Source: [Bacillus] enclensis | Lineage (GTDB): Bacteria; Bacillota; Bacilli; Bacillales; Bacillaceae_B | Direction: 5' to 3' | DNA length: 64,000 bases | Assembly: GCF_001456935.1 (NCBI RefSeq) | Contig: NZ_KQ758484.1 | Span: forward strand, 62,001-126,000 | In this document: piece by piece, positions 1 to 64,000 of the stretch | How the letters are laid out: every line of letters begins with the position of its first letter | Position numbering within the stretch: the first letter of the stretch is position 1 | The notes under the pieces: model-generated | Seen by the model: the letters and a program-made list of their open reading frames with translations, nothing else | The model's database searches: none | What the model was told of the DNA's origin: nothing | Translations under genes and position numbers: made by a program

Positions 1-1217
1 CAAGCGAAAAGGGCACTGCCTCGGTGGGTGATGTATTCATTCAATTTATCTGCACGTCCCATGCTTTTCTGGATGTTGATGAACTGACTCGGGTTCTGCT
101 GGAATGACATGAACAAGAGCCCGGTATCAAACGCCCCTGTATCCGGGTTGATTCCATCCGAATACGAGAAGGAGCGGCGCAGGATCCTGTCCTTCACCTT
201 ACGCGCGAGTGCCACGTGGGAATTTTCCGGGACGACCGGTTTGCCGTTCTCCTTGAGTTCAAGATCCACTTCATCGAACTCGCCTTTCTTCCCAAGCGGG
301 GCACCAGTGTCACGATGCCTTCCGAACGTTGCTTCCTGTCCGCTGAGTGACGTACGGTCCCACGTTTCCACATGCATCTGGATCCTTCTGACGGCAAGAT
401 ACGTCCCGCCCGTCAGCCAGCTTTTCGACTGGCCGGGCTGCACCCATACCACCTTATCCATTTCTTTCGCATCATCCGTGTCCGGATTGCCTGTCCCGTC
501 CTTAAAGGCAAAAAGGTTCCGCGGCGTTTCCACCTTCTTCCCTTTTTGCTTGTAGGAATTGAATCCGGTCTGCGACCATTTCAGCGTCACTTTCCCGCGG
601 GCAGCCCTGATCAGGTTGCGGACCGCGTGGAACGCGACCTGCGGATCATCCGCACACGCCTGGACACAGATGTCCCCTCCGACATAGCGAGGATCCAGCT
701 GATCCTTCGGGAAGTGCGGCAGATCCTTGAGTTCAGCCGGTTTCTTGTGGGCGAGGCCAAGTTCTTTTTTTTCAAAAAGGCTCGGTCCCACCCCGAACGT
801 CAGCGTCAAATGTGCCGGGTCGAGCCCGGCCGCTTCCCCTGTATCAGGAGGCGGCAGCAGCGCATTGGCCGAATTCGGTCCGACCAGCTGCCCGTTCATC
901 AGGCTGACGCTGTAGGTCGTCCATAATCTGAACAGTTCCTTCAATTCGGCTTTTGATCCCGCCGTGCAATTCAGCGAAGCGAAGTACACATGCTTCGGAT
1001 TCTTCGTCAGGATCCCCGACTGATGCTTTCCGTAAAAATTGACCTTGTTGTCAACGGTTTCGTCATCATCAACAAACGGATTGGCACCGAATGCCGTGAG
1101 GACACCGGTGAGCCCCGATGCTCCAAGGAGCACCCCGGCTCCGCCGACGCCTGCTATTTTTAAAATATCTCGCCTTGAAATTTGAGTCTGTAACATTGAT
1201 TTCTCTTCGCTGCTCAT
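1..1217 (-). CDS. efeB: EfeB-type Dyp peroxidase, iron uptake (partial, C-terminus outside window)
   Basis: Heme-dependent Dyp-type peroxidase of the EfeUOB (YwbLMN) ferrous iron uptake system, exported folded by the Tat pathway and acting outside the membrane. The N-terminus carries a Tat motif, SRRDILK at residues 14-20, followed by a hydrophobic stretch of glycines, alanines and leucines. The Dyp signature FKDGTGN is at about residues 238-244. About 405 codons are present; the family usually has 415-430, so little is missing. The ATG lies 5 nt after the efeM stop and uses the GGAGTGA that ends efeM as ribosome site, so the two genes are translationally close. No efeU permease gene is seen upstream; it may follow beyond position 1. 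Confidence 0.93.
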   Translation of the reverse strand, partial: MSSEEKSMLQTQISRRDILKIAGVGGAGVLLGASGLTGVLTAFGANPFVDDDETVDNKVNFYGKHQSGILTKNPKHVYFASLNCTAGSKAELKELFRLWTTYSVSLMNGQLVGPNSANALLPPPDTGEAAGLDPAHLTLTFGVGPSLFEKKELGLAHKKPAELKDLPHFPKDQLDPRYVGGDICVQACADDPQVAFHAVRNLIRAARGKVTLKWSQTGFNSYKQKGKKVETPRNLFAFKDGTGNPDTDDAKEMDKVVWVQPGQSKSWLTGGTYLAVRRIQMHVETWDRTSLSGQEATFGRHRDTGAPLGKKGEFDEVDLELKENGKPVVPENSHVALARKVKDRILRRSFSYSDGINPDTGAFDTGLLFMSFQQNPSQFINIQKSMGRADKLNEYITHRGSALFA

Positions 1218-1222
1218 TCAGA

Positions 1223-2089
1223 TCACTCCACTACAATGGCAATTTGACTTAGAGGCTCCCCTAAATTATCAACCGCACGGGATAAGGCCTTCGTATCTTC
1301 TGAAGTCAATTTTTCATACGATACATATCCGCCGTTACCATCTTCATATTTTGCAAGAAGCTCATCAAGCGTGGCGAAATTCTTTTCCAATGTGCTGACA
1401 AGATCCTTGTCTCTCTTCTCTAGTTCATCTTTGAAAATAGCAAAAATCTTTTCTGCACCCTCTACGTTTGCTTTGAAATCATATAAGTCCGTATGAGAGT
1501 AGATTTCCTCTTCCCCTGAAATCTTCGAGGTCGATACCTCGTTCAGAAGGTCGACCGCTCCCGTGATCATCAGGTCAGGCGTCACTTCCACCGTCTCCAC
1601 TTTCGCACGAAGTTCCTTCACATCTTTCAACAGCTGGTCTGCCGTTTCTTCATACCCTTCAGTCGTGCCTTCTTCCCAAAGCGCATACTCAAGCTTGTGG
1701 TATCCGGACCACTCCTCTTCGCCTTTCCCTTCATCCTGGATATCGGCAAGACGCGCATCGATGCGCGGATCCAAATCCCCGAAGCTCTCGGCGATCGGTT
1801 CGGAACGCTCGAAATACATACGCGCCGGAGCATACAATTCCTTGGCCTTCTCAACATCCCCGGCTTTCACCGCTTCAACGAACGCCTCTGTCTCGATGAC
1901 GAACTGATCGAGCTGCTCCGTCGCGAAGTCCTTATATGCAGCCACTTCACTGTCTAGCGTAGCCGCCTGCTGCGTCTGCTCTGAAGCCTTTGTATCTTCC
2001 TTCTTCGTACTGGATGCCTCATCCCCGCAGCCAGCCAGAAGACTTCCCGATAAAACTACCATACTCGCAAAACCAACTAATTTTTTCAT
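1223..2089 (-). CDS. efeM: EfeM/EfeO-type imelysin lipoprotein, iron uptake
   Basis: Iron-binding periplasmic-type component of the Efe system, here a membrane-anchored lipoprotein. Residues 1-21 form a lipoprotein signal ending in LAGC. The imelysin/peptidase M75 domain fills the rest and contains the GxHxxE motif as GYHKLE near residue 130. At 288 residues it lacks the N-terminal cupredoxin domain of E. coli EfeO, so it is the short EfeM form. The ribosome site AGGAGT is 12 nt before the ATG and a near-consensus Fur box lies upstream. First gene of an operon with efeB. Confidence 0.92.
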   Translation of the reverse strand: MKKLVGFASMVVLSGSLLAGCGDEASSTKKEDTKASEQTQQAATLDSEVAAYKDFATEQLDQFVIETEAFVEAVKAGDVEKAKELYAPARMYFERSEPIAESFGDLDPRIDARLADIQDEGKGEEEWSGYHKLEYALWEEGTTEGYEETADQLLKDVKELRAKVETVEVTPDLMITGAVDLLNEVSTSKISGEEEIYSHTDLYDFKANVEGAEKIFAIFKDELEKRDKDLVSTLEKNFATLDELLAKYEDGNGGYVSYEKLTSEDTKALSRAVDNLGEPLSQIAIVVE

Positions 2090-2125
2090 ATTTATATATA
2101 ACTCCTATCATCGTATAATATCAAC

Positions 2126-2144
2126 GTTAATGATAATCATTTTC
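2126..2144. promoter_or_regulatory. Fur box upstream of efeM
   Basis: GTTAATGATAATCATTTTC matches the 19-bp Fur consensus GATAATGATAATCATTATC at 17 of 19 positions. It lies 37 nt before the efeM start, consistent with iron repression of efeMB. A -10-like TATTAT is seen at 2115-2120 on the minus strand. Confidence 0.9.
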
Positions 2145-2281
2145 AATTGATATGTCAACATGCTATCAAACGCTTTCACATCGGGGGTGGTGGACGCGTG
2201 GCCGAGGTTCGGTCCGGCGGCGGTCGGATGCTGTTTAGCGGGTCGGGCGGTTCAGGGGCCGGGCTTGGCCGGAAGCGGATC

Positions 2282-2328
2282 GGGGGGACAGGTACCTTCA
2301 CCCGCCGTGCCGCGGTTCCTGTCCCCGC
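2282..2328. repeat. Inverted pair of GGTACC hairpin-family repeats
   Basis: GGGGACAGGTACC at 2284-2296 faces GGTTCCTGTCCCC at 2314-2326; the two arms are complementary at 12 of 13 positions with a 17-nt loop. This is the arrangement called a REPIN or BIME in other bacteria. It sits in an unusually GC-rich stretch (about 2165-2400) that has no supported gene. The core is shared with at least nine other sites in this window. Confidence 0.75.
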
Positions 2329-2564
2329 GGTCAAGCCGAAAGCGGCTCCCTGTCTGTTTCCCGCCCGTTTCAACATACTAGCCTTCTCCCCGGCAAAACC
2401 ATGATTTGTCAAAAGCTTTTTTTATAAAAAACTCTCAAAAACTGCTTAAATTATGCCCAAACCCATTGTTTTCAAGCCAATCTATGTAATGTAGTGGATC
2501 TCACCCACCTTTTCCATTAAAAAACCGGTACCGTTTGATGCTGCAAACCTGCTGGAAATAGATA

Positions 2565-2672
2565 TATTATCAAAAACGATGGTTTTATTATCAAAAATCC
2601 AAATATATTATCAAACCGAAACGGCCCATTTATTATCAAAAATAAGATTTTATTATCAAATCGAAAAATCTG
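2565..2672. repeat. Phased short-repeat array A1 (TATTATC type)
   Basis: Five copies of TATTATCAAA start at 2565, 2586, 2606, 2631 and 2651 (steps 21, 20, 25, 20). The bases between the cores are not conserved. It lies between the yitT terminator (2855-2892) and the efeM promoter. A degenerate hairpin-family repeat follows, with its CGTACC core 80 nt after the last unit. No gene is supported in 2161-2925. Confidence 0.8.
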
Positions 2673-2682
2673 CCCATAATAT

Positions 2683-2750
2683 GGTCACGGGACCTGTCCT
2701 CCGGCTCACTCCACCCATGATATGGGCCACCGTACCTGTCCCCCCGGCTT
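2683..2750. repeat. Two degenerate GGTACC hairpin-family repeats in direct orientation
   Basis: Copies at 2683-2707 (core GGGACCTGTCC) and 2724-2750 (core CGTACCTGTCCCC) resemble the family core GGTACCTGTCCCC with decayed flanking stems. They directly follow array A1. Confidence 0.6.
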
Positions 2751-2854
2751 AACCCCATCCAACCGGACACCCTTGCCTTCAGCTAACGGCGGCTACAACG
2801 ACCTTAACCGTTCGGGAATTGAACCCTAAAGCGGGTGCACATGCCGGGCACACC

Positions 2855-2892
2855 AAAAAAGGCCCCCCTGCTTCCACAAGCAGGGGGACCCT
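2855..2892 (-). terminator. Intrinsic terminator of the YitT gene
   Basis: A stem of CCCCCTGCTT with AAGCAGGGGG and a short loop, followed on the minus strand by GCC and six T. It lies just after the YitT stop codon. Confidence 0.85.
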
Positions 2893-2925
2893 CCACCAGA
2901 TCGGCCCGATAAATTAAAGCCGCTA

Positions 2926-3825
2926 TTAATGTATATCCCTCTTCTTAAACCGCCCGCCGCGGACTTCGTTGATATCCGCTACAGCAAGGAACGCCGACGG
3001 ATCCAGTTCCTCGACGATCGACTTCAGCTTGGCTTCTTCCAGCCTGGTCACGATGGTGAAGATCACTTTTTTGTCATCACCTGAGTAGGCGCCTTCCCCT
3101 TTCAGGTAGGTGACCCCGCGCCCGAGCCGGGCCATGATCGCGTCCCCGATGTCCTCGTGTTTGTCACTGATGATCCAGGCGGATTTCGATTCGTCGAAGC
3201 CGTCGATGACGATATCGATCGTCTTGAAGGCGATGACGTACGCGAGGACCGAGTACATCGCCCGGTCCCATCCGAGGACGAAACCGCCCCATGCAAAGAT
3301 GAACACGTTGAAAAGCATGATGAATTCCCCGACTGAGAAAGGGAATTTTTTATTTAAAAGAATGGCCAGGATCTCACTGCCGTCAAGGGCACCTCCGTAC
3401 CGGATGACCAATCCCACCCCGGCGCCGAGCACGATTCCGCCAAAGACCGTCGCCAGCAGCACATCCTGCGTAAACGCCGCGACATGATGCAGATAACTCG
3501 TCGCAAGCGATAAAATCGTAATTCCGAATAATGTGGATATCGCGAACGTTTTTCCGATTTGCTTGTAACCAATGAAGAAAAACGGGATGTTCAGTAAGAA
3601 GATAAATAATCCGATGCCGATACCGGTCAGGTTATAAAGAATGATCGAGATTCCAACGATCCCGCCGTCCATGATCAAATTCGGTACGAGGAACACTTCG
3701 ATTCCAAGCGCCATCATGATGGCTCCCAGCAGGATGAAGACTCCCCGTTTCAAAACTTTCAATTTCGTTAATTTAGGATGCTGCAATTCAGCTTTTATCT
3801 GTTGTTCGATTGATTCATCACTCAA
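2926..3825 (-). CDS. YitT family membrane protein (DUF2179 C-terminal domain)
   Basis: Integral membrane protein of the YitT/YqfU/YpjC family, function not established. Residues 1-25 are a charged cytoplasmic N-terminus, then about five to six hydrophobic segments run to residue 205, followed by a soluble C-terminal domain of about 80 residues (DUF2179) rich in charged residues. The length of 299 is slightly above the usual 280-290. The first codon is TTG (3823-3825) with GGGGGAAG upstream. It is single, with its own terminator. The exact paralogue name cannot be assigned. Confidence 0.85.
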   Translation of the reverse strand: MSDESIEQQIKAELQHPKLTKLKVLKRGVFILLGAIMMALGIEVFLVPNLIMDGGIVGISIILYNLTGIGIGLFIFLLNIPFFFIGYKQIGKTFAISTLFGITILSLATSYLHHVAAFTQDVLLATVFGGIVLGAGVGLVIRYGGALDGSEILAILLNKKFPFSVGEFIMLFNVFIFAWGGFVLGWDRAMYSVLAYVIAFKTIDIVIDGFDESKSAWIISDKHEDIGDAIMARLGRGVTYLKGEGAYSGDDKKVIFTIVTRLEEAKLKSIVEELDPSAFLAVADINEVRGGRFKKRDIH

Positions 3826-3892
3826 TGTCGCTTCCCCCTGTTTCTATGTACTCATATTAAAGTATCTGTTTACGGTCGAATATATGTATAGA

Positions 3893-4213
3893 TCAGGAGA
3901 GATAGTTGGACTGATACATCATGACTTCTATGAACCCATGTGTGTCTGGAGAGATGTCCACGGAATAACATGTCTGATCAGCGGGTGCATATGACTTTAT
4001 TTTCCGGGCTGAATGGAAGGGAAGAGGAGCCGCACTGTCATCGTGGTGAGGGGACGAAGAGGTTGGAGAAAAAATCATCTCGATATTTGACAGGTGCGAA
4101 GTATCAACTTTTAAATCGGCTTCATTCATGGCAGCATCCTCGTATTTCAGTACATGGATCTGCTGCAGACCGGCAAGACAAACAAGTAAAATCCAGATCG
4201 ACACATTCCTCAC
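3893..4213 (-). CDS. Small predicted secreted or membrane-anchored protein, unknown
   Basis: 106 residues that I do not recognise. The start is GTG, preceded by an almost ideal GGAGGGAGG seven nt upstream, which is the main reason to believe it. Residues 4-15 are hydrophobic after one Arg, a short signal or anchor; the remainder is polar with His, Ser and Asp and no evident domain. It ends 67 nt before the YitT start, so it could be co-transcribed with it. A plus-strand open frame covering the same bases has no ribosome site and was rejected. Confidence 0.55.
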   Translation of the reverse strand: MRNVSIWILLVCLAGLQQIHVLKYEDAAMNEADLKVDTSHLSNIEMIFSPTSSSPHHDDSAAPLPFHSARKIKSYAPADQTCYSVDISPDTHGFIEVMMYQSNYLS

Positions 4214-4320
4214 TCGATAACCTCCCTCCGCATTTCTTCTTATTTAATTATACCTCATTGCATTCCACAGGGGAACGGATTGGACTTTCCGGAACAAGCG
4301 GCGGTGGCGTGCGCCAAGCT

Positions 4321-4357
4321 GAAAAAACCGGAATCCCCGACCGGATACGGTTTTCAC
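4321..4357 (-). terminator. Intrinsic terminator after the ECF sigma/DUF4179 operon
   Basis: On the minus strand AACCGtATCC pairs with GGATtcCGGTT and is followed by a run of T. It lies 15-50 nt after the DUF4179 gene stop. Confidence 0.65.
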
Positions 4358-4371
4358 TTCCATTAAAAAAT

Positions 4372-5391
4372 CTATTCCCCCAGCTCAATTACAATCGGAT
4401 CAAGCTCGATTTTCTCATGTCCTTTCCCGGACGTCAGGCTCGCGATGATCACCGGCTGGATGATGAGCTGCCCGGCCCCGTCCCGGATCGCACCGAAGTC
4501 CGTCGTCCCTTCAAACGTTTTCCCCTCATCCGTTGAGACTCCCGGTCCGCTCGTACCGTCTGCATAGACATGCCCGAGATCATCCGTCACCCTGAACACC
4601 GGCGTCACGCTCGGCCATTTTTCAAGGAAATCCCCTTTCACGAGCTGCCTGTAGGAAATGATCGTCGACACATCCGTGAACTCAACCGATTTCAGGGTGA
4701 ACGTAACCTCTTCATTCTTCACCGTTTCATTCACGAGCTGCTCTTTCCCTTCCAGTCGCTCCAATGAAAAATCGAACGACCAATCCCCCTTGATCACAGC
4801 ATCCTTTTCAACTCCGCTGAACCCTTGAGGAGACCATGAAATGTCCACCTTATCCGGAGTTTCGCCGTCTTTGAAGTGAGGGGTGAACGTGGATAGGCCG
4901 ACGTAGCGTGTGTCACTGATCTTCGTGATTTCGCCGGTGCCGGCACTGCCGTTAGAGCCTGCGACCTCGAACCAGTCCGCCCCGCTCATCTGCACCGATT
5001 CACCCAGATCCCGATCCGTTTCAATCGCGAACGACACCGTGATATTCGTACCGTCATAGACCGCATCATCGATCATGACCGTCGTTCCATTGTCCGTCTC
5101 GGCAAGACCGATATCGGTGGAGAATTCATCAAAGGCGCCATGGTCTTCGTTTTGAAAATACGCGATGACATCATCCATAAACGGGATCTGCGAAGCAATT
5201 GACGGCACCGCAAAGCCCGCCGCAGCAGACGCCCCGATCAAGATGACCGCTGCAGCTGCAGCCGGCCGCCATACCGGTGCCTTTTTCCTTTTTTTCAAAA
5301 CATGCTGTTTCACCCGTTCTTTCTCCGCATCCGTCACGTCCGATAACTCCAGCTGCTCCACATCGAGTTCCATCCATTCCTTCATGCTCAT
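4372..5391 (-). CDS. DUF4179 domain protein, probable anti-sigma factor
   Basis: Likely membrane-anchored anti-sigma factor for the ECF sigma gene immediately upstream. Residues 1-45 are charged and cytoplasmic, residues 46-65 form one transmembrane helix rich in alanine and isoleucine, and the remaining 270 residues are an extracytoplasmic domain with the DUF4179 pattern near the helix (IPFMDDVIAYF). It overlaps the sigma gene by 4 nt (ATGA), which implies coupled translation. A role in sensing envelope stress is inferred from the family layout, not seen in the sequence. Confidence 0.85.
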   Translation of the reverse strand: MSMKEWMELDVEQLELSDVTDAEKERVKQHVLKKRKKAPVWRPAAAAAVILIGASAAAGFAVPSIASQIPFMDDVIAYFQNEDHGAFDEFSTDIGLAETDNGTTVMIDDAVYDGTNITVSFAIETDRDLGESVQMSGADWFEVAGSNGSAGTGEITKISDTRYVGLSTFTPHFKDGETPDKVDISWSPQGFSGVEKDAVIKGDWSFDFSLERLEGKEQLVNETVKNEEVTFTLKSVEFTDVSTIISYRQLVKGDFLEKWPSVTPVFRVTDDLGHVYADGTSGPGVSTDEGKTFEGTTDFGAIRDGAGQLIIQPVIIASLTSGKGHEKIELDPIVIELGE

Positions 5392-5954
5392 ATCAATAGC
5401 TCCTTCAATTTCAAATTAGTCGCCAGGATCTTCTTCCCCCGGTACAAACGGTTATCGACCGCTGCTTTCGAGAGTCCCAGGTGATCCGCAATTTCACGAT
5501 TGGAGAGCTCCAAGTAATATTTCATCATGAAAATGTCCCGGTCATCGTCCTTCAATCGATTGATAGCAGCCAATAATTCATTTCTACCTTCACGCATCAT
5601 GACCGATTCTTCCGTTGCTGCGGCACCCGCTTTCTCTTTTAACAGGACATCGGACTTCTCACGCTCCCTGCGCTTTTTTGCATGACGGTACCGGTCGATG
5701 GCCTTATACTTCGCGATCATGCCAATCCACTTTTTAAAATCAGCTGCTTCTCCCTGAAACTGACGGGCATTCTCCCAGACAGTCAGGAACACATCGTTGA
5801 CGCATTCATCGATATCCTGGTCGTGCATACTGTTCAGAATCTTCGCCGCAATCGTTTTGACAAGCGGCATATACGTATCAATCACATACACAAGCGCATC
5901 TTCTTTCCTTTTTTTCAGCCTCGGGATAAAATTTGCCGGCGTACTTTTCATCAT
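5388..5954 (-). CDS. ECF-type RNA polymerase sigma factor
   Basis: 188-residue sigma-70 family protein. Region 2 spans about residues 15-90 (VNDVFLTVWENARQF resembles region 2.2/2.3, then KWIGMIAKYKAIDRYR). Region 4 spans about 125-180 with the helix-turn-helix NREIADHLGLSKAAVDNRL. The start is ATG ATG with AAAGGAGCGG upstream. The partner DUF4179 gene overlaps its stop. It probably directs its own operon from the promoter listed at 6004-6030. Confidence 0.9.
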   Translation of the reverse strand: MMKSTPANFIPRLKKRKEDALVYVIDTYMPLVKTIAAKILNSMHDQDIDECVNDVFLTVWENARQFQGEAADFKKWIGMIAKYKAIDRYRHAKKRREREKSDVLLKEKAGAAATEESVMMREGRNELLAAINRLKDDDRDIFMMKYYLELSNREIADHLGLSKAAVDNRLYRGKKILATNLKLKELLI

Positions 5955-6003
5955 TTCCGCTCCTTTTGTTTTTGAAAAAGCTTTTTCATATGGTACAACG
6001 AAC

Positions 6004-6030
6004 GACGTGTGAAATTATTCTCAAGTTTAT
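6004..6030 (-). promoter_or_regulatory. Possible ECF-type autoregulatory promoter
   Basis: On the minus strand ATAAAC (6025-6030) is followed after 17 nt by CGTC (6004-6007), which resembles the TGAAAC...CGTC promoters of Bacillus ECF sigma factors. It lies 50 nt before the sigma gene start. Confidence 0.35.
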
Positions 6031-6119
6031 GTAAATTGAGACTTCAAAGAAGCAAAATGGTCACTGGCCATGATAAAATGAGACCGAAAGTCTTCTAAAG
6101 GAAATGGGAGGGATTCACA

Positions 6120-6614
6120 ATGTTCACAACGGTAAACGATTTTCTACAGGAATGGAAACAGGAAGCGGCAGTCACCCAGAAAGTGCTCGACGCCCTCACG
6201 GATGAGTCATTGAAACAAGAGGTCGCACCCGGCCTGTACAGCATCGGGAGTGTCGCGTGGCACATAACCGGAGCCGCATTCTACTTTCCGTCTCAAGTCA
6301 GCATCCGCTTCGAGGCCCCGGATCTTCAAAAAGAAGCCCCTGCTTCTGCATCCGAAATCAGCGAAACTTACAAACTCGTAAGCGACCGTCTGGCTGAAGC
6401 CGTCTCCGAACAGGTTTCTGATGAAAAAATGAACGAAATGGTCAACCTATTCGGTATGGACATGCCCGTCCAGGCCGTCCTGCGCCTGCTGATCCAGCAC
6501 CAGGCCCACCACCGCGGGCAGCTGACCGTCCTCATGCGCCAGGCAGACCTGAAAGTTCCCGGCGTGTACGGCCCGAGCAAAGAAGAATGGGAAGCGATGA
6601 ACGCTTCGAAATAA
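6120..6614 (+). CDS. DinB/YfiT-like superfamily protein
   Basis: 164-residue four-helix-bundle protein of the DinB superfamily, metal-binding proteins that include thiol S-transferases of bacillithiol type. The expected metal ligands are visible as H48 (AWHI), H127 and H131 (QHQAHHRGQL). The ribosome site GGGAGG is 8 nt before the ATG. It is a single gene with a strong terminator right after the stop. This is one of three DinB-like genes in the window; the substrate cannot be told from sequence. Confidence 0.88.
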   Translation: MFTTVNDFLQEWKQEAAVTQKVLDALTDESLKQEVAPGLYSIGSVAWHITGAAFYFPSQVSIRFEAPDLQKEAPASASEISETYKLVSDRLAEAVSEQVSDEKMNEMVNLFGMDMPVQAVLRLLIQHQAHHRGQLTVLMRQADLKVPGVYGPSKEEWEAMNASK

Positions 6615-6621
6615 GAAGGAA

Positions 6622-6650
6622 AAAGACCGGCGCCGGCCGGTCTTTTTTTA
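6622..6650. terminator. Intrinsic terminator after the DinB gene
   Basis: AAGACCGGC and GCCGGTCTT form a GC-rich stem followed by T7 on the plus strand. The T-run touches the end of the convergent YCII gene, so it may serve both. Confidence 0.85.
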
Positions 6651-7010
6651 CTCTTTGAAATAGTGGACGGGCCTGACTTCAATACGCCAGCCAAACTCTT
6701 CCCCGCCCTCCACCTGCACAGCCGGATGCAGCCTCGCCGCACCGACTGCGGCATCCAGATCCTCTGCTTCAATGAGGAACACGCTTCCGATCATCTCCCC
6801 GGTTTCTTCCCCATCACTCACGATCACTTTCCCGCCACCCCGTCTTATATGTTTCGCTTCAAGACCCGTACCTGCATCCATCAGGACCTGCCCAGTTTCG
6901 TACAACTCCTGAAGATGCGGCTCGCACTCTCCCATGACGGCATTGATCTCTTCCTCCGGCCTTGCATCCATCTTTTCCCGATTAAAATAGCCCACGCATA
7001 GAAATTTCAT
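6648..7010 (-). CDS. YCII-related domain protein (YciI-like)
   Basis: 120-residue single-domain protein of the YCII family, small dimeric ferredoxin-fold proteins whose role is mostly unknown. Family features visible are the N-terminal beta strand KFLCVGYFN, the central GTGLEAKHIRR, and the IGSVFLIEAEDLDAAV strand-helix before a histidine (HPAVQVEGG). The ribosome site AAGGAGACGGTGA precedes the ATG. Convergent with the DinB gene. No neighbour suggests a substrate. Confidence 0.85.
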   Translation of the reverse strand: MKFLCVGYFNREKMDARPEEEINAVMGECEPHLQELYETGQVLMDAGTGLEAKHIRRGGGKVIVSDGEETGEMIGSVFLIEAEDLDAAVGAARLHPAVQVEGGEEFGWRIEVRPVHYFKE

Positions 7011-7163
7011 TTCACCGTCTCCTTTTCTGAACCATTACATGTAAAGTTCGACGTCCTGCGGGAAATCCCTTGTTCCGGATTAAGCAGCCGCATGGCAAAA
7101 TAAAGAGGGATTCGTCTCTTTTTACAGAATCTATCCTTCATAGACTTAAAAAGGAGTGCCGCT

Positions 7164-7772
7164 ATGTATATCCCGCCATATTTTAAAATCACAGACGAAA
7201 CGACCGCCCATAGCATTATCAGCGAAAACGGCTTTGCCACCCTGATCTCCCAGGGCGACGGCATGCCCATCGCCACCCATCTGCCGCTGCAGCTTAATGA
7301 GGATAAAACCTGTTTACACGGCCATTTCGCCAGACCGAACCCGCAGTGGAAGGACATCGAATCCCAAACTGTGCTCGCCATTTTCCACGGTCCGCACTGC
7401 TACATCTCCCCGTCCTGGTATGAGACGGATCAAACCGTGCCCACCTGGAACTACGTCACTGTCCATGTGTACGGAAAAATGGAGCTCGTCCATGATACCG
7501 ATGAGAGCATGAAATCTTTAGAAGAGCTGGTCGCAGCATACGAAGCTCCCGACAGCCCTTACAGCCTGGAAAACGTAGATGCCGGATATCTCGCCGGACT
7601 GAGCAAAGGCATCCAGGCATTCAAGCTGCATATCACGAAAATCGAAGGCAAAGCAAAACTAAGCCAAAACCATCCAGCCGAGCGTCGTGAACGGGTGATC
7701 CGGCAGCTCGAACAGATTCCCAGGGACGATGAGAGGGAGATTGCGGAGTGGATGAAGAGAAGTCTGAAGTGA
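7164..7772 (+). CDS. PaiB family FMN-binding negative transcriptional regulator
   Basis: 202-residue protein of the PaiB family, with a split-barrel FMN-binding fold. In B. subtilis PaiB is linked to repression of sporulation and degradative-enzyme genes. Family hallmarks are the N-terminal [23 protein letters not shown] and YISPSWYE followed by [12 protein letters not shown]. The ribosome site AAGGAG is 8 nt before the ATG. No PaiA acetyltransferase gene is adjacent, unlike in B. subtilis. Confidence 0.88.
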
Positions 7773-7825
7773 AGGCAGAGCAGACAAAATAAGAGTGAAA
7801 TTTCATTTAATAAGGGGGATGAAAT

Positions 7826-7930
7826 ATGTCCTCGAAAGTAAAACTTGTATACTTCATTGATGCCAATGAAGTCAGAGACCTAATAAATATGAAGTTCCAA
7901 ATAGATCCCAATGATCTGGCCGGAAATTAA
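7826..7930 (+). CDS. Candidate 34-residue microprotein
   Basis: A short ORF, ATG at 7826, with AAGGGGGATG upstream at suitable spacing and a strong intrinsic terminator 28 nt after its stop. The product starts MSSKVKLVYFIDANEVRD and ends DPNDLAGN; it is mixed charged with no transmembrane segment. It follows the PaiB gene by 53 nt and may share its transcript. I do not recognise it. Support is the ribosome site and terminator only. Confidence 0.45.
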   Translation: MSSKVKLVYFIDANEVRDLINMKFQIDPNDLAGN

Positions 7931-7958
7931 TCGAAATGATTTAAAAAATATTTCAATA

Positions 7959-8000
7959 GGGGCATGGCCATAATTGCGAATCATGGCCATGCCCCCTTGT
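7959..8000 (+). terminator. Strong intrinsic terminator after PaiB and microprotein
   Basis: GGGGCATGGCCAT (7959-7971) and ATGGCCATGCCCC (7983-7995) form a perfect 13-bp stem followed by CTTGTTTTC. Confidence 0.88.
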
Positions 8001-8124
8001 TTTCAAAGAAAAGTGAGTCAAAATGACTTATTTTTAAAAAATTCTCTGCAGTGTTTTGTAGAAATCCAGTTTTCAACCGGATTCCGGCCCGCTATTTCAG
8101 TAGAGAGAAGGATCAGGCATCAAA

Positions 8125-8250
8125 TATGATCCTAAATCTGATTTTATGAGCCCAATTGGAAATATATGATCCTAATCCCGATTTTATGAGCCTAATTCAG
8201 ATTATATGATCCTAATTCAAATTATATGATCTTACAAGAATCATTCTAAA
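8125..8250. repeat. Phased short-repeat array A2 (TATGATCC type)
   Basis: Six units start at 8125, 8145, 8165, 8185, 8205 and 8225, every step exactly 20 nt. The cores are TATGATC or TATGAGC; bases between cores vary. The last unit reads TATGATCTTA and is followed by GAATCATTCTAAACT, a tail shared with array A3. The hairpin repeat core GGTACC at 8306 is 81 nt after the last unit. Lies between the 7959 terminator and the 3' end of the 8328 gene. Confidence 0.85.
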
Positions 8251-8298
8251 CTAGAATCCTGAATATTCTCCTCTCCATTCCAAAGATCACACAAAAAT

Positions 8299-8329
8299 GA
8301 GCCGCGGTACCTGTCCCCCTGACCCGCTC
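8299..8329. repeat. GGTACC hairpin-family repeat overlapping a stop codon
   Basis: GAGCCGCGGTACCTG (8299-8313) continues to TGACCCGCTC (8320-8329). Ends GAGC and GCTC can pair. It overlaps the stop codon of the 8328 gene, and on the minus strand it is followed by A and five T, so it can act as that gene's terminator. Confidence 0.75.
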
Positions 8330-9362
8330 AAGGCAGCAATACAATCTTCCCCAGCTTCCCTTTTTCCTTAAAATACACCTGTGCTTCTTTCGCTTGTTCC
8401 AATGGAAAGGTTTTATCGATGACAGGCACTAGTTTTCCTTCAGAAATGGCTCCCAGCATCTCTTTGAACTCTGCCCTAGTCCCCAGCACCGAACCGTACA
8501 TGGTGATGTGTTTTAAATACAGTGTCCGAAAATCCAGATTCGTCTGCTGGCCCCCGGCAGAGCCTGATATACAAAACTTCCCGCCTTTTTTCAAAACTTG
8601 AAGAGACGTGTCGAATAAAGCATCCCCCACGACATCCAGCACGGAGTCGACCGGACCCCCGTTCACATTAAGAATGTCTTCTGCCAGGTGTTCGGAGTGA
8701 TAGGATACGACATGGGTTGCGCCTAATTCCTTCAGCTTTTCTTCCCCGGCCAAGTCACCAATGACCGCAAAGACCTTGGCTCCACACACCTTTGACGCAA
8801 TCTGCACATTCAACGAGCCCACCCCGCCGTTCGCCCCGGTGACCACCACCGTTTCTCCGGCTTGAACTTGAATCTGGTTCACCATATGCCACGCTGTCAG
8901 CCCGCTCACCGAAAAAACGGCGCTTTCCTGATAGCCTGGAAGAGGCATATCAAAGCAGAGTTCAGCCGGCCACACGACATATTCAGCATACCCGCCGTCA
9001 TACTCAGATCCGATGAACGACATATCCTCCGAAATATGTTCCAATCCACTTTCCCCGCTCGATGTAAAAGGAAAAAGCACCACATCCCTGCCCGCCATCG
9101 ATTGGGGGACAGCACTTCCAACCTTCACAACCTGCCCCGTAATATCCGAGCCGGGAATCCGCGGGAATTGTACACCTTCCGGCCGCCATCCCGATTTTGT
9201 GCCGCTCCCGTAAGCCCCTTCCCTCATCCAGATTTCTGTATTATTGATCGCGCAGGCCTTCACTTTCACAAGTACTTCATTTGCTTTAGGTTCCGGGACC
9301 GGGATATCCACCAATTCCAGCTTATCGACATCCCCATATCCAGTTACTCGCACCGCTTTCAT
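8328..9362 (-). CDS. Medium-chain dehydrogenase/reductase family oxidoreductase
   Basis: NAD(P)-dependent oxidoreductase of the zinc-type alcohol dehydrogenase/quinone oxidoreductase superfamily. The GroES-like domain covers residues 1-130 (MKAVRVTGYG, then GSDITGQVVKVG) and the Rossmann domain follows with GANGGVGSLN near residue 150. The CxxC structural-zinc loop of true zinc alcohol dehydrogenases is not seen. I start it at MKAVRV, which has AAGGATG upstream; a longer open frame to 9461 is not plausible N-terminal sequence. A hairpin-family repeat overlaps the stop codon. Confidence 0.82.
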   Translation of the reverse strand: MKAVRVTGYGDVDKLELVDIPVPEPKANEVLVKVKACAINNTEIWMREGAYGSGTKSGWRPEGVQFPRIPGSDITGQVVKVGSAVPQSMAGRDVVLFPFTSSGESGLEHISEDMSFIGSEYDGGYAEYVVWPAELCFDMPLPGYQESAVFSVSGLTAWHMVNQIQVQAGETVVVTGANGGVGSLNVQIASKVCGAKVFAVIGDLAGEEKLKELGATHVVSYHSEHLAEDILNVNGGPVDSVLDVVGDALFDTSLQVLKKGGKFCISGSAGGQQTNLDFRTLYLKHITMYGSVLGTRAEFKEMLGAISEGKLVPVIDKTFPLEQAKEAQVYFKEKGKLGKIVLLP

Positions 9363-9500
9363 CGCTATCATCCTTTGTCGAATCAGATTTATTTGATTAT
9401 GTAAAATACAGAACTTATTATTTGTTGTTTCCCTTTTTTTAAACGTATCCCAATGGTTCATGAGGGAGCCGTGATTGTTGGGACCCGGGACAATACCCAG

Positions 9501-9887
9501 TCACCGGGATCCCCCGCCAAATCCAAACCCCGTCTCAACCTCCCAATACTTCGTCACCACATTCCCTTTCGGCAGCACCATTCCCAGCTCTACCTTCTCA
9601 GACCCCTTCTTGAAAGTCAGCATCCCATGAGGCAGATAATCATAGCGGAACCCGTTCTGCGGATGCCAGCTGCGGCTGCTCGTATTGATTTGTTCCATTA
9701 TCTCACGGATCTGTTCCTTATCGTCTATGACTTTAACTTCCTGTCCCTGCGTCGAAATCCTCAACTCATCAAAATCCCCCTCGACAATCGGAGCACGGTA
9801 AATCCAATAAACTGAAATACCCAAGAGGCACATAACCGCAAAGAAGCCTGGTATCAACCGCTTTTTTGCTATCAAAAAAGGTTCCAC
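9501..9887 (-). CDS. Small membrane-anchored protein, unknown
   Basis: 128 residues with one transmembrane or signal segment (about residues 12-30) and a mixed soluble remainder ending in glycine-rich FGFGGGSR. No family recognised. The start is uncertain: GTG at 9885-9887 has poor spacing to a ribosome site, whereas TTG at 9873-9875 has AGGGTGG about 7 nt upstream and would remove four residues. It is divergent from the HXXEE gene. Confidence 0.55.
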   Translation of the reverse strand: MEPFLIAKKRLIPGFFAVMCLLGISVYWIYRAPIVEGDFDELRISTQGQEVKVIDDKEQIREIMEQINTSSRSWHPQNGFRYDYLPHGMLTFKKGSEKVELGMVLPKGNVVTKYWEVETGFGFGGGSR

Positions 9888-10015
9888 CCTTCATGTTTTC
9901 CTATAGTTTACTATATTTTGGATAATCCCTATAACCCTCTAAATCTTCTATATGGTAAAATATACTACATCCAACTCCATTTGAACGTAGACCCAGCCCA
10001 AAGGAGGTCATCACC

Positions 10016-10498
10016 ATAAACACCCATTACGCCCTTTTCTTCTGCCTCGCCATCAGCCTCCATAATCTCGAAGAAGCCCTCTGGCTCCCACAGTGGTCGC
10101 AAATGGGAATGGCCATCCAGAAGCCCGTGACCCCTAATGAGTTTCATTTTGCGGTCATTATCATCACCGCACTTGCCTATCTGGCATCTTTTTTATATAT
10201 AAGCTTCCCAGAATCAAAATGGATAAAATGGGCCTTCACCGGATTCCTCGGTTCCATGATCGTCAATGCCGTTTTCCCACATCTGCTGGCATCCATCCTA
10301 ACGAAAACATACGCCCCTGGAGTCGGCACAGCCCTCCTGCTGAACATCCCGGTCAATGCGGTCATCCTCTACAGATTGCACAGGGAAAAACGGATATCCA
10401 GAAAAGAAATCTTCCTCTCCACGGTCGTGATGGGGGTTCTCTTGCTGGCATTGATTCCGATTTTATTTATGTTGGGGGACAGTTTTATTAATTATTAA
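10016..10498 (+). CDS. HXXEE family membrane protein, apparent ATA start
   Basis: HXXEE domain protein of about 160 residues with four predicted membrane segments; the family function is unknown. The defining motif HNLEE lies in residues 16-20, but only if translation begins at ATA (10016), because the first in-frame ATG is at 10103 and would remove the motif. AAGGAGG at 10001-10007 is 8 nt before the ATA, an ideal distance, and no ATG, GTG or TTG exists in frame near it. Either ATA is used for initiation or the ATG start has mutated. Following segments (FHFAVIIITALAYLASFLYI, then two more) match the family length. Confidence 0.75.
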   Translation: MNTHYALFFCLAISLHNLEEALWLPQWSQMGMAIQKPVTPNEFHFAVIIITALAYLASFLYISFPESKWIKWAFTGFLGSMIVNAVFPHLLASILTKTYAPGVGTALLLNIPVNAVILYRLHREKRISRKEIFLSTVVMGVLLLALIPILFMLGDSFINY

Positions 10499-10575
10499 CT
10501 ATTGAGGCTATCATTATAGGAACTTATTAAGCAGCGCAGACAAACTTTTAAATGAATAAACGAGGTGCAAGTTAG

Positions 10576-11091
10576 ATGGAATTTAAAATCGAAAATATAA
10601 AGGGATTCAGCCCCCAAATTGGTCATCTTGTCTCACAAATGAATTATGCAAGGAAAACAACGATAGAAGCTGTAGATGGTTTATCCGCTTCCGATTTGGA
10701 TTATTTACCGAGCAAGGACGGTAACAGTATCGGTGCCCTTTTACTGCATATGGCAGCTGTGGAAAAAGGATTTCAAATAGAGATTTTTGATGGCAGGAGA
10801 CCGAATGAACGAGAAATGGAAGAATGGGGTCCTCCATACAGTCTTGGAGATAAAGGGCGAGCGCATATCAAAGGACATCCTCTAGAGTTTTATACAGACA
10901 AACTGGAAGAAGTGAGAAGCAGAACCTTGATAGAACTGGCTAACCTTAACGATGATTGGTTATATGAAAATAAATTATGGGACAATCACCCTTCTAATAA
11001 CTACTTCATCTGGTTTCATGTATTTGAAGATGAAATTAATCATAGAGGCCAGATCCGAATGATCAGAAAAATGCTGAAGCCGCAATCATAG
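10576..11091 (+). CDS. DinB superfamily protein
   Basis: 171-residue DinB-like protein. Candidate metal ligands are H58 (LLLHMAAVE), H148 or E152 and H156 (FEDEINHRGQI). Composition is visibly more AT-rich than its neighbours, which hints at a different origin. It is 77 nt after the HXXEE gene, with GAGGTGCAAG upstream of the ATG. A thiol-transferase or hydrolase role is possible from the superfamily; nothing in the context specifies it. Confidence 0.85.
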   Translation: MEFKIENIKGFSPQIGHLVSQMNYARKTTIEAVDGLSASDLDYLPSKDGNSIGALLLHMAAVEKGFQIEIFDGRRPNEREMEEWGPPYSLGDKGRAHIKGHPLEFYTDKLEEVRSRTLIELANLNDDWLYENKLWDNHPSNNYFIWFHVFEDEINHRGQIRMIRKMLKPQS

Positions 11092-11131
11092 GGAAAAGAA
11101 TCCTGGGCATGCACCCAAAAGGAGGTCTATC

Positions 11132-11848
11132 ATGCAAAAGCATCAAACCGGCAAATTTAAATACCACTCCACCACCCCGGCCAGCCCGGGGATCCCCCAG
11201 AAAACTCTCATCCTCTACCACGGCTGGGGAGGATCCGCTGCAGGTTACCATGATGCAGCAAACGAAATGGCGAAAACAAGATACCGTGTCATCGTCCCTG
11301 AAATCATCTACCACGATACAAGGGAATCGCTCTCCAATCATTTCGACCAAAGGACAACACAGCACTATTTTTGGAAAACAATCGTCGAGACAATTGAAGA
11401 ATTTGATCAGTTTGTCACTGCACTTGGAATCCCGAAAGAAGATATCGTGGTCGCCGGCAGTTCCATGGGCGGCTTCATCGCCACTGGCATCTTCGCCCGT
11501 GAACACAAGCTTTCCGGTCTCGCTAACATCAACGGATCGGGCTCCTTCCTACTATCCGAAAAGCTGTTCAGAGAAGCAGATGGACGGGGCGAGATTCCGG
11601 GTGCGATCGAAAAGGAATTAACCGAATATGATCCCGTCAAAAGAATAATCAGTCCATCCCCCGTCCTCCTCATCCATGGCGACTCCGACGAATTTGTTTC
11701 GATTGAAGGACAGAAAGACTATTACAGATATCTCACGGAGACAGGGGAACGAACCAATGTGGAGTTCAGGGTTTATGCTGGGGTCAATCATGTTTTTACG
11801 GATGAGATGGTTGCGGAATTGGCAGAATGGTTGAGAAAATTAGACTAA
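11132..11848 (+). CDS. Alpha/beta hydrolase
   Basis: 238-residue alpha/beta hydrolase fold enzyme, cytoplasmic, substrate unknown. The oxyanion HGWGG is at residues 30-34, the nucleophile elbow GSSMGG places the catalytic serine at 111, the acid is D184 or D186 (HGDSDEF) and the histidine is H220 (GVNHVF). The ribosome site AAAGGAGG precedes the ATG. It follows the DinB gene by 40 nt in the same direction and is probably co-transcribed. Confidence 0.85.
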   Translation: MQKHQTGKFKYHSTTPASPGIPQKTLILYHGWGGSAAGYHDAANEMAKTRYRVIVPEIIYHDTRESLSNHFDQRTTQHYFWKTIVETIEEFDQFVTALGIPKEDIVVAGSSMGGFIATGIFAREHKLSGLANINGSGSFLLSEKLFREADGRGEIPGAIEKELTEYDPVKRIISPSPVLLIHGDSDEFVSIEGQKDYYRYLTETGERTNVEFRVYAGVNHVFTDEMVAELAEWLRKLD

Positions 11849-11978
11849 ATACAAAAAGTGTGCCGTTTGTTTCCCTTTCTTAAAGTTATTGTCCAGTTAC
11901 TTGGTCCTTATAACCTGTCGTCTCCTAAACCCCATACACACAGCTATTAGCTGTCTTACCTTGAAAGAGATTATTAAT

Positions 11979-12010
11979 AAAGGCAAACACATTGACGTGT
12001 TTGCCTTTTT
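11979..12010. terminator. Intrinsic terminator between convergent genes
   Basis: AAAGGCAAACAC and GTGTTTGCCTTTTT form a stem with a short loop between the hydrolase (plus) and the GntR gene (minus). AT-rich flanks on both sides allow bidirectional use. Confidence 0.85.
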
Positions 12011-12063
12011 GCATTTTATTTTTCAGTCAACTGGATAAAACGCGTGACTTGACTCGCCATCCC

Positions 12064-12756
12064 CTAATAATCGTCCCCTAAATCTGCAATGGCATGAATA
12101 AAATGCTTATGCATAGCATCTCTCGCTGAATCTGGATCCCCCGCTTTAATCGCGTTAAAAACATCAATATGATCCTGTAAGGATTTATCATTATCAATTT
12201 TTTCCTGGTAGTGAGGGTTGCGCTGGGCGATCAATTCTTCCGATATCGTTTGGAAAAATAAAATGATGAAGCGGTTTTTAGATAGTTCGGCGATGGTCAT
12301 GTGGAAATTATACCCCTCAATCCCATAGTCCTGCCGACTTTCCATTTTCGTCTTAAGCTTCTGAAGGGCATTTTCAAGTTCTTCAATTCCCTCCGCATCT
12401 ATTCTTTGAGCAGCTAGGAAGGCAGCCTGGGTCTCGATGGCCATCCTGACATCCAGTAAATCTTTATAAGAATTCTCCCGATCACTCATCAGACTGATGA
12501 GCTCCGTGTTTTTTATTTTACGGATGGCTTCTTCTGTTACAAAAGTTCCTTTACCCGGGAACGATTCAATCACTCCCATTAATTGCAGGCTTTTTAACGC
12601 TTCTCTAATTGAATTCCTGCTGACTTGAAATTGATTGGATAACTCCATTTCACCGGGAAATCTCTCTCCAGGAGCCCACGTTTCTTTCTTTATTCCTTCT
12701 AAAAGCTGTTCCACTACGTCTTTATACAACGCATTTTTAATTACAGGTTTAAACAA
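12064..12756 (-). CDS. GntR/FadR-type transcriptional regulator of the opine-type operon
   Basis: GntR family regulator: winged helix-turn-helix at about residues 3-70 (GERFPGEMELSNQFQVSRNSIREAL, then a wing GKGTFVTEE) and an all-helical FCD ligand-binding domain to the end. I start it at TTG 12754-12756 (FKPVIKN) because GAGGTGAT lies just upstream; a TTG seven codons earlier is also open. It is divergent from the opine dehydrogenase/symporter operon, and matching GTNNNAC sites lie near both start points, so it likely controls both sides in response to the operon's substrate. Confidence 0.88.
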   Translation of the reverse strand: MFKPVIKNALYKDVVEQLLEGIKKETWAPGERFPGEMELSNQFQVSRNSIREALKSLQLMGVIESFPGKGTFVTEEAIRKIKNTELISLMSDRENSYKDLLDVRMAIETQAAFLAAQRIDAEGIEELENALQKLKTKMESRQDYGIEGYNFHMTIAELSKNRFIILFFQTISEELIAQRNPHYQEKIDNDKSLQDHIDVFNAIKAGDPDSARDAMHKHFIHAIADLGDDY

Positions 12757-12777
12757 ACCGATCACCTCAATGTACAA

Positions 12778-12892
12778 TTGTCCTACATTTAGTATACATA
12801 TCTTTACGATAGATAGCGAGTTTTAAAGGGCTCAGAAATTTTTTCAGAAAACTCTTTCTTTTTAAAAACGCACCTGTTAAAATGTAGGACAA
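12778..12892. promoter_or_regulatory. Pair of inverted GntR-type operators in the divergent promoter region
   Basis: TTGTCCTACAT at 12778-12788 and its reverse complement ATGTAGGACAA at 12882-12892 are the same 11-mer in opposite orientation. Both fit the FadR-subfamily pattern GTNNNAC. One is next to the regulator start, the other about 40 nt before the dehydrogenase start. Confidence 0.65.
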
Positions 12893-12932
12893 TAGGATAT
12901 TTAAACATTATGCACTTAGGAGGAATGAATTT

Positions 12933-14039
12933 ATGAGTTTGCATTTTGGTATTATCGGTGCCGGTAATGGCGGCCATGCATTTGCCGCTTATCTGGGAAT
13001 GAAAGAGGTAGAGGTGAATTGGTTTGATATTGACCCGAAGGTTGTTGAAGTAATTAATGACCAAGGCGGAGTATATGTGGATGGTCAGTTAAATGGATTC
13101 GCACCCGTTAGAAATGCCACCACGGATATGAAGGAGCTAATTGATTCTTCCGATGTTCTTATGGTTGTTGCTCCTGCTAATGCCCACCGGATTATCGCCA
13201 GGAACTGTGCTCCCTATTTGAAAGATGACCAGATCGTTATTTTAAATCCTGGTTCCACCGGTGGAGCACTGGAGTTCCATCAAGAACTTAAGAAAAGTGG
13301 TTGTTCTGCTGAAATCATTTTGGCTGAAACACAGTCCCTCTTATTTGCATGCCGATTGAAGAAGGCCGGCCATGTTTCAATCTTTGGGGTGAAAAGGTAT
13401 CTTCCGTTCGCTACGTTTCCTTCCAATAAAATTGAAAGCGTTTACGAATTGTTGTCACCTGTATTCCCGGAGTTTAGAAAAGGTGAAAATGTACTGGAAA
13501 TCAGCCTCGGCAATGTTAATGCGATTCTTCACCCGGCACCATCATTATTCAATTTGCCTCAAGTAGAAAAACAAATACCTTTCCTTCACTATTGGGAAGG
13601 GATCACCGGGGGTATCAGCATTTTACTTGATAAAATGGACGAAGAACGGTTGGAGATTGGAAAAGCCTATCAGCTTTCCCTGCCTTCCACCAAAGATTTA
13701 TTGCGTAGCTTTTACGGAGTTGAAGGAGATACAATGGAAGAGCTTGTACAAAACAACCAGGCTTATAAGACCATCACAGGAGCAAATTCTTTTTCAAGCA
13801 GGTATTTTACTGAAGATATACCGATGGGGCTCATTCCAATGCAAGAACTGGCCAGGGCAGCAAATGTCCCCACACCGACTATTGACGCTATTATTCAACT
13901 ATCTTCCTCTATCTTTAAAGATGACTTTAAAAGTTCGGCCAGAACATTAGACAGATTAGGACTAAGTCAAATGACCTTACATGAAATACTCCAATACGTT
14001 GAACACGGAGAAGCTCAAAAAATCATCAATAACCAATAA
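12933..14039 (+). CDS. Octopine/nopaline (opine) dehydrogenase family protein
   Basis: NAD(P)-dependent opine dehydrogenase family enzyme, 368 residues; members interconvert an amino acid plus a 2-oxo acid and the N-carboxyalkyl amino acid. The Rossmann motif GAGNGG is at residues 9-14. The C-terminal octopine-dehydrogenase domain begins near 185 and carries the N-x5-HPAPSLFN motif with H200, the usual catalytic histidine. AGGAGG precedes the ATG. Twelve nt separate it from the symporter gene, so the pair is an operon, probably for uptake and oxidation of an opine-like compound. The substrate is unknown. Confidence 0.88.
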   Translation: MSLHFGIIGAGNGGHAFAAYLGMKEVEVNWFDIDPKVVEVINDQGGVYVDGQLNGFAPVRNATTDMKELIDSSDVLMVVAPANAHRIIARNCAPYLKDDQIVILNPGSTGGALEFHQELKKSGCSAEIILAETQSLLFACRLKKAGHVSIFGVKRYLPFATFPSNKIESVYELLSPVFPEFRKGENVLEISLGNVNAILHPAPSLFNLPQVEKQIPFLHYWEGITGGISILLDKMDEERLEIGKAYQLSLPSTKDLLRSFYGVEGDTMEELVQNNQAYKTITGANSFSSRYFTEDIPMGLIPMQELARAANVPTPTIDAIIQLSSSIFKDDFKSSARTLDRLGLSQMTLHEILQYVEHGEAQKIINNQ

Positions 14040-14051
14040 AGGAGGATCATA

Positions 14052-15485
14052 ATGAATAATCTCATACCCATTTTAATCAGCAGTTCTATCGTAATTGTTT
14101 TATCCGGTTTATTTTCCCTCTATATTGGCAGGAAGAAAAAAGGTGACGAGGAATGGGCCATCGGGGGGAGATCTCTTCCTGTGTACGTTGTTGTAGGCAC
14201 ACAGTTTGCTACAGCAATGGGAGGAGGAATGCTCGTAGCCCACGTCGGGATCGGCTACTCCAGCGGGTGGTCGACCATAACCTATGGCCTGATCCTGGGT
14301 TCGGGACTTCTCATACTTGTGCTTCTTTCAAGGTGGCTCAGGGAGCAAGGCTTTACTACACTTCCGGATGTCATCAAAAAGATTTACGGCGAACACCCTG
14401 TTCTTACTTCCATCACAGCCTTCATGACGATCATCGTTCCGTTTGGGTGGGTGGCGACTCAGCTTGTAGCATTCGGCAGGCTCCTTGAAGCGATTACGGG
14501 AATTGAACCTGCCATACTTATGTTTTTCCTGGCACTAGTCAGCTTAATTTATGTCCTCCCGTCAGGTTTAACCTCGATTGCCTGGACCGATTTTGTCTTT
14601 GGAATCTTAATGTTATGCATGTCAGTGCTTTCCGTTTTCTATGTACTGAATATGGCCGGGGGAATCAGTGAGATTACACAAAGCGTACCTGAGACGTCAT
14701 GGAAGTTCCCAGAAGGACTTGGGGCGGTTGGCGGGCTTTCCATTCTTCTTTGGACGCTGTCCATCCTCCCGGGTACCTTGACCAATCAAATGTATTATCA
14801 AAGAATTTATGCTTCCAAAGATACAAAAGGAGTAAGGATTTCTTTATTATCCACTGCCATCATCATCTTGCTTGTGGAAGTGTGGGCTGCAACGATGGGA
14901 ATGTCGATTCATGCGATGAATCCATCACTATCCAATCCCGAGGATGCAGCAGGGTGGTTCCTAACTCAAGTGCCGACATGGTTCTTGGCACTATATGCAA
15001 GCTTCATCATTGCGACAATCATGTCCACAGTCAACAGTGGTGTACAATCCGTCGTGGTCAATCTGACACGGGACATCTACAAGACGTATATCAACCCTTC
15101 TGTAAGTGAAAAGAAGATGCTTAGCTTATCGAGATGGCTGTCCGTTGCAGTTGTAGCAGTCGCTTACCTGATGGCCACCCAATTTTCCGGGGCCCTCAAT
15201 TGGCTTGTAGCCACGTATGCTTATTCTGCAGGAGCGTTGCTGGTTCCCATTTTTGTGGGCTACGCTTTAAGAAAATCAACATTCCTTACCGTTCAAGGCG
15301 GTATGGCCAGCATGCTGCTTGGAGTATTGGGAACCGGTGTTGCCCATTATTTTGATACTACTATTCCTTACGTCATTTACGGGTTATTATTCTCGCTTGC
15401 AGGATTGATTATTGGTTCTGCCCTGACACAAAAGAAAGATGAAAATATGAAAAGCAATGGTGAAAAAAAATCTATGGTGAACTAA
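14052..15485 (+). CDS. Sodium:solute symporter family transporter
   Basis: 477-residue SSF transporter with about 13 hydrophobic segments. Family features include the first helix region, then GRSLPVYVVVGTQFATAMGGG and LSRWLREQGFTTLPDVI near residues 85-105. AAAGGAGG is 7 nt before the ATG and the gene follows the opine dehydrogenase directly. It would import the enzyme's substrate with sodium; this link is from gene order only. A strong terminator follows at 15594. Confidence 0.9.
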   Translation: MNNLIPILISSSIVIVLSGLFSLYIGRKKKGDEEWAIGGRSLPVYVVVGTQFATAMGGGMLVAHVGIGYSSGWSTITYGLILGSGLLILVLLSRWLREQGFTTLPDVIKKIYGEHPVLTSITAFMTIIVPFGWVATQLVAFGRLLEAITGIEPAILMFFLALVSLIYVLPSGLTSIAWTDFVFGILMLCMSVLSVFYVLNMAGGISEITQSVPETSWKFPEGLGAVGGLSILLWTLSILPGTLTNQMYYQRIYASKDTKGVRISLLSTAIIILLVEVWAATMGMSIHAMNPSLSNPEDAAGWFLTQVPTWFLALYASFIIATIMSTVNSGVQSVVVNLTRDIYKTYINPSVSEKKMLSLSRWLSVAVVAVAYLMATQFSGALNWLVATYAYSAGALLVPIFVGYALRKSTFLTVQGGMASMLLGVLGTGVAHYFDTTIPYVIYGLLFSLAGLIIGSALTQKKDENMKSNGEKKSMVN

Positions 15486-15593
15486 TGTCTTCAATGTGTT
15501 TAAAATAAGAGCAATTTTATCGAAGCTCATACTACTGATCACCGAAATTTGATTTAAAGACTATCATTTTAAGAAACTGGCTTTAGTCTCAGT

Positions 15594-15642
15594 AAAACCC
15601 GAATTAACTTATTGTAAGGTTCAAGTTAATTCGGGTTTTTTA
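15594..15642 (+). terminator. Intrinsic terminator of the opine-type operon
   Basis: AACCCGAATTAACTT and AAGTTAATTCGGGTT form a perfect 15-bp stem with a 12-nt loop, followed by T6. Confidence 0.9.
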
Positions 15643-15738
15643 GTTTCAATTTAGTTTTTAATAGTTGCAAAATCTCAAGAATTATTTTCTTATCGAGTAA
15701 CATTAAAAAAGCGGACCATGTTCCCAGGTACCACTCTC

Positions 15739-17178
15739 CTATCTTCTCATTAAAGCCCCGGCAAATACCCAAATCCCATTCAACCCCAACAACCCGGCAA
15801 TCACCATCACCAAAAAAGCCAAATCAGGAGAAAACATCCACACTGCATGCCACGGCGACTGCGAAACATAACTCAGCGCCGGAATGAGGCCAAACGATAA
15901 AGCAATCAACACACTACCCGTTACAAAACCTCCTACCCTTTTCAAAACCGGCTTCCTTATAAAAAACACCAGTAACCCCGCAAGCAAAACCGTCACCAGA
16001 AGAAGGATCAACTGAATCACAGGTGTATTCCCCGGAATCTCACCAGGTTCATCCCCGTTAAGAATATCAATGATTCCCATCTTTAAATAATAGAGGCCTT
16101 CTTCTTCCAAGACATTATTTTTATTGGTGAGAAGCACACCGCCCCACCCGGTTTCAGGCATCGTAAAAAACTCCGAATGCGAATCGGGGGTCGAGCCGGA
16201 GTGCCAGATCATTTCTTCAGGCGAGCCCGGATTTGACACGCGGATTCCCAGCCCATAATAACGGTCTTCCCCCGTTTGGACATGAGGCGTAAGATAAAGC
16301 GACTTGCTTTCTTCACTTAAAAGCCCATCCCTATCCTCCCCGTTCAAAAACGAAAGAAACTTCACCATATCATTCGCGCTTGCCGTCATGTATCCATAAG
16401 GAGCACCGCCATTGTCATAAGCAACGCTACTTTTCACCGGCATCCCGAACCATGACTGATAGCCTCGAGCGTATCCATTCTCATAAGCAGCCTCACGGTT
16501 ACCAGCAGCATGCTCCATCCCTAGCGGCTTCAGCACGCTTTGATCCATATACTCGGAAAAACCAACACCCGTCACCTCTTCGATGAGGGCACCCAGAATC
16601 ATAAAATTCGAATTGCTGTAGAGATGTTTTTGCCCGACAGGTGCACTCAATTCAACATCTGCAAGGTTCTTTACATTCTCGCGGATTGCACTTAGATCGT
16701 TTGCTTCCTGATCTGACATAATAAGCCCGGTGTACGTACCCAGCCCGCTCGTCTGGGTTAGCAGCTGCTTGACCGTTATCCGCCCCGCCGCCTCTTCATC
16801 ACTCAGCGTAAACCACGGGAGGTGTTTCCGGACCGGATCATCCAATTCAATCAGACCCTCATCGACCAGCTTCATCACACCAAGGCCCGTCAATGATTTA
16901 CTGATCGAACCAATCGTAAACGGCGTGTCAGCGGTCACCACCTCTTCCTTTTCCCCCGTGACACCCCACGACTTGGAATAAAACACATCCCCTTCCTTCA
17001 AGAGGATGACCGATGCCCCCGGAACCCGGTACTCATCCACATACCCATCAATATAATGATCCAGTTCAGTCTCCACATCTTCTTGAGCGGACACCGGCCA
17101 GCCTGTCACCAGCAAACTCCAGATCAGAGAGCACCCCATAACCATAAGCATGCGCTTCTTTATTTTCATATCACGCAC
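15739..17178 (-). CDS. Secreted/membrane serine hydrolase (class C beta-lactamase fold)
   Basis: Serine hydrolase of the beta-lactamase/penicillin-binding-protein-like family, 479 residues. A signal sequence covers residues 1-31. Catalytic motifs are SISK at 91-94, YSN at 187-189 and HSG near 340 (IWHSGSTPD). The last 90 residues contain three membrane helices, so the catalytic domain is outside and tethered. The start codon is GTG and overlaps the upstream HAAS gene by 8 nt. Together with PadR and HAAS genes it forms an operon. Substrate unknown; not necessarily an antibiotic-resistance enzyme. Confidence 0.87.
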   Translation of the reverse strand: MRDMKIKKRMLMVMGCSLIWSLLVTGWPVSAQEDVETELDHYIDGYVDEYRVPGASVILLKEGDVFYSKSWGVTGEKEEVVTADTPFTIGSISKSLTGLGVMKLVDEGLIELDDPVRKHLPWFTLSDEEAAGRITVKQLLTQTSGLGTYTGLIMSDQEANDLSAIRENVKNLADVELSAPVGQKHLYSNSNFMILGALIEEVTGVGFSEYMDQSVLKPLGMEHAAGNREAAYENGYARGYQSWFGMPVKSSVAYDNGGAPYGYMTASANDMVKFLSFLNGEDRDGLLSEESKSLYLTPHVQTGEDRYYGLGIRVSNPGSPEEMIWHSGSTPDSHSEFFTMPETGWGGVLLTNKNNVLEEEGLYYLKMGIIDILNGDEPGEIPGNTPVIQLILLLVTVLLAGLLVFFIRKPVLKRVGGFVTGSVLIALSFGLIPALSYVSQSPWHAVWMFSPDLAFLVMVIAGLLGLNGIWVFAGALMRR

Positions 17179-17674
17179 CCATCTTTCGCTTATTCATCGT
17201 TTGAATAAGCACCCCCGCAAGCACGGCAATCCCAATACTCACCAGTACAAGAAGACTGTTCCACCACGAATTCCCTGAAATCCGGTAGAGGAGATTGTAC
17301 TCGAAATCGTTCGACCTTAGTGGATTGAATGCTTCCGTTAAAAATAAAGAGAAAAGAATTTGCGACATAAAATAAACAACCGCTGATGCGAGAAGGGCTG
17401 GCAAAATGGAACGGCCCGATTCTTTTTTTGTGAGATGAGTCTTCTTAATGCGGGAGTGAACATCAATTTCGTTGATCTCCACATAATCTTTTACAAAAGC
17501 TTCAGGACCCCCGAGCTCTTCCAAGGCGTCGGTTCCATGCTCATGTGATTCTTGTATATGTTCCACAATCTGAAATTTCACCTTTTCCCGCTCCTTCAAA
17601 CGGACTCCATACTCCTTCAACGCAGCCAATACTTCATTAACGAATTGTTTTTCCTCCGCCGTCATCCAATCCAT
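17171..17674 (-). CDS. HAAS/DUF1700-like membrane signaling protein
   Basis: 167 residues starting MDWMTAEEKQFVNEVL. Residues 1-75 form the helical HAAS-type cytoplasmic domain usually encoded next to PadR regulators (KFQIVEHIQESHEHGTDALEELGGPEAFVKDY), followed by two transmembrane segments. I start it at 17674 because this ATG is 2 nt after the PadR stop and has GGAG upstream; a longer frame through the PadR end is not likely. Middle gene of the PadR-HAAS-hydrolase operon. Confidence 0.82.
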   Translation of the reverse strand: MDWMTAEEKQFVNEVLAALKEYGVRLKEREKVKFQIVEHIQESHEHGTDALEELGGPEAFVKDYVEINEIDVHSRIKKTHLTKKESGRSILPALLASAVVYFMSQILFSLFLTEAFNPLRSNDFEYNLLYRISGNSWWNSLLVLVSIGIAVLAGVLIQTMNKRKMGA

Positions 17675-17676
17675 CT

Positions 17677-18018
17677 TCACTCCGCCCCCTCTCCTTCTGA
17701 ACCGCTCTCCAGCAATGAACGAATATCCTTCTGCAGCTCCAGCCATTCGTCTATTTTCTGCCGAAGCACCTTCCTCCCCCTGTCAGTGATTTCATAATAA
17801 ACTCTCATTTTCCCGCTTTCCGTCAGCTCCCGGCTGTCTTCAACAAGCTCTGACTCCTTCAATTTCGTAAGGATCGGATAAATGCTCCCCACACCCTTCA
17901 ACTGCAGGCGGTGATTCTCCAGCTCCTTCATGATTTCATACCCATAGCTCTTTTTTGTCGACAATATCGACAACACACACATTTCCAAATGACCTTTAAT
18001 CAAACTGGTTCTATTCAT
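17677..18018 (-). CDS. PadR family transcriptional regulator
   Basis: 113-residue PadR regulator with winged helix (HLEMCVLSILSTKKSYGYEIMKEL, then VGSIYPILTKLKESELV and YYEITDRGRKVL). First gene of a three-gene operon and probably its own repressor. No ribosome site is seen before the ATG; a TATAAT-like hexamer about 18-23 nt upstream means the transcript could be nearly leaderless. An AT-rich inexact palindrome at about 18036-18063 could be its operator. Confidence 0.9.
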   Translation of the reverse strand: MNRTSLIKGHLEMCVLSILSTKKSYGYEIMKELENHRLQLKGVGSIYPILTKLKESELVEDSRELTESGKMRVYYEITDRGRKVLRQKIDEWLELQKDIRSLLESGSEGEGAE

Positions 18019-18132
18019 AGGAAAAATTTAACATAATTATATATCGGAATCAAGTATATATTTTTATTAAGTTTATTCGCCGAACTACTCAAAAAAAACC
18101 GCCCCGGCAGAATACCGAAGCGGATCAAAAAA

Positions 18133-18159
18133 GAGCCGCGGTACCTGTCCCCGCGACCC
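18133..18159. repeat. GGTACC hairpin-family repeat acting as terminator
   Basis: GAGCCGCGGTACC (18133-18145) through CGCGACCC (18152-18159). On the minus strand GGGTCGCGG pairs with CCGCGGCTC (two G-T pairs) and six T follow, which makes an intrinsic terminator 10 nt after the broken 18169 gene. Confidence 0.75.
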
Positions 18160-18168
18160 ACAATCTAT

Positions 18169-18915
18169 TCATTCGACAACTTCAACCAGATTCACAATCA
18201 TGATATGTTCTTCCTCCACTAGCCCAGTATGGTAGCTCGAGCCATTCACTGCGCTTTCGGGGAAGGTTTCCTTACCGTTTTCATCAAGCGGGATCCATCC
18301 GATGCCGGAAGCCACCTGGCGCATGATTCCTTCCAAGGGGAAAACGCCGTTGTGAGATGCCCCATCGGCCATCTCTTCCATCACTGCGATCCAATCATCC
18401 GGCAGCTTTAGGACTCCGTATGGGTTCTCGCCAAACGAAACTTCCTTTTTCATCCGGATGCTCGGGGTGTATTCATGACGTGTGCCGGAAACGGAATAGT
18501 TCCGGTCCCTTTTATAATAAAAATTCAGCGTATCGACGTTCTTTTCTGAAGGATTGATATTCCACACGATCCGGTACGTTGACGGATCTTCAGGATCGAC
18601 CTTCCAAATCTTCGGTTCCCCTTTCGTGCGCACGGTCCCAAGCTTCCATTTATGACGGTGTCACACCCAGGTACTTACTCCATATACCCCTTCATTTGAG
18701 ATGAAGGGGGCCGCCACGTGTTTACCGTCAACCTTGATCACTTCCTGGATTTCCCCGGCATTCGCTTCAGGGAGCAGGCCGTTGATTGCTTTTACCATCT
18801 GTTTTTCACCAGGCAGTGCATCTGGCTCTGAAAAATAAAACCAGTAAACTGCCAGAGATCCGGCCACCAGAAAGAGTACAGCCCCTGATAGAATGGCTTT
18901 CATTTTCATCGTCAT
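18169..18915 (-). pseudogene. Secreted protein gene interrupted by an in-frame TGA
   Basis: One reading frame encodes a signal/anchor (residues 1-29) plus a mixed alpha/beta domain, but is cut by TGA at 18661-18663 after residue 84 (STWV stop HRHKWKLGTV). The frame is intact on both sides; translated through, the product would be 248 residues. The second part has no ribosome site of its own. A Trp codon TGG changed to TGA is the simplest explanation. It overlaps the upstream membrane-protein gene by 4 nt (ATGA). No family recognised. Confidence 0.7.
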
Positions 18916-19640
18916 CTGGCTGCTCCTCCCTTCAATACCGAATCATCCAATCTATAATAATATTGATTCCGAGAGGTGGAGACCAGGATCCCCTTCCCGT
19001 CTTCCTCCACATAGATGATCGGCTTCTTCCCGCTTCCCCACTTCGAAGAAACACCGGTCATCTGATAAGGAAAACGCTCATTCCGGTTCCTCTCGCCGTC
19101 TGATTCCTGGAACATTTCCTCGTACCAGCCATCGCTATCCACTCTTTCTTGTTCAGCAGAAGCCAGTTGATCCGCGAACTTCCCGCGATCCAGGGCCGCA
19201 TCCCCGGCCCCAGAAGGATGAGTGGCGATGATCGAAGCCTCATCCGTATCCGCGATATGCGTCGAGAGATCACCCTCCGGATACACCGCCGAATACAGCA
19301 GGATTGAAAGCAACGATGCTGCCAGGAAAATAAAATTCCCGGCAAACCCCAGCCAGGCAAATCGCCTGTAATTGTCCCACCGGTCCTCCACCCGGTTCAA
19401 AACCGCATACAGTATCCACACGCCTAGCGGCAGCACAGGGAACCTCATCATCGTCCCTTCCATCTCCCAGTCAATCGAGAACGCGAATACTCCTGCCAAT
19501 ATGGCAACGACAACCTTCCACACCCGCGGTTTCGCCTGCTGTTTCCGGTACAGCCTGACAGCCAGCAATCCGATCACCAGCCATGCCAGTACATCCAGCG
19601 CTACTGATACGGCATCCCCTGTAAAGTCCAAATTAAACAT
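18912..19640 (-). CDS. Membrane protein, unknown
   Basis: 242 residues with four hydrophobic segments in the first 125 residues, then a polar extracytoplasmic or cytoplasmic tail of about 115 residues that ends in beta-strand-like sequence (PIIYVEEDGKGILVSTSRNQYYYRL). No family recognised. It is translationally coupled to the broken downstream gene, so both likely act together. The start ATG is preceded by GAAAAGGGATT. Confidence 0.7.
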   Translation of the reverse strand: MFNLDFTGDAVSVALDVLAWLVIGLLAVRLYRKQQAKPRVWKVVVAILAGVFAFSIDWEMEGTMMRFPVLPLGVWILYAVLNRVEDRWDNYRRFAWLGFAGNFIFLAASLLSILLYSAVYPEGDLSTHIADTDEASIIATHPSGAGDAALDRGKFADQLASAEQERVDSDGWYEEMFQESDGERNRNERFPYQMTGVSSKWGSGKKPIIYVEEDGKGILVSTSRNQYYYRLDDSVLKGGAAR

Positions 19641-19892
19641 AATCCCTTTTCCTCTCTTTTTCTATTTAACTCCGATACATCCAATATAAGCCTCTATTTT
19701 ACCATTCATTCCCACTATAGAAAAAGCCCTTTCCTCATTGCCTCAAAAATAATAAGGGAGACTTTTCATTCTGAACGCTTTTCATACATACCCATTAAGG
19801 TATATAATCAACTAAACGTTTATAAGATAATCAAGAGACTAATAGAATGATAAAGTGAACATATATTCCCACGTACAGATTGGAAGGATACC

Positions 19893-21188
19893 ATGAATGC
19901 ACATAATGAACTTGCGATAAAAGACTGCCTGGATTCCCCTGAACACCAGCAGGCTATTTATAAAAAAACATTAATCATCATCATGATCGCCCAGGTCTTC
20001 GGAGGGGCGGGGCTCGCTGCCGGCATTACGGTGGGCGCGCTTCTCGCCCAGGATATGCTCGGGACGGACAGCTTTTCCGGCGTCCCCGTCGCCCTCTTCA
20101 CGCTGGGTTCAGCAGGCGCGGCCATGTTTGTCGGAAGGCTCTCCCAGCGTTACGGAAGACGGACGGGTCTTTCCATCGGCTTCCTGATCGGCGGGATCGG
20201 TGCTGCCGGGGCCGTCGCTGCGGCTGTCACCCATTCCGTCATCCTGCTTTTCATTTCGCTATTGATTTATGGAGCCGGGACTGCCACAAACCTGCAGACG
20301 CGCTATGCAGGGACCGACCTGGCAAAACCGGCACAGCGGGCTACGGCGGTCAGCTTTGCCATGGTGGCAACAACATTCGGTGCGGTCGCCGGACCCAACC
20401 TCGTTGATGTGATGGGCCGATTCGCTGTCTCCATCGGGATCCCCCCTCTGGGAGGACCATTTATCCTGGCTTTTGCCGCCTACACCCTTGCCGGCATCGT
20501 CATCTTCATTTTTATGCGGCCGGACCCCTATGTATTGGCGATGGCGCTTTCAAAGTCTGAGGAAACAGCCAAGGTCAGGGAATCAGTCACGTCTTCTACA
20601 AAAAACAGCCGGGGGATTTTCCTTGGGGCTTCTGTGATGATCCTGACACAGATCGTCATGGTCGCCATCATGACCATGACCCCCGTCCACATGGGGCACC
20701 ACGGCCACGGGTTGACGGCCATCGGCCTGATCATCGGAATCCATATCGGTGCGATGTACCTGCCGTCGCTCATCACCGGTGTGCTTGTCGATAAAATCGG
20801 CCGGATGCCGATGGTTGCAGCGGCCGCGCTTACTCTTCTTGCAGCCGGGATCCTAGCTGCAGCAGCGCCGACCGACTCGATTGTGATTCTCGCCATTGCC
20901 CTCGCGCTGCTTGGACTCGGCTGGAACTTCGGTCTGATCAGCGGCACGGCCATCCTTGTCGACTCGACGGATACCGCCACCCGTGCCAAAACCCAGGGAA
21001 GCGTCGATGTCTTCATCGCCCTCGCCGGAGCTTCCGGCGGTGTGCTCTCAGGCATCATCGTCGCGTTCTCCAGCTACCCGGCCCTTTCCATCGGGGGCGG
21101 AATCATCTCCCTGATCCTCATTCCGGCAACGATCTGGTATCTCATGGGGAACAGGCAAACCGGCAAGACGAAAAAACAAGCAAACTAA
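19893..21188 (+). CDS. MFS transporter
   Basis: 431-residue major facilitator with 12 hydrophobic segments and a central loop near residues 215-235. The loop 2-3 motif is GRLSQRYGRRTGLS at about 86-99, and a related pattern, GVLVDKIGRMPM, occurs in the second half. GAAGGATACC precedes the ATG. GC content is higher than its surroundings, with many Ala and Gly codons. Single gene with its own terminator; substrate not predictable. The 252-nt stretch before it holds only promoter-like AT-rich sequence. Confidence 0.88.
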   Translation: MNAHNELAIKDCLDSPEHQQAIYKKTLIIIMIAQVFGGAGLAAGITVGALLAQDMLGTDSFSGVPVALFTLGSAGAAMFVGRLSQRYGRRTGLSIGFLIGGIGAAGAVAAAVTHSVILLFISLLIYGAGTATNLQTRYAGTDLAKPAQRATAVSFAMVATTFGAVAGPNLVDVMGRFAVSIGIPPLGGPFILAFAAYTLAGIVIFIFMRPDPYVLAMALSKSEETAKVRESVTSSTKNSRGIFLGASVMILTQIVMVAIMTMTPVHMGHHGHGLTAIGLIIGIHIGAMYLPSLITGVLVDKIGRMPMVAAAALTLLAAGILAAAAPTDSIVILAIALALLGLGWNFGLISGTAILVDSTDTATRAKTQGSVDVFIALAGASGGVLSGIIVAFSSYPALSIGGGIISLILIPATIWYLMGNRQTGKTKKQAN

Positions 21189-21189
21189 A

Positions 21190-21231
21190 GAGCAGGACCA
21201 TGCTGACGAAGCTTGGTCCTGCTCGTTTTTA
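21190..21231 (+). terminator. Intrinsic terminator after the MFS gene
   Basis: GAGCAGGACCA and TGGTCCTGCTC form a perfect 11-bp stem followed by GTTTTTATT. Confidence 0.88.
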
Positions 21232-21351
21232 TTAGAAAATCCACTTATTTCAGCTTCGTTTCAGAAGGTTTTTTCAAATTTTGTGCAAAAACCCTTCAAA
21301 AGCCACAATCTCCCCTTTAATTTCATCCAATGAAACCTTCCAGACAAGATA

Positions 21352-21480
21352 TATGATCCATTTCAGAGATTTATGATCCTAACTAGAAATATATGATCCT
21401 CATTCCAATTTTATGATCCTATTTTTAAATATACGATCCTAAATCGAAATATATGATCTTATGAGAATCATTCTAAACTG
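21352..21480. repeat. Phased short-repeat array A3 (TATGATCC type)
   Basis: Six units start at 21352, 21372, 21392, 21412, 21432 and 21452, every step exactly 20 nt. The last reads TATGATCTTA and is followed by GAATCATTCTAAACT, the same tail as array A2. Inter-core bases differ from A2. The hairpin core GGTACC at 21528 is 76 nt after the last unit. It lies beyond the MFS terminator. Confidence 0.85.
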
Positions 21481-21520
21481 GCTGGCCGAATCCTTCCTCC
21501 ATCAAAAATCAGACGAAGAT

Positions 21521-21551
21521 GATCCGCGGTACCTGTCCCCCCTGCAACCCC
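21521..21551. repeat. GGTACC hairpin-family repeat next to array A3
   Basis: GATCCGCGGTACCTGTCCCC with a decayed right stem end. It lies about 70 nt before the MBL hydrolase start, in the position that corresponds to the repeat beside array A2. Confidence 0.7.
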
Positions 21552-21620
21552 AAGCAGGAATTCACCATCCTCATGTTAAATACTAATAAATACCAATCCG
21601 ACGAAAAAGAGGGATCCATC

Positions 21621-22574
21621 ATGCCAACCTTCATTAAAAAGACTGACTTCTTCAAACTGTATTCATTAACTGACGGGGTCTATGCCGCCATCGCCATACC
21701 CGGAAAAGGCGCCTGGAGCAATGCTGGGATCGTGGATCTCGGGGATGAAGTACTCGTCTTCGATTCATTTACCACCCCATCTGCAGGCCAAGAGTTAAGA
21801 AACCAGGCAGAGCTCCTTACGGGTAAAAAGGTAAAGTACCTGATCAACAGCCACTACCACGGCGACCACGTCTTCGGCAATCAAGCATTCCGCGATGCTT
21901 CCATCATCTCCACCGTTGAAACAAAAGAGCTGTCCAAGGAAAAAAACAAGCTTGGAGACGTTAAAAAAGAAATAGAACATACAAAAGAGTACCTGCGAAG
22001 TTTAAAACAACAAATTGACCTCACCCGGGATCCGATCCTCAAAGCCAGCCTTGAGAACCAGTACGACGAAATGAATAAGGTCCTGAACGACATACCCCGT
22101 CTAGAAATCGTCCTTCCATCCGTCCTTTTTGAAAAGAAACTGCTCCTAAAAGGGTCGAAAAGAAAAGTGGAATTGCACTGCCTGGGAGGGGGACACACAC
22201 CCAGCGACACCTTCATGTATTTACCGGAAGACAAGATTGCCTTCATGGGGGATCTCCTCACGGAAAATCTGCATGTACCGATCATTAACCCCGAAGAATT
22301 TCTTCACATATTTGAAAGAGTAAGAGAGTTGAACATCACCACCTATGTCCCTGGCCATGGGAATGTCGGAAATAAAGAACTGTTGAATGAACTAGAAGGA
22401 TATGTCACATTTTTAAAAGATACTTTGACTGATGCTATCAACAAGCACGTCCCTCTGGAATCACTTATTACCCGCTTCGAAGCACCTCTTCCCTATAAAA
22501 ATTGGATGGGCGTTGGCGGAATCGAGGGGAACCTTTCAAAAATATATGAATTCTACTGTGGTAAAACAACTTAG
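21621..22574 (+). CDS. MBL-fold metallo-hydrolase
   Basis: 317-residue metallo-beta-lactamase-fold hydrolase with the di-zinc motif H78-x-H80-x-D82-H83 (SHYHGDHVFG), a later GGGHTPSD histidine, GDLLTE and PGHG. A charged helical insertion of about 60 residues (KNKLGDVKKEIEHTKEYL onward) sits between the first and second metal motifs. I start it at MPTFIKK, with AGAGGG upstream; the open frame further upstream runs through a hairpin repeat and is not coding. Substrate unknown. Confidence 0.85.
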   Translation: MPTFIKKTDFFKLYSLTDGVYAAIAIPGKGAWSNAGIVDLGDEVLVFDSFTTPSAGQELRNQAELLTGKKVKYLINSHYHGDHVFGNQAFRDASIISTVETKELSKEKNKLGDVKKEIEHTKEYLRSLKQQIDLTRDPILKASLENQYDEMNKVLNDIPRLEIVLPSVLFEKKLLLKGSKRKVELHCLGGGHTPSDTFMYLPEDKIAFMGDLLTENLHVPIINPEEFLHIFERVRELNITTYVPGHGNVGNKELLNELEGYVTFLKDTLTDAINKHVPLESLITRFEAPLPYKNWMGVGGIEGNLSKIYEFYCGKTT

Positions 22575-22782
22575 ATCTGGACGTACGCTTATCTGATTTC
22601 CGGCCTGCCTCCCGGGTTTGGAGGGGCATAAGCGGAAGCAAAGGCACCCCCACGAAACGGTATACTTTTTATACAGAGGAATAGAAGCACCCTTAAAGAA
22701 GCTTACTGGGTCTTGGCTCCACTGTTTTCATAACGTACCGGAACCCAGCTCCCCCAATGGCCCAAAACATCACCAACCCACG

Positions 22783-22816
22783 AAAAAACCGGCCCCCGCT
22801 AGTCACGGAACCGGTC
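22783..22816 (-). terminator. Probable terminator after the ABC transporter operon
   Basis: On the minus strand ACCGG pairs with CCGGT around a 13-nt loop and six T follow. It lies just after the permease stop. The 22575-22782 stretch shows nothing else I can support. Confidence 0.55.
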
Positions 22817-22832
22817 CTGATTATCGTATTCC

Positions 22833-25415
22833 CTACATATTCTCCTGCTTCAACCCTTCAATGATGTTCTCATTCTTGATCTTCCCGATCGAATACAGCA
22901 TGGCCGAGCTGACGATGATGAAGATGGCGATGATGACGAAAAGGAGGTCGAACCAAGGCAGTTCGAATCCGTATTCGAAGGTCCCTCCGACCGCTCTGTG
23001 GATGAGGTACATGACCCCGATGCTGATCGGGAGCCCGAACAAGAGGGCGTTGACGCCGTAAAAGATGCTTTCGTAGTTGATCATTTTGTTGAATCCTTTA
23101 GGAGTCATCCCCATTGATTTCAGCATCGCGAATTCACGTTTCCGGAGTGAAATGCCGGTTGAGATCGTGTTGAAGATGTTTGCGATCGAAACGAGTGAAA
23201 TCAAGGTAATGAACCCGTATGTGAAGACGGATAGGAACAGGATCATCTGCTCTTCCTGCTGGCGCCTTTCATAGACGTTGTAAATGTACAGATTTGACGG
23301 TGCCGCTTCTTCAAGGGCTTTTTGGGTCTTCATCGGATCGGAGCTTTCCAGGAAAAGCTGGCTCTGAACCCCGCTTTCTATCAGGCTCCCCGCCATCGCC
23401 TCCAGTGTATCCATAGGCACGATGATATCCAATCCTCCGGCCATCGCCGTCCCGATTCCCATCGGCACCTGATCGGTCAGTGCCCCTATGGTCACCTTCC
23501 CGAACGGCTCGCTTTTATTTGTATCAAAATCCGTGAAGGTCAACTCGAGTTCATCCCCCCGGACCGCCTTGATGGATGAGGTTTCGACGAATTTACCAGT
23601 TGCCGGATCACGGTAGGAAATCTCATCGATGACAATCGCCGCCCGTTGTTCTGGATCAGAGAACGCCTCAAGATCGGCTCCCGCCTTCTCCGCATACTCC
23701 TTGAAGCTCTGTTCATCCAGCCCGTAGAAATTCACATAATATTGATATCGGCCGTTTTCCAGCGGTATGTTTTCCTGTTCGATCATATTCTCCAATTCTT
23801 CAGGGAATTGTTTTTTATCGATCAATGATGAAAGCTGCATGGTTTTATGCAGACTTTGATCCGTCACACCCTCCACACGGGCAAGGTCCTCAAGCTCAGC
23901 GGAATCCCCGCCTTTCCCGTAAACCTGGATGTCGTAATCGACCCCATCCTGCGACATCATCACTGATTTCTTCAGGTTATCCGTAAAAAAAGACACCGAT
24001 AAGAAAAGGACGATGCTGACGACAAGGGAAATGACCGTCGCATAATATCTCTTTTTATTTCGTTTCAGATTTTTCAGGCCGATCTCAGCTTCCAGTCCGA
24101 ACACCTTGCGGACGAGTTTGGACGTTTTGACCGTCTTCCCGGACAACTTGACGTCCTGGGTCTGCCTGATCGCATCGATGGCTGAGATCTTCGATGCCTT
24201 CCGGGCAGGCATATAGGTCGAGATGAAGATGGTCACGACCGAAATCAGACAGGAAAGCAGAACAGAAGATGGCGTGACGACGGTCTGAAGTTTCTCTGAT
24301 ATCCCCAGTGCCCCGTCAACATACGAATTGATGAACCAAAAGGTTGCCGAGATGCCCCCGATTCCGGCCAGAAGACCGGCCGGGATGCTGACGGCGCCGA
24401 TGACAGCACCCTCGAAAAAGACAGAGTCCCTCTTCTGTTTCTTCGTCGCCCCGACACTCGACAGCATGCCGAGATGTCTGGCTCGCTCTGAGACACTGAT
24501 GGCAAATGCGTTATAAATGAGGGAAACCGAACCGACAATGATGACGCCCATGATGATGCCGAGCATGGAAAACAGCGTAAAACGCAGATTGTCATCATCC
24601 GTCACACCGTAGTAGCGGAGCAATTCGTTATTGAAACCCACCTTCTCGATGTCGTTCTCCTCCGCCAATTGCTTGGCATGATCGAATAACGAAGCCTTCA
24701 CTTTATCAAGGATGACTACTGCATTCACCTGTTCGGAATCCTTCATGGAACCCTTATCGATATAACCGATCATCGTGTAGCCGGGAGACCATGACGGTTC
24801 CCAGGATGGGCGCTTGATGACACCAGTCACGGTGAATGTTTCAGTCGAGTCCACCTTGAGCTCTTCCGTGACGCCGTTCTCACCGCGCTGCAGAGGATCA
24901 TTCTGGCCGAGTTCGATTTCTTCCCCCTCGATTTCACGTTTCCCGATATCCAGGGTGATTTCATCTCCAATCTCAAACTGTACACCCGCATCTTTCGCGA
25001 CCTGCTCGGAGATGGCCACTTCGTTTTTCGAAGAAGGAAGCTTTCCTTCCACCAATTCAATCGGGAACTCCTTCAAGCCCTCTTCATTATATTTTTTCAA
25101 AAAAAGATAGGGCCTTTCATCAACCTTGGCCCCTTCAAGCTTTGCATAACCGCCATTGCTTGACAGTATCAGCTTCTCTGTTGCCCCGTCACCTGTAATC
25201 GCATCGATCTGGCCGGCATTGACGTTGCTGTACTGAACATGCCATTCGCCGTTATCCGCGATCGACTGCCGTTTCATGATGTCGAGGAATGAAACCCCGA
25301 GCGTCGAAACGGCCATGATCATCGAGACGGAAATGATGACACCGATGATGGTCACGAGCGTCCTTTTTTTATTTTCCTTAAGGGATCGCAGGGTCAGTTT
25401 ATTGATGATGTTCAT
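22833..25415 (-). CDS. ABC transporter permease, FtsX-like, two repeats
   Basis: 860-residue permease with two FtsX-type halves. One membrane helix at residues 18-40 is followed by a large outside domain of about 240 residues, then three helices (about 280-400); the second half repeats this with a helix near 455 and three near the C-terminus. ISVSERARHLGMLSSVGATKKQ and LRKREFAMLKSMGMTPKG are the coupling-helix motifs of the two halves. Its start overlaps the ATPase gene by 4 nt. Likely an exporter or envelope-stress complex controlled by the adjacent two-component system. Confidence 0.9.
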   Translation of the reverse strand: MNIINKLTLRSLKENKKRTLVTIIGVIISVSMIMAVSTLGVSFLDIMKRQSIADNGEWHVQYSNVNAGQIDAITGDGATEKLILSSNGGYAKLEGAKVDERPYLFLKKYNEEGLKEFPIELVEGKLPSSKNEVAISEQVAKDAGVQFEIGDEITLDIGKREIEGEEIELGQNDPLQRGENGVTEELKVDSTETFTVTGVIKRPSWEPSWSPGYTMIGYIDKGSMKDSEQVNAVVILDKVKASLFDHAKQLAEENDIEKVGFNNELLRYYGVTDDDNLRFTLFSMLGIIMGVIIVGSVSLIYNAFAISVSERARHLGMLSSVGATKKQKRDSVFFEGAVIGAVSIPAGLLAGIGGISATFWFINSYVDGALGISEKLQTVVTPSSVLLSCLISVVTIFISTYMPARKASKISAIDAIRQTQDVKLSGKTVKTSKLVRKVFGLEAEIGLKNLKRNKKRYYATVISLVVSIVLFLSVSFFTDNLKKSVMMSQDGVDYDIQVYGKGGDSAELEDLARVEGVTDQSLHKTMQLSSLIDKKQFPEELENMIEQENIPLENGRYQYYVNFYGLDEQSFKEYAEKAGADLEAFSDPEQRAAIVIDEISYRDPATGKFVETSSIKAVRGDELELTFTDFDTNKSEPFGKVTIGALTDQVPMGIGTAMAGGLDIIVPMDTLEAMAGSLIESGVQSQLFLESSDPMKTQKALEEAAPSNLYIYNVYERRQQEEQMILFLSVFTYGFITLISLVSIANIFNTISTGISLRKREFAMLKSMGMTPKGFNKMINYESIFYGVNALLFGLPISIGVMYLIHRAVGGTFEYGFELPWFDLLFVIIAIFIIVSSAMLYSIGKIKNENIIEGLKQENM

Positions 25416-26095
25416 GGACGGATCACCTCATCCTTTGCAACCCTTCCATCTGCGATTTCGATCACCCGGTCCGCCTGCAGGGCGATTCGCTCATCGTGCG
25501 TGATGACGATCAGCGTCTGGTTGTATGTCTTGTTGAACATCTTCAACAGTTCGATGATCTCCTTGCTGTTCTTGCTGTCGAGGTTCCCTGTCGGCTCATC
25601 CGCCAGTATGATCGCAGGATTGCTGATCAGCGCCCGGCCGATCGAGACGCGCTGCTGCTGTCCGCCCGACAGTTGGTTCGGCAGGTGATCTAGACGTTGA
25701 TCAAGCCCCAGTGTCGACACGATCGATTCTAGCTGACCGCTGTCTACCTTATGCTGATCCAGCAGCATCGGCAGCGTGATGTTTTCCTCTACCGTCAAGA
25801 TCGGGATCAGGTTATAGAACTGATAGATCAGACCGATCTGCCTCCTCCTGAATATCGCCAGCTGCGTTTCATCCAGCTGATAGATATCCGTGTTGTCGAT
25901 CATGACCTTCCCGCTCGTCGGCCGGTCGACGCCACCGAGTAAATGAAGAAGCGTCGATTTCCCAGACCCCGATGGACCGATGATGGCCACGAACTCGCCC
26001 TTATTCACGGAAAACGACACGTCATCCAGTGCCTTGACCGCCGTTTCCCCTTTTCCGTAGATTTTAGACAGATTTTCAATTTGTACGATACTCAT
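25412..26095 (-). CDS. ABC transporter ATP-binding protein (MacB/BceA-like)
   Basis: 227-residue ATPase with Walker A GPSGSGKST at 39-47, Q-loop near YQFYNLIP, signature LSGGQQQRVSIGRAL and Walker B IILADEPTGNLD, then the H-loop THDE. The sequence is typical of ATPases that pair with FtsX-like permeases. AGGAGAATT precedes the ATG. It sits between the sensor kinase and the permease in a four-gene operon. Confidence 0.95.
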   Translation of the reverse strand: MSIVQIENLSKIYGKGETAVKALDDVSFSVNKGEFVAIIGPSGSGKSTLLHLLGGVDRPTSGKVMIDNTDIYQLDETQLAIFRRRQIGLIYQFYNLIPILTVEENITLPMLLDQHKVDSGQLESIVSTLGLDQRLDHLPNQLSGGQQQRVSIGRALISNPAIILADEPTGNLDSKNSKEIIELLKMFNKTYNQTLIVITHDERIALQADRVIEIADGRVAKDEVIRP

Positions 26096-26174
26096 AATTC
26101 TCCTCCAACATTTCAGGTGATGCCCTCAGTATATCTGCCTAATATGACTGTAAAGTGACTCGGAAAGTGACAAT

Positions 26175-27188
26175 CTATTCACTTTGCCCGTTCCTATTAT
26201 AAAATTTGATGAAGAACGCTGTGCCATCCCCTTTTTCACTCCTGACCTCGAGATCCCCGTGCTGACCGGTGATGATGCTGTGCGCCATCGCCAGGCCGAT
26301 CCCGACGCTGTCATCCCCTGCATTCTTTCCTTTATAAAACCTTCTGAATATGTAAGGCAGGTCTTCTTTCGATATCCCCGGCCCGTCGTCGGCAATCGAT
26401 ATTTCCGTGAAAAGGGGGTTTTCCTCATATGAAATGGAAATCGTCCCGCCGTCCCCTGTATGTTCCACACAATTTTTCAGGATATTGATCAGTGCTTCTG
26501 CCGTCCAGCGCAGGTCACCGGTAAATGCTGCATCTTCCGTTCCGTTCACAATGAGGGTCTGCTCCTTGATATCCATCGGGATCAGCACCGGCTGTACGGC
26601 CCTGTCGATCAAGTCACGCAGAGGGACCCGGTCTTTTTTAAACGCAATGGTCCCCGCATCGATCTTCGATAATTTCAGGAGCGACGAGACGAGCCACTCG
26701 ATCCGTTCAAGCTGCACGCGGATATTCCCGGTGAACTCCGCACGCTTCGATTCCTCAAGCGAACTGTCGCTCAGGAGGTCCGCCATCACCGTCATCGACG
26801 TCAGCGGTGTCTTCAGCTGGTGCGAGATATCCGACAGGGCATCCGTCAATGTCAGCTTGTCACGCTCCAGCTGAGAACGGCTCTCGGATAACATCAGCGT
26901 CACCTTGTAGATGTCATTTTTCAAAATGCTCAGCTCGCCTTCATGATTGTCGCGAAGATCGAGACTGACATCCCCGCTGCTGATCTTTCTGAGGTATCCC
27001 GACAGCTTCTCAATCTCCCGGTAACGCCACCTTGTGAAAAACACACTGCAGAGAGCGAGCAGCAGGGACGTCATGAACACCATGCCTGCCGACTGGATGG
27101 ACAGCAGAAATCCTGCAGCCGCGGTTCCGGCCATGGTGACAATCCCGATGGCGATGAAAAACAGCTTGATCTCCCGGTTCCTCCACAT
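26175..27188 (-). CDS. Sensor histidine kinase
   Basis: 337-residue membrane kinase. Two transmembrane helices (about 8-28 and 33-53) are separated by only a few residues, so there is almost no outside sensor domain, as in intramembrane-sensing kinases. The phosphoacceptor is H123 in DISHQLKTPLTS; the HATPase domain has NCVEHT, ADDGPGI and GIGLAMAHSI. I start it at MWRNRE, 1 nt after the response regulator stop; an upstream extension would lie inside that gene. It probably senses through the ABC permease. Confidence 0.9.
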   Translation of the reverse strand: MWRNREIKLFFIAIGIVTMAGTAAAGFLLSIQSAGMVFMTSLLLALCSVFFTRWRYREIEKLSGYLRKISSGDVSLDLRDNHEGELSILKNDIYKVTLMLSESRSQLERDKLTLTDALSDISHQLKTPLTSMTVMADLLSDSSLEESKRAEFTGNIRVQLERIEWLVSSLLKLSKIDAGTIAFKKDRVPLRDLIDRAVQPVLIPMDIKEQTLIVNGTEDAAFTGDLRWTAEALINILKNCVEHTGDGGTISISYEENPLFTEISIADDGPGISKEDLPYIFRRFYKGKNAGDDSVGIGLAMAHSIITGQHGDLEVRSEKGDGTAFFIKFYNRNGQSE

Positions 27189-27189
27189 C

Positions 27190-27876
27190 TCAATCACCCG
27201 CCTTATAGCCCATGCCGCGAATCGTCTTGATGATCTCCGGCCGCTGAGGATCGTCTTCAAGCTTCTCACGCAGCCGCTTGATATACACGGTCAGCGTGTT
27301 GTCATTCACAAAATCACCGGCGACATCCCATATCCGGTCGAGCAGCTGCGCCCTCGTCAGCACCTGTCCGACATGGTTGGCAAAGATCAGCAGCAGCCTG
27401 TATTCAAGGGCGGTAAGCACGACTTCCTCTCCATGCTTATAGACCTTCCCCTCAAGCGTATGTATGCGGATGTCCCCGATTTCCAACCACACATTCGTCT
27501 GGGCCGGCTGCTTCTGATAACGCCTGAGCACCGAACGGATCCTCGACAGGAGCTCACGGATACGGAACGGCTTCGTAATATAATCGTCCGCCCCCATATC
27601 AAGCCCCATCACCACATTCACTTCATCATCCAGCGCCGTCAAAAAGATCACCGGCTTATCCCCCTGCTTCTTCACCAGCTCACACAACTCATACCCGCTC
27701 CCATCCGGAAGTGTCAAATCAAATAAACACAGATCAATCCCGTCAAGGCGGTCCCGAATCTCCGCCTTCGCGGACCCCGCATCATAACAAAGAACTGTCT
27801 CAAAACCCTCCTGCCGCAGCGAATACTCAAGCCCCGCCGCAATCGTCCGATCATCCTCCACAAGCAAAATCCTCAC
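27190..27876 (-). CDS. OmpR/PhoB-type response regulator
   Basis: Response regulator of about 228 residues. The receiver domain has the acidic pair in LVEDD, the phosphorylated Asp in LFDLTLPDGSG and Lys in DDYITKPF; the winged-helix DNA-binding domain covers the last 95 residues (LTRAQLLDRIW, then DNTLTVYIKRLREKL). I start it at the GTG giving MRILLVEDD, with GGGGTG 8 nt upstream; a GTG three codons earlier is open too. First gene of the regulator-kinase-ATPase-permease operon and its likely activator. Confidence 0.92.
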   Translation of the reverse strand: MRILLVEDDRTIAAGLEYSLRQEGFETVLCYDAGSAKAEIRDRLDGIDLCLFDLTLPDGSGYELCELVKKQGDKPVIFLTALDDEVNVVMGLDMGADDYITKPFRIRELLSRIRSVLRRYQKQPAQTNVWLEIGDIRIHTLEGKVYKHGEEVVLTALEYRLLLIFANHVGQVLTRAQLLDRIWDVAGDFVNDNTLTVYIKRLREKLEDDPQRPEIIKTIRGMGYKAGD

Positions 27877-27929
27877 ACCAAACACACCCCAGCCTCAAAT
27901 AAAAGTTACCCATATCTTACCACGGGAAT

Positions 27930-27956
27930 GGGTCGGGGGGACAGGTACCGTGACCC
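27930..27956. repeat. GGTACC hairpin-family repeat with GGGTC/GACCC stem
   Basis: GGGTCGGGGGGACAGGTACC (27930-27949), then GTGACCC (27950-27956). The outer GGGTC and GACCC are complementary. It is inverted relative to the copies at 8299 and 21521 and lies 82 nt from the nearest unit of array A4. Confidence 0.75.
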
Positions 27957-28028
27957 GGTTTGAGACGGGGCCGGGTTTGGCGGACCGGGGAATCCAGACG
28001 GGTTTTAATTAGAATTTTTCTAAGCTGC

Positions 28029-28140
28029 TCATAAACTTGGAATGCGGCCTGTATTTTTGAAATGTGGCCCGTAAATCTGGAATCTGGCTCGTATTTTTAA
28101 AACAGTGTCCCATAAACCTGAATAGTTGCCTGCATTTATA
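28029..28140. repeat. Phased short-repeat array A4 (inverted, TTTATGAGCC-related)
   Basis: Six units with period exactly 20 nt (anchors 28031, 28051, 28071, 28091, 28111, 28131). Two unit forms alternate: CATAAAC/CGTAAAT and GTATTTTT. Read on the minus strand the cores become TTTATGAGC, AATACAGGCC and TTTACGGGCC, close to the TATGAGCC form of array A2, and the unit nearest the hairpin continues to ATTCTAA as A2 and A3 do. The stretch 28141-28254 shows nothing further. Confidence 0.75.
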
Positions 28141-28254
28141 CCCCTTCGCGTCTCAATCGTCCTCCTCGCATAATAAAAACTGCCCTCCACGTTCTCAAAA
28201 GATTAATTTGTCTATTTCAACTATAAAGCCGGGGAAAATAATCGATTTCCAGTC

Positions 28255-28285
28255 AAAAAAAGAACCAGGGGCTCTCCCCCGGTTC
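28255..28285 (-). terminator. Intrinsic terminator after the 28288 gene
   Basis: On the minus strand GAACCGGGGG and CCCCTGGTTC form a stem with a 4-nt loop, followed by T7. Confidence 0.85.
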
Positions 28286-28287
28286 AA

Positions 28288-28506
28288 TCAATTTCCTTCC
28301 TTCAAAACCGCCATCCGTGCAAACACAACCCCCGCGGCCAGGGACACCATCACCGTCGTAATCGACCCCTGGATCCCGGTGAACCCATTCTCTCCATCCA
28401 AGATAAGCATCGTCTTCAACCAAACGATATCAAACAGGAAGCCGATCAGGGTGAGGAGGGCAGCGCACGCTATAAAGGTAATCGTGAATATTTTCCAGAA
28501 TATCAT
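28288..28506 (-). CDS. Small membrane protein, unknown
   Basis: 72 residues with two transmembrane helices (about 6-27 and 47-65), otherwise featureless. GAGGTGTTG precedes the ATG. It begins 4 nt after the stop of the AlkD-like gene and ends at a strong terminator, so the two are one operon. No family recognised; a link to DNA repair is only positional. Confidence 0.65.
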   Translation of the reverse strand: MIFWKIFTITFIACAALLTLIGFLFDIVWLKTMLILDGENGFTGIQGSITTVMVSLAAGVVFARMAVLKEGN

Positions 28507-28510
28507 TTCA

Positions 28511-29470
28511 TCAACACCTCACATACTTCCGCTTAAACCCGATCCTCCCCCGGTCAACCTGCTTCTGAATCTCCTCAAAAGCATTCAGGATACTCGGCTT
28601 CTTCCCATCCCGCTTCATCTCAACCGGCCCCATTTCCCCTGCAATCTCAACCGCCTTCTCATGAAGCGCCACATAGGAAACGGCGACCGTATACACGAAA
28701 TTATTCATCGCTGATTTCGCCCGTTCCGGCGCATCATGGATGGTCTCTTTCACCGTTTCAAGCATTCCTTCAAGCTTTTCCGTTGAAAACTCTTCGTCTT
28801 TCCGGTTCCCGAGCAGCCAGCAGTAGCAGCTCCAGCCTGCCGACATCCTCAGTTCTTCCCCGCTAGCAATCCATTTATCGGCGACTTCTTGTGCGATATC
28901 CGCCTCTGCAAGCGTCACCGACACCACATTATCAGACAGCATGTAAAAATAAGCCCCGTCGATCCAGCGGTCAAAATCCGCCTCGGTCATCGCCTTCGGA
29001 TCGGCGATGATGCCCGCAAAGTACATCGCATCATAGTTCCCCGTTGCATACAACTGCTCCGCCAGCTCCTGATTCACCTTGATTTTCTTCGCCAGCGGCT
29101 TCATCGCTCCCGTCGCCACGCCGAACACCGGCTCCTTCGCACCGTTTGATATGTACATCTTCTTCATCCGTTCCTTACCGAGCGCTTCAAGCTCCCTCAT
29201 CACGGTACCGGCATCCAGATTCTCGACTCCTTCTCCGGCTTTCCCGCCTGTATCAACTTTCTTGTCTCCCGCAAAAGAAAGTCCCTTCTCGCCAAGAACT
29301 TCCTTCAACATCCTCACCGCTTTTGGCCCTACCCCGTGAAGCTTCAGGATTTCCTCCTCTGTCACTCCGGTAAACTGCTCCACCCGGTAAAACCCGGCAT
29401 TGTGAAGTCCCCGTTCTGCAGGCTTGCTCAACTTCGGCAACTCACTTTTCGGTGCTGCTTCATTAGTCAT
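28511..29470 (-). CDS. AlkD-like DNA alkylation repair protein with N-terminal helix-hairpin-helix domain
   Basis: About 319 residues joining two parts. Residues 1-70 form a helix-hairpin-helix domain like the RNA polymerase alpha C-terminal domain (RGLHNAGFYRVEQF, then ILKLHGVGPKAVRMLKEVL). From about 90 to the end is an all-helical HEAT-like domain of the AlkD/DNA alkylation repair family (KAMTEADFDRWI, ADKWI, FVYTVAVSY). GAGGAGGAAG is 8 nt before the ATG chosen (29468-29470); an ATG seven codons earlier lies inside the ribosome site. The HhH part may add DNA binding. Confidence 0.78.
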   Translation of the reverse strand: MTNEAAPKSELPKLSKPAERGLHNAGFYRVEQFTGVTEEEILKLHGVGPKAVRMLKEVLGEKGLSFAGDKKVDTGGKAGEGVENLDAGTVMRELEALGKERMKKMYISNGAKEPVFGVATGAMKPLAKKIKVNQELAEQLYATGNYDAMYFAGIIADPKAMTEADFDRWIDGAYFYMLSDNVVSVTLAEADIAQEVADKWIASGEELRMSAGWSCYCWLLGNRKDEEFSTEKLEGMLETVKETIHDAPERAKSAMNNFVYTVAVSYVALHEKAVEIAGEMGPVEMKRDGKKPSILNAFEEIQKQVDRGRIGFKRKYVRC

Positions 29471-29578
29471 ATCGACTTCCTCCTCATTCATTATCCATTT
29501 AGTAGTAGTATTCTCTTCCCGTTCTTTTTTTCCTCTATAAAAAAAGAACCGCCTGCAATGACAGCCCTTTCCACCTGT

Positions 29579-30370
29579 TCACTCCCTATTCCCGTTCATC
29601 CACCCAACCGCATACTCCACCATTTCTCTCATCGGCATCAAATAACTTTTTGCCTCCCCGACCTTCCCTTCCATCACTCCACTCGTATCCCGCCTGTAAT
29701 CCTCAAAAATCCGATCGAAATCATCCGAGTCATTGTTGATGTCCCGATAGGTTGTCCACACTTCTTCCTCACCCTGCTTCACTTTTACATCCCATATCTT
29801 TTCCTTCACAAAACTGTTCTCCTGCCTGTATTCGGCAAGATGCAGAGACGAATTCGAATCCGCCGGCGCACCGAGCAGCAAGATCCTGCCGTCAAGTTCA
29901 TACACTTTCCCAAGCGGTGACTTCTCACCCAGCGCAAAGTCCATCCCATGGTTTTCCGTTATGTATGCTGCATCCTTCCCCCATGCCGCAAACGAAGTAT
30001 GGGGGTGAGCGCTCCTGAATACACCGTCCTGCTTTCTGAACGTTTCCGGGATGAAGCCCATATAGCAGGTCGGCGTCAAGTCGGGATGATACACCGGCAG
30101 ATGGTTCCGGATGACCCGCATCTCTTCCTCGCTTAAATCCCCCTCATATTCAGAAGGGTCGCACAGCTGCTCGGTCTGGGTGGGCATCACGATGTTCCCT
30201 TCCGCACCGACGGCTTCCTCGAGGGCCATGATGACAGAAACCGGACCCCCGATCACTCTCCCGACCGACTTCAATGAAGAATGCACCATGACCGTCATTC
30301 CTTTTTTTACACCCAATGCCTCCAGATCCTTCTTCAGCTGATTCTTCGTGATGAGTTTCCCCTTCTCCAT
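29579..30370 (-). CDS. Aminoglycoside N3-acetyltransferase family protein (YokD-like)
   Basis: AAC(3) family acetyl-CoA-dependent N-acetyltransferase, about 263 residues. Family features are the VMVHSSLKSVGRVIGGP acetyl-CoA region near residue 30, PTQTEQL, HPHTSFAAWG with the active-site histidines near 125, and GEKSPLGKVYELDGRILLLGA. I start it at MEKGKL, with GGGGTGGGGAG upstream. Chromosomal Bacillus members such as YokD often have unknown natural substrates, so resistance is not implied. Single gene. Confidence 0.85.
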   Translation of the reverse strand: MEKGKLITKNQLKKDLEALGVKKGMTVMVHSSLKSVGRVIGGPVSVIMALEEAVGAEGNIVMPTQTEQLCDPSEYEGDLSEEEMRVIRNHLPVYHPDLTPTCYMGFIPETFRKQDGVFRSAHPHTSFAAWGKDAAYITENHGMDFALGEKSPLGKVYELDGRILLLGAPADSNSSLHLAEYRQENSFVKEKIWDVKVKQGEEEVWTTYRDINNDSDDFDRIFEDYRRDTSGVMEGKVGEAKSYLMPMREMVEYAVGWMNGNRE

Positions 30371-30514
30371 GAATCTCCCCACCCCTCAAATCTATGACTC
30401 TCTCCATACTAACATATTATTCCATCCCCACTTTTAAAATAAATGCCCTGCCGCCAAACATGTTACAATGACAATAATCAGAGAATTCATACAAAATGGA
30501 AGGAGCCATCACCC

Positions 30515-31288
30515 ATGCACCCGTCAGAATTAAGAGCCAGAATCAGAAACGGCACCCATACTACCCACACATCAGGCGTCTCGCAGGATTATGTCCAGGC
30601 AAACCTGGTCGTCCTTCCAAAAGAATACGCCTTCGATTTCCTTCTCTTCACCATAAGGAACCCCAAATCCTGTCCGATCATCGAAGTGCTCGAGGACGGC
30701 CGATTCGAATCCAACTATGCCAAGGAATCGGATATCCGAACCGACATCCCCCTCTATCATGTCTATGAGAATGGCAGATTAACAGATAAGAAGCAGCGGA
30801 TCGACGACTGCTGGAAAAAAGATTTCGTCAGTTTCCTGATCGGCTGCAGCTTCACGTTCGAAAGCCAGCTGATCAAAGGCGGCATCCCCCTTCGGCATAT
30901 TGAAGAAAATAAAAATGTGGCCATGTATAAGACGTCAATCCCAACCGAAAAAGCGGGGGTGTTCGAAGGCCCGACCGTTGTCTCAATGAGGCCGGTTCCC
31001 GATTCTCTTGTTCAAAAAGCAGCGGACATCACGTCCCTGTTCCCTGAAATGCACGGCTCCCCGCTTCATATCGGCGATCCCCGTGAGATTGGCATCGGTG
31101 ATGTGACCAAGCCCGACTTCGGTGACTTTGTCGGAATCAAGGAAGGCGAGACCCCGATGTTCTGGGCATGCGGCGTCACCCCGCAGGCGGCCGCACTGCA
31201 GGCGGGAATCCCCTATATGATCACGCACGCCCCTGGGCATATGTTCGTGACGGATTGGAAGAATGAAGAGTATCTAAAATCCAACTAA
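30515..31288 (+). CDS. DUF1445 putative hydro-lyase (YcsI / D-glutamate cyclase-like)
   Basis: About 257 residues of the DUF1445 family (B. subtilis YcsI), whose mammalian relative is D-glutamate cyclase; members are often annotated putative hydro-lyases. Family motifs include the N-terminal SELRARIRNGTHTTHTSGVSQDYVQANL, then NKNVAMYKTSIPT, HIGDP and the C-terminal PMFWACGVTPQ and THAPGHMFVTD. AAGGAG is 9 nt before ATG 30515. No pxpABC 5-oxoprolinase genes are adjacent here, unlike the usual neighbourhood, and it stands alone. Confidence 0.87.
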   Translation: MHPSELRARIRNGTHTTHTSGVSQDYVQANLVVLPKEYAFDFLLFTIRNPKSCPIIEVLEDGRFESNYAKESDIRTDIPLYHVYENGRLTDKKQRIDDCWKKDFVSFLIGCSFTFESQLIKGGIPLRHIEENKNVAMYKTSIPTEKAGVFEGPTVVSMRPVPDSLVQKAADITSLFPEMHGSPLHIGDPREIGIGDVTKPDFGDFVGIKEGETPMFWACGVTPQAAALQAGIPYMITHAPGHMFVTDWKNEEYLKSN

Positions 31289-31290
31289 CA

Positions 31291-31345
31291 AAGGCCCGTC
31301 CCGCACCCCGGTAAAGCATCACCGCAGTGAGGGACGGGCTTTCTC
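31291..31345 (+). terminator. Terminator-like hairpin, repeat family C copy 1
   Basis: GCCCGTCCC and GGGACGGGC pair around a second small stem CGGT/ACCG, followed by TTTCTC. It closes the DUF1445 gene. The layout and much of the sequence recur at 34755-34808 and, shortened, at 45331-45369. Confidence 0.75.
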
Positions 31346-31365
31346 AAGCTCGCGGGGCAGCAGGA

Positions 31366-31388
31366 CACAGTACCTGTCCTTCCGACCC
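31366..31388. repeat. Degenerate GGTACC hairpin-family repeat
   Basis: CAGTACCTGTCCTTCCGACCC resembles the family core and right stem; the left stem is lost. Lies between the DUF1445 and nucleoside hydrolase genes. Confidence 0.5.
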
Positions 31389-31503
31389 TCTTAAAGGGAC
31401 TGGCTTTTTTATGATTCAGAAGCCCCGATAAAGTCATAATAACCTCGCGCGGCCGATACCTTAGAGTAATCCGCTCTAAATTCCAACGCGAGGAGAATCT
31501 ATC

Positions 31504-32448
31504 ATGAAAAAGATCATTTTGTTTGCCGATCCCGGCATCGATGATTCAGTTGCCATCATGTATGCCCTGCTCAATCCTGAAATCAAAGTGCTAGCCATCG
31601 TTTCAAGCTACGGCAATGTCACCAAGGAGCAGGCTACGGACAATATCGCCTACTTATTGAAGCTCGCCGGAAGGGAAGATGTCCCCATCATCGGCGGCAC
31701 CAACGCCCCGTCAACAGGAAAACCGCCGACATACTATCCGGAAATCCACGGCAAAGAAGGACTCGGCCCCATCCGTCCGCCCGAAGACCTTCAAGCAGAA
31801 CTGACCAATTTCTCAGAACTGTACACGATCATCAAAAATAACCCTGGCTTGACAATTGTTGATGTCGGCAGGAATACGTCACTTGCTGCCCTCTTCCTTT
31901 TAGGTGAAAATCTGATCAAAGATGTCAGCGAATTTTATATCATGGGAGGCGCTTTTTTAGTACCTGGGAATGTGACTCCTTTGGCTGAGGCCAATTTCTA
32001 CGGTGATCCGACCGCTTCAAACCTGGTCATGCAGAACTTCGACAACCTCTACATTGCACCCCTTAACATCACAAACAAAGCAATCATCACGATGGAACAC
32101 GTAAATACGATACTCGACATGACCGAGCACCCGCTCGTCCAGATCCTCGACGATGTCATGGAATACTATATTGAAGCGTACAAAAAACTTATCCCGGGTA
32201 TCGGAGGCGCTCCCCTTCACGACGCCGTCACCCTCTCCCTCATGGTCAACCCTTCAATGGGCAAAACCATCCGCAGGGAAGTCGAAGTCTTCACCGGAGT
32301 CAGCGGAATGGGCACCTCCAGCGCCGACTTCAGAGTCAGCTCCAAAAACGCCGAAAAAAACATCAACATCTTCCTCGAACTCGACTACGAAGCCTTCCTC
32401 GAAGACTTCATCGAAGTCATGAGCGGGTCAGGGGGACAGGTACCTTGA
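31504..32448 (+). CDS. Inosine/uridine-preferring nucleoside hydrolase family protein
   Basis: 314-residue nucleoside hydrolase that cleaves ribosides to base and ribose. The calcium-binding motif is DPGIDDS near residue 9 (one N-terminal Asp of DTDPGxDD is Ala-Asp here), with VDVGRNTSLAALF and EANFYGDPTAS further on and APLHDAVTLS near 240. GCGAGGAGA precedes the ATG. The last residues, GSGGQVP, are encoded by an inserted hairpin-family repeat (32425-32448), so the native C-terminus has been replaced. Single gene. Confidence 0.88.
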   Translation: MKKIILFADPGIDDSVAIMYALLNPEIKVLAIVSSYGNVTKEQATDNIAYLLKLAGREDVPIIGGTNAPSTGKPPTYYPEIHGKEGLGPIRPPEDLQAELTNFSELYTIIKNNPGLTIVDVGRNTSLAALFLLGENLIKDVSEFYIMGGAFLVPGNVTPLAEANFYGDPTASNLVMQNFDNLYIAPLNITNKAIITMEHVNTILDMTEHPLVQILDDVMEYYIEAYKKLIPGIGGAPLHDAVTLSLMVNPSMGKTIRREVEVFTGVSGMGTSSADFRVSSKNAEKNINIFLELDYEAFLEDFIEVMSGSGGQVP

Positions 32449-32473
32449 GCCGAGGGGACAGGTACCGCGGCTC
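32425..32473. repeat. Two GGTACC hairpin-family repeats, first inside a coding end
   Basis: Copy 1 (32425-32451) starts GGGTCAGGGGGACAGGTACC and supplies the last codons and stop of the nucleoside hydrolase. Copy 2 (32447-32473) starts GAGCC, has core GGGGACAGGTACC and ends GGCTC, so its outer stem is GAGCC/GGCTC rather than GGGTC/GACCC. Confidence 0.8.
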
Positions 32474-32654
32474 ATATGCAAGCACGGCGGCCAGCGAAGA
32501 CAGTTTGTGCCCCATCTATCGATTAGTGTCTCAATGGGTGACAGATCCTACTGACATTAAAAATAGCCCTTCCTTCAACACAATGAATTTCCACTATCAT
32601 GAGGGTTGGGCATTTCATGTTGCGACTGGGGACTTTACGCCTTTATCAAAATAA
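32445..32654 (+). pseudogene. ORF fragment of doubtful status
   Basis: A 69-codon frame whose first codons are hairpin-repeat sequence, with no ribosome site. From about residue 20 the sequence (YRLVSQWVTDPTDI and later FHYHEGWAFHVATGDF) looks like natural protein and may be the remnant C-terminus of a lost gene. No family recognised. Confidence 0.25.
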
Positions 32655-32697
32655 AAGAAGACTTCAGTTCTGGTTAAAATCAAAGTGAATCTTCTCT
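32650..32697 (-). terminator. Terminator of the VWA lipoprotein gene
   Basis: On the minus strand AGAAGATTCA pairs imperfectly with TGAAGTCTTCT, followed by TTTATTTT. Confidence 0.65.
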
Positions 32698-34079
32698 TAA
32701 TTCACCGCTTCTAAAAATCGGTCGGTCACTTCATCATGTTTTTCCAAAAAGTTATCTGTGTTGATATCATAAAGATCTAGAAATTGTTTTCTTGCTTCAT
32801 CGTCTATTTTCAAGAAATAATCCCGGTACTGATCTATGGTGTCAAGAAATACAGTATCATCAAGTTTTTCCTGACTGTCTAAATAGTTAACAGCAGCTTC
32901 AAGATTACTGTGTTCTCTTTCAATCTGTTCCTTTTGACGGTTATACCAATCATCTAATTGAGTCTTGATTGTATTGTGGAGGTCATTCAACGCCTTAGTC
33001 GAATCTTCATTCCACTGAGACCAAACCTTAGCCATATCTACTGTTTGGTTGAACTCTGTCACAAGATCCTGGTGACTTTGTGCATTTATGTAATTCCCTC
33101 CAGAAACCTCAGCCATTTCTTTTAACTGAGCCAGCCCTTCATTATCTACCTGATATCCAATGATATTAAGAACCGGCTTGATATTAGATTCACCCAGTGA
33201 CCTGGCAGCCTTGACTGGATCTCCATTACATGTCTCGACCCCGTCACTGACAACATAAATAATGTTGGTATTCTGCTCTCCATCATATTGTTTAAAATCC
33301 TGGTTCACCTGCTCGATCGCTTTTGCCATCGGCGTCCATCCTGAAGGCTTAAATTGATTTAGGGCATTCGAAAATTTCTCCTGATCATATCTGCCGACAG
33401 GAAACACCTCTTCAATTTTCGAACAGGAAGCTTTCTTGTCCTCATCACTGCCTGTGCCGACATGTCCATATACCCGCAGAGAAATATTCGCATTTTCAGG
33501 AAGTTCCTTCACAAAATCCTGAATCGCAGACTTTGCCAACACCATCCTCGTTTTGCCGTCCTCTAGATTCTCCATACTCCCACTCGAATCCAGCAAAATA
33601 GCAACGTTATAATTCTCCTTCAATCTAAGCTCATCCGTCTGACCATCCGGATCAGTAAACTGCATTGATTTCCATTGGTCAATCGGCACATCAACCTTTT
33701 CCAAATCTTCCTTGAATAGAGAAAAAACATACCGCTCCATCTTCTCAATTTCCTCAGGGGAAGATTCCTCCGTCAACTTTGGTAACTGATCAAGTTTCTC
33801 CCTGATTTCTTCCTGACCCTCAAAATCTTTCTCATATTTTTCGCCGGCAAATTCACCCGCTAATGGATATTCAGCGGATTCCGCGAAAGAGGTCGGTAAG
33901 GGCATGTGGTCTTGGGACCATTCTTGTTTTTCCTTACTATCACCCGGTTGCTGTAAGGATTTATCTTCCTTGTTTTCTTCTTTATTGTTGGCTTCTGAGC
34001 TCGTACTGTCGTTAGAACTGCAAGATGCCAATACTATTAAAGATAGTATGAATAATAGAATACTAAATGATCTTTTCAT
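32697..34079 (-). CDS. VWA domain lipoprotein (YwmC/YwmD-like)
   Basis: 460-residue lipoprotein: signal with lipobox LASC at residues 17-20, a long polar linker, and a von Willebrand A domain at about 155-345. The MIDAS metal site is visible as DSSGS (NVAILLDSSGSMEN), GWTPMAKAI and VSDGVETC. The last 110 residues are charged and helical, possibly coiled coil. AAGGAGAACC precedes the ATG. It resembles B. subtilis YwmC/YwmD, envelope proteins of unknown role. Single gene. Confidence 0.87.
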   Translation of the reverse strand: MKRSFSILLFILSLIVLASCSSNDSTSSEANNKEENKEDKSLQQPGDSKEKQEWSQDHMPLPTSFAESAEYPLAGEFAGEKYEKDFEGQEEIREKLDQLPKLTEESSPEEIEKMERYVFSLFKEDLEKVDVPIDQWKSMQFTDPDGQTDELRLKENYNVAILLDSSGSMENLEDGKTRMVLAKSAIQDFVKELPENANISLRVYGHVGTGSDEDKKASCSKIEEVFPVGRYDQEKFSNALNQFKPSGWTPMAKAIEQVNQDFKQYDGEQNTNIIYVVSDGVETCNGDPVKAARSLGESNIKPVLNIIGYQVDNEGLAQLKEMAEVSGGNYINAQSHQDLVTEFNQTVDMAKVWSQWNEDSTKALNDLHNTIKTQLDDWYNRQKEQIEREHSNLEAAVNYLDSQEKLDDTVFLDTIDQYRDYFLKIDDEARKQFLDLYDINTDNFLEKHDEVTDRFLEAVN

Positions 34080-34269
34080 CAGGTTCTCCTTCCAAGGTTA
34101 AGTTAGTTATGTAGTTCTTCCACTGATAGTCCACCTATCATTATTTTCCAAGATACCCGCCAAACTCAATAGGAAAACATACCCAGTTGTTATTTAAAAG
34201 TGCGATGTAGACGCCCATCTCCCGTTGCCAAGACGCTTTAAGCAGCCGGGGACGAGCCAAAACCAAACC

Positions 34270-34719
34270 TTATTCAGCCTTCCACTCATAAAGCATATCC
34301 GGCAGATTCTCTTCATTTTCATGTCCCCTGCCAATGATTCTAAAACCATTCTTCTCATAAAACTGCTGTGCTTTTTTGTTCACCTCAAAGGTGTATAAAG
34401 TCAATCTCCCGGATGATTGCTCTTTTGCAATATCCAGCAGCCTTCTTCCCAGGCCCTTGCCCTGATAATCTCCATGGATATAAAGCTGGTTGATTTCCGT
34501 TCCGTTATACGCAATCATACCGGCCACTTCCTCATCCTCAATGGCAATTTTCACCTGAAAGTTCTCTGGTAAAAGTTGATTTAAAAAGTATACATGGTTT
34601 TCAAAACTATGAATCTCAGGCTGACCGATCGCCTCGCACTTACTGTCACGCCACATCCTGACTGTCTTCTCCGCATACTCGGGCTGATAAGGAACAATCA
34701 CAATCTTATTCGGGTCCAT
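34270..34719 (-). CDS. GNAT family N-acetyltransferase
   Basis: 149-residue GNAT acetyltransferase. The acetyl-CoA-binding motif A is QLYIHGDYQGKGLGRRLLDIAKE at about residues 76-98, and motif B includes NKKAQQFYEKNGFRIIGRG. AAGGGGTG precedes the ATG. Substrate cannot be predicted. Single gene. Confidence 0.87.
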   Translation of the reverse strand: MDPNKIVIVPYQPEYAEKTVRMWRDSKCEAIGQPEIHSFENHVYFLNQLLPENFQVKIAIEDEEVAGMIAYNGTEINQLYIHGDYQGKGLGRRLLDIAKEQSSGRLTLYTFEVNKKAQQFYEKNGFRIIGRGHENEENLPDMLYEWKAE

Positions 34720-34754
34720 CAGAGCACCCCTTCCATTAAATGGTAACGCACGTT

Positions 34755-34808
34755 AAAAGCCCGTCCCTCACCACGGTAAAACACTACCGTAAAAAGGGAC
34801 GGGCTTTC
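34755..34808. terminator. Terminator-like hairpin, repeat family C copy 2
   Basis: AAAGCCCGTCCC and GGGACGGGCTTT form a 12-bp stem enclosing ACGGT/ACCGT. It follows the 34823 gene on the minus strand, with four A before the stem giving a short T-run. Very like 31291-31345. Confidence 0.75.
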
Positions 34809-34822
34809 AAAACTTCCTGAAG

Positions 34823-35065
34823 TCACGACCAAAAACGAATGACCCCCAGTGTCAACAAGACAACTGTGGCAACTGCGAACACGACGCCGAAACCCACCGG
34901 GATCTTACCTTTTTCCCGATAAGAACGGATTGCCGTTTCAACACCGGTGATCAACCAGAAAAGTCCGATGATCAGCCACGACTCACTAAGATGCTCGGTC
35001 GCAGCAAGAAAAAAACCAGCGGCTATCAATATGATTTTTATGCCGAGAAAAAAACGTTTTAACAT
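34823..35065 (-). CDS. Small membrane protein, unknown
   Basis: 80 residues with three hydrophobic segments (about 5-22, 28-44, 57-76) separated by short basic loops. AGGAGTG precedes the ATG. It lies 47 nt after the PH-domain gene in the same direction and closes at the family C hairpin. No family recognised. Confidence 0.65.
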   Translation of the reverse strand: MLKRFFLGIKIILIAAGFFLAATEHLSESWLIIGLFWLITGVETAIRSYREKGKIPVGFGVVFAVATVVLLTLGVIRFWS

Positions 35066-35112
35066 AAGAACACTCCTGTCATCTTTTCTTTTTCATAAAA
35101 AAAAGATGTCCC

Positions 35113-35481
35113 CTACAAGAGCGCCTCTGCTATCAACTTATCAAACTTCCTGACATCGATCCCCTTCTTGAGCTTCACCTTGATATGCCCTGCCTTCGTC
35201 CAAAGCTCGACCTCCGCATTCACATCAAGGAAGCTCCCGGCATTCTCCGTCGACCACATCAGAATAGAAGAATACGGCAGGGAATACACCTCCACCTTCT
35301 TTCCGGTAAGTCCCTGAGAATCCCTGACAATCAATCTCTTATTTGTAAAAATGGCACTGTCCCTGAACGTCTTATACGCAGCAACCGCTTCTTCCCCATT
35401 GACAAGAAGAGCCGTCACATCATCCGGTACCGGACATTCAGATAGCAGCGTCCATTCCAAAATACCTGTCGTTGCAGCCAT
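35113..35481 (-). CDS. Bacterial PH domain protein (YozO-like)
   Basis: 122-residue single-domain protein with a bacterial pleckstrin-homology fold: FRDSAIFTNKRLIVRDSQG followed by VEVYSLPYSSILMWSTENAG is the strand pattern of the bPH family, and ends with a C-terminal helix. Function unknown; similar proteins such as YozO are cytoplasmic. AAGGGGGATGAC precedes the ATG. Possibly co-transcribed with the small membrane protein that follows. Confidence 0.8.
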   Translation of the reverse strand: MAATTGILEWTLLSECPVPDDVTALLVNGEEAVAAYKTFRDSAIFTNKRLIVRDSQGLTGKKVEVYSLPYSSILMWSTENAGSFLDVNAEVELWTKAGHIKVKLKKGIDVRKFDKLIAEALL

Positions 35482-35585
35482 TTGTCATCCCCCTTGGAAA
35501 ATTTGGTTTACTCTATATCTATTCGACATGAATGTCGAAAACCCTTTTTAAAATCAGTCGGAGAGGATAAACACGCAGCGAAAAA

Positions 35586-35613
35586 AGCTTAGAAGATATC
35601 CTTCTAAGCCATT
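35586..35613 (-). terminator. Intrinsic terminator of the ASCH gene
   Basis: GCTTAGAAG and CTTCTAAGC form a stem with a 5-nt loop; on the minus strand six T follow. Confidence 0.85.
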
Positions 35614-35651
35614 AGCAGTCCACTTTAAAAAGTAAGAATTTCGATAAATAT

Positions 35652-36110
35652 CTATTCTTTCTTTCTCACATTCACTAACTCGAAACGCTCACAGACCAAC
35701 ATCATATCTTCCGAAAATTCCATCCCAGCATCATTTAGCTCTCTAGTAAAGAATCTTTCATGGGCTTCTTTCCAATATTGATAGGTTCTGTCTCCTTCAC
35801 CTTCCGCAATCGCAAAATCCTCCGGAACCTCGTTCATCGGCATGATCTTCACATCCACTGTTTTGATGATCGCTAAAGGTTCATCTTCACTGTTTAAAAT
35901 AATGCTGTAATCTTCATCGGTTGGCAGCGGCTCATTTTCCATTTCATAAAAAACCAGTCCCGAACAAGTGGCTGATTTCACACCATCTATGACCAATTGA
36001 GCTAAATGATCCGGATCCGCCCCGAATTGCCATGCACTAACTCTTATTGGTTTTTCTTGATTTTGTGACTTCCAAAATTCATCCCAATATATTCTCGATG
36101 CTTCATTCAT
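35652..36110 (-). CDS. ASCH domain protein
   Basis: 152-residue ASCH domain protein, a beta-barrel fold related to PUA and proposed to bind RNA or nucleotides. The pattern WQFGADPDHLAQLVIDGVKSATCSG, then EDYSIILNSEDEPLAIIKT and GDRTYQYWKEAHERFF matches the larger ASCH subfamily. AGGAGAG precedes the ATG. Single gene with its own terminator. No specific role can be given. Confidence 0.87.
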   Translation of the reverse strand: MNEASRIYWDEFWKSQNQEKPIRVSAWQFGADPDHLAQLVIDGVKSATCSGLVFYEMENEPLPTDEDYSIILNSEDEPLAIIKTVDVKIMPMNEVPEDFAIAEGEGDRTYQYWKEAHERFFTRELNDAGMEFSEDMMLVCERFELVNVRKKE

Positions 36111-36216
36111 ATTTTTCTCTCCTAAATCATTTTAAAGTCAATACTATCTAAACTAGATTATATCAACATTAAAAGAATTTGCTTTTATTCCTTAATTAAA
36201 AGGTATTTCCCCCAAT

Positions 36217-36257
36217 CAAAAAAACCCTCCCCGGGCACCATGCCTGAGAAAGGGTTC
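36217..36257 (-). terminator. Intrinsic terminator of the sugar-acid operon
   Basis: AACCCT and AGGGTT close an inner stem on the minus strand, followed by T7. Just after the permease stop. Confidence 0.75.
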
Positions 36258-36269
36258 TTCATCAATATC

Positions 36270-37613
36270 TTACAACCCCGGAAGAATCCCCGAGAACAAA
36301 CTCAAAATCAAAACCGTCGTAATCGCCGTCAATCCGGCAATGAATCCGCCGAGTGTCCATGCTTTGAGTGTCTGCGGGACAGTCAGTTTACCGAACCTGT
36401 TTACTACCCAGAAGCCTGAGTCATTCGGAAGGGAAAGACCGATTCCGCCGGCACAGATGGCAAGCCCGAGTAAGATTGGTGAGACACCAAGATCCACTGC
36501 CATCGGCCCCATGATGCTGGATGTCGTCACAAGGGCAACGGTTGCCGAACCGAGTGACGCACGCAGGATTTGCGAGAAAATGAAGGCAAGCAATAGAACC
36601 GGGATGCTCCAGCTTTGCATCGTCGCGATGAGGTGATCACCAATTCCACTTTTATTGATGACGGCACCGAACGCTCCGCCGGCACCAGTTACAAGGATGA
36701 TGATCCCCGCTGAGTTGATCGCTTCAGAATACAATCTGCTGTTTGGAACAGAGATATATGGTCTGAGCATGATGATCGCGGCGATGACACTTATGAACAG
36801 GGCAATGTTCTTATCACCGATGAAGCCTAATACACTTGAAAGTCCTGTGTCCGGGAATAACAGCTGCGATATAGTGTTGAGCAGGATGAGTGCAATTGGC
36901 AATGCCAGCATGAAGAAGCTTAGGCCAGTGCTGATTTCTTTTTTCGGTGCATCTTCAAGACTCACAGCAACTTCCTCTACGGCGCCCGAATGGTTCATGC
37001 GCTTCCCGATGAATAATCCGTAGAAATATCCGCCGGCAAGTGTTGCCGGGATGGCTACTAGAATTCCATAAAGGATGAATAACCCAAGATCTGATCCTGT
37101 ATTTTCCGCCACAACAAGCGGTCCTGGAGTCGGCGCGATCATGTTGTGGGAGACAATCAATCCTACACCTAGTGCCGTTACAAAAGAGATCACTGAGATT
37201 CCTGTTTTCTTTGATAAACTTTTGATCAATCCGCTTAAGATGACGAATGCGGCATCGAAGAATACCGGGATTGAAACAGCCGTACCCGTCAAGGCAAGAC
37301 CGGCCGGTGATTTTTTCACACCAAATGCTTTTAATACTGCCGCAGCGATTTTTTCAATCGCACCGGACGCGCCGAGGAACTGTCCAAAGATGACACCGAG
37401 TCCGATAAGGATCCCGACGCCGGTCAATGTATTCCCGAACCCCTGGGTCACGGTGGTTGCCACTTCATTCAGCGGCATGCCGATCACGACGGCCGTTGCA
37501 AAAGCAACACCGATCAGTGATAAAAATGGTTCAACCTTCAATTTTAAAATCAAGAAAAAAAGTGCAGCTAACGACAGTAAGAAAATCACAATCAACATAT
37601 TTCCTGTAACCAT
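36270..37613 (-). CDS. GntP family gluconate/sugar-acid permease
   Basis: 447-residue GntP family permease with about 12-14 hydrophobic segments. Family features include GFGNTLTGVGILIGLGVIFGQFLGASGAI and SHNMIAPTPGPLVVAE. It is the last gene of a dehydrogenase-kinase-permease operon, so a four-carbon sugar acid is the likely substrate rather than gluconate. I start it at ATG 37613 with AGGGGG upstream. A hairpin at about 37691-37714 in the gap after the kinase gene could reduce its expression. Confidence 0.88.
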   Translation of the reverse strand: MVTGNMLIVIFLLSLAALFFLILKLKVEPFLSLIGVAFATAVVIGMPLNEVATTVTQGFGNTLTGVGILIGLGVIFGQFLGASGAIEKIAAAVLKAFGVKKSPAGLALTGTAVSIPVFFDAAFVILSGLIKSLSKKTGISVISFVTALGVGLIVSHNMIAPTPGPLVVAENTGSDLGLFILYGILVAIPATLAGGYFYGLFIGKRMNHSGAVEEVAVSLEDAPKKEISTGLSFFMLALPIALILLNTISQLLFPDTGLSSVLGFIGDKNIALFISVIAAIIMLRPYISVPNSRLYSEAINSAGIIILVTGAGGAFGAVINKSGIGDHLIATMQSWSIPVLLLAFIFSQILRASLGSATVALVTTSSIMGPMAVDLGVSPILLGLAICAGGIGLSLPNDSGFWVVNRFGKLTVPQTLKAWTLGGFIAGLTAITTVLILSLFSGILPGL

Positions 37614-37716
37614 ATTCTGATTACCCCCTTTGTTTTTATGAAGCTCCATTTATGATAAGCCTGGCCGCCTGGATTCCCCTCAGAAAAAGACGGCCCTGCT
37701 TTGAACCCTAAAGCAG

Positions 37717-39150
37717 TTACTTGCTTTCAAGTGTCGAGACAACATCTCTTAACGTGGTGACTGCTCCGACATTCCCCGGAAAAATGACGTACGGGATGAA
37801 TGGGAACGTGCTTTCTTCACCTGTCTGCCAGACCGGGATCCCCGGTGCGATTTGACCCGCGACGGTCGCTCGTTTCACACACAACCCGTTTGTTCCGACA
37901 TCGCTGGAGGTAATTCCTCCTTTAGCAATCAGGTAGTTCGGTCTTACAGAGAAGTCACGGACGATGCTCGTCACAGCATTTGAAATCTCGACGGACAGCT
38001 GCAGCTCCTGCTCTTCCATCCCGTCGCCGAGATCTAGCCGCTTCCTCTTCGTATAGATGACCGTACTGATTCCACCGGCTACCTTTGTTTCCGCTTCATT
38101 CCGCACCCGCTCGATTTCCTTCCTGAACGCTTTTTTATCCAGGACGAGATGAGCGTCGAACTCAATGAAGTGCAGAGAGGACAATTCCTTCAGCGCGTTC
38201 AATTGATTGGTCGTCTTTTTGACATGGGAACCGACAATGACCAGACCGCCGTTCTCCCTCTCCTCATTGATCAGCTCTGCCCTCGTTAACAACGGCCGAG
38301 AAGAAATATCCCCGATCACCTTGGTAAAAGCAGCAGCCGTCCGGAAGATGAAACGTTTTCCTTCTTCGATGGCGAGGATCAGTGCCGTCGCAAATACCCT
38401 GACATCCGATTCTTCAACAGCATTGACAACGACCTTGCCGAAGTCATTCACCCCGAGTAATTGTGCTTTAATCCCATCAATGTCCAGGCTTCGGATCGAT
38501 TCCAGAGAAATGTACGTGACGCCTTCTTTTGGAAAAACGCCTTTTGTCTTTTCTTCGACCCATTCCCCTAAGTGACTCGACTTGTAGCCGAATGTCCGGT
38601 CCTTTGCGAATTCGGTTTCCCCGGCAGGTACAAGTTCGGTTTCCTGTTGAACGAAGTGAGTGTTCTCGACCGTCAGACGGCCGCCTTCTTTGAAAAATGG
38701 AAGGATCACTTCTCCGTCCACACGCCCGCCGCTTTCAGCTTCCATCGTACATCTTAAAACATCCGTTTCCAGCGGATAATGACCTCTCAGCGTCGAATCG
38801 CCGCGGCTGATAATCAGATAAGGAATACCCAATTTTTTTGATATAAGCTCGGTTCTTTCTGCAATATCCCGGTGAACCTGCTCGGTTTCTTTTGCCGTGA
38901 AGGCCCTCGAATTTGTCAGGATGAAGAACATCTGCCCCTCTTCCAAGAAACCAAGTTCAATGGTGTCTTCCTCCCAATCGGTGTATACCGAAACGTCGTG
39001 GACAGTCTGGACACCAGTCGGATCATCATCTAGGACGATGATTTTATGCTTGAATCCAGGTCTGACTTTTTCCCAAAGCTCATTTACTTTTCCTTCATCA
39101 ATAGACTGATAGGATGATAGGATTTCATCGACATTCCTTGTTTTCATCAC
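37717..39150 (-). CDS. Four-carbon acid sugar kinase (OtnK/DtnK-like)
   Basis: 477-residue kinase of the four-carbon acid sugar kinase family (formerly DUF1537/YgbK), which phosphorylates tetronates or 2-oxo-tetronates with ATP. The N-terminal domain has IIVLDDDPTGVQTVHD and RGDSTLRGHYPLE; the C-terminal nucleotide-binding domain has LIAKGGITSSDV. It begins with GTG-ATG overlapping the dehydrogenase stop. With the dehydrogenase it could convert threonate to 3-dehydrothreonate 4-phosphate; no aldolase is encoded nearby. Confidence 0.87.
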   Translation of the reverse strand: MMKTRNVDEILSSYQSIDEGKVNELWEKVRPGFKHKIIVLDDDPTGVQTVHDVSVYTDWEEDTIELGFLEEGQMFFILTNSRAFTAKETEQVHRDIAERTELISKKLGIPYLIISRGDSTLRGHYPLETDVLRCTMEAESGGRVDGEVILPFFKEGGRLTVENTHFVQQETELVPAGETEFAKDRTFGYKSSHLGEWVEEKTKGVFPKEGVTYISLESIRSLDIDGIKAQLLGVNDFGKVVVNAVEESDVRVFATALILAIEEGKRFIFRTAAAFTKVIGDISSRPLLTRAELINEERENGGLVIVGSHVKKTTNQLNALKELSSLHFIEFDAHLVLDKKAFRKEIERVRNEAETKVAGGISTVIYTKRKRLDLGDGMEEQELQLSVEISNAVTSIVRDFSVRPNYLIAKGGITSSDVGTNGLCVKRATVAGQIAPGIPVWQTGEESTFPFIPYVIFPGNVGAVTTLRDVVSTLESK

Positions 39151-40040
39151 TGGCTGACACCCTTTACTTCGAAATTCGCAAGCTTCTCGTAGTGTTGGAT
39201 GAGTCCGCCGTGATCATCGGCTGCTTTTCCGTCAGCCATCAAAGAGTGATACATCTCGAGCACCTGACTGGAAAGCGGAAGCGGCACTCCGATTGAGTGG
39301 GCTGTATCCATAACATTGGTCAAATCCTTCGCGTTGATGTCAATGCGTCCGCCGGCAACGAAGTTTCTTTCAAGAATCAACGGAACCTTCGCATCAAGCA
39401 CCGCACTTCCGGCCAGTCCTCCACGGATGGCTTCGTACATCTTTTTGATGTCAATCCCTGCTTTCGACGCCAGCGTCAATGCTTCTGACATCGCTGCGAT
39501 GTGGACATTCACCAGAATCTGATTGGCAAGCTTCGCTGTGGTACCGCACCCATTGTCTCCCACAAGCGTGATATCCTGACCCATCGCATCAAAGTATGGT
39601 TTCACCTTGTCATAGACTTCTTCTTTTCCTCCGACCATGATGGCAAGCGTCCCGTCGATCGCCTTCGGCTCCCCGCCGCTCACCGGGGCATCGAGCATTT
39701 CCATCCCCCTGGCTTCAAGTGCTTCGGCAATCCCTTTCGATTGAACGGGAGAGATCGAGCTCATATCGACGACGATTGCTCCATCATTCGCACCGTATAT
39801 GACACCGCTTTCACCAAGGACAACACTTTCCACATGCTCACCCTTAGGAAGCATCATGAAAATGATGTCACTCATCTCCCCTACTTCTTTTGCAGAACCG
39901 GCTCCCCGTGCTCCTGAGCCCACTAACTCTTCCACTGCTGACTCATTAATATCAAACACGGTTACATCGTAGCCACTCTTAACCAGATTCAGTGACATCG
40001 GTTTTCCCATGATGCCAAGACCAATAAATCCAAGTCTCAT
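39147..40040 (-). CDS. 3-hydroxyacid dehydrogenase family (LtnD/GarR-like)
   Basis: 297-residue NAD(P)-dependent beta-hydroxyacid dehydrogenase. The Rossmann motif GLGIMGKPM is at residues 7-15, the substrate-binding DAPVSGGEPKA near 118-128 and the catalytic-lysine helix GCGTTAKLANQI with K near 170. In the kinase context it is most like L-threonate dehydrogenase or tartronate semialdehyde reductase. AGGAGGGA precedes the ATG chosen; a longer frame to 40088 is unlikely. First gene of the operon, with three GTAYAC operators upstream. Confidence 0.87.
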   Translation of the reverse strand: MRLGFIGLGIMGKPMSLNLVKSGYDVTVFDINESAVEELVGSGARGAGSAKEVGEMSDIIFMMLPKGEHVESVVLGESGVIYGANDGAIVVDMSSISPVQSKGIAEALEARGMEMLDAPVSGGEPKAIDGTLAIMVGGKEEVYDKVKPYFDAMGQDITLVGDNGCGTTAKLANQILVNVHIAAMSEALTLASKAGIDIKKMYEAIRGGLAGSAVLDAKVPLILERNFVAGGRIDINAKDLTNVMDTAHSIGVPLPLSSQVLEMYHSLMADGKAADDHGGLIQHYEKLANFEVKGVSQ

Positions 40041-40086
40041 ATTTATTCCCTCCTGATGAAATAAAGCGTTTTCATTTGTTGTCACC

Positions 40087-40143
40087 AATTGTACACAATA
40101 ATTTATATTTTGTATACAAAAATATTTAAAATGTATACAAAAT
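40087..40143. promoter_or_regulatory. Three GntR-type operators at 21-bp spacing
   Basis: Palindromes TTGTACACAA, TTGTATACAA and ATGTATACAA have centres GTACAC 40091, GTATAC 40112 and GTATAC 40133, each 21 bp apart. They lie between the operon start and the divergent GntR gene and are the likely sites of that regulator. Confidence 0.75.
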
Positions 40144-40265
40144 TATTTTCCGTTAGAACTTTCAAATAGTACCAACTCGTTCTATACTTTTAGGAAGGGC
40201 ATTATTTTTAACAGCCAAATACGTAAAAAAGACAAACAGAAAGTCTTTCATTGGAGTCGATTTAG

Positions 40266-40883
40266 TTGAAGAAGAAAACACAGCAGCACGCTTATCTGCA
40301 ATCTTATGAATATATACGTGACCAAATCTTGAATGGAGAACTCGAACGGGGCACAAAGCTGATCGAGGAAAAACTCGCGGAACAACTCGGAGTGAGCCGG
40401 ACACCGATCCGCGAATCCATCCGGAAACTCGAACAGGAAGGGCTTGTGAAACAAAAGCGAGTCGTCAATCCGACCGACATGGACCTCCGCCACTACTTCC
40501 AGGTCCGCATCCTCCTCGAAGGATTCGCAGCCCGGTCGGCCGCTACCTATATGAACGAAGCAGACCTTAACCAGCTGAAAGAATGCATCGACATCGGCAG
40601 GAACGGCACAAACGAAGAAATCATGGAAGCCAACAAACAATTCCACGACATCATCGTCAACGCCACCAACAATCCCGTCATGGTCGACACCATCGAACGC
40701 ATGCAGTCGATCATCTACTTATTCAGGAAAACGGTCGTTTACCACAACCGGCCATTCCTGATTGATGAACATCAGGAGATTTATGATGCAATTGTTGCTC
40801 ATAATGGAGATGAAGCTGAGAGGTTGATGAAAGAGCATATCCAGGCGGATTTGGAGTTTTGTTTGCATGTGATGCGGGGGTAA
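40266..40883 (+). CDS. GntR/FCD transcriptional regulator of the sugar-acid operon
   Basis: 205-residue GntR regulator: winged helix at about 10-75 (GTKLIEEKLAEQLGVSRTPIRESIRKLEQEGLV) and an FCD domain with candidate metal-binding residues (QFHDIIV, DEHQEIYDAI, MKEHI). The start is TTG with GGAG upstream. Divergent from the dehydrogenase-kinase-permease operon and presumably its repressor, released by a sugar-acid intermediate. Confidence 0.9.
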   Translation: MKKKTQQHAYLQSYEYIRDQILNGELERGTKLIEEKLAEQLGVSRTPIRESIRKLEQEGLVKQKRVVNPTDMDLRHYFQVRILLEGFAARSAATYMNEADLNQLKECIDIGRNGTNEEIMEANKQFHDIIVNATNNPVMVDTIERMQSIIYLFRKTVVYHNRPFLIDEHQEIYDAIVAHNGDEAERLMKEHIQADLEFCLHVMRG

Positions 40884-40887
40884 AAAA

Positions 40888-40934
40888 AAGCTGGGCAATG
40901 ATACCGAATGTTCGGTGATCATACCCAGCTTCTA
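40888..40934. terminator. Bidirectional terminator between convergent genes
   Basis: AAGCTGGG and CCCAGCTT with inner ATGAT/ATCAT and CCGA/TCGG form a long stem between the GntR gene and the phosphotransferase gene. Confidence 0.8.
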
Positions 40935-40951
40935 TTACGATTCTTGTCCTA

Positions 40952-41938
40952 TCAATCTAACTTCTCAATATTTGAGCTGTATTTTTCCATCACCCCAACG
41001 AGCTTCACCCGTAAATCCTCCAGCCATCCAGGATGACCGCCGCCTTCCTCAATATCAACAGCCCTGATCAACCTGGCAAGGGAAATCAAATTGTGCATCC
41101 TCTCGAAACCAGATGCCGACTTAAGTATATCCAGATCGAGATCCGTTTCACTCTCATAACCTTCTATAAATATTTTGGTCACCGGATTTTCCCCATCAAA
41201 ATCCCCTGCATCCCTTAATGCATACACAATATCCGCGGCATACCAATGTACCGATGAGTCATCAAAATCAAGCATTCCGATTGTTTCATGATCAAACATC
41301 ACATTGTCCATCTCAAAATCATAATGGATGAGCCCGTAATGTTCTTTTGATAAGCTCAACCCGTCTGCCCATTCAAGCAGCCTGTCACACTCTCTATGCG
41401 CGGCCAGTTCTTGCTTCGGAAGGATATCTTTTGCTGCTATCAAACGTTCTTTCCAGCTTGGGCGATTCACCCTGAATCCTTCAGGCAGCTGTTTAAGATG
41501 TTCATGAAGATTTCCGAGGGCCTTCCCCCACAGATATACCTGCCGTTCTGTCATCTCTTCCAAATCAAGATGGTCACCTTCCATCGCTTCGAATACGACA
41601 GCATAAAACGTCCCTATATCAGTTTCCGCCACTTCGATATCATTTCCCTTTATTGATGGTACCGGTTTAGCCACATTCAGCGACTTCTCCCCGAGATACC
41701 TAACGATGGCAAGTTCTGCTTCAATCGACAGATAGTCCCTTTCTGAAGAATCATTGAATCTTAGAAAATACTGCTTTCCGTCTAAAGTGAATGTTAAAAC
41801 AACATTCGCACTCGCCCTCACAATCGCCACAGAGTCTTCGTCAAACCCCCACGGGTCAAGAATTTGCTCAATGAATGAATCACCCTCTTCACTGTACAAT
41901 CTGTTCATCACTTTTTTCATCGTACTTAATTTCATCAT
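40952..41938 (-). CDS. Aminoglycoside phosphotransferase family kinase
   Basis: 328-residue protein-kinase-like small-molecule phosphotransferase (APH/choline kinase fold). The catalytic loop is HYDFEMDNVMFD and the metal-binding motif LDFDDSS follows; the N-lobe has ANVVLTFTLDGKQYFLRF. The substrate may be an antibiotic or a metabolite; sequence alone does not decide. I start it at ATG 41938 (GAGGGGAAG upstream); an open frame to 42064 crosses a terminator hairpin. The leader at 42004-42221 suggests attenuation control. Confidence 0.82.
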   Translation of the reverse strand: MMKLSTMKKVMNRLYSEEGDSFIEQILDPWGFDEDSVAIVRASANVVLTFTLDGKQYFLRFNDSSERDYLSIEAELAIVRYLGEKSLNVAKPVPSIKGNDIEVAETDIGTFYAVVFEAMEGDHLDLEEMTERQVYLWGKALGNLHEHLKQLPEGFRVNRPSWKERLIAAKDILPKQELAAHRECDRLLEWADGLSLSKEHYGLIHYDFEMDNVMFDHETIGMLDFDDSSVHWYAADIVYALRDAGDFDGENPVTKIFIEGYESETDLDLDILKSASGFERMHNLISLARLIRAVDIEEGGGHPGWLEDLRVKLVGVMEKYSSNIEKLD

Positions 41939-42003
41939 GTTACCAACTTCCCCTCTTATGATTATTGTAAAAACACTCAATAAGCACGGGGCTTTTTCTG
42001 CAT

Positions 42004-42039
42004 AAAAAAGGAGAGCCAAATAAAAGATCTCGGCTCTCC
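42004..42039 (-). terminator. Leader terminator before the phosphotransferase gene
   Basis: GGAGAGCC (42010-42017) and GGCTCTCC (42032-42039) form a perfect 8-bp stem; on the minus strand six T follow. It lies about 70 nt before the start codon, inside the leader, so it should stop transcription unless prevented. Confidence 0.8.
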
Positions 42040-42105
42040 TCTCCATGTTACAGATGATTTTCAATTATGATGGAAGCCCTGCGTCCGCCCCATCCATTAT
42101 GATCA

Positions 42106-42159
42106 TCACATTCTATTCACAACGGGCAAGGCGGACGAACTTATTGAATTAACAGACAT
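42106..42159 (-). CDS. Candidate 17-residue leader peptide
   Basis: ATG at 42159 with AAGGGG 8 nt upstream; product MSVNSISSSALPVVNRM. It begins about 34 nt after a good promoter and ends about 67 nt before the leader terminator. Codons 8-10 (42130-42137 on the complement) are CGTCCGCC in RNA and match GGCGGACG at 42082-42089, so ribosome position on the ORF could change leader folding. This is the layout of drug-inducible attenuators, but the peptide itself is not one I recognise. Confidence 0.5.
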   Translation of the reverse strand: MSVNSISSSALPVVNRM

Positions 42160-42192
42160 ACACCTCACCCCTTCCGATTAAAGTTACTCCTA

Positions 42193-42221
42193 TTATAAAC
42201 TTGATAATTTTGGAAGACAAG
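42193..42221 (-). promoter_or_regulatory. Sigma-A-type promoter of the phosphotransferase leader
   Basis: TTGTCT (42216-42221) and TATAAT (42193-42198) on the minus strand, spaced exactly 17 nt. Located 34 nt before the leader ORF. Confidence 0.75.
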
Positions 42222-42252
42222 AAGAATTTCGTTTTTATTCCCCTATTAAACT

Positions 42253-42768
42253 TTATACATTCAAACTCTCCGCCTTACGCTCCTGACTCCTATGCAGCTG
42301 CTTCATCGCAAACCTGGCAACCGGCTGAGCCACCAGCAGTTCAATCCACAAAGCAATCCCAAAATTTCGCGGCCAGATATGAATGAAATTCTCAATCGGG
42401 GCCATGCTGATTTGTTTCGTCCCGATCCAATTCCCGATGATGGACAACAGGATGGATAAAACCGTAACAGTAAATAGCGTTTCAAATAAAACCCTGGCAT
42501 TGAATCCATCCGCCTTCTCCACAAATTTAGGCATCAGCTTCCCGACAACCGGTCCTGCTATCAGGGTGACACAAAAAATTACGACCACCCACATGATCGG
42601 AATGATCTTCAAGGTATCCGTGTATACGTCCATGCTGAACCCGCGTTCCAATCCGACGATAATCGGGGCAATCGTGTTCACTGAAATAATGGATATGATC
42701 AACAAAAAGAGGATCCCTTCTTTTCCGTTCCTCGGCAGCCTTGTCTCTGTGTACATAGTATTTGTCAT
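42253..42768 (-). CDS. DUF2798 family membrane protein
   Basis: About 171 residues with four transmembrane helices arranged as two DUF2798 pairs (IISIISVNTIAPIIVG then VVIFCVTLIAGPVVGKL; later LSILLSIIGNWIG then NFGIALWIELLVAQPVARF). Function unknown. ATG 42768 has AGAAGGG 9 nt upstream and is preferred to the ATG three codons before. No clear terminator follows before the phosphotransferase promoter region. Confidence 0.8.
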   Translation of the reverse strand: MTNTMYTETRLPRNGKEGILFLLIISIISVNTIAPIIVGLERGFSMDVYTDTLKIIPIMWVVVIFCVTLIAGPVVGKLMPKFVEKADGFNARVLFETLFTVTVLSILLSIIGNWIGTKQISMAPIENFIHIWPRNFGIALWIELLVAQPVARFAMKQLHRSQERKAESLNV

Positions 42769-43108
42769 GTTCAACATCCCTTCTCTTTAGCACCTTGTCA
42801 TTATAGCGATAGCGGGACTGCCTTCATAAGTGAACATTTTGTGAACGTTTTACATACCCTAACCTTTCAAATAAATGCAATAAAAAAACCCGGTTCCAAA
42901 AGCCGAGGCCCCCTTTTTCAAGCACATAACCCTTCTTCACTAAATGGACTTTTATTCAAAAAAAGTCCACAAAACAAGCAAAAAACTTTCCAAAAACCAA
43001 CTATTCCTCTCACCATCGCCTACTCTCTAAGTGATCAAGGACAATATTGACCTCATTCTCTTCTAAATCAAACAAATTACGTCGTCCCTCTAACACATGC
43101 TCTGCTTT

Positions 43109-43210
43109 TATTATCGATTTTTTCAAATTTATTATCGAGATTGAAAAATATTTTATCGAAAATGGTAATTTTATTATCGAAAGGCTGTAAGCCACTGCTC
43201 TTTTTTATCA
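43109..43210. repeat. Phased short-repeat array A5 (TATTATCGA type)
   Basis: Units at 43109, 43130, 43151 and 43172, every step exactly 21 nt, then a fifth variant TTTTATCA at 43203 (step 31). The same 21-21-21-31 layout occurs in array A6. It lies beyond the terminator of the 43364 gene. In the rest of 42778-43327 I see only a GC-rich inverted repeat near 42888-42915 and a lone TATTATCAAA at 43263. Confidence 0.82.
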
Positions 43211-43327
43211 ATTACCTGGCGTTCTTATTAAAGCCTGCTTGGTATTAGCGAAATGACTCCGATATTATCAAACCAGACTACCAATCTTTCTATATTTACA
43301 CGCAGACAGGAAGACCCCCCTAAAACA

Positions 43328-43360
43328 AAAAAACCAAGAGAATTTCTCTCTCGGTTTTCT
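43328..43360 (-). terminator. Intrinsic terminator of the acyl-CoA ligase gene
   Basis: On the minus strand AAACCGAGAGA pairs with TCTCTTGGTTT, followed by T-rich sequence. Confidence 0.8.
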
Positions 43361-43363
43361 CCC

Positions 43364-44935
43364 TTACTTAACCTGCCCCTCCGTCAACACATCCTCCATC
43401 CGCTTCCGCAGCACAAACTTCTGGATCTTCCCGCTCGCATTCCTCGGCAGTTCTTCCACAAACTCGTACTTTCGCGGACGCTTATAGTTTGCAAGACTAT
43501 CACTCTTCCTGCACCATTCATCCAGCTCTTCTTCCGTCACACCGGGATCTTTCTTCACCACAAATGCCGTGACACTCTCTCCCCAACGGTCATCCGGCAT
43601 TCCGACGATCGCGACATCGAGCACTCCTTCATGAGCATGCAGCACATCCTCCACCTCGCGCGGATAAATGTTCTCCCCGCCGGAAATGATCATGTCATCT
43701 ACGCGGTCCTTAATCCACAGGTAGCCGTCTTCATCGAGATACCCGATATCACCTGAATGGTACCATCCTTTATGCATCGCTTTTTCCGACGCTTCCTCGC
43801 GGTTAAAATAACCCATCATCATACACGGCCCCTGAACGATGATCTCACCGCTTTCTCCCGGCGCAGCGAGTTCATCCGGATCACTCGGTCCGTTTTCGTT
43901 CGGCTTCACGACCCTGATTTCATGGTTGAGACATGCCTGCCCGGCTGCCCCTGCTTTCCGGAGCTGGTCATCTTCAGATAAAAATGTGATTGCCGGCCCC
44001 ATCTCTGTCATCCCATATGCCTGTACAAGCTTGATACCAAGCCGTTCGTGGCATGCATGGACAAGTGACGGTGCCATCGGGGCTGCCCCGTAGAGTCCGA
44101 GTTTCAGACTTTCAATATTGTAGTCTGCCAGATTTTCCTGCAGAATCATATTCCACATCGTCGGCGCGGCGAAGAACTTGGTGATTTTTTCTGAATCAAT
44201 CAACTCAAGCACTTTCTTCGGATGGAACTGGTGGAGGATGACATTGCTGCCGCCGGCATGAATCCTCGGAAGGAAGGCGCAGTGAAGCTCGGCACAATGG
44301 AACATCGGCGCTGTCACGAGCCCTACATCGCCTGCCTCCAGTTTCGTCGCACCAATGACGGAAAGGCTCTGCTCCGCCATGCTCCTATGCTTATGCATGA
44401 CACCCTTCGGACGGCCGGTCGTCCCGCTTGTGTACATAATCGCGTAAAGGTCGTTCTCATCGACTTCCGCCTCCACGGCCTTCGGTTCCTCAGCTTTCAC
44501 TTTTTCATGATAGCTCGCGGCATATTCAGGCGCTTCCGCGTCAATGAACCAGAATGCCATTTGCGGGAATCGATTTTCAATCGAAGCGATGACAGGCTCG
44601 ACCGCCTCCTCAAACAGGACGACTTTCGGGGCGGCATCACTCAGGATGAACGCCACCTCTTCTGCCTGCAGCCGGAAATTGATTGGATTGAACACAGCCC
44701 CGATTTTTGCGCATGCGAAGAATGCGGTCCCGAGTTCCTCCGTATTGAACATGAACGTCGACACCCTGTCCCCCTTCTTCACACCCTCCGCCATCAGCGC
44801 ATTCGCCAGCCGGTTCACCTCGTCACTCCATTCCCTGTATGTAAAGCGAAGATCTTTCCGCACATCATAGAGGGCTTCCTTGTTCGGGGACTTCATTACC
44901 GTCAGGTCAAAAATCCTGCCAATCGTCGTACTCAT
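43364..44935 (-). CDS. Acyl-CoA ligase (AMP-binding, fatty-acid-CoA ligase-like)
   Basis: 523-residue ANL-superfamily enzyme that activates a carboxylic acid as acyl-AMP and then acyl-CoA. The P-loop-like motif YTSGTTGRPKGVMHKH is near residue 168, followed by QAYGMTEMGPA, YHSGDIGYLDEDGYLWIKDR and the catalytic lysine in PRNASGKIQK. The substrate is probably a medium or long-chain fatty acid, by similarity to Bacillus LcfA/YhfL-type enzymes. AGGGAGG precedes the ATG. Single gene. Confidence 0.9.
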   Translation of the reverse strand: MSTTIGRIFDLTVMKSPNKEALYDVRKDLRFTYREWSDEVNRLANALMAEGVKKGDRVSTFMFNTEELGTAFFACAKIGAVFNPINFRLQAEEVAFILSDAAPKVVLFEEAVEPVIASIENRFPQMAFWFIDAEAPEYAASYHEKVKAEEPKAVEAEVDENDLYAIMYTSGTTGRPKGVMHKHRSMAEQSLSVIGATKLEAGDVGLVTAPMFHCAELHCAFLPRIHAGGSNVILHQFHPKKVLELIDSEKITKFFAAPTMWNMILQENLADYNIESLKLGLYGAAPMAPSLVHACHERLGIKLVQAYGMTEMGPAITFLSEDDQLRKAGAAGQACLNHEIRVVKPNENGPSDPDELAAPGESGEIIVQGPCMMMGYFNREEASEKAMHKGWYHSGDIGYLDEDGYLWIKDRVDDMIISGGENIYPREVEDVLHAHEGVLDVAIVGMPDDRWGESVTAFVVKKDPGVTEEELDEWCRKSDSLANYKRPRKYEFVEELPRNASGKIQKFVLRKRMEDVLTEGQVK

Positions 44936-45119
44936 TTACATTCCTCCCTGGGATAAGTTTGAACGATCTACACCTGCCAGTGCTTCGTGTTGTTTACATT
45001 TACCATACACACTATTAGAATATTCTGCAAATTAGTCCCAAACCCTTTTCATATATAAGAGAAACTTTTCTGCTCATATGGTAAAATTTAGACAATAAAT
45101 CATAGAAAGGGATGATCCC

Positions 45120-45329
45120 ATGGAAGTCATCCTCGCCAGTGCGTTTTCAGCCCTGATCATCGCCATTACAGTCTTCTCGATGATAAAAGTACTGATGATC
45201 GCTTATAAGCGGAAGGAACTGACATATAGAAAGTTCATCACTTATGTCACTGCCGCCGCAATGACCGGACTGATTGTGTCGTCAGTTCTGCCTTTTGTGT
45301 ATGGGAAGATTTATTCCCTGATTACCTGA
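45120..45329 (+). CDS. Small membrane protein, unknown
   Basis: 69 residues with two transmembrane helices (about 8-28 and 43-62) joined by a basic loop KRKELTYRK. GAAAGGGATG precedes the ATG. Closed directly by the family C hairpin. No family recognised. Confidence 0.65.
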   Translation: MEVILASAFSALIIAITVFSMIKVLMIAYKRKELTYRKFITYVTAAAMTGLIVSSVLPFVYGKIYSLIT

Positions 45330-45330
45330 C

Positions 45331-45369
45331 AAAGCCGTCCCTCACCATTCGGAGTGAGGGACGGCCTTC
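45331..45369. terminator. Terminator-like hairpin, repeat family C copy 3 (short)
   Basis: GCCGTCCCTCAC and GTGAGGGACGGC form a perfect 12-bp stem between convergent genes. Shares GCCCGTCCCTCACC-like sequence with copies at 31291 and 34755 but lacks their inner stem. Confidence 0.75.
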
Positions 45370-45373
45370 ATGA

Positions 45374-46054
45374 TTATTTCATTAGTTTTTCATTTACTTC
45401 CCATAAAAGGTTTCTCGCTTTTATGAACTCATTCTGGAGACGAGCAGGAACCTGCTCCACTTGGGCGGCATTCTTAATTCCTGATTGCACCATGATTTGT
45501 TCATACATCATCAAGGCATCTATATATTCTTCATACTGCTCAGGGGAGAGTACTTCCTTACTTGAACGCTGTCCGTTCAATTGGTCAAAATAGGGCTGTA
45601 TGTCAAAATATACGGATCTCAATTCTTTCAGTCGCTGCTGAGGTATCTGTGAATAATCAATGTTCCCGTAATTGTCTCCGTATTCAACCTTGGCACTAAT
45701 CACCACACTCAGTAATTCCTTGAACTCCTTATAATCTTCCTTCCTCAGTTCTCCTTGAGCCTGTAATAGTTTTGCATCGAATAAAAGATATCCTTCCATC
45801 GTAGCACCGAGAAAATGTTTTTTTACTTCCTGAAACGAGCCGTACAGTTCATCAGCAAGCAGAGTCTGGTAGGCAAATGCGGTTGTTGGGACGATTAAAG
45901 CGGCTGCGAGGACCGCTGCAAGCATCTGTTTTTTGAGCCACCCCCTGCCGCTTCCCTTCCTTTCCCGCTTCGCTCTTTCCACTCCCCTGACGGAATGTTC
46001 GTGCAACCGTGACGGAATCGCAATCTTATTGATCTCCTGCTTGATAGGATTCAT
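45374..46054 (-). CDS. Probable anti-sigma factor (DUF3600-like)
   Basis: 226 residues: a basic cytoplasmic stretch of about 40, one transmembrane helix at 43-62 (MLAAVLAAALIVPTTAFAYQTLL), and a charged helical outside domain (KEFKELLSVVISAKVEYGDNYGNIDYSQIPQQRL). It resembles DUF3600 proteins of Bacillus that are encoded next to ECF sigma genes. GGGGTGAG precedes ATG 46054. It overlaps the sigma gene end by 29 nt, so translation is probably coupled. Confidence 0.75.
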   Translation of the reverse strand: MNPIKQEINKIAIPSRLHEHSVRGVERAKRERKGSGRGWLKKQMLAAVLAAALIVPTTAFAYQTLLADELYGSFQEVKKHFLGATMEGYLLFDAKLLQAQGELRKEDYKEFKELLSVVISAKVEYGDNYGNIDYSQIPQQRLKELRSVYFDIQPYFDQLNGQRSSKEVLSPEQYEEYIDALMMYEQIMVQSGIKNAAQVEQVPARLQNEFIKARNLLWEVNEKLMK

Positions 46055-46562
46055 CTTTCTCACCCCCCTCATATTCTTTCCGCATTTTCCCCATTGCCCT
46101 GTACAGGATGGATTTGGCCGTCCCCAGAGGGATGGAAAGCGTCTCTGCAATTTCCTTGAACGAATAGCCTTCATAGAAGCGCAATAGAACCGTACTCTTC
46201 TCTTCTTCGTTCAGCTTTTCAATCATTTCCTTAAGAGTGATCGCTGCAAGCGGATCTGCTTCAGCTCCCATGAACTGCTCATAATCGGGTATCAACGGCA
46301 CCACGTTTTTATTCTTTTTGAGCAGATCCAACGAACACGTGATGGCGATTCTAATTAGCCACGTCTTCACATATTTGGGCTTCTTGATAGTTTCTATATT
46401 TTTGAAAGCCCGATAGGCCGTCTCCTGCACAACATCCAGCGCGTCAACTTCATTTTTCACATACACGAAGGCCATCCGGTACATGTCTTCCTCATACAGT
46501 TGAAAAAGTTTGATGAAAGCTTTGTCATCACCCTTTTGAGCTTTTCGTACTAACTTGTCGAT
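46026..46562 (-). CDS. ECF-type sigma factor, apparent ATC start
   Basis: Sigma-70 region 2 (KGDDKAFIKLFQLYEEDMYRMAF, then DALDVVQETAYRAFKN) and region 4 (EGYSFKEIAETLSIPLGTAKSILYRAMGKMRK). Region 2.1 starts upstream of the first ATG (46484). In frame before that ATG lie 26 codons reading (start)DKLVRKAQKGDDKAFIK, normal for the family, and a TGA two codons further up. The only near-cognate start at the expected place is ATC at 46560-46562, with GAGGGTGA about 6 nt upstream. A shorter form from 46484 would lose part of region 2. Confidence 0.75.
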   Translation of the reverse strand: MDKLVRKAQKGDDKAFIKLFQLYEEDMYRMAFVYVKNEVDALDVVQETAYRAFKNIETIKKPKYVKTWLIRIAITCSLDLLKKNKNVVPLIPDYEQFMGAEADPLAAITLKEMIEKLNEEEKSTVLLRFYEGYSFKEIAETLSIPLGTAKSILYRAMGKMRKEYEGGEKDESYQAGDQ

Positions 46563-46674
46563 GGCGGGTCACCCTCTTTTCATTTAGCTTTTATGTACAT
46601 TAGACAGTAGGTTTATCGATTTAGCTCAAACCTTTTATAAAAAAATATAAACCGTCAGCCTCAGCCACAAAAAA

Positions 46675-46705
46675 ACGGGTCAAGGTACCTGTCCCCCCGA
46701 CCCGT
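46675..46705. repeat. GGTACC hairpin-family repeat serving as terminator
   Basis: ACGGGTCAAGGTACC (46675-46689) through GACCCGT (46699-46705); outer ACGGGTC/GACCCGT pair perfectly. On the minus strand T7 follows, directly after the stop codon of the 46706 gene, so this repeat has become its intrinsic terminator. Confidence 0.82.
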
Positions 46706-47125
46706 TCATTTCCCCCGCACTCTCCACCATTTCTCCCCCACCGCATACACCAGGATCATCAGCACGCCGACAACAAGCGCGACAGCGAGCCCGATCAGTC
46801 CGGCGAGCCCGGCCCATCCCGTGACCGTCGCCTGAAAAAGAAGCTCGAATCCGAATCCTCCCAGGATGATGGCAAGCGGTACATTATAGGGAAATAACTT
46901 CTTCCATAAAACAATGAGCATAAGTGTACAGGCACCCACTATTCCAGCAAGTACCCACAGATCCTGATTCCAGCGATTTTCGATCCGCGACTGCATACCG
47001 TCAAGTTCGTCAGGGGTTGCATTCATCAAGCTGCCGAATGTACTTCCGGCAAATACCAGCCCACATAAAATCAATAGTCCCAACACCGTCCAGTTAACAC
47101 TTTGAGCCGCTTTTTTCGCACTCAA
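46706..47125 (-). CDS. Membrane protein, unknown
   Basis: 139 residues with four transmembrane segments (about 11-30, 57-74, 80-97, 103-130). The start is TTG with GGGGGAG upstream. No family recognised. Its stop codon abuts the hairpin repeat that forms its terminator. Confidence 0.7.
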   Translation of the reverse strand: MSAKKAAQSVNWTVLGLLILCGLVFAGSTFGSLMNATPDELDGMQSRIENRWNQDLWVLAGIVGACTLMLIVLWKKLFPYNVPLAIILGGFGFELLFQATVTGWAGLAGLIGLAVALVVGVLMILVYAVGEKWWRVRGK

Positions 47126-47232
47126 GTAATCTCCCCCTTTGCGTCATTCCTCCCATCCATCTTACAGGTTATTCCATAATAATCCAATTATTATTTTCAT
47201 AAAAAAAGAGGCCCCTGCGGCCCCAACCCAAC

Positions 47233-47709
47233 TCAAACCTTCAAATGCAGCACATGCTGCGGCCCCTTTGGCCCCACATATTCTTCCCCTTCATCCACAA
47301 ATCCTGTCTTCAAATACAAACTGATCGCGGCTGTATTCCGTTTATTCACCCCAAGCACCACTTCATCGACCCCCGGAAGATGATCCCTGACGAATGCCTG
47401 AAGCAATCTCAGTCCTTTTTTAGCTAGGCCCTTGCCCTGGTGGCCTGAATCGATCGAGAACGACGTCAGAAGCCTTGCCTGCTCATTTTCACTATACTTA
47501 TGCAGTTTCTCCCCGTCTTCCAATGCAAAATAACCGACCGGCTCTTCATCTTCCACTATCAGCACATGTGCTGTGTTATCAGAAATATGCGGATTATGTA
47601 TCTTCTCCAGCGGCATACTCGTGAATTCCAGCTGCTTCTCCGGCAGATGGAAAGCCGACAACTGTTCCTTATATTTTCCGCTGTACTCTATCAGTCTGAC
47701 TGTCCCCAT
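47233..47709 (-). CDS. GNAT family N-acetyltransferase
   Basis: 158-residue GNAT enzyme; motif A SFSIDSGHQGKGLAKKGLRLLQAFV at about 88-112 binds acetyl-CoA, and motif B is LGVNKRNTAAISLYLKTGFVDEGEE. Start chosen at 47709 with GGAGGG 7 nt upstream; an ATG two codons earlier overlaps the ribosome site. Substrate unknown. It ends near a small GGCC/GGCC hairpin followed on the minus strand by T7. Confidence 0.85.
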   Translation of the reverse strand: MGTVRLIEYSGKYKEQLSAFHLPEKQLEFTSMPLEKIHNPHISDNTAHVLIVEDEEPVGYFALEDGEKLHKYSENEQARLLTSFSIDSGHQGKGLAKKGLRLLQAFVRDHLPGVDEVVLGVNKRNTAAISLYLKTGFVDEGEEYVGPKGPQHVLHLKV

Positions 47710-47746
47710 ATCCATCCCTCCAACTTTCCCATCGCAGTTTTACAAC

Positions 47747-48277
47747 TCAGCACTTCTTTAATACCCCCAAATACTCCACCCATGGTCCAACCTCATCCCT
47801 GTACCGGTTCGATAACACCCTGACGATCTGGGAGATATGAGTCAAATCATGCACAACCCAGGTCGAAATCAGTTCGCTCGCGCTCACTTTCCCGAAAGCA
47901 GGATGAAGCCCTGTGGAATCAAGGGAGTGACCCTGTTCAGCGATCAGCCGTTTCAACTCAGCCACACTTGCTGATCTGAGCGAAGCAAATTCCGCCAGCT
48001 TCTCTTCTAGACTCCTCGGGGTGCCCGCTTCCAAATGTGAAAACCGGTCAAATACCGGAAACACCCTGCTCTCCCCCTCATGCAGAATCATCTTAAGCCT
48101 TGGAACCCAATTATTTTTCTCACCTTCGATTAAATGCCTGATGACCCCGTCCGCATTCCAGGTGCCTTCTCCTTCATCACATTCAAGCCACCCTGCCGAC
48201 AAACCTGAAAGCAATCCCTCCAACGTCTTCGGCGTCCTCTCCAGAATCTCGATTGCCTCATTCAGTTCGAAGTTCAT
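47747..48277 (-). CDS. DinB superfamily protein
   Basis: 176-residue DinB-like protein with the three metal ligands H48 (IRHLIEGE), H143 and H147 (VVHDLTHISQI). GGGGGGAAGC precedes ATG 48277. It is 37 nt before the GNAT gene and 51 nt after the SRPBCC gene in the same direction, so the three may share a transcript. Third DinB member in this window. Confidence 0.87.
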   Translation of the reverse strand: MNFELNEAIEILERTPKTLEGLLSGLSAGWLECDEGEGTWNADGVIRHLIEGEKNNWVPRLKMILHEGESRVFPVFDRFSHLEAGTPRSLEEKLAEFASLRSASVAELKRLIAEQGHSLDSTGLHPAFGKVSASELISTWVVHDLTHISQIVRVLSNRYRDEVGPWVEYLGVLKKC

Positions 48278-48328
48278 AAGCTTCCCCCCTCTTAAAACCA
48301 ACGATTGTATTTCAGTCATGTCCCAGGG

Positions 48329-48751
48329 TCACTTAACCAAACCAGCCCTCAAATTAACCCCAAACTCCATATATCCCTTCAAACAGCTCAACATATACAC
48401 CCATCCTTCTTTATTATCCACCAGCTGCGCGATGAAGTTTTCATCTTTCTCATCGAAACCCTCTTCACTGACTTCCACGATGGTGCTGTCTTGCTCTGAA
48501 GGAAGGAAGTTGATGGTGACCATACGGCCTCCTGCCCATTCGAACACAATTTTTTCATTCTCAAGGATCTCTTTGATCTCTATCTCGCCCTCGGCATTGT
48601 ATTCTTCATACCTGAGGGTAATCATCTTCCCTTCTGACCATCTTTCTGAACTAGAAGAAAACCAGAAGTGTCCGATTTTTTCAGGATCAACAAAAGCCTC
48701 GAAGATTTCTTGTGCCGGTTTCCGGATGTTCATTTTCGTCGTGTTGTTCAC
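48329..48751 (-). CDS. SRPBCC (AHSA1-like) domain protein
   Basis: 140-residue START/Bet v1-like protein of the AHSA1 family: IRKPAQEIFEAFVDPEKIGHFWF at the N-terminus, then GEIEIKEILENEKIVFEW and the C-terminal helix GWVYMLSCLKGYMEFG. Such proteins form a hydrophobic ligand cavity; the function here is unknown. The start is GTG with GTGAGCTG upstream. Likely first gene of a SRPBCC-DinB-GNAT group. Confidence 0.85.
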   Translation of the reverse strand: MNNTTKMNIRKPAQEIFEAFVDPEKIGHFWFSSSSERWSEGKMITLRYEEYNAEGEIEIKEILENEKIVFEWAGGRMVTINFLPSEQDSTIVEVSEEGFDEKDENFIAQLVDNKEGWVYMLSCLKGYMEFGVNLRAGLVK

Positions 48752-48873
48752 TTACTTCAGCTCACTTTCCGATTTGATTACGCAAAAATTGCCTCCTTAA
48801 TCATTTCGATAACGACCAAAGACTTTCCTACTAAAAAAATACGAATTCATTAAAACAGGCCTGTATATAATAA

Positions 48874-51225
<2,352 letters not shown>

Positions 51226-51235
51226 AATAAGAAAA

Positions 51236-51288
51236 TCCGGCCCCCGATGCAGAATGTTTCTGCTGCCGGGGGCCGGACTTTTATTTTA
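51236..51288 (+). terminator. Intrinsic terminator of katG
   Basis: TCCGGCCCCCG and CGGGGGCCGGA form a long GC-rich stem followed by CTTTTATTTT. Confidence 0.88.
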
Positions 51289-51451
51289 AGTTGGTAAAAG
51301 AGGAGCCGATTCAAGAAAAGTGATTGATAATTTTAAAAAACGGGGCCTCCACCACCGTTCAAGACATTCTCTCAGGGCATTCCAGTCAAAAAGGTGATTC
51401 TAACATTAAATAGTTGCAAATTGAACACATTTCTATCTGCAAAAAAGAATT

Positions 51452-51570
51452 TATTATCGATTTCCCGAAATTTATTATCGATATCTTTAAATTTATTATC
51501 GAAAATCGCAATCCTATTATCGAAATTGCCGGAACCGCTTTGAACTATTATCAAATCCTAAGCTTTATCA
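51452..51570. repeat. Phased short-repeat array A6 (TATTATCGA type)
   Basis: Units at 51452, 51473, 51494 and 51515, every step exactly 21 nt, then a fifth TATTATCAAA at 51546 (step 31), the same layout as array A5. It lies between the katG terminator and the 3' end of the HxlR gene. The rest of 51289-51630 shows nothing else I can support. Confidence 0.82.
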
Positions 51571-51630
51571 GCGAATAAACGTCATTAAAAACGAATGTGC
51601 CCCCTCATTACCCAATGCCAGCTGATTTTA

Positions 51631-51981
51631 TCACTCACCGTGACCGGCACCCCACTGCTCCGTCCCCCACCGATGCATCTCCTCCAACAACGGCTTGAGC
51701 GTCAAACCCTTCTTCGATATCGAATACTCCACTCTCGGCGGGACCTCATTGAACTGCTTCCGGTCAATCAGCCCATCCACTTCGAGCTCCTTCAGCTGCT
51801 GGCTCAGCATTTTATGGGTGATGCCGGGCAGGAGCCTTCTCATTTCGTTGTACCGCTGCGTGCCGTCATAGGCAAGATGCCAGAGGATCACGGGCTTCCA
51901 TTTGCCCCCGATCTTCCCCAGTGTATATTCAATCGAGCATTTCAGCTTCCCGTTTTCATCCACAGTGATCGAATCGCTCAT
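51631..51981 (-). CDS. HxlR family transcriptional regulator
   Basis: 116-residue HxlR/DUF24 winged-helix regulator. Family pattern: CSIEYTLGKIGGKWKPVILWHL at 15-36, then RRLLPGITHKMLSQQLKELEVDGLI and YSISKKGLTLKPLLEEM. A cysteine near the N-terminus (C15) is where redox-sensing members of this family react with electrophiles. GGAGACGGG precedes the ATG. Divergent from the VOC gene, which it probably controls. Confidence 0.88.
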   Translation of the reverse strand: MSDSITVDENGKLKCSIEYTLGKIGGKWKPVILWHLAYDGTQRYNEMRRLLPGITHKMLSQQLKELEVDGLIDRKQFNEVPPRVEYSISKKGLTLKPLLEEMHRWGTEQWGAGHGE

Positions 51982-51996
51982 CCCGTCTCCACTCCT

Positions 51997-52040
51997 TACT
52001 TACCTTTTGGGTAGTATCTCTCCAAAAAGTGCATACTTTT
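51997..52040. promoter_or_regulatory. Possible HxlR operator region
   Basis: TACTTACC (51997-52004) and GGTAGTA (52010-52016) form an inexact palindrome like the TACTA...TAGTA boxes of YodB/CatR-type regulators. A perfect AAAAGT/ACTTTT inverted repeat follows at 52025-52040. Confidence 0.45.
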
Positions 52041-52101
52041 GAGAAGAAGAATAACCCTCTATACTTATGATTGTCAAACAAATGAAGGAGGAATATTTAA
52101 A

Positions 52102-52596
52102 ATGATGCCATACCCAAGAAACTTTTCACATATCGGCCTGTCCGTTCCGGACCTCGACAAAGCCGTGAAATTCTATACCGACGTATTAGGCTGGTACACG
52201 ATCATGGAGCCGTCTGATGTCCATAACGACGATTCAGCCATAGGCCAGATGTGCCGCGACGTATTCGGTGACGAGTGGGAAACCTTCCGCATTGCCCATC
52301 TTTCAACAGGCGATAAAATCGGAGTCGAACTATTCGAATTCCCGCACAACGAACAGCCGGAAAATAACTTTGAATACTGGAAAACGGGAATCTTTCACTT
52401 CTGCGTTCAGGACCCTGACATCGAAGGACTCGTCGAGAAAATCGTCCAAAACGGCGGCAAGCAGCGAATGCCGATCCGCGAATACTATCCTGACGACAAG
52501 CCGTATAAAATGGTCTACGTCGAAGATCCATTCGGTAATATTTTTGAGATTTACACCCACAGTTATGAGCTGACGTATTCTGAAGGGGCTTACTGA
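52102..52596 (+). CDS. VOC family protein (glyoxalase/dioxygenase fold)
   Basis: 164-residue vicinal-oxygen-chelate protein with two beta-alpha-beta-beta-beta modules. The metal ligands fit H10 (SHIGLSV), E in GVELFEF, H in GIFHFCV and E in NIFEIYTH. Such proteins include glyoxalases, dioxygenases and resistance proteins. AAGGAGG precedes ATG 52102. Its divergent HxlR regulator suggests induction by a reactive electrophile or quinone; this is inferred from B. subtilis CatDE/YodB parallels. Confidence 0.87.
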   Translation: MMPYPRNFSHIGLSVPDLDKAVKFYTDVLGWYTIMEPSDVHNDDSAIGQMCRDVFGDEWETFRIAHLSTGDKIGVELFEFPHNEQPENNFEYWKTGIFHFCVQDPDIEGLVEKIVQNGGKQRMPIREYYPDDKPYKMVYVEDPFGNIFEIYTHSYELTYSEGAY

Positions 52597-52652
52597 TCGA
52601 GGTTAATCGGAACAGCCCTCTTCCCACTGATGCCCCAACCATATTGGGAGTG

Positions 52653-52686
52653 CCCGGATGAAACATATGAGCACATGTTTCATCCA
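52653..52686 (+). terminator. Hairpin after the VOC gene
   Basis: GGATGAAACAT and ATGTTTCATCC form a perfect 11-bp stem with an 8-nt loop; only a weak T-run follows, so termination is uncertain. Confidence 0.5.
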
Positions 52687-52830
52687 GGCTGCCTTTAAAA
52701 ATTACCACTTGCTCCGGATCGAAAAGATACCTCGCAAATACATTGATAAGTCTTCTATGGGAAAAGATAAATCTTGTGCTCTGAAAATGTATTGAAGGGT
52801 GGCACAATTTTGACGATCAGGAGGATGATT

Positions 52831-53346
52831 ATGGGTATATTAAGCGGCAATCCACAGGAAGAACCTCTTCACTATGGGGAAGTCTTTGGGATATGGAGCT
52901 ATTTGATGACGGCTAACGCTTCTGTTGCAAGTTATCAGATGCAGCTCAACCATGCCGGAGATGATGATCTGAAGAAATTGTTGAATGACAGCATCGAGGC
53001 CGGGCAGGAAGAAATCAAGCAGGTACAGAAACTGTTGAAGGAAAATGGAATCGGGTTACCGCCTGCTTCACCGGAGCCTCCGAAAGCGTGTCTGGATGAC
53101 ATCCCGACAGGTGCCCGCATGCCGGATCCGGCAATCACGGCGGCATTATCAGCCAGCATCTCTGCTGGTCTCGTCGCTTGCAGTGCGATCATCGGACAAA
53201 GCATCCGTGAAGATGTGGCTGCGATGTTTGGCCAATTCCATATGGCAAAAGCACAACTGGGAGCAAAAGTCCTGAAGCTAAATAAAGAAAAAGGATGGTT
53301 GATCCCTCCTCCGCTTCACAAAAACAAAAATGAACATTGCGAATAA
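52831..53346 (+). CDS. DUF3231 family protein
   Basis: 171 residues of the DUF3231 family, Bacillus proteins with a ferritin-like four-helix arrangement seen in some spore-associated proteins; function unknown. Helices run LHYGEVFGIWSYLMTANASVASYQMQLNHA, LKKLLNDSIEAGQEEIKQVQKLLKENG, then a proline-rich loop, and ITAALSASISAGLVACSAIIGQSI. AGGAGG is 6 nt before the third possible ATG (52831), which I chose. Single gene. Confidence 0.85.
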   Translation: MGILSGNPQEEPLHYGEVFGIWSYLMTANASVASYQMQLNHAGDDDLKKLLNDSIEAGQEEIKQVQKLLKENGIGLPPASPEPPKACLDDIPTGARMPDPAITAALSASISAGLVACSAIIGQSIREDVAAMFGQFHMAKAQLGAKVLKLNKEKGWLIPPPLHKNKNEHCE

Positions 53347-53355
53347 CCATTAACA

Positions 53356-53405
53356 AAAAAGATTCTCAGGATCCGGAACATTGCCGGCAGCCTGAGAATC
53401 CTTTT
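53356..53405. terminator. Bidirectional terminator between convergent genes
   Basis: GATTCTCAGG and CCTGAGAATC pair, with A-rich sequence on one side and T6 on the other, between the DUF3231 and alcohol dehydrogenase genes. Confidence 0.85.
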
Positions 53406-54539
53406 TTATGGCTTCAAAATCACCTTGATACAATCATCTTCCTTCTTATTGAACAACTCATACCCCTTCGCCGCTTCCTCCAGCTTCAATGAATGAGTGA
53501 TGATTGACGTTGAATCGATTTCCCCTTTGACGATCCCTTCATACAGAGGCTCCATATAGGCCCTTGCCGGTGCCTGCCCCATTTTCAACGTGACGTTTCT
53601 GGAGAAAAACGGGCCGAGCGGAAACATATTGTAGAGTCCGCCGTACACCCCGGTCAGCTGCACGGTTCCGCATTTGCGCACCGCCTTCGTGGCGATCTGG
53701 ATCGGGCCGATTGTACCGCCCTGAAGCTTCAGTTTCTGCTCGACAAACTCAAGCGGAGACTTCTTCCCGTCCATACCTACGCAGTCGATGACCACGTCCG
53801 CCCCGCCTTTCGTCAACTCCTTCAGCGTCTCTCCCATATCATCGTACTGGGTGAAGTCAAAGGTTTCAGTCTTGTTCATTTTCCTTGAATGCTGCAGGCG
53901 GTAATCGAAATAATCGACCGCGATGACGCGTTCCGCCCCTTTTTTCCAGGCGAACTGCTGCGCCATCAACCCGACCGGACCGCAGCCGAGGACGATGACC
54001 GTATCCCCTTTTTTCACGCCTGCATTTTCCACGCTCCAGTAAGCGGTCGGCAGGACATCGGACAGTAAGAGGATTTTTTCATCCTCCAGCTCGCAATTCT
54101 CCGGTACCAGAAACGGCGTGTAATTACCGTAAGGAACCCGCAGGTATTCAGCCTGTCCGCCTGGATAGTTGCCGAATTTTTCGGAGTACCCGAACAGTCC
54201 CCCTGAATCATAATGGGGGTTGGAGTGATCGCACTGGCTTTCCTGATGCTGTTCACAGTACGGGCAATGTCCGCAGGCCACCGTGAAGGGGATGATGACG
54301 CGGTCCCCCTTCTTCACTTTCGTTACATCATTCCCGACTTCCTCCACGATCCCCATCGGTTCATGTCCGATCACATACCCGATCGGCAGCGGAAAATTCC
54401 CTTTGTACAGGTGCAGATCCGACCCGCAGATCGCCGTTGATGTGATTTTGACAATGACATCTTCTGAATCTTGAATGCGCGGGTCGTCCACCTTCTTGAC
54501 GGCAATCGAATTCTTTCCTTGATACGTGACTGCTTTCAT
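53406..54539 (-). CDS. Zinc-dependent alcohol dehydrogenase (AdhB/formaldehyde-dehydrogenase-like)
   Basis: 377-residue zinc alcohol dehydrogenase. Catalytic zinc ligands are in AICGSDLH and GHEPMG; the structural zinc cysteines are in CGHCPYCEQHQESQC; the NAD motif is LGCGPVGLMAQ. Close in layout to glutathione-independent formaldehyde dehydrogenases and B. subtilis AdhB. GTGGAGGAAG precedes ATG 54539. Single gene. An aldehyde-detoxifying role is possible but not shown. Confidence 0.88.
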   Translation of the reverse strand: MKAVTYQGKNSIAVKKVDDPRIQDSEDVIVKITSTAICGSDLHLYKGNFPLPIGYVIGHEPMGIVEEVGNDVTKVKKGDRVIIPFTVACGHCPYCEQHQESQCDHSNPHYDSGGLFGYSEKFGNYPGGQAEYLRVPYGNYTPFLVPENCELEDEKILLLSDVLPTAYWSVENAGVKKGDTVIVLGCGPVGLMAQQFAWKKGAERVIAVDYFDYRLQHSRKMNKTETFDFTQYDDMGETLKELTKGGADVVIDCVGMDGKKSPLEFVEQKLKLQGGTIGPIQIATKAVRKCGTVQLTGVYGGLYNMFPLGPFFSRNVTLKMGQAPARAYMEPLYEGIVKGEIDSTSIITHSLKLEEAAKGYELFNKKEDDCIKVILKP

Positions 54540-54698
54540 GATCTTCCTCCATTCCACGGTGTTATGAGGGAGGGTCCGGTCTCATCCACCATCACCCAGA
54601 CGCCTCCCAAACAGCCCGCTTTTCGAAAAATAAACCCCCTTCGACTTTGAAGAGGGCCTGATTTTTTCATATTGTCCCCAGAGGGGAAGCGATTATTC

Positions 54699-55601
54699 TC
54701 AATGAGATCTCCGGTTCGGCGGCAGCGCCAAGTCATCAAACCGGTCAACGAGCATCTTCAGCGAACGCTCCAGTTCCCCGCCTTCCATCATCTCGCCGTG
54801 TCCTGTCACGGCCGTCTTCGGATGCAGGGCTGCCAATTTCCCTGCAGACACTTCCGCAGCCTCCCAATCACTCGTAAAATAACGCGGCGGACCGCTGATT
54901 TCCTTCTTCTGGACCATCACACGGGACAGCGATTCCTGCTTCACCGTCACAAATGCATCGCCGGCAATCAGCACGCCGTCCGCTTCCCGGTAAAAAGAAA
55001 CATGACCCGGTGTGTGGCCAGGCGTATGGATCCATTTCCATCCCGGCATAAACGGGACATCCCCGTTGTCGGGAAGCATCCAGACCGATTCCGATACATC
55101 GATTCCGTGATGAGGATAAAACGGGGACAACTCACTGACCAGCCCGCCGTCGGCCGTCGGATCTCCCTTAGGATAATCCTTCTCCCCATTCAGATAGGGG
55201 ATTTCGAGCTCATGCGCATACACCGGCACATCCCATTCCTCCAATAGAGGCTGGAGCGCTCCGACGTGGTCAAAATGCCCATGCGTCAACAGGATCGCTT
55301 TCGGCTTCCCGTCGTGTCCGAAATGAGCTTCTGCCGCCTCCATGATCTTTTCCTTCGAATGAGGCATCCCGCAGTCAATCAGCACCCAGTCACGGGACCC
55401 CGATTCACCGTAAAAACACACATTCACAATCTGATTCGTCCAATAATAGATATCCCTGCATACTTCCCTTCCCTCACCGCTTTTCACGCTGAAAAAAGGA
55501 AGATGTGATTGGGAAAAATCATTATCCAATGGCTTCAAAGAGATAGCCCCCTTCATTTTCGTTCTGAAGAAGTGCCTGCCTGTCTCTTTATCTATCCACA
55601 T
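54699..55601 (-). CDS. MBL-fold metallo-hydrolase
   Basis: Metallo-beta-lactamase-fold hydrolase with LLTHGHFDHVGA (metal motif), HTPGHTPGHVSF and LIAGDAFV, then TGHGEMM near the end; the closing spacing resembles glyoxalase II/RNase Z-like hydrolases of small size. Up to 300 residues. The start is uncertain: neither ATG 55601 nor ATG 55556 (MKGAIS) has a good ribosome site. Single gene; substrate unknown. Confidence 0.82.
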   Translation of the reverse strand: MWIDKETGRHFFRTKMKGAISLKPLDNDFSQSHLPFFSVKSGEGREVCRDIYYWTNQIVNVCFYGESGSRDWVLIDCGMPHSKEKIMEAAEAHFGHDGKPKAILLTHGHFDHVGALQPLLEEWDVPVYAHELEIPYLNGEKDYPKGDPTADGGLVSELSPFYPHHGIDVSESVWMLPDNGDVPFMPGWKWIHTPGHTPGHVSFYREADGVLIAGDAFVTVKQESLSRVMVQKKEISGPPRYFTSDWEAAEVSAGKLAALHPKTAVTGHGEMMEGGELERSLKMLVDRFDDLALPPNRRSH

Positions 55602-55636
55602 TCTTCCGTGTGATTATGTGCTTTTTTTCAAAAAAA

Positions 55637-55667
55637 GCCCGGCCGCGGTACATGGACCGGGCCGGGC
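55637..55667 (-). terminator. Terminator of the lactonase gene, possibly a decayed hairpin repeat
   Basis: GCCCGGCC and GGCCGGGC (minus strand) form a stem followed by T7. On the plus strand the loop region GGCCGCGGTACATGGACC resembles the GGTACCTGTCCC family, so the terminator may derive from that repeat. Confidence 0.75.
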
Positions 55668-55678
55668 AGAATTCATTC

Positions 55679-56725
55679 TTATGCATCTAGGAATTTCACG
55701 CAAACAGGCTCTGGTACTTGGACACCTGATTGAAGAAGCTCCAGCTTGCCGGTTTCTTCGTTTCTCGCAAACAGCGCCATCGTGTTCGATTTCTGATTGG
55801 TCGCGACGAGGAATCCGCCTGTCGGGTCCATCACAAAATCACGGGGCCAGTTTCCTTCCGTCGAAGTCCAGTCCACAAATGTTAGTTGGCCGGAATCCTG
55901 GTCTGCCTTGAAGACCGCCACTGTGTTATGTCCGCGGTTGCCGGCGTACACATAGTGTCCGTCAGGGGATACATGGATCGCACTTCCGTCATTCGTTTCA
56001 TTGAAATCTTCAGGAATCGTCGGGATATACTGCTGCTCAGAAAAGCTGCCGTCACGTTCATCATAGTGCAGCACAAGCACCTCAGAGCTCAGCTCGGTCA
56101 TCACATAAGCAAATTTCCCGTTCGGATGGAACGCAATATGCCTCGGGCCGCTTCCCGGCTTCGTTTCGAATACGGCAGCCTCCCTTAGCTCACCTTGATT
56201 GACGGCATAAGTGTAAATGCGGTCGCTCCCGAGGTCGATTCCGATGACGTACTTCCCGTCAGGAGTGAAACCTGCATAATGCATATGGGGCTTCTCCTGT
56301 CTTTCATGCGGGCCGGATCCCTCATGTTCGATGCTTGAAACAAGCTCTTTCAGGGAGCCATCTTCATTCGTCAGCCATGATTCAATCATCTTCGTATGAT
56401 AGTTCGCAGCCACAACGGTACGGCTCTCATGATCGACGCTGACGTGGCATGGATTCGCGCCAGGTGTGCTGTCGCTGTTCAATTTCTCTAACGACCCCGT
56501 TTCAGGTTCAATCGCAAACGCAGTGACACCGCCGTTTTCACCCTCTTTGGACACAGCATAAAGATTCTTCCTGTCTCCGCTCACCGTCACATAAGTGGGG
56601 TTGTCCACTTCAGCAGCAAGCTGCACATCCGTGATTTCTTTTTTATCCGTATCCAGCGTGAACCAATACACGCCTTTACTTTCCTGTTTCGTATATGTAC
56701 CAACGTATCCAATCATTTTTGTCAT
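55679..56725 (-). CDS. Lactonase family protein (6-phosphogluconolactonase-like, YkgB)
   Basis: 348-residue seven-bladed beta-propeller of the lactonase/YbhE family; B. subtilis YkgB and E. coli Pgl hydrolyse 6-phosphogluconolactone in the pentose phosphate pathway. Family patterns are YVGTYTKQESKGVYWF, NPTYVTVSGDRKNLYAV, GANPCHVSVDH, GSGPRHIAFHPNGKFAYV and GHNTVAVFKAD. AAGGAGTG is 9 nt before ATG 56725. Single gene. Confidence 0.88.
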   Translation of the reverse strand: MTKMIGYVGTYTKQESKGVYWFTLDTDKKEITDVQLAAEVDNPTYVTVSGDRKNLYAVSKEGENGGVTAFAIEPETGSLEKLNSDSTPGANPCHVSVDHESRTVVAANYHTKMIESWLTNEDGSLKELVSSIEHEGSGPHERQEKPHMHYAGFTPDGKYVIGIDLGSDRIYTYAVNQGELREAAVFETKPGSGPRHIAFHPNGKFAYVMTELSSEVLVLHYDERDGSFSEQQYIPTIPEDFNETNDGSAIHVSPDGHYVYAGNRGHNTVAVFKADQDSGQLTFVDWTSTEGNWPRDFVMDPTGGFLVATNQKSNTMALFARNEETGKLELLQSGVQVPEPVCVKFLDA

Positions 56726-56873
56726 TGTGTAAACACTCCTTGTGCGCTTTTTAGAAAATTGACGCATTCACTCTTTCCTTACTATAACAAAAAAATCAGG
56801 CGGTATGAAAATGGGACCGCCTGATTTTCCCGGGTGACGCGCTTTATTTATGCTTACTGCTTGAATGGCAGCC

Positions 56874-56900
56874 GGGCCGCGGTACCTGTCCCCCCGGCCC
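56874..56900. repeat. GGTACC hairpin-family repeat with GGGCC/GGCCC stem
   Basis: GGGCCGCGGTACCTGTCCCC (56874-56893), then CCGGCCC (56894-56900). The outer stem is GGGCC/GGCCC, a compensatory variant of GGGTC/GACCC. It lies 2 nt after the stop of the 56903 gene; no T-run follows. Confidence 0.8.
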
Positions 56901-56902
56901 GC

Positions 56903-57586
56903 CTACTTCGGAATGATATCCACGAATAGGAAGCGGTCCCGTTCTGTTCCTGGGTCCGGGGTGATCCTCTCTTCACCCAGTTCGTACTTTATTGGAGACT
57001 TGAAGTTTGGTCCGTTAAATACAAAGGAGTGGAATTCACCGTTTTCGCCGCAGACATCTCTGCTCGCGACCGGATAATCTTTTATGAAGGACTCATCATA
57101 GACCCTTCCGGCGAAGGAGCGGTCGATCTGATCCATGTCGATGCATGTGATGACGGTTTGAAAGCCGAGGTCGATGAAATCGAGGGAAATCTCCCCGACA
57201 GGTCGTCCCCATAGCGGGAAGACCGGCGTGATGCCCGTCCCTTCCATCATCTTTTCCCGGTACTCGCGTACATCCGCCAGATGAATATCGCCGAATACGA
57301 TATGGGTAATCCCGTCGGCCTGCATATTGGAGACCGCCTGCTGCATCCGTTCCTGATACACCTCATTCGTGCATCCTTCCGGGATCCACACTTCCCTGAG
57401 CGGAATCCCGAGCGAATCCGCCTGCTGTTTCAGCAGTTCGTGCCGGACGCCGTGGATCGACACCCGGTCGAATCCTTCCGTCAGGGTGACGAACAGTGAA
57501 TCCACTTCGTATGCAGGATCCTGCTGTATTTTATAAAGCGCAAGCGTTGAATCCTTCCCGCCGCTGAATCCGATTGCTGTTTTCAT
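56903..57586 (-). CDS. Diphthine-ammonia ligase-like ATP pyrophosphatase
   Basis: 227-residue protein of the DUF71/Dph6 family, an adenine-nucleotide alpha hydrolase fold. The PP-loop is FSGGKDSTLALYK at 8-20 and the family motif GEISLDFIDLGFQTVIT-like and ENGEFHSFV stretches are visible (EGGEYHT in eukaryotes). Bacteria lack diphthamide, so the substrate here is another amidation or thiolation target, unknown. AGGACTC precedes the ATG. Single gene. Confidence 0.85.
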   Translation of the reverse strand: MKTAIGFSGGKDSTLALYKIQQDPAYEVDSLFVTLTEGFDRVSIHGVRHELLKQQADSLGIPLREVWIPEGCTNEVYQERMQQAVSNMQADGITHIVFGDIHLADVREYREKMMEGTGITPVFPLWGRPVGEISLDFIDLGFQTVITCIDMDQIDRSFAGRVYDESFIKDYPVASRDVCGENGEFHSFVFNGPNFKSPIKYELGEERITPDPGTERDRFLFVDIIPK

Positions 57587-57913
57587 GTTGAGTCCTCCTT
57601 TACTGGATTACTTTTCCCGATGGCCGGGAACCGTCCTGACCTTACTGCAAATACTTCGAATGAGGGACACCATTCAACCACACCGTTAATTTGTCTATTT
57701 TAATTAAAAATCTCTTACTCTACCAAAAGGATATCATATTCATGGGCCCCTAACGCTCAGCTGCACTCTCCATCCTTTTAATCGTGCCGGAATCCAGGTT
57801 GCCGTTTCAGTTAACTTGTGCCGCAATAACCCTTCGTGATCAACGTGCCTCTTCCCGCAATAAGTGAGCCCATTGCCGAAAACACAGCCGCTTACTCTGC
57901 AAGCAGTTTTTCT
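57587..57913. other. Intergenic stretch with nothing supported
   Basis: 327 nt between the Dph6-like gene start and the 57914 gene stop. AT-rich at 57690-57740, then mixed. No ribosome-site ORF, strong hairpin or repeat of the families described here was found. Confidence 0.5.
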
Positions 57914-58570
57914 CTATAAAATCCTGCTCTCCTCCCCATCCTTCAACCTAACCTGCACATTCGAAAAAGACCCGCCGTCAATCGTTTTAGATAAAGGTGA
58001 TACATCAAGGAGCTCTTCAAGCTTTAGGCTCCTTTTCTCATTCGCACCAAGCGTAATGACATAAGGGCCATTCACATTCATCAAGGACTCCATCCTGGAT
58101 TCCTCTCCCGGAATGTAGGTATCGATGAACTCCACCTCTACCGTCGTCTCTTCACCACTGTGATTATGTAAATTCAGCTTGCATTCCCCGTTCAGCATTT
58201 CCTCTTCAGCCGCCCGTTCGAACACACAGGATCCTTCGCCGTCATACGAAACGGCATAAATGCCCTGTGCAAATGTTTCCTGATACAGCCAAAAAAGGAT
58301 ATAGGGCAGGAGTACAAACCCGAAAGAGCCAATCAACACTCCCCGGACCCGATATTTCTCCAGTCCGATGACCAATAAAATCATCGCAGCGATAAACAAA
58401 ACAGACCCCGCGACACCAAGCGGCACATAACCATCCCACGTCTCGATCGGCAGCCCCATGAACTCCGACCGCGTCATATACTCATCGTTATCCGGAAACG
58501 GAAAAAATAAAATCATCGGGATCGCCAGCAGCACGAAAGAACCGATCAGAGCAAACTTATTTTTCACCAT
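57914..58570 (-). CDS. Membrane protein with extracytoplasmic domain, unknown
   Basis: 218 residues: transmembrane segments at about 6-25, 51-68 and 76-95, then an outside beta-rich domain of about 115 residues (KLNLHNHSGEETTVEVEFIDTYIP, NVNGPYVITLGANEKRSLKLEELL). No family recognised. Follows the 58586 gene by 15 nt and is co-directional, so the two are probably one unit. Confidence 0.7.
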   Translation of the reverse strand: MVKNKFALIGSFVLLAIPMILFFPFPDNDEYMTRSEFMGLPIETWDGYVPLGVAGSVLFIAAMILLVIGLEKYRVRGVLIGSFGFVLLPYILFWLYQETFAQGIYAVSYDGEGSCVFERAAEEEMLNGECKLNLHNHSGEETTVEVEFIDTYIPGEESRMESLMNVNGPYVITLGANEKRSLKLEELLDVSPLSKTIDGGSFSNVQVRLKDGEESRIL

Positions 58571-58585
58571 CTTCCCCTCTCCTCT

Positions 58586-58810
58586 CTATTTCTCTATCTC
58601 TCTTGAACTCTTGATTACTTTAATCATGACCCCCGCTAAAATAAAGGCAGCGGCCGCCAGCAGAGGAATCACCACAAACAGGCCAATCAGGTCCGTTTTA
58701 TAATTCCAGGGTATGAAAGCATCCCAAACCGAAGCCGTCATCTTCCACAGAACAATAAAAATGAATATCGCAAAAATAAAGTAAATGAATTTTTCCATGA
58801 GAGCTCTCAT
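58586..58810 (-). CDS. Small membrane protein, unknown
   Basis: 74 residues with two transmembrane segments (about 7-27 and 41-63) and a basic C-terminus. AAAGGATT is about 6 nt before ATG 58810; the ATG four codons later is also possible. Co-directional with and just before the 57914 gene. Confidence 0.65.
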   Translation of the reverse strand: MRALMEKFIYFIFAIFIFIVLWKMTASVWDAFIPWNYKTDLIGLFVVIPLLAAAAFILAGVMIKVIKSSREIEK

Positions 58811-58976
58811 TTTATTAATCCTTTCGTACGGATAATTTAACGCCTGCCATTAGTTTAGCATAATTTTCCTATTCGCTTTCATCATTTATGAATCGATGAA
58901 TCCAATCTTTCAAACCAACCCCCATTTGATATAATCATAGTATCAAAACTCCCGCAGAAAGGAGCACTGCCAACCT

Positions 58977-59738
58977 ATGATCATCCGCCAAACCCATGAC
59001 TCCTTCATCATGATCAAACAACATGACCATGCCTTCCTGTCCGGTGAAATCGTAAAGAATTTCAACACAAGTCTCCTGAAATCAGACCAGCATTTTGAAG
59101 AAATGACGTATGCCGCGTATCAGCACGACCGCAGCTGGATCGGACTCGATGACACACCGATCTGGAACGACGGGGACAATATCCCTTATACTTTTTCAGA
59201 CTATCCGTTACTGCCAAAAATGGCCTTCTACAGAATCGGCCTTGACGAAATCGAGAAGGTGAGCCCCTATGCCGCCCTCCTTTGCAGCATGCATTTCCAC
59301 TCTTTTTTCACAAAATCAAAAAAGCCTGACTGCATCGCCTTCATGAACGAGGAAAGCAAACGTCAGGGGAGGCTGAAGAAGCTCTTCCCAAGGCTCGATG
59401 AAGATCTGCTTCACCAGCATTTTCTGCTGCTTCAATTCTCAGATGACCTGTCATTGTATATGTGTCTGAATGAACCCGGCGTCACCAAAAAAGAAGAGCA
59501 CCCATGGTTCAAAGAAGGATTCAAGAATACGGAATTGTTCAATGAGGGAGGCGGGCGCCTCTACGGGGAGTGGCTCAACGACAAAGAAATCCGTGTCGGC
59601 ACATTCCCCTTCAAAACCGATTTTTCGGTCACATTGCAATTTAAGAACGTCTTAAAAACAGCCATCCATGAAAAAGGGATCGCCGCTGCCTACGAAACGG
59701 CTGAAATGAAGGAAAAGTCCTTGCGTATAATCAAATAA
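58977..59738 (+). CDS. DUF3891 family protein
   Basis: 253 residues of the DUF3891 family, cytoplasmic, unknown function. Conserved-looking features are HDHAFLSGEI near residue 16, AAYQHDRSWIGLD with an HD pair near 49, and LLCSMHFHSFFT near 105; the His/Asp pattern is suggestive of an HD-like metal site. AAAGGAG precedes the ATG. Single gene, followed by the inverted-repeat segment at 59751. Confidence 0.82.
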   Translation: MIIRQTHDSFIMIKQHDHAFLSGEIVKNFNTSLLKSDQHFEEMTYAAYQHDRSWIGLDDTPIWNDGDNIPYTFSDYPLLPKMAFYRIGLDEIEKVSPYAALLCSMHFHSFFTKSKKPDCIAFMNEESKRQGRLKKLFPRLDEDLLHQHFLLLQFSDDLSLYMCLNEPGVTKKEEHPWFKEGFKNTELFNEGGGRLYGEWLNDKEIRVGTFPFKTDFSVTLQFKNVLKTAIHEKGIAAAYETAEMKEKSLRIIK

Positions 59739-59822
59739 TTGCCTCCCTCAAGAAAAAGCTCTCCCATCAAAATCTAAACCGTTCCGTTTTGAGGTGCACT
59801 TCTTATAAACGACAACAAAAAT

Positions 59823-59862
59823 GGCGTGCAAACTGACATCAGTTTTGACACGCCTTTATTTG
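59823..59862. terminator. Terminator between convergent genes
   Basis: GGCGTG with AAACTGA and TCAGTTT with CACGCC form a long stem followed by TTTATTTG; A-rich sequence on the other side allows use by the minus-strand gene as well. Confidence 0.75.
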
Positions 59863-59893
59863 TATCTGTAGTGTTTAATATCTTTGAAATATG

Positions 59894-60109
59894 TTATTCT
59901 ATGAATTTAACTAATCCACCTAAAAACAATGCCAATCCAACAATTAAAAAGATAGTAGTGAAATTCAGCTCCAACCAAGCAAAATCTGTAATAAAGTCTA
60001 TAAAATTAAATATTTTTTCTTTCCAAGTGGTGCCTTTATTTTCCCAAAATATATAAACTATGACCGATATTATAATTAGCAATCCTATTAACATTAATAA
60101 GATTCCCAT
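59894..60109 (-). CDS. Small membrane protein inside the inverted-repeat segment
   Basis: 71 residues with two long transmembrane helices (about 3-22 and 45-66). AAGGGGATG precedes the ATG. Strongly AT-rich compared with flanking genes. No family recognised; it is the only gene within the segment bounded by inverted repeats. Confidence 0.6.
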   Translation of the reverse strand: MGILLMLIGLLIIISVIVYIFWENKGTTWKEKIFNFIDFITDFAWLELNFTTIFLIVGLALFLGGLVKFIE

Positions 60110-60234
60110 ACATTACATCCCCTTAAAATAAGAAATTGACGCATCGTTTGACACTTAAATCGGCAAATGATTTTAAGTGCACATCAATCTTTGTCCTTTG
60201 AAATTATTATGTCATTGTTGGTGTCATTTCTCTA

Positions 60235-60546
60235 TTAAAAGTCATAAAACCTTTGCATTAATAAGAAAACGGCATACGTCAATTTGTATGCCATTTCATA
60301 TGTCAATTTAACCTTATGCACCTCAAAACTGAACGGTTTAATCAAAATCAGGAGAGCTTTTTTCAGGATACCGGCTGATTTCATGAAGGGCTTCTCACCC
60401 CCGAACGCCACACGCCTTCTGTATTTGTCCTTTTCAACTGAAAAGTGATGAATATTCAGTAAAAAGGACTCATCCACCGTAAATCCGGCATCTTTGATGT
60501 AATTCGCCTCCTCATAGGGCTTGAATCCACGCTTTACGACATACAT
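60235..60546 (-). pseudogene. ORF of doubtful status, possible gene remnant
   Basis: 103 codons with no ribosome site; its first codon lies inside the first unit of array A7 and its C-terminal third is read through the right inverted repeat (LILIKPFSFEVHKV). The middle (DAGFTVDESFLLNIHHFSVEKDKYRRRVAFGG) looks protein-like. Probably the remnant of a gene disrupted by the flanking elements. Confidence 0.3.
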
Positions 60547-60645
60547 ATTATCAAAACTGGACAGTTTATTATCAAAAATCCAATAATATTATCAAAAACA
60601 GAAATATATTATCAAAAACGGACCTTTTATTATCAAATCATCCAT
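60546..60645. repeat. Phased short-repeat array A7 (TATTATCAAA type)
   Basis: Five units at 60546, 60567, 60587, 60607 and 60628 (steps 21, 20, 20, 21), all with TATTATCAAA cores. It is the closest relative of array A1. It lies before the 3' end of the DUF817 gene and has no hairpin repeat nearby. Confidence 0.82.
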
Positions 60646-60686
60646 TGCACTTTAAAAATACCTCTATCAGTATATAAACAAAGCAC

Positions 60687-61508
60687 CTACTTTACCGCAG
60701 AACCCCCATCTCCATTCCCAACAAGCCTGACGATATCCCCAGTAACGCGCTCTCCCCCCTTGACCCGTTTCAACGAAGCCACAATCAGAAAACTCACAAT
60801 CACCAAAAGCAGCCACGAGCTCACCTTCCCAAGATGGACAAGACTCCAGGCATCAGCCTGGTTCGGGTATTCCCATGCCCCGAAGAATGTGGCGATGTTT
60901 TCGGCGACCCAGATGAAAAATCCGATGAGTACAAACGACAGCGCAATCGGCATCCTGTACCGCCTGCCGCCGACCTGATACAGGACCCATGACTTCCAAA
61001 ACACGATGATGACCAGGGCAGACAGCCACCATCGCATATCCAGCCAGAAGTGGTGGGTGAAAAAGTTCAAGTAAATCGCAGCGGCAAGGGCCACAACCGT
61101 CCAGAACGGCGGCCACTTCACAAGCTCCACCTTCAGCCGCCTCCACGCCTGGCAGAGATAGCTCGCCACGCTTGCATACATGAATCCGCTGTACAATGGC
61201 ACCCCGAAAACCTTCGAATACCCGTCCTCAGGATAGGCCCACGACCCCATATGTACCTTGAACAGCTCAAGTGCAAGGCCGATCAAGTGAAACAGCGTGA
61301 TGACCTTCAGTTCATCACGTGTCTCAAGCCCCGACCGCAGCATCCCCCACTGCATCACGAGGCAGATGATCAGAAGCCAGTCATACCGCGGCAGAAAAGG
61401 CAGCGGAATCACCTGCGTCAGTGCAAGCGACGCAAAAATGACGACAGGAAACAAACAGGACAGCGCCTGCTCCCAGCCAAACCGGAAGAGTTGTTTGAAT
61501 GCTCTCAT
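60687..61508 (-). CDS. DUF817 family membrane protein
   Basis: 273-residue integral membrane protein of the DUF817 family with about eight transmembrane segments. Family features include MGSWAYPEDGYSKVFGVPLYSGFMYASVASY and NIATFFGAWEYPNQADAW, conserved aromatic-rich loops. Function unknown. GGAGGC precedes the ATG. Follows the YozG-like gene by 45 nt and may be in the same transcript. Confidence 0.87.
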   Translation of the reverse strand: MRAFKQLFRFGWEQALSCLFPVVIFASLALTQVIPLPFLPRYDWLLIICLVMQWGMLRSGLETRDELKVITLFHLIGLALELFKVHMGSWAYPEDGYSKVFGVPLYSGFMYASVASYLCQAWRRLKVELVKWPPFWTVVALAAAIYLNFFTHHFWLDMRWWLSALVIIVFWKSWVLYQVGGRRYRMPIALSFVLIGFFIWVAENIATFFGAWEYPNQADAWSLVHLGKVSSWLLLVIVSFLIVASLKRVKGGERVTGDIVRLVGNGDGGSAVK

Positions 61509-61553
61509 AATTTTTGCCTCCTTGTTTTTTTAAAAGGAGGAGCAGCCGTAAGC

Positions 61554-61775
61554 TTACTCCTCCGTTCCCTCATCTTCCCTGTATTCCAAGAGATCCCCCG
61601 GCTGGCAGTCCAGTGCCTTGCAGATCGCTTCCAGGGTTGATAACCGGACCGCTTTTGCCTTGCCGTTCTTTAAGATTGACAGATTCGCCATCGTGATCCC
61701 GACCCGTTCCGAGAGTTCGGTCACGCTCATTTTCCGTTTCGCAAGCATTACGTCTATATTGATAATAATCGCCAT
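61554..61775 (-). CDS. YozG-like helix-turn-helix regulator
   Basis: 73-residue Cro/CI-type regulator of the YozG family: INIDVMLAKRKMSVTELSERVGITMANLSILKNGKAKAVRLSTLEAICKALDCQPGDLL. It is encoded just after a DUF2975 membrane protein, the standard YoaS-YozG pairing. ATG 61775 has GAGGTGAATG upstream. Probably autoregulates through the palindrome at 62306. Confidence 0.88.
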   Translation of the reverse strand: MAIIINIDVMLAKRKMSVTELSERVGITMANLSILKNGKAKAVRLSTLEAICKALDCQPGDLLEYREDEGTEE

Positions 61776-61785
61776 GTCATTCACC

Positions 61786-62265
61786 TCAGACCGTTAAATC
61801 ATTTTCTGATTTTATTTCGATGGCATTCTTCAGAAGCTTCTTCAGGACGGCCGCAAATACAGCAATGACCATGCATCCGAAGACGATGACCAGACCGATC
61901 AGGATTATGCCGGGGGCGTCATCCTTCTCCGCCATCAAATAGATGAGCGGCATAAACAGCGAATAAAAGGCGCCGATCGTGACCGCGCAGTTTCTGATCA
62001 CCTTCAACGACCCTACCGATAAATCCGAAAATGCTTCATCCCTGTCGATATATCCGAGAAGCTTGAACGTCTGGTACAACGCCGCGAAAAACACAATCGC
62101 GGTGATATACAGCCCGATCAAAAAGGGATATTGTAAATAATCCAGCGAAGGATTCAGTTCTGCGAAAAATCCGGCGATCTCCGGCAGGACGAACAGGCAT
62201 AAAGCCAGAACCGGAAGCCCCATGAAAAATAAAACGACTTTCAAAAAGAGCGTCTCCCTTTTCAT
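61786..62265 (-). CDS. DUF2975 family membrane protein (YoaS-like)
   Basis: 159 residues with four transmembrane segments (about 8-30, 46-66, 92-112, 121-143), the DUF2975 pattern, with DRDEAFSDLSVGSLKVIRNCAV between the second and third helices. It precedes the YozG-like regulator by 10 nt and likely controls or is controlled by it. Start ATG 62265 has AGGTG upstream. Function unknown. Confidence 0.87.
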   Translation of the reverse strand: MKRETLFLKVVLFFMGLPVLALCLFVLPEIAGFFAELNPSLDYLQYPFLIGLYITAIVFFAALYQTFKLLGYIDRDEAFSDLSVGSLKVIRNCAVTIGAFYSLFMPLIYLMAEKDDAPGIILIGLVIVFGCMVIAVFAAVLKKLLKNAIEIKSENDLTV

Positions 62266-62305
62266 AAAAACACCTCACTCCTTAATCTCATATTGAATTT
62301 ACCAC

Positions 62306-62332
62306 ATTATTTATTGATTTACAATAAATAAT
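62306..62332. promoter_or_regulatory. Perfect 11-bp inverted repeat upstream of the YoaS/YozG operon
   Basis: ATTATTTATTG (62306-62316) and CAATAAATAAT (62322-62332) with a 5-nt spacer, 41 nt before the DUF2975 start. Likely operator of the YozG-like regulator. Confidence 0.6.
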
Positions 62333-62378
62333 TATTGAATAAAATAATTTATGAGCACTTCATTAAAAACTAGGTGAT

Positions 62379-62408
62379 GGAATAAACATGCAAACACAGC
62401 GCATACTA
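62379..62408 (+). promoter_or_regulatory. Sigma-G-like promoter of the germinant receptor operon
   Basis: GGAATA (62379-62384), 17-nt spacer, CATACTA (62402-62408). Matches the forespore sigma-G pattern (TGAATA...CATACTA) and lies 95 nt before gerAA. Confidence 0.7.
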
Positions 62409-62502
62409 CCATACTGACATACTCTACAACTATTTGGTTGTACGCACGTGGTACCAGAGCAGCAAAACATGCTGAAAATGCCTTATCTAAAGGGTGAGTA
62501 AA

Positions 62503-63990
62503 ATGAAAAAGAAGGCATCTGATTCACTGGAAAAAAGGGTTTCGGCGATCCTTGAAGCATTGGGTGAAAGCTCGGACGTAAAAAAAAGACATCTCCATCT
62601 TCAAGGAAGCGACCGCAGCGCCTATCTATTATATATTGAGGGGATCGTGGATTCCGCTTCGATACAGCATCATATCATAGAGCCGCTGCTTAAAAAGCCG
62701 GCAATCAGTGATGATGATCTACTCATTCCATCCTTGACTCAATCTGTTCTGGAAATTCCGGAAATCAAGACGATCAAGGGTATGCAAAATGTCATTTCTG
62801 AACTGCTTGATGGGCAAACCATCATTTTGTTAGAAGAGCGGGAAGAAATCCTTTCAGCCGATACAGCCAAATGGCAGGAAAGGACCCTGTCAAGCCCTAA
62901 GGGTCAAAGGACCATTGAGGGACCCGATGTCGGTTTCACCGAAAGCAGGAGCGGCAATGTTGCATTGATCAGAAAATACGTAAAAAATCCCTTCATGCAT
63001 ATCGAAACGGAATCGTATGGGAAAGAAACCAATACTTCCGTGTCCCTTGTGTATTTAGAAAATATGGTAGACCTCGAAATCCTGAATGAAATCAAACGCA
63101 AACTGAATCAGATCTCGCTTGATTCGATTATAGGATCCAATTATATTGCCGAGTATCTGACAAAGGAATCGAAGACGATTTTCCCATTGACCTTGAATAC
63201 GGACCGTCCTGATGTCGCGTCGGCAGAAGTGCTGGAGGGGCGGGTGTGTATCGTGGTTGACGGATCGCCCTTCTGCCTGATCGCCCCGGCCGTATTCATC
63301 CAGTTTTTCCAGTCGTCGGATGATTATTATATCAACAGCGAAGCAGTGAAATTCGTGCGGCCGTTCCGCTTCATCCTTTTTTGGCTTTCCGTGTACATAC
63401 CCGCTCTTTATGTGGCTTTCACTACGTTCCATAAGGGGCTTCTGCCGGTGAATCTGTTGGTCGGATTCCTTGCCCAGAGGGAATCTGTCCCTTTTCCGAC
63501 CGTCTTTGAAGTACTCCTTGTCTTTATTTTGACAGAAGCCATTTATGAAGGATCGAGCCGGCTGCCGCAAAGCGTTGTCATCACCATCTCCCTGTTCGGT
63601 GCAATCGTATTCGGAGAGGCTTCCGTAGAGGCCCAGCTCGTTCAGCCTGTTACCCTGGTCATCATCAGTGCTTCATTCATCCTGTCGAGCATCATCCCGA
63701 TTGCCATCATGAGCTATGCCGTCAGGATTCTGAAGCTCATGCTCATTCTGCTCGGTGCCCTGCTCGGGTTATATGGAATTGCCTTATTCACTCTGATGCT
63801 TCTCGTGCACCTTTGTTATCTGCGGTCATTTACTGTCCCGTACCTTGCACCCGTCTCCCCTTTCACATGGCGCGATGTGGCCAAGGATGTATTTTTACGG
63901 AATCCAATCCCGGACATCAACAAAACCGTCCCATCCTTCCATAAGGAGGAGCCGTTGGAAACAAACGAGGAAAAGGAGAATGACTCTTGA
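62503..63990 (+). CDS. gerAA: Spore germination receptor subunit A (GerAA family)
   Basis: 495-residue A subunit of a GerA-type germinant receptor, located in the spore inner membrane where receptors respond to nutrients. A cytoplasmic N-terminal half (about 1-285) has family motifs DSDSAYLLYIEGIVD-like (here RSAYLLYIEGIVDS), GQTIILLE, GPDVGFTES and NVALIRKYV, followed by five to six transmembrane helices (from about 285) with PALYVAFTTFHKGLLP and AIVFGEASVEAQLVQP. I start it at ATG 62503 (AAGGGTGAG upstream); a GTG three codons earlier is possible. The specific receptor cannot be named. Confidence 0.9.
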   Translation: MKKKASDSLEKRVSAILEALGESSDVKKRHLHLQGSDRSAYLLYIEGIVDSASIQHHIIEPLLKKPAISDDDLLIPSLTQSVLEIPEIKTIKGMQNVISELLDGQTIILLEEREEILSADTAKWQERTLSSPKGQRTIEGPDVGFTESRSGNVALIRKYVKNPFMHIETESYGKETNTSVSLVYLENMVDLEILNEIKRKLNQISLDSIIGSNYIAEYLTKESKTIFPLTLNTDRPDVASAEVLEGRVCIVVDGSPFCLIAPAVFIQFFQSSDDYYINSEAVKFVRPFRFILFWLSVYIPALYVAFTTFHKGLLPVNLLVGFLAQRESVPFPTVFEVLLVFILTEAIYEGSSRLPQSVVITISLFGAIVFGEASVEAQLVQPVTLVIISASFILSSIIPIAIMSYAVRILKLMLILLGALLGLYGIALFTLMLLVHLCYLRSFTVPYLAPVSPFTWRDVAKDVFLRNPIPDINKTVPSFHKEEPLETNEEKENDS

Positions 63991-64000
63991 ATCTGACCAA
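63987..64000 (+). CDS. Start of the next germinant receptor gene (partial)
   Basis: TTG at 63987 overlaps the gerAA stop by 3 nt and has AAGGAG about 9 nt upstream. Only four codons are visible; by gene order it should encode GerAB or GerAC. Confidence 0.4.

Follow-up and report, generated by a model that had tools for sequence, protein, structure and literature searches.

The phased array and the hairpin that lie together at positions 8125 to 8329 of the stretch analyzed belong mostly to two separate repeat families, both located behind gene 3′ ends. This stretch (hereafter the window) comprises 64,000 nt of [Bacillus] enclensis and corresponds to C3:62001-126000 of genome G000 (4.48 Mb, 18 contigs); positions without a contig name refer to the window. 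The arrays usually consist of 4-8 copies of a 6-8 nt core repeated every 20 or 21 nt, with many cores sharing one geometry. In our preferred reading, to which we assign a probability of about 0.45, the two families share the space at gene 3′ ends and the array would be a docking or wrapping site for a protein that we infer.

Four loci had led the initial annotation to propose one element of about 200 nt, composed of array, linker and hairpin. At the first, an array of six TATGATCC/TATGAGCC cores with a 20-nt step (8125..8233, plus strand) is followed directly 3′ of the last unit by the tail palindrome AGAATCATTCT (8237..8247, plus) and then by a REP-like hairpin (8298..8326, plus) with its core GGTACCTGTCCCC at 8306-8318. 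The second locus, homologous to the first, carries six TATGATCC/TACGATCC cores with the same step (21352..21460, plus), the tail palindrome AGAATCATTCT (21464..21474, plus) and a REP-like hairpin (21520..21548, plus; core 21528-21540). As annotated, each array has six 20-nt units ending in TATGATCTTA, each is followed by the tail GAATCATTCTAAACT (8238-8252 and 21465-21479), and the hairpin core GGTACCTGTCCCC, which starts at 8306 and 21528, respectively, lies 81 and 76 nt beyond the start of the last unit. The third locus (27930-28140) keeps the order of array, tail and hairpin on the minus strand, with a degenerate array of TANNRGCC cores (TATGAGC, TACGGGCC, TACAGGCC and others; 28027..28123, last edge set by eye, detected cores at 28045-28093), a tail palindrome variant TTAGAAAAATTCTAA read from the sequence (28009..28023) and a REP-like hairpin (27929..27957; core 27937-27949); its spacing is about 84 nt rather than the 82 nt given before. 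At the fourth, five TATTATC cores follow each other in steps of 21, 20, 25 and 20 nt (2565..2657, plus; first three cores detected), so that one of the four steps is 25 nt. Two hairpin-like elements lie beyond it (2681..2751, plus; cores at 2689 with two mismatches and at 2731 with one), 38 and 80 nt past the start of the last unit; the annotated core at 80 nt is present, whereas the one at 38 nt had been left uncounted.

A BLAST search of positions 8100-8340 against the own genome returned 45 matches. Beyond the self-match, only 21351-21541 aligns from the array over the linker into the hairpin (query 25-220, 78%); the remaining array matches end by query position 161, and the hairpin-only matches begin at 189 or later. 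Judged by this alignment, a single stretch of about 196 nt seems to have been copied to give the loci at 8125 and 21352, and the idea of a unit copied whole fits this pair while failing as a general account. Thirty of the 40 exact hairpin copies were taken for distance measurements. An array lies within 500 nt at ten of them, at distances of 68, 73, 96, 110, 151, 172, 185, 190, 199 and 269 nt, and points towards the hairpin at five and away from it at five; at the other 20, no array was detected within 500 nt. The constant distance that had been read from the four loci is thus not a general rule. Variation of this distance had been put forward as the test of the proposal, and with a range of 68 to 269 nt in two geometries the general composite idea fails it. 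Likewise, 17 of the 25 arrays listed in C3:1-280000 have no hairpin core (≤2 mismatches) inside 400 nt.

Locally, hairpins are genuinely over-represented 60-120 nt 3′ of arrays. In C3:1-280000, a same-strand hairpin lies at this distance at 6 of the 26 arrays (null 0.22, 0/2000), and 9 of the 18 hairpins fall in array-bearing gaps (null 3.57, P 0.003), under a null in which hairpins fall anywhere in intergenic DNA at random and their preference for gene ends is left unmodeled. Four of the six arrays are the loci annotated before, including the 27930 array, which the detector missed and which was added by hand; the two new ones, at C3 49.6 kb and 57.7 kb, are outside the window. This excess and the homology of the 8125 and 21352 loci throughout their length favor a single element moved or duplicated whole, but the own-genome matches and the hairpin-array distances refute it in its general form, and the arrays have sharp edges even where no hairpin accompanies them. 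We therefore regard the single element as very improbable. The distinction of two families follows from the recurrence of array and hairpin apart from each other in the genome, from the likely separate mobilizer and separate placement of the hairpin, and from the arrays' own edges, just outside which information is at background. Array and hairpin should be annotated as two things, whichever reading of the array is true.

Further members of both families occur in the window. Two TATTATCG arrays of four 21-nt units, each with a next core 31 nt on, are found at 43109..43180 (plus; one unit degenerate) and 51452..51523 (plus), and a TATTATCAAA array of five units at 60546..60636 (plus). The hairpin core has 13 matches in the window at ≤2 mismatches, against 0.77 expected. 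A hairpin at 2276..2304 (minus) has no adjacent array unit, the 2565 array being 269 nt away, and array units were not found within 500 nt of the hairpins at 18132..18160 (plus; L014), 32424..32474 (two, minus; L017 and L018), 46676..46704 (plus; L019) and 56873..56901 (plus; L020). The identified genes flanking arrays in the window encode a zinc alcohol dehydrogenase, an MFS protein, a metallo-beta-lactamase fold protein, a response regulator, a DNA alkylation repair protein, a peroxidase and a DUF817 protein. At 7920-8080, upstream of the 8125 array, a terminator-like hairpin is followed by a AGTCAAAATGACT-like palindrome, a combination also present at a second G020 array locus (G020:C33:9588-9700). 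Three TGTATACAAAAT-like units with a 21-nt step at 40087-40144 lie in a promoter-like region and are perhaps an operator rather than an array of this kind.

The genome contains 192 TATNATC pairs spaced by 19-21 nt versus 2 for the reversed pattern, and a core-blind detector requiring at least 4 units of period 20/21 found 20 arrays in 280 kb (one run of N excluded), compared with 0, 1 and 0 in three shuffles. The core word differs between arrays, comprising TATTATC, TATGATCC, ATTGCGCC, TATTTTC and GACGCAAT among others; further cores are TATTATCAAA, TATTATCGA, TATTATCGAC, TATGAGCC, TATGCTCG, TATGCTG, TACAAGCC, TACCAACA, TATTTTCAAA, GGCTGGATTTTC, TACTGTCC, CCCAACTT and TTAATCC, and 36 of the 155 distinct arrays hold fewer than two TATKATC cores. 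Steps of 20 nt (166/353 units) and 21 nt (187/353) often alternate, giving a mean of 20.5. At L117:5530-5679 (minus), four TATTATC units are followed in phase by four TATTTTC units, again at steps of 20 or 21. In TATTATCG arrays of G000, G020 and G023, 21-nt units are followed by a step of 30-31 nt, corresponding to three turns, and then by 20-nt units in 7 of 9 rows, two of these rows being orthologous; the 31-nt step is not found in the other 24 of the 33 TATTATCG arrays, all from other genomes. Very long arrays with strictly alternating G/C-rich linkers were observed in Sporosarcina sp. E16_8 (L115, L132, L150), the L115 array having up to 15 units. From the counts of placement, steps, tail words and TATTATCG steps we left out L082, L084, L089, L100, L101, L128, L135 and L148, which are not named Bacillales; L099, L144 and L149 (duplicate G020:C70) were dropped from these counts and from the alignment below, and L098 from the step count, the placement of 125 arrays and the TATTATCG-step rows.

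The arrays end sharply. In 45 aligned segments of the build 21-20-21-20, a few of which overlap inside long arrays, information extends only from −2 to about +92, consists entirely of direct repeats and is at background level just outside the array; neither terminal inverted repeats, which a MITE would have, nor a conserved target are present in these segments. Short words follow some arrays: AGAATNATTCT occurs in 5/155 tails and 0/155 heads, and TGTCGA after 10/155 arrays and before 0/155. TGTCGA(A) was seen directly 3′ of the last unit despite quite different cores at L258, L265, L253, L257 and at C3 144.6 kb and 175.8 kb. This word was considered as a Spo0A box, but its reverse, TTCGACA, likewise occurs after 7/155 arrays and before 2. 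The −10 consensus is matched by TATTAT and TATGAT and violated by others, TATGAG, TACCAA and TATTTG among them, and −10 hexamers were dismissed. The cores may resemble Fur or PerR half-sites. CRISPR arrays consist of nearly identical repeats of at least about 23 nt with unique spacers, and are ruled out by the 6-8 nt core and the period of 20-21 nt.

Each step of the array spans two helical turns, and base composition alternates besides. A/T power at 10.25 bp is 1.01 for the 119 arrays of TATKATC type and rises to 1.63 for the 36 others, compared with 0.20 in shuffles; 200 permutations of columns within units gave maxima of 0.48 and 0.64, read at period 10.0, the period possible for permuted 20-nt units. 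The 10.25-bp alternation of A/T and G/C is common to arrays with unrelated cores from unrelated genera. Mainly because of this shared layout, bending or wrapping is favored over binding of one ordinary transcription factor. In the 70 nt 3′ of arrays, A/T power is 0.33 versus 0.21, and a second component at 6.8 bp (0.59) is seen in TATKATC arrays and not in the others. No clear static curvature emerged from a wedge model (0.928 versus 0.947), 51% of 123 arrays being more curved than shuffles.

Arrays are placed at the downstream ends of genes, as called with a simple codon model. Six of the 96 TATKATC arrays run into a called ORF; among the remaining 90, 33 lie in convergent, 53 in co-directional (32 against the genes, 21 along them) and 4 in divergent gaps. 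Including other cores and G023 brings the total to 125 arrays, of which 116 border a gene 3′ end and 9 lie in divergent gaps. Since 22 of the 95 gaps longer than 200 nt in C3:1-280000 are divergent, arrays avoid this class (P 4e-6 by gap number, 2e-4 by bases). A terminator is predicted before the array at 88 of the 143 gene ends that face one at 40-700 nt, and within 150 nt at 70 of 160 sampled C3 gene ends. With respect to strand, TATKATC arrays listed in G023:C1:729677-1418188 are all on the minus strand at 730-885 kb and all on the plus strand at 967-1418 kb, and nearly all arrays of G000 C3:1-126000 are on the plus strand. Replication polarity, with a terminus at the strand switch of G023:C1, was rejected: GC skew is negative in all 15 intervals over 720-1020 kb, gene direction shows no lasting switch on this contig, and the arrays listed on G023:C2 are of mixed strand. 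The B. subtilis dif sequence was found at ≤3 mismatches in none of three genomes. At G000:C3:41361-42128, a gene resembling those for small acid-soluble spore proteins, as judged by eye, lies between two opposite arrays; this whole stretch is missing from G020.

The hairpin family behaves differently from the arrays in being palindromic. GGTACCTGTCCCC has 97 copies in the genome at ≤1 mismatch, 61 on the plus and 36 on the minus strand, against 5 for the reversed control; 40 copies are exact. Across 30 exact copies, stem covariation is 0.348 versus 0.201 in shuffles, none of 500 being as high, and 78.6% of stem cells are paired, against a maximum of 42.4% when the arms are slid. Compensated pairs include GGGTC/GACCC, GAGCC/GGCTC and GGGAC/GTCCC, indicating that the stem is preserved by compensatory changes, as it is in REP elements. 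All 18 hairpins of C3:1-280000 lie inside a gap or within 45 nt of one, in keeping with the many intergenic copies of such elements; 13 are oriented so that GGGGACAGGTACC reads along the gene with the nearest 3′ end, and 8 lie at most 50 nt from such an end, one of them overlapping it. At L021, the one transposase locus examined, a Y1_Tnp gene (PF01797, 9.4e-16) has two inverted exact copies at its 5′ end, and no hairpin was found at ≤2 mismatches at its 3′ end. We conclude that the hairpin is a REP-like palindrome, probably mobilized by an IS200-like (RAYT-like) transposase.

Between G000 and its close relative G020, eight arrays could be aligned through both flanks. Substitutions amount to 17/356 in cores and 33/367 in linkers (P 0.03), compared with 220/1756 in the 150-nt flanks (array versus flank, P 3e-5), 74/870 in intergenic DNA beyond them and 271/6082 in coding sequence. 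Arrays thus change at about half the rate of the flanks next to them, although not clearly more slowly than all intergenic DNA, as the value further out is not far from that of arrays with their linkers taken jointly (50/723); one of the eight, at C3 49.6 kb, has diverged as much as the DNA around it. Where units differ, they do so in register: at C3 12.7 kb, 41 nt are missing from G000; G020 is one unit short at 122.5 kb and has only one unit left at 26.1 kb. A further G000 array has two counterparts in G020, each of which shares one of its flanks. At C3 41.4, 105.1 and 26.1 kb, comparison with G020 reveals replaced intergenic DNA or a one-unit remnant and no clean empty site.

Arrays are patchy in Rossellomorea and scattered over the Bacillales. 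The number of core pairs ranges from 0 to 218 among 36 genomes of the genus; with none at all, G002 and G025 still have two arrays of other cores each (100 kb each), one of the two in G002 looking like chance, while a core-blind scan detected no array in 100 kb of G027 or 60 kb of G034. Sharing behind orthologous genes is limited. An array adjoins the gene at 8328 in 2 of 22 close orthologues, those of G000 and G020 only. Behind the peroxidase gene (48997-51225), an array is present at 7 of the 30 loci of orthologues, and the cores are of five kinds (G000/G020, G032, G029, G011 and G016/G006). Core switching in one ancestral array behind the peroxidase gene was considered and rejected, because orientation and distance differ between these loci and descent from a single array is not established. 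Across the order, a three-core pattern occurs in 9 of 299 genomes and 5 of 116 genera, with none in the control. Among the matches listed (80 of 109 stretches were used from the named scan), the genera besides Rossellomorea are Planococcus, Planomicrobium, Sporosarcina, Alkalihalobacterium, Metabacillus, Fictibacillus and Piscibacillus; the few other listed matches appear to be low-complexity chance. The core-blind detector found no array in a small sample of 299 kb from 20 genomes of other families. Near-identical 21-nt units, TATTATC(G/A)ACTTT followed by a GGCACATA-like sequence, were noticed in different families of the order (G136, on several contigs, L088 and L118 versus L081, L121 and other Rossellomorea loci), perhaps through horizontal spread or a shared reader. 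A phage or plasmid origin was considered and rejected: no match was obtained for 7900-8600 in a plasmid collection or for 21190-21620 in a phage collection; the three-core pattern matches one viral contig, in AT-rich low-complexity DNA.

What the arrays are can be read in several ways. As dispersed repeats, selfish or neutral and about 95-160 bp long, that some copying or recombination process spreads, they would be phased because they are copied whole and would persist at gene ends because they are harmless there. The very uneven copy number within the genus fits such an origin, as do subfamilies of fixed build with position-specific linkers, the in-register unit differences, the one array that matches two, and local clusters of one core such as three TGCGCG arrays within 18 kb. 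We consider it possible yet rather unlikely, since it leaves unexplained the identical 10.25-bp layout under unrelated cores in unrelated genera and the faster change of linkers than of cores, and the arrays have neither terminal inverted repeats nor a conserved target. Action as RNA, in mRNA 3′ ends or small transcripts, would agree with the position behind genes; it is very improbable given that helical-turn phasing and the 31-nt step are features of DNA, that a terminator is frequently predicted before the array and that the window contains no Rfam family.

Strong gyrase sites like E. coli BIME-2, at which phased bendable DNA would wrap on gyrase behind transcribed genes, have more in common with the arrays. 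According to two sources (PMC6379681 and the preprint PMC12393610), the E. coli gyrase motif shows phased 10-bp variation of G/C over 130 bp, gyrase gathers downstream of transcribed units and BIME-2 are strong sites. The arrays are alike in place and in their 10.25-bp phase. However, gyrase needs no repeated core, the arrays are direct repeats without two-fold symmetry, and the downstream attraction is, according to PMC6379681, not encoded in motif scores. Gyrase sites are on balance an improbable identity for the arrays.

We favor, instead, a helix-phased docking or wrapping site. Each core, recurring every two turns, would be read on one face of the DNA, and an oligomeric DNA-binding protein would dock once per core and bend or wrap about 100 bp, the bendability being built into the sequence. 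Sitting past terminators and in the gaps between convergent genes, at points where opposing transcription lets supercoils accumulate or where read-through should end, such a complex may influence DNA topology, the folding of the chromosome or transcriptional read-through and not a promoter. The protein, the wrapping and the role are each conjectural. It is odd for a single protein that one core prevails within an array and another in the next. Also counting against docking are the restriction of the 31-nt step to 7 of 9 rows in three genomes, the lack of clear static curvature, the mostly unshared positions behind orthologous genes, the similar divergence of far intergenic DNA, the fast-changing array at C3 49.6 kb and the 6.8-bp component of TATKATC arrays.

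Protein-bound arrays would mark, from sequence alone, the sites of a chromosome-shaping or transcription-insulating factor in common soil and marine bacteria, and would provide a natural series of sites with varied core and fixed geometry in which base reading and DNA bending could be separated. If selfish, they would be an unusual repeat whose spread preserves helical phase. Tentatively, helix-phased arrays with polymorphic cores may be a bacterial chromosomal element not previously described as a class, its geometry kept across Bacillales although the core word varies between arrays and may switch in blocks, in phase, inside one array (L117), a suggestion that we consider possible with less than even odds. 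It would imply either related proteins whose DNA-reading modules are interchangeable on a common scaffold or a factor that responds to repetition at a fixed phase instead of a particular sequence. No description of such arrays was found in the open-access PMC literature searched, which need not cover all print.

Several known systems invite comparison. Iterons of plasmid origins and parC-type centromeres are short direct repeats spaced by about two helical turns that are regarded as docking sites for oligomers. The arrays likewise have several short direct repeats about two turns apart, but they occur in dozens of chromosomal copies with differing cores, and the six flanking genes identified next to the window arrays include no replication or partition gene such as one for Rep or ParR. 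MITEs and BOX elements are short, non-coding and dispersed and have subfamilies, as do the arrays, which differ in the absence of terminal inverted repeats, in helical phasing and in a variable core; no target duplication was seen at the sites compared with G020. With the REP/RAYT systems (GTAG and CGTC REPs), as portrayed in PMC3733652, the hairpin shares short length, high copy number, intergenic position often behind genes, a covarying stem and a nearby Y1_Tnp gene. It differs in that copies were seen only at the 5′ end of the one transposase gene examined and that GTAG, the tetranucleotide at one stem end of the GTAG REP superfamily, is absent from the 30-copy alignment; the arrays differ in not being palindromic. 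BIME-2, which are strong gyrase sites (PMC6379681), are clusters of palindromes, whereas in the arrays, which are candidates for gyrase binding, a short core recurs in direct orientation. Both are intergenic, lie behind transcribed units and carry a phased composition of about 10 bp. The phasing of the E. coli gyrase motif and the gathering of gyrase behind transcribed units are the closest parallel to the arrays that we found in print.
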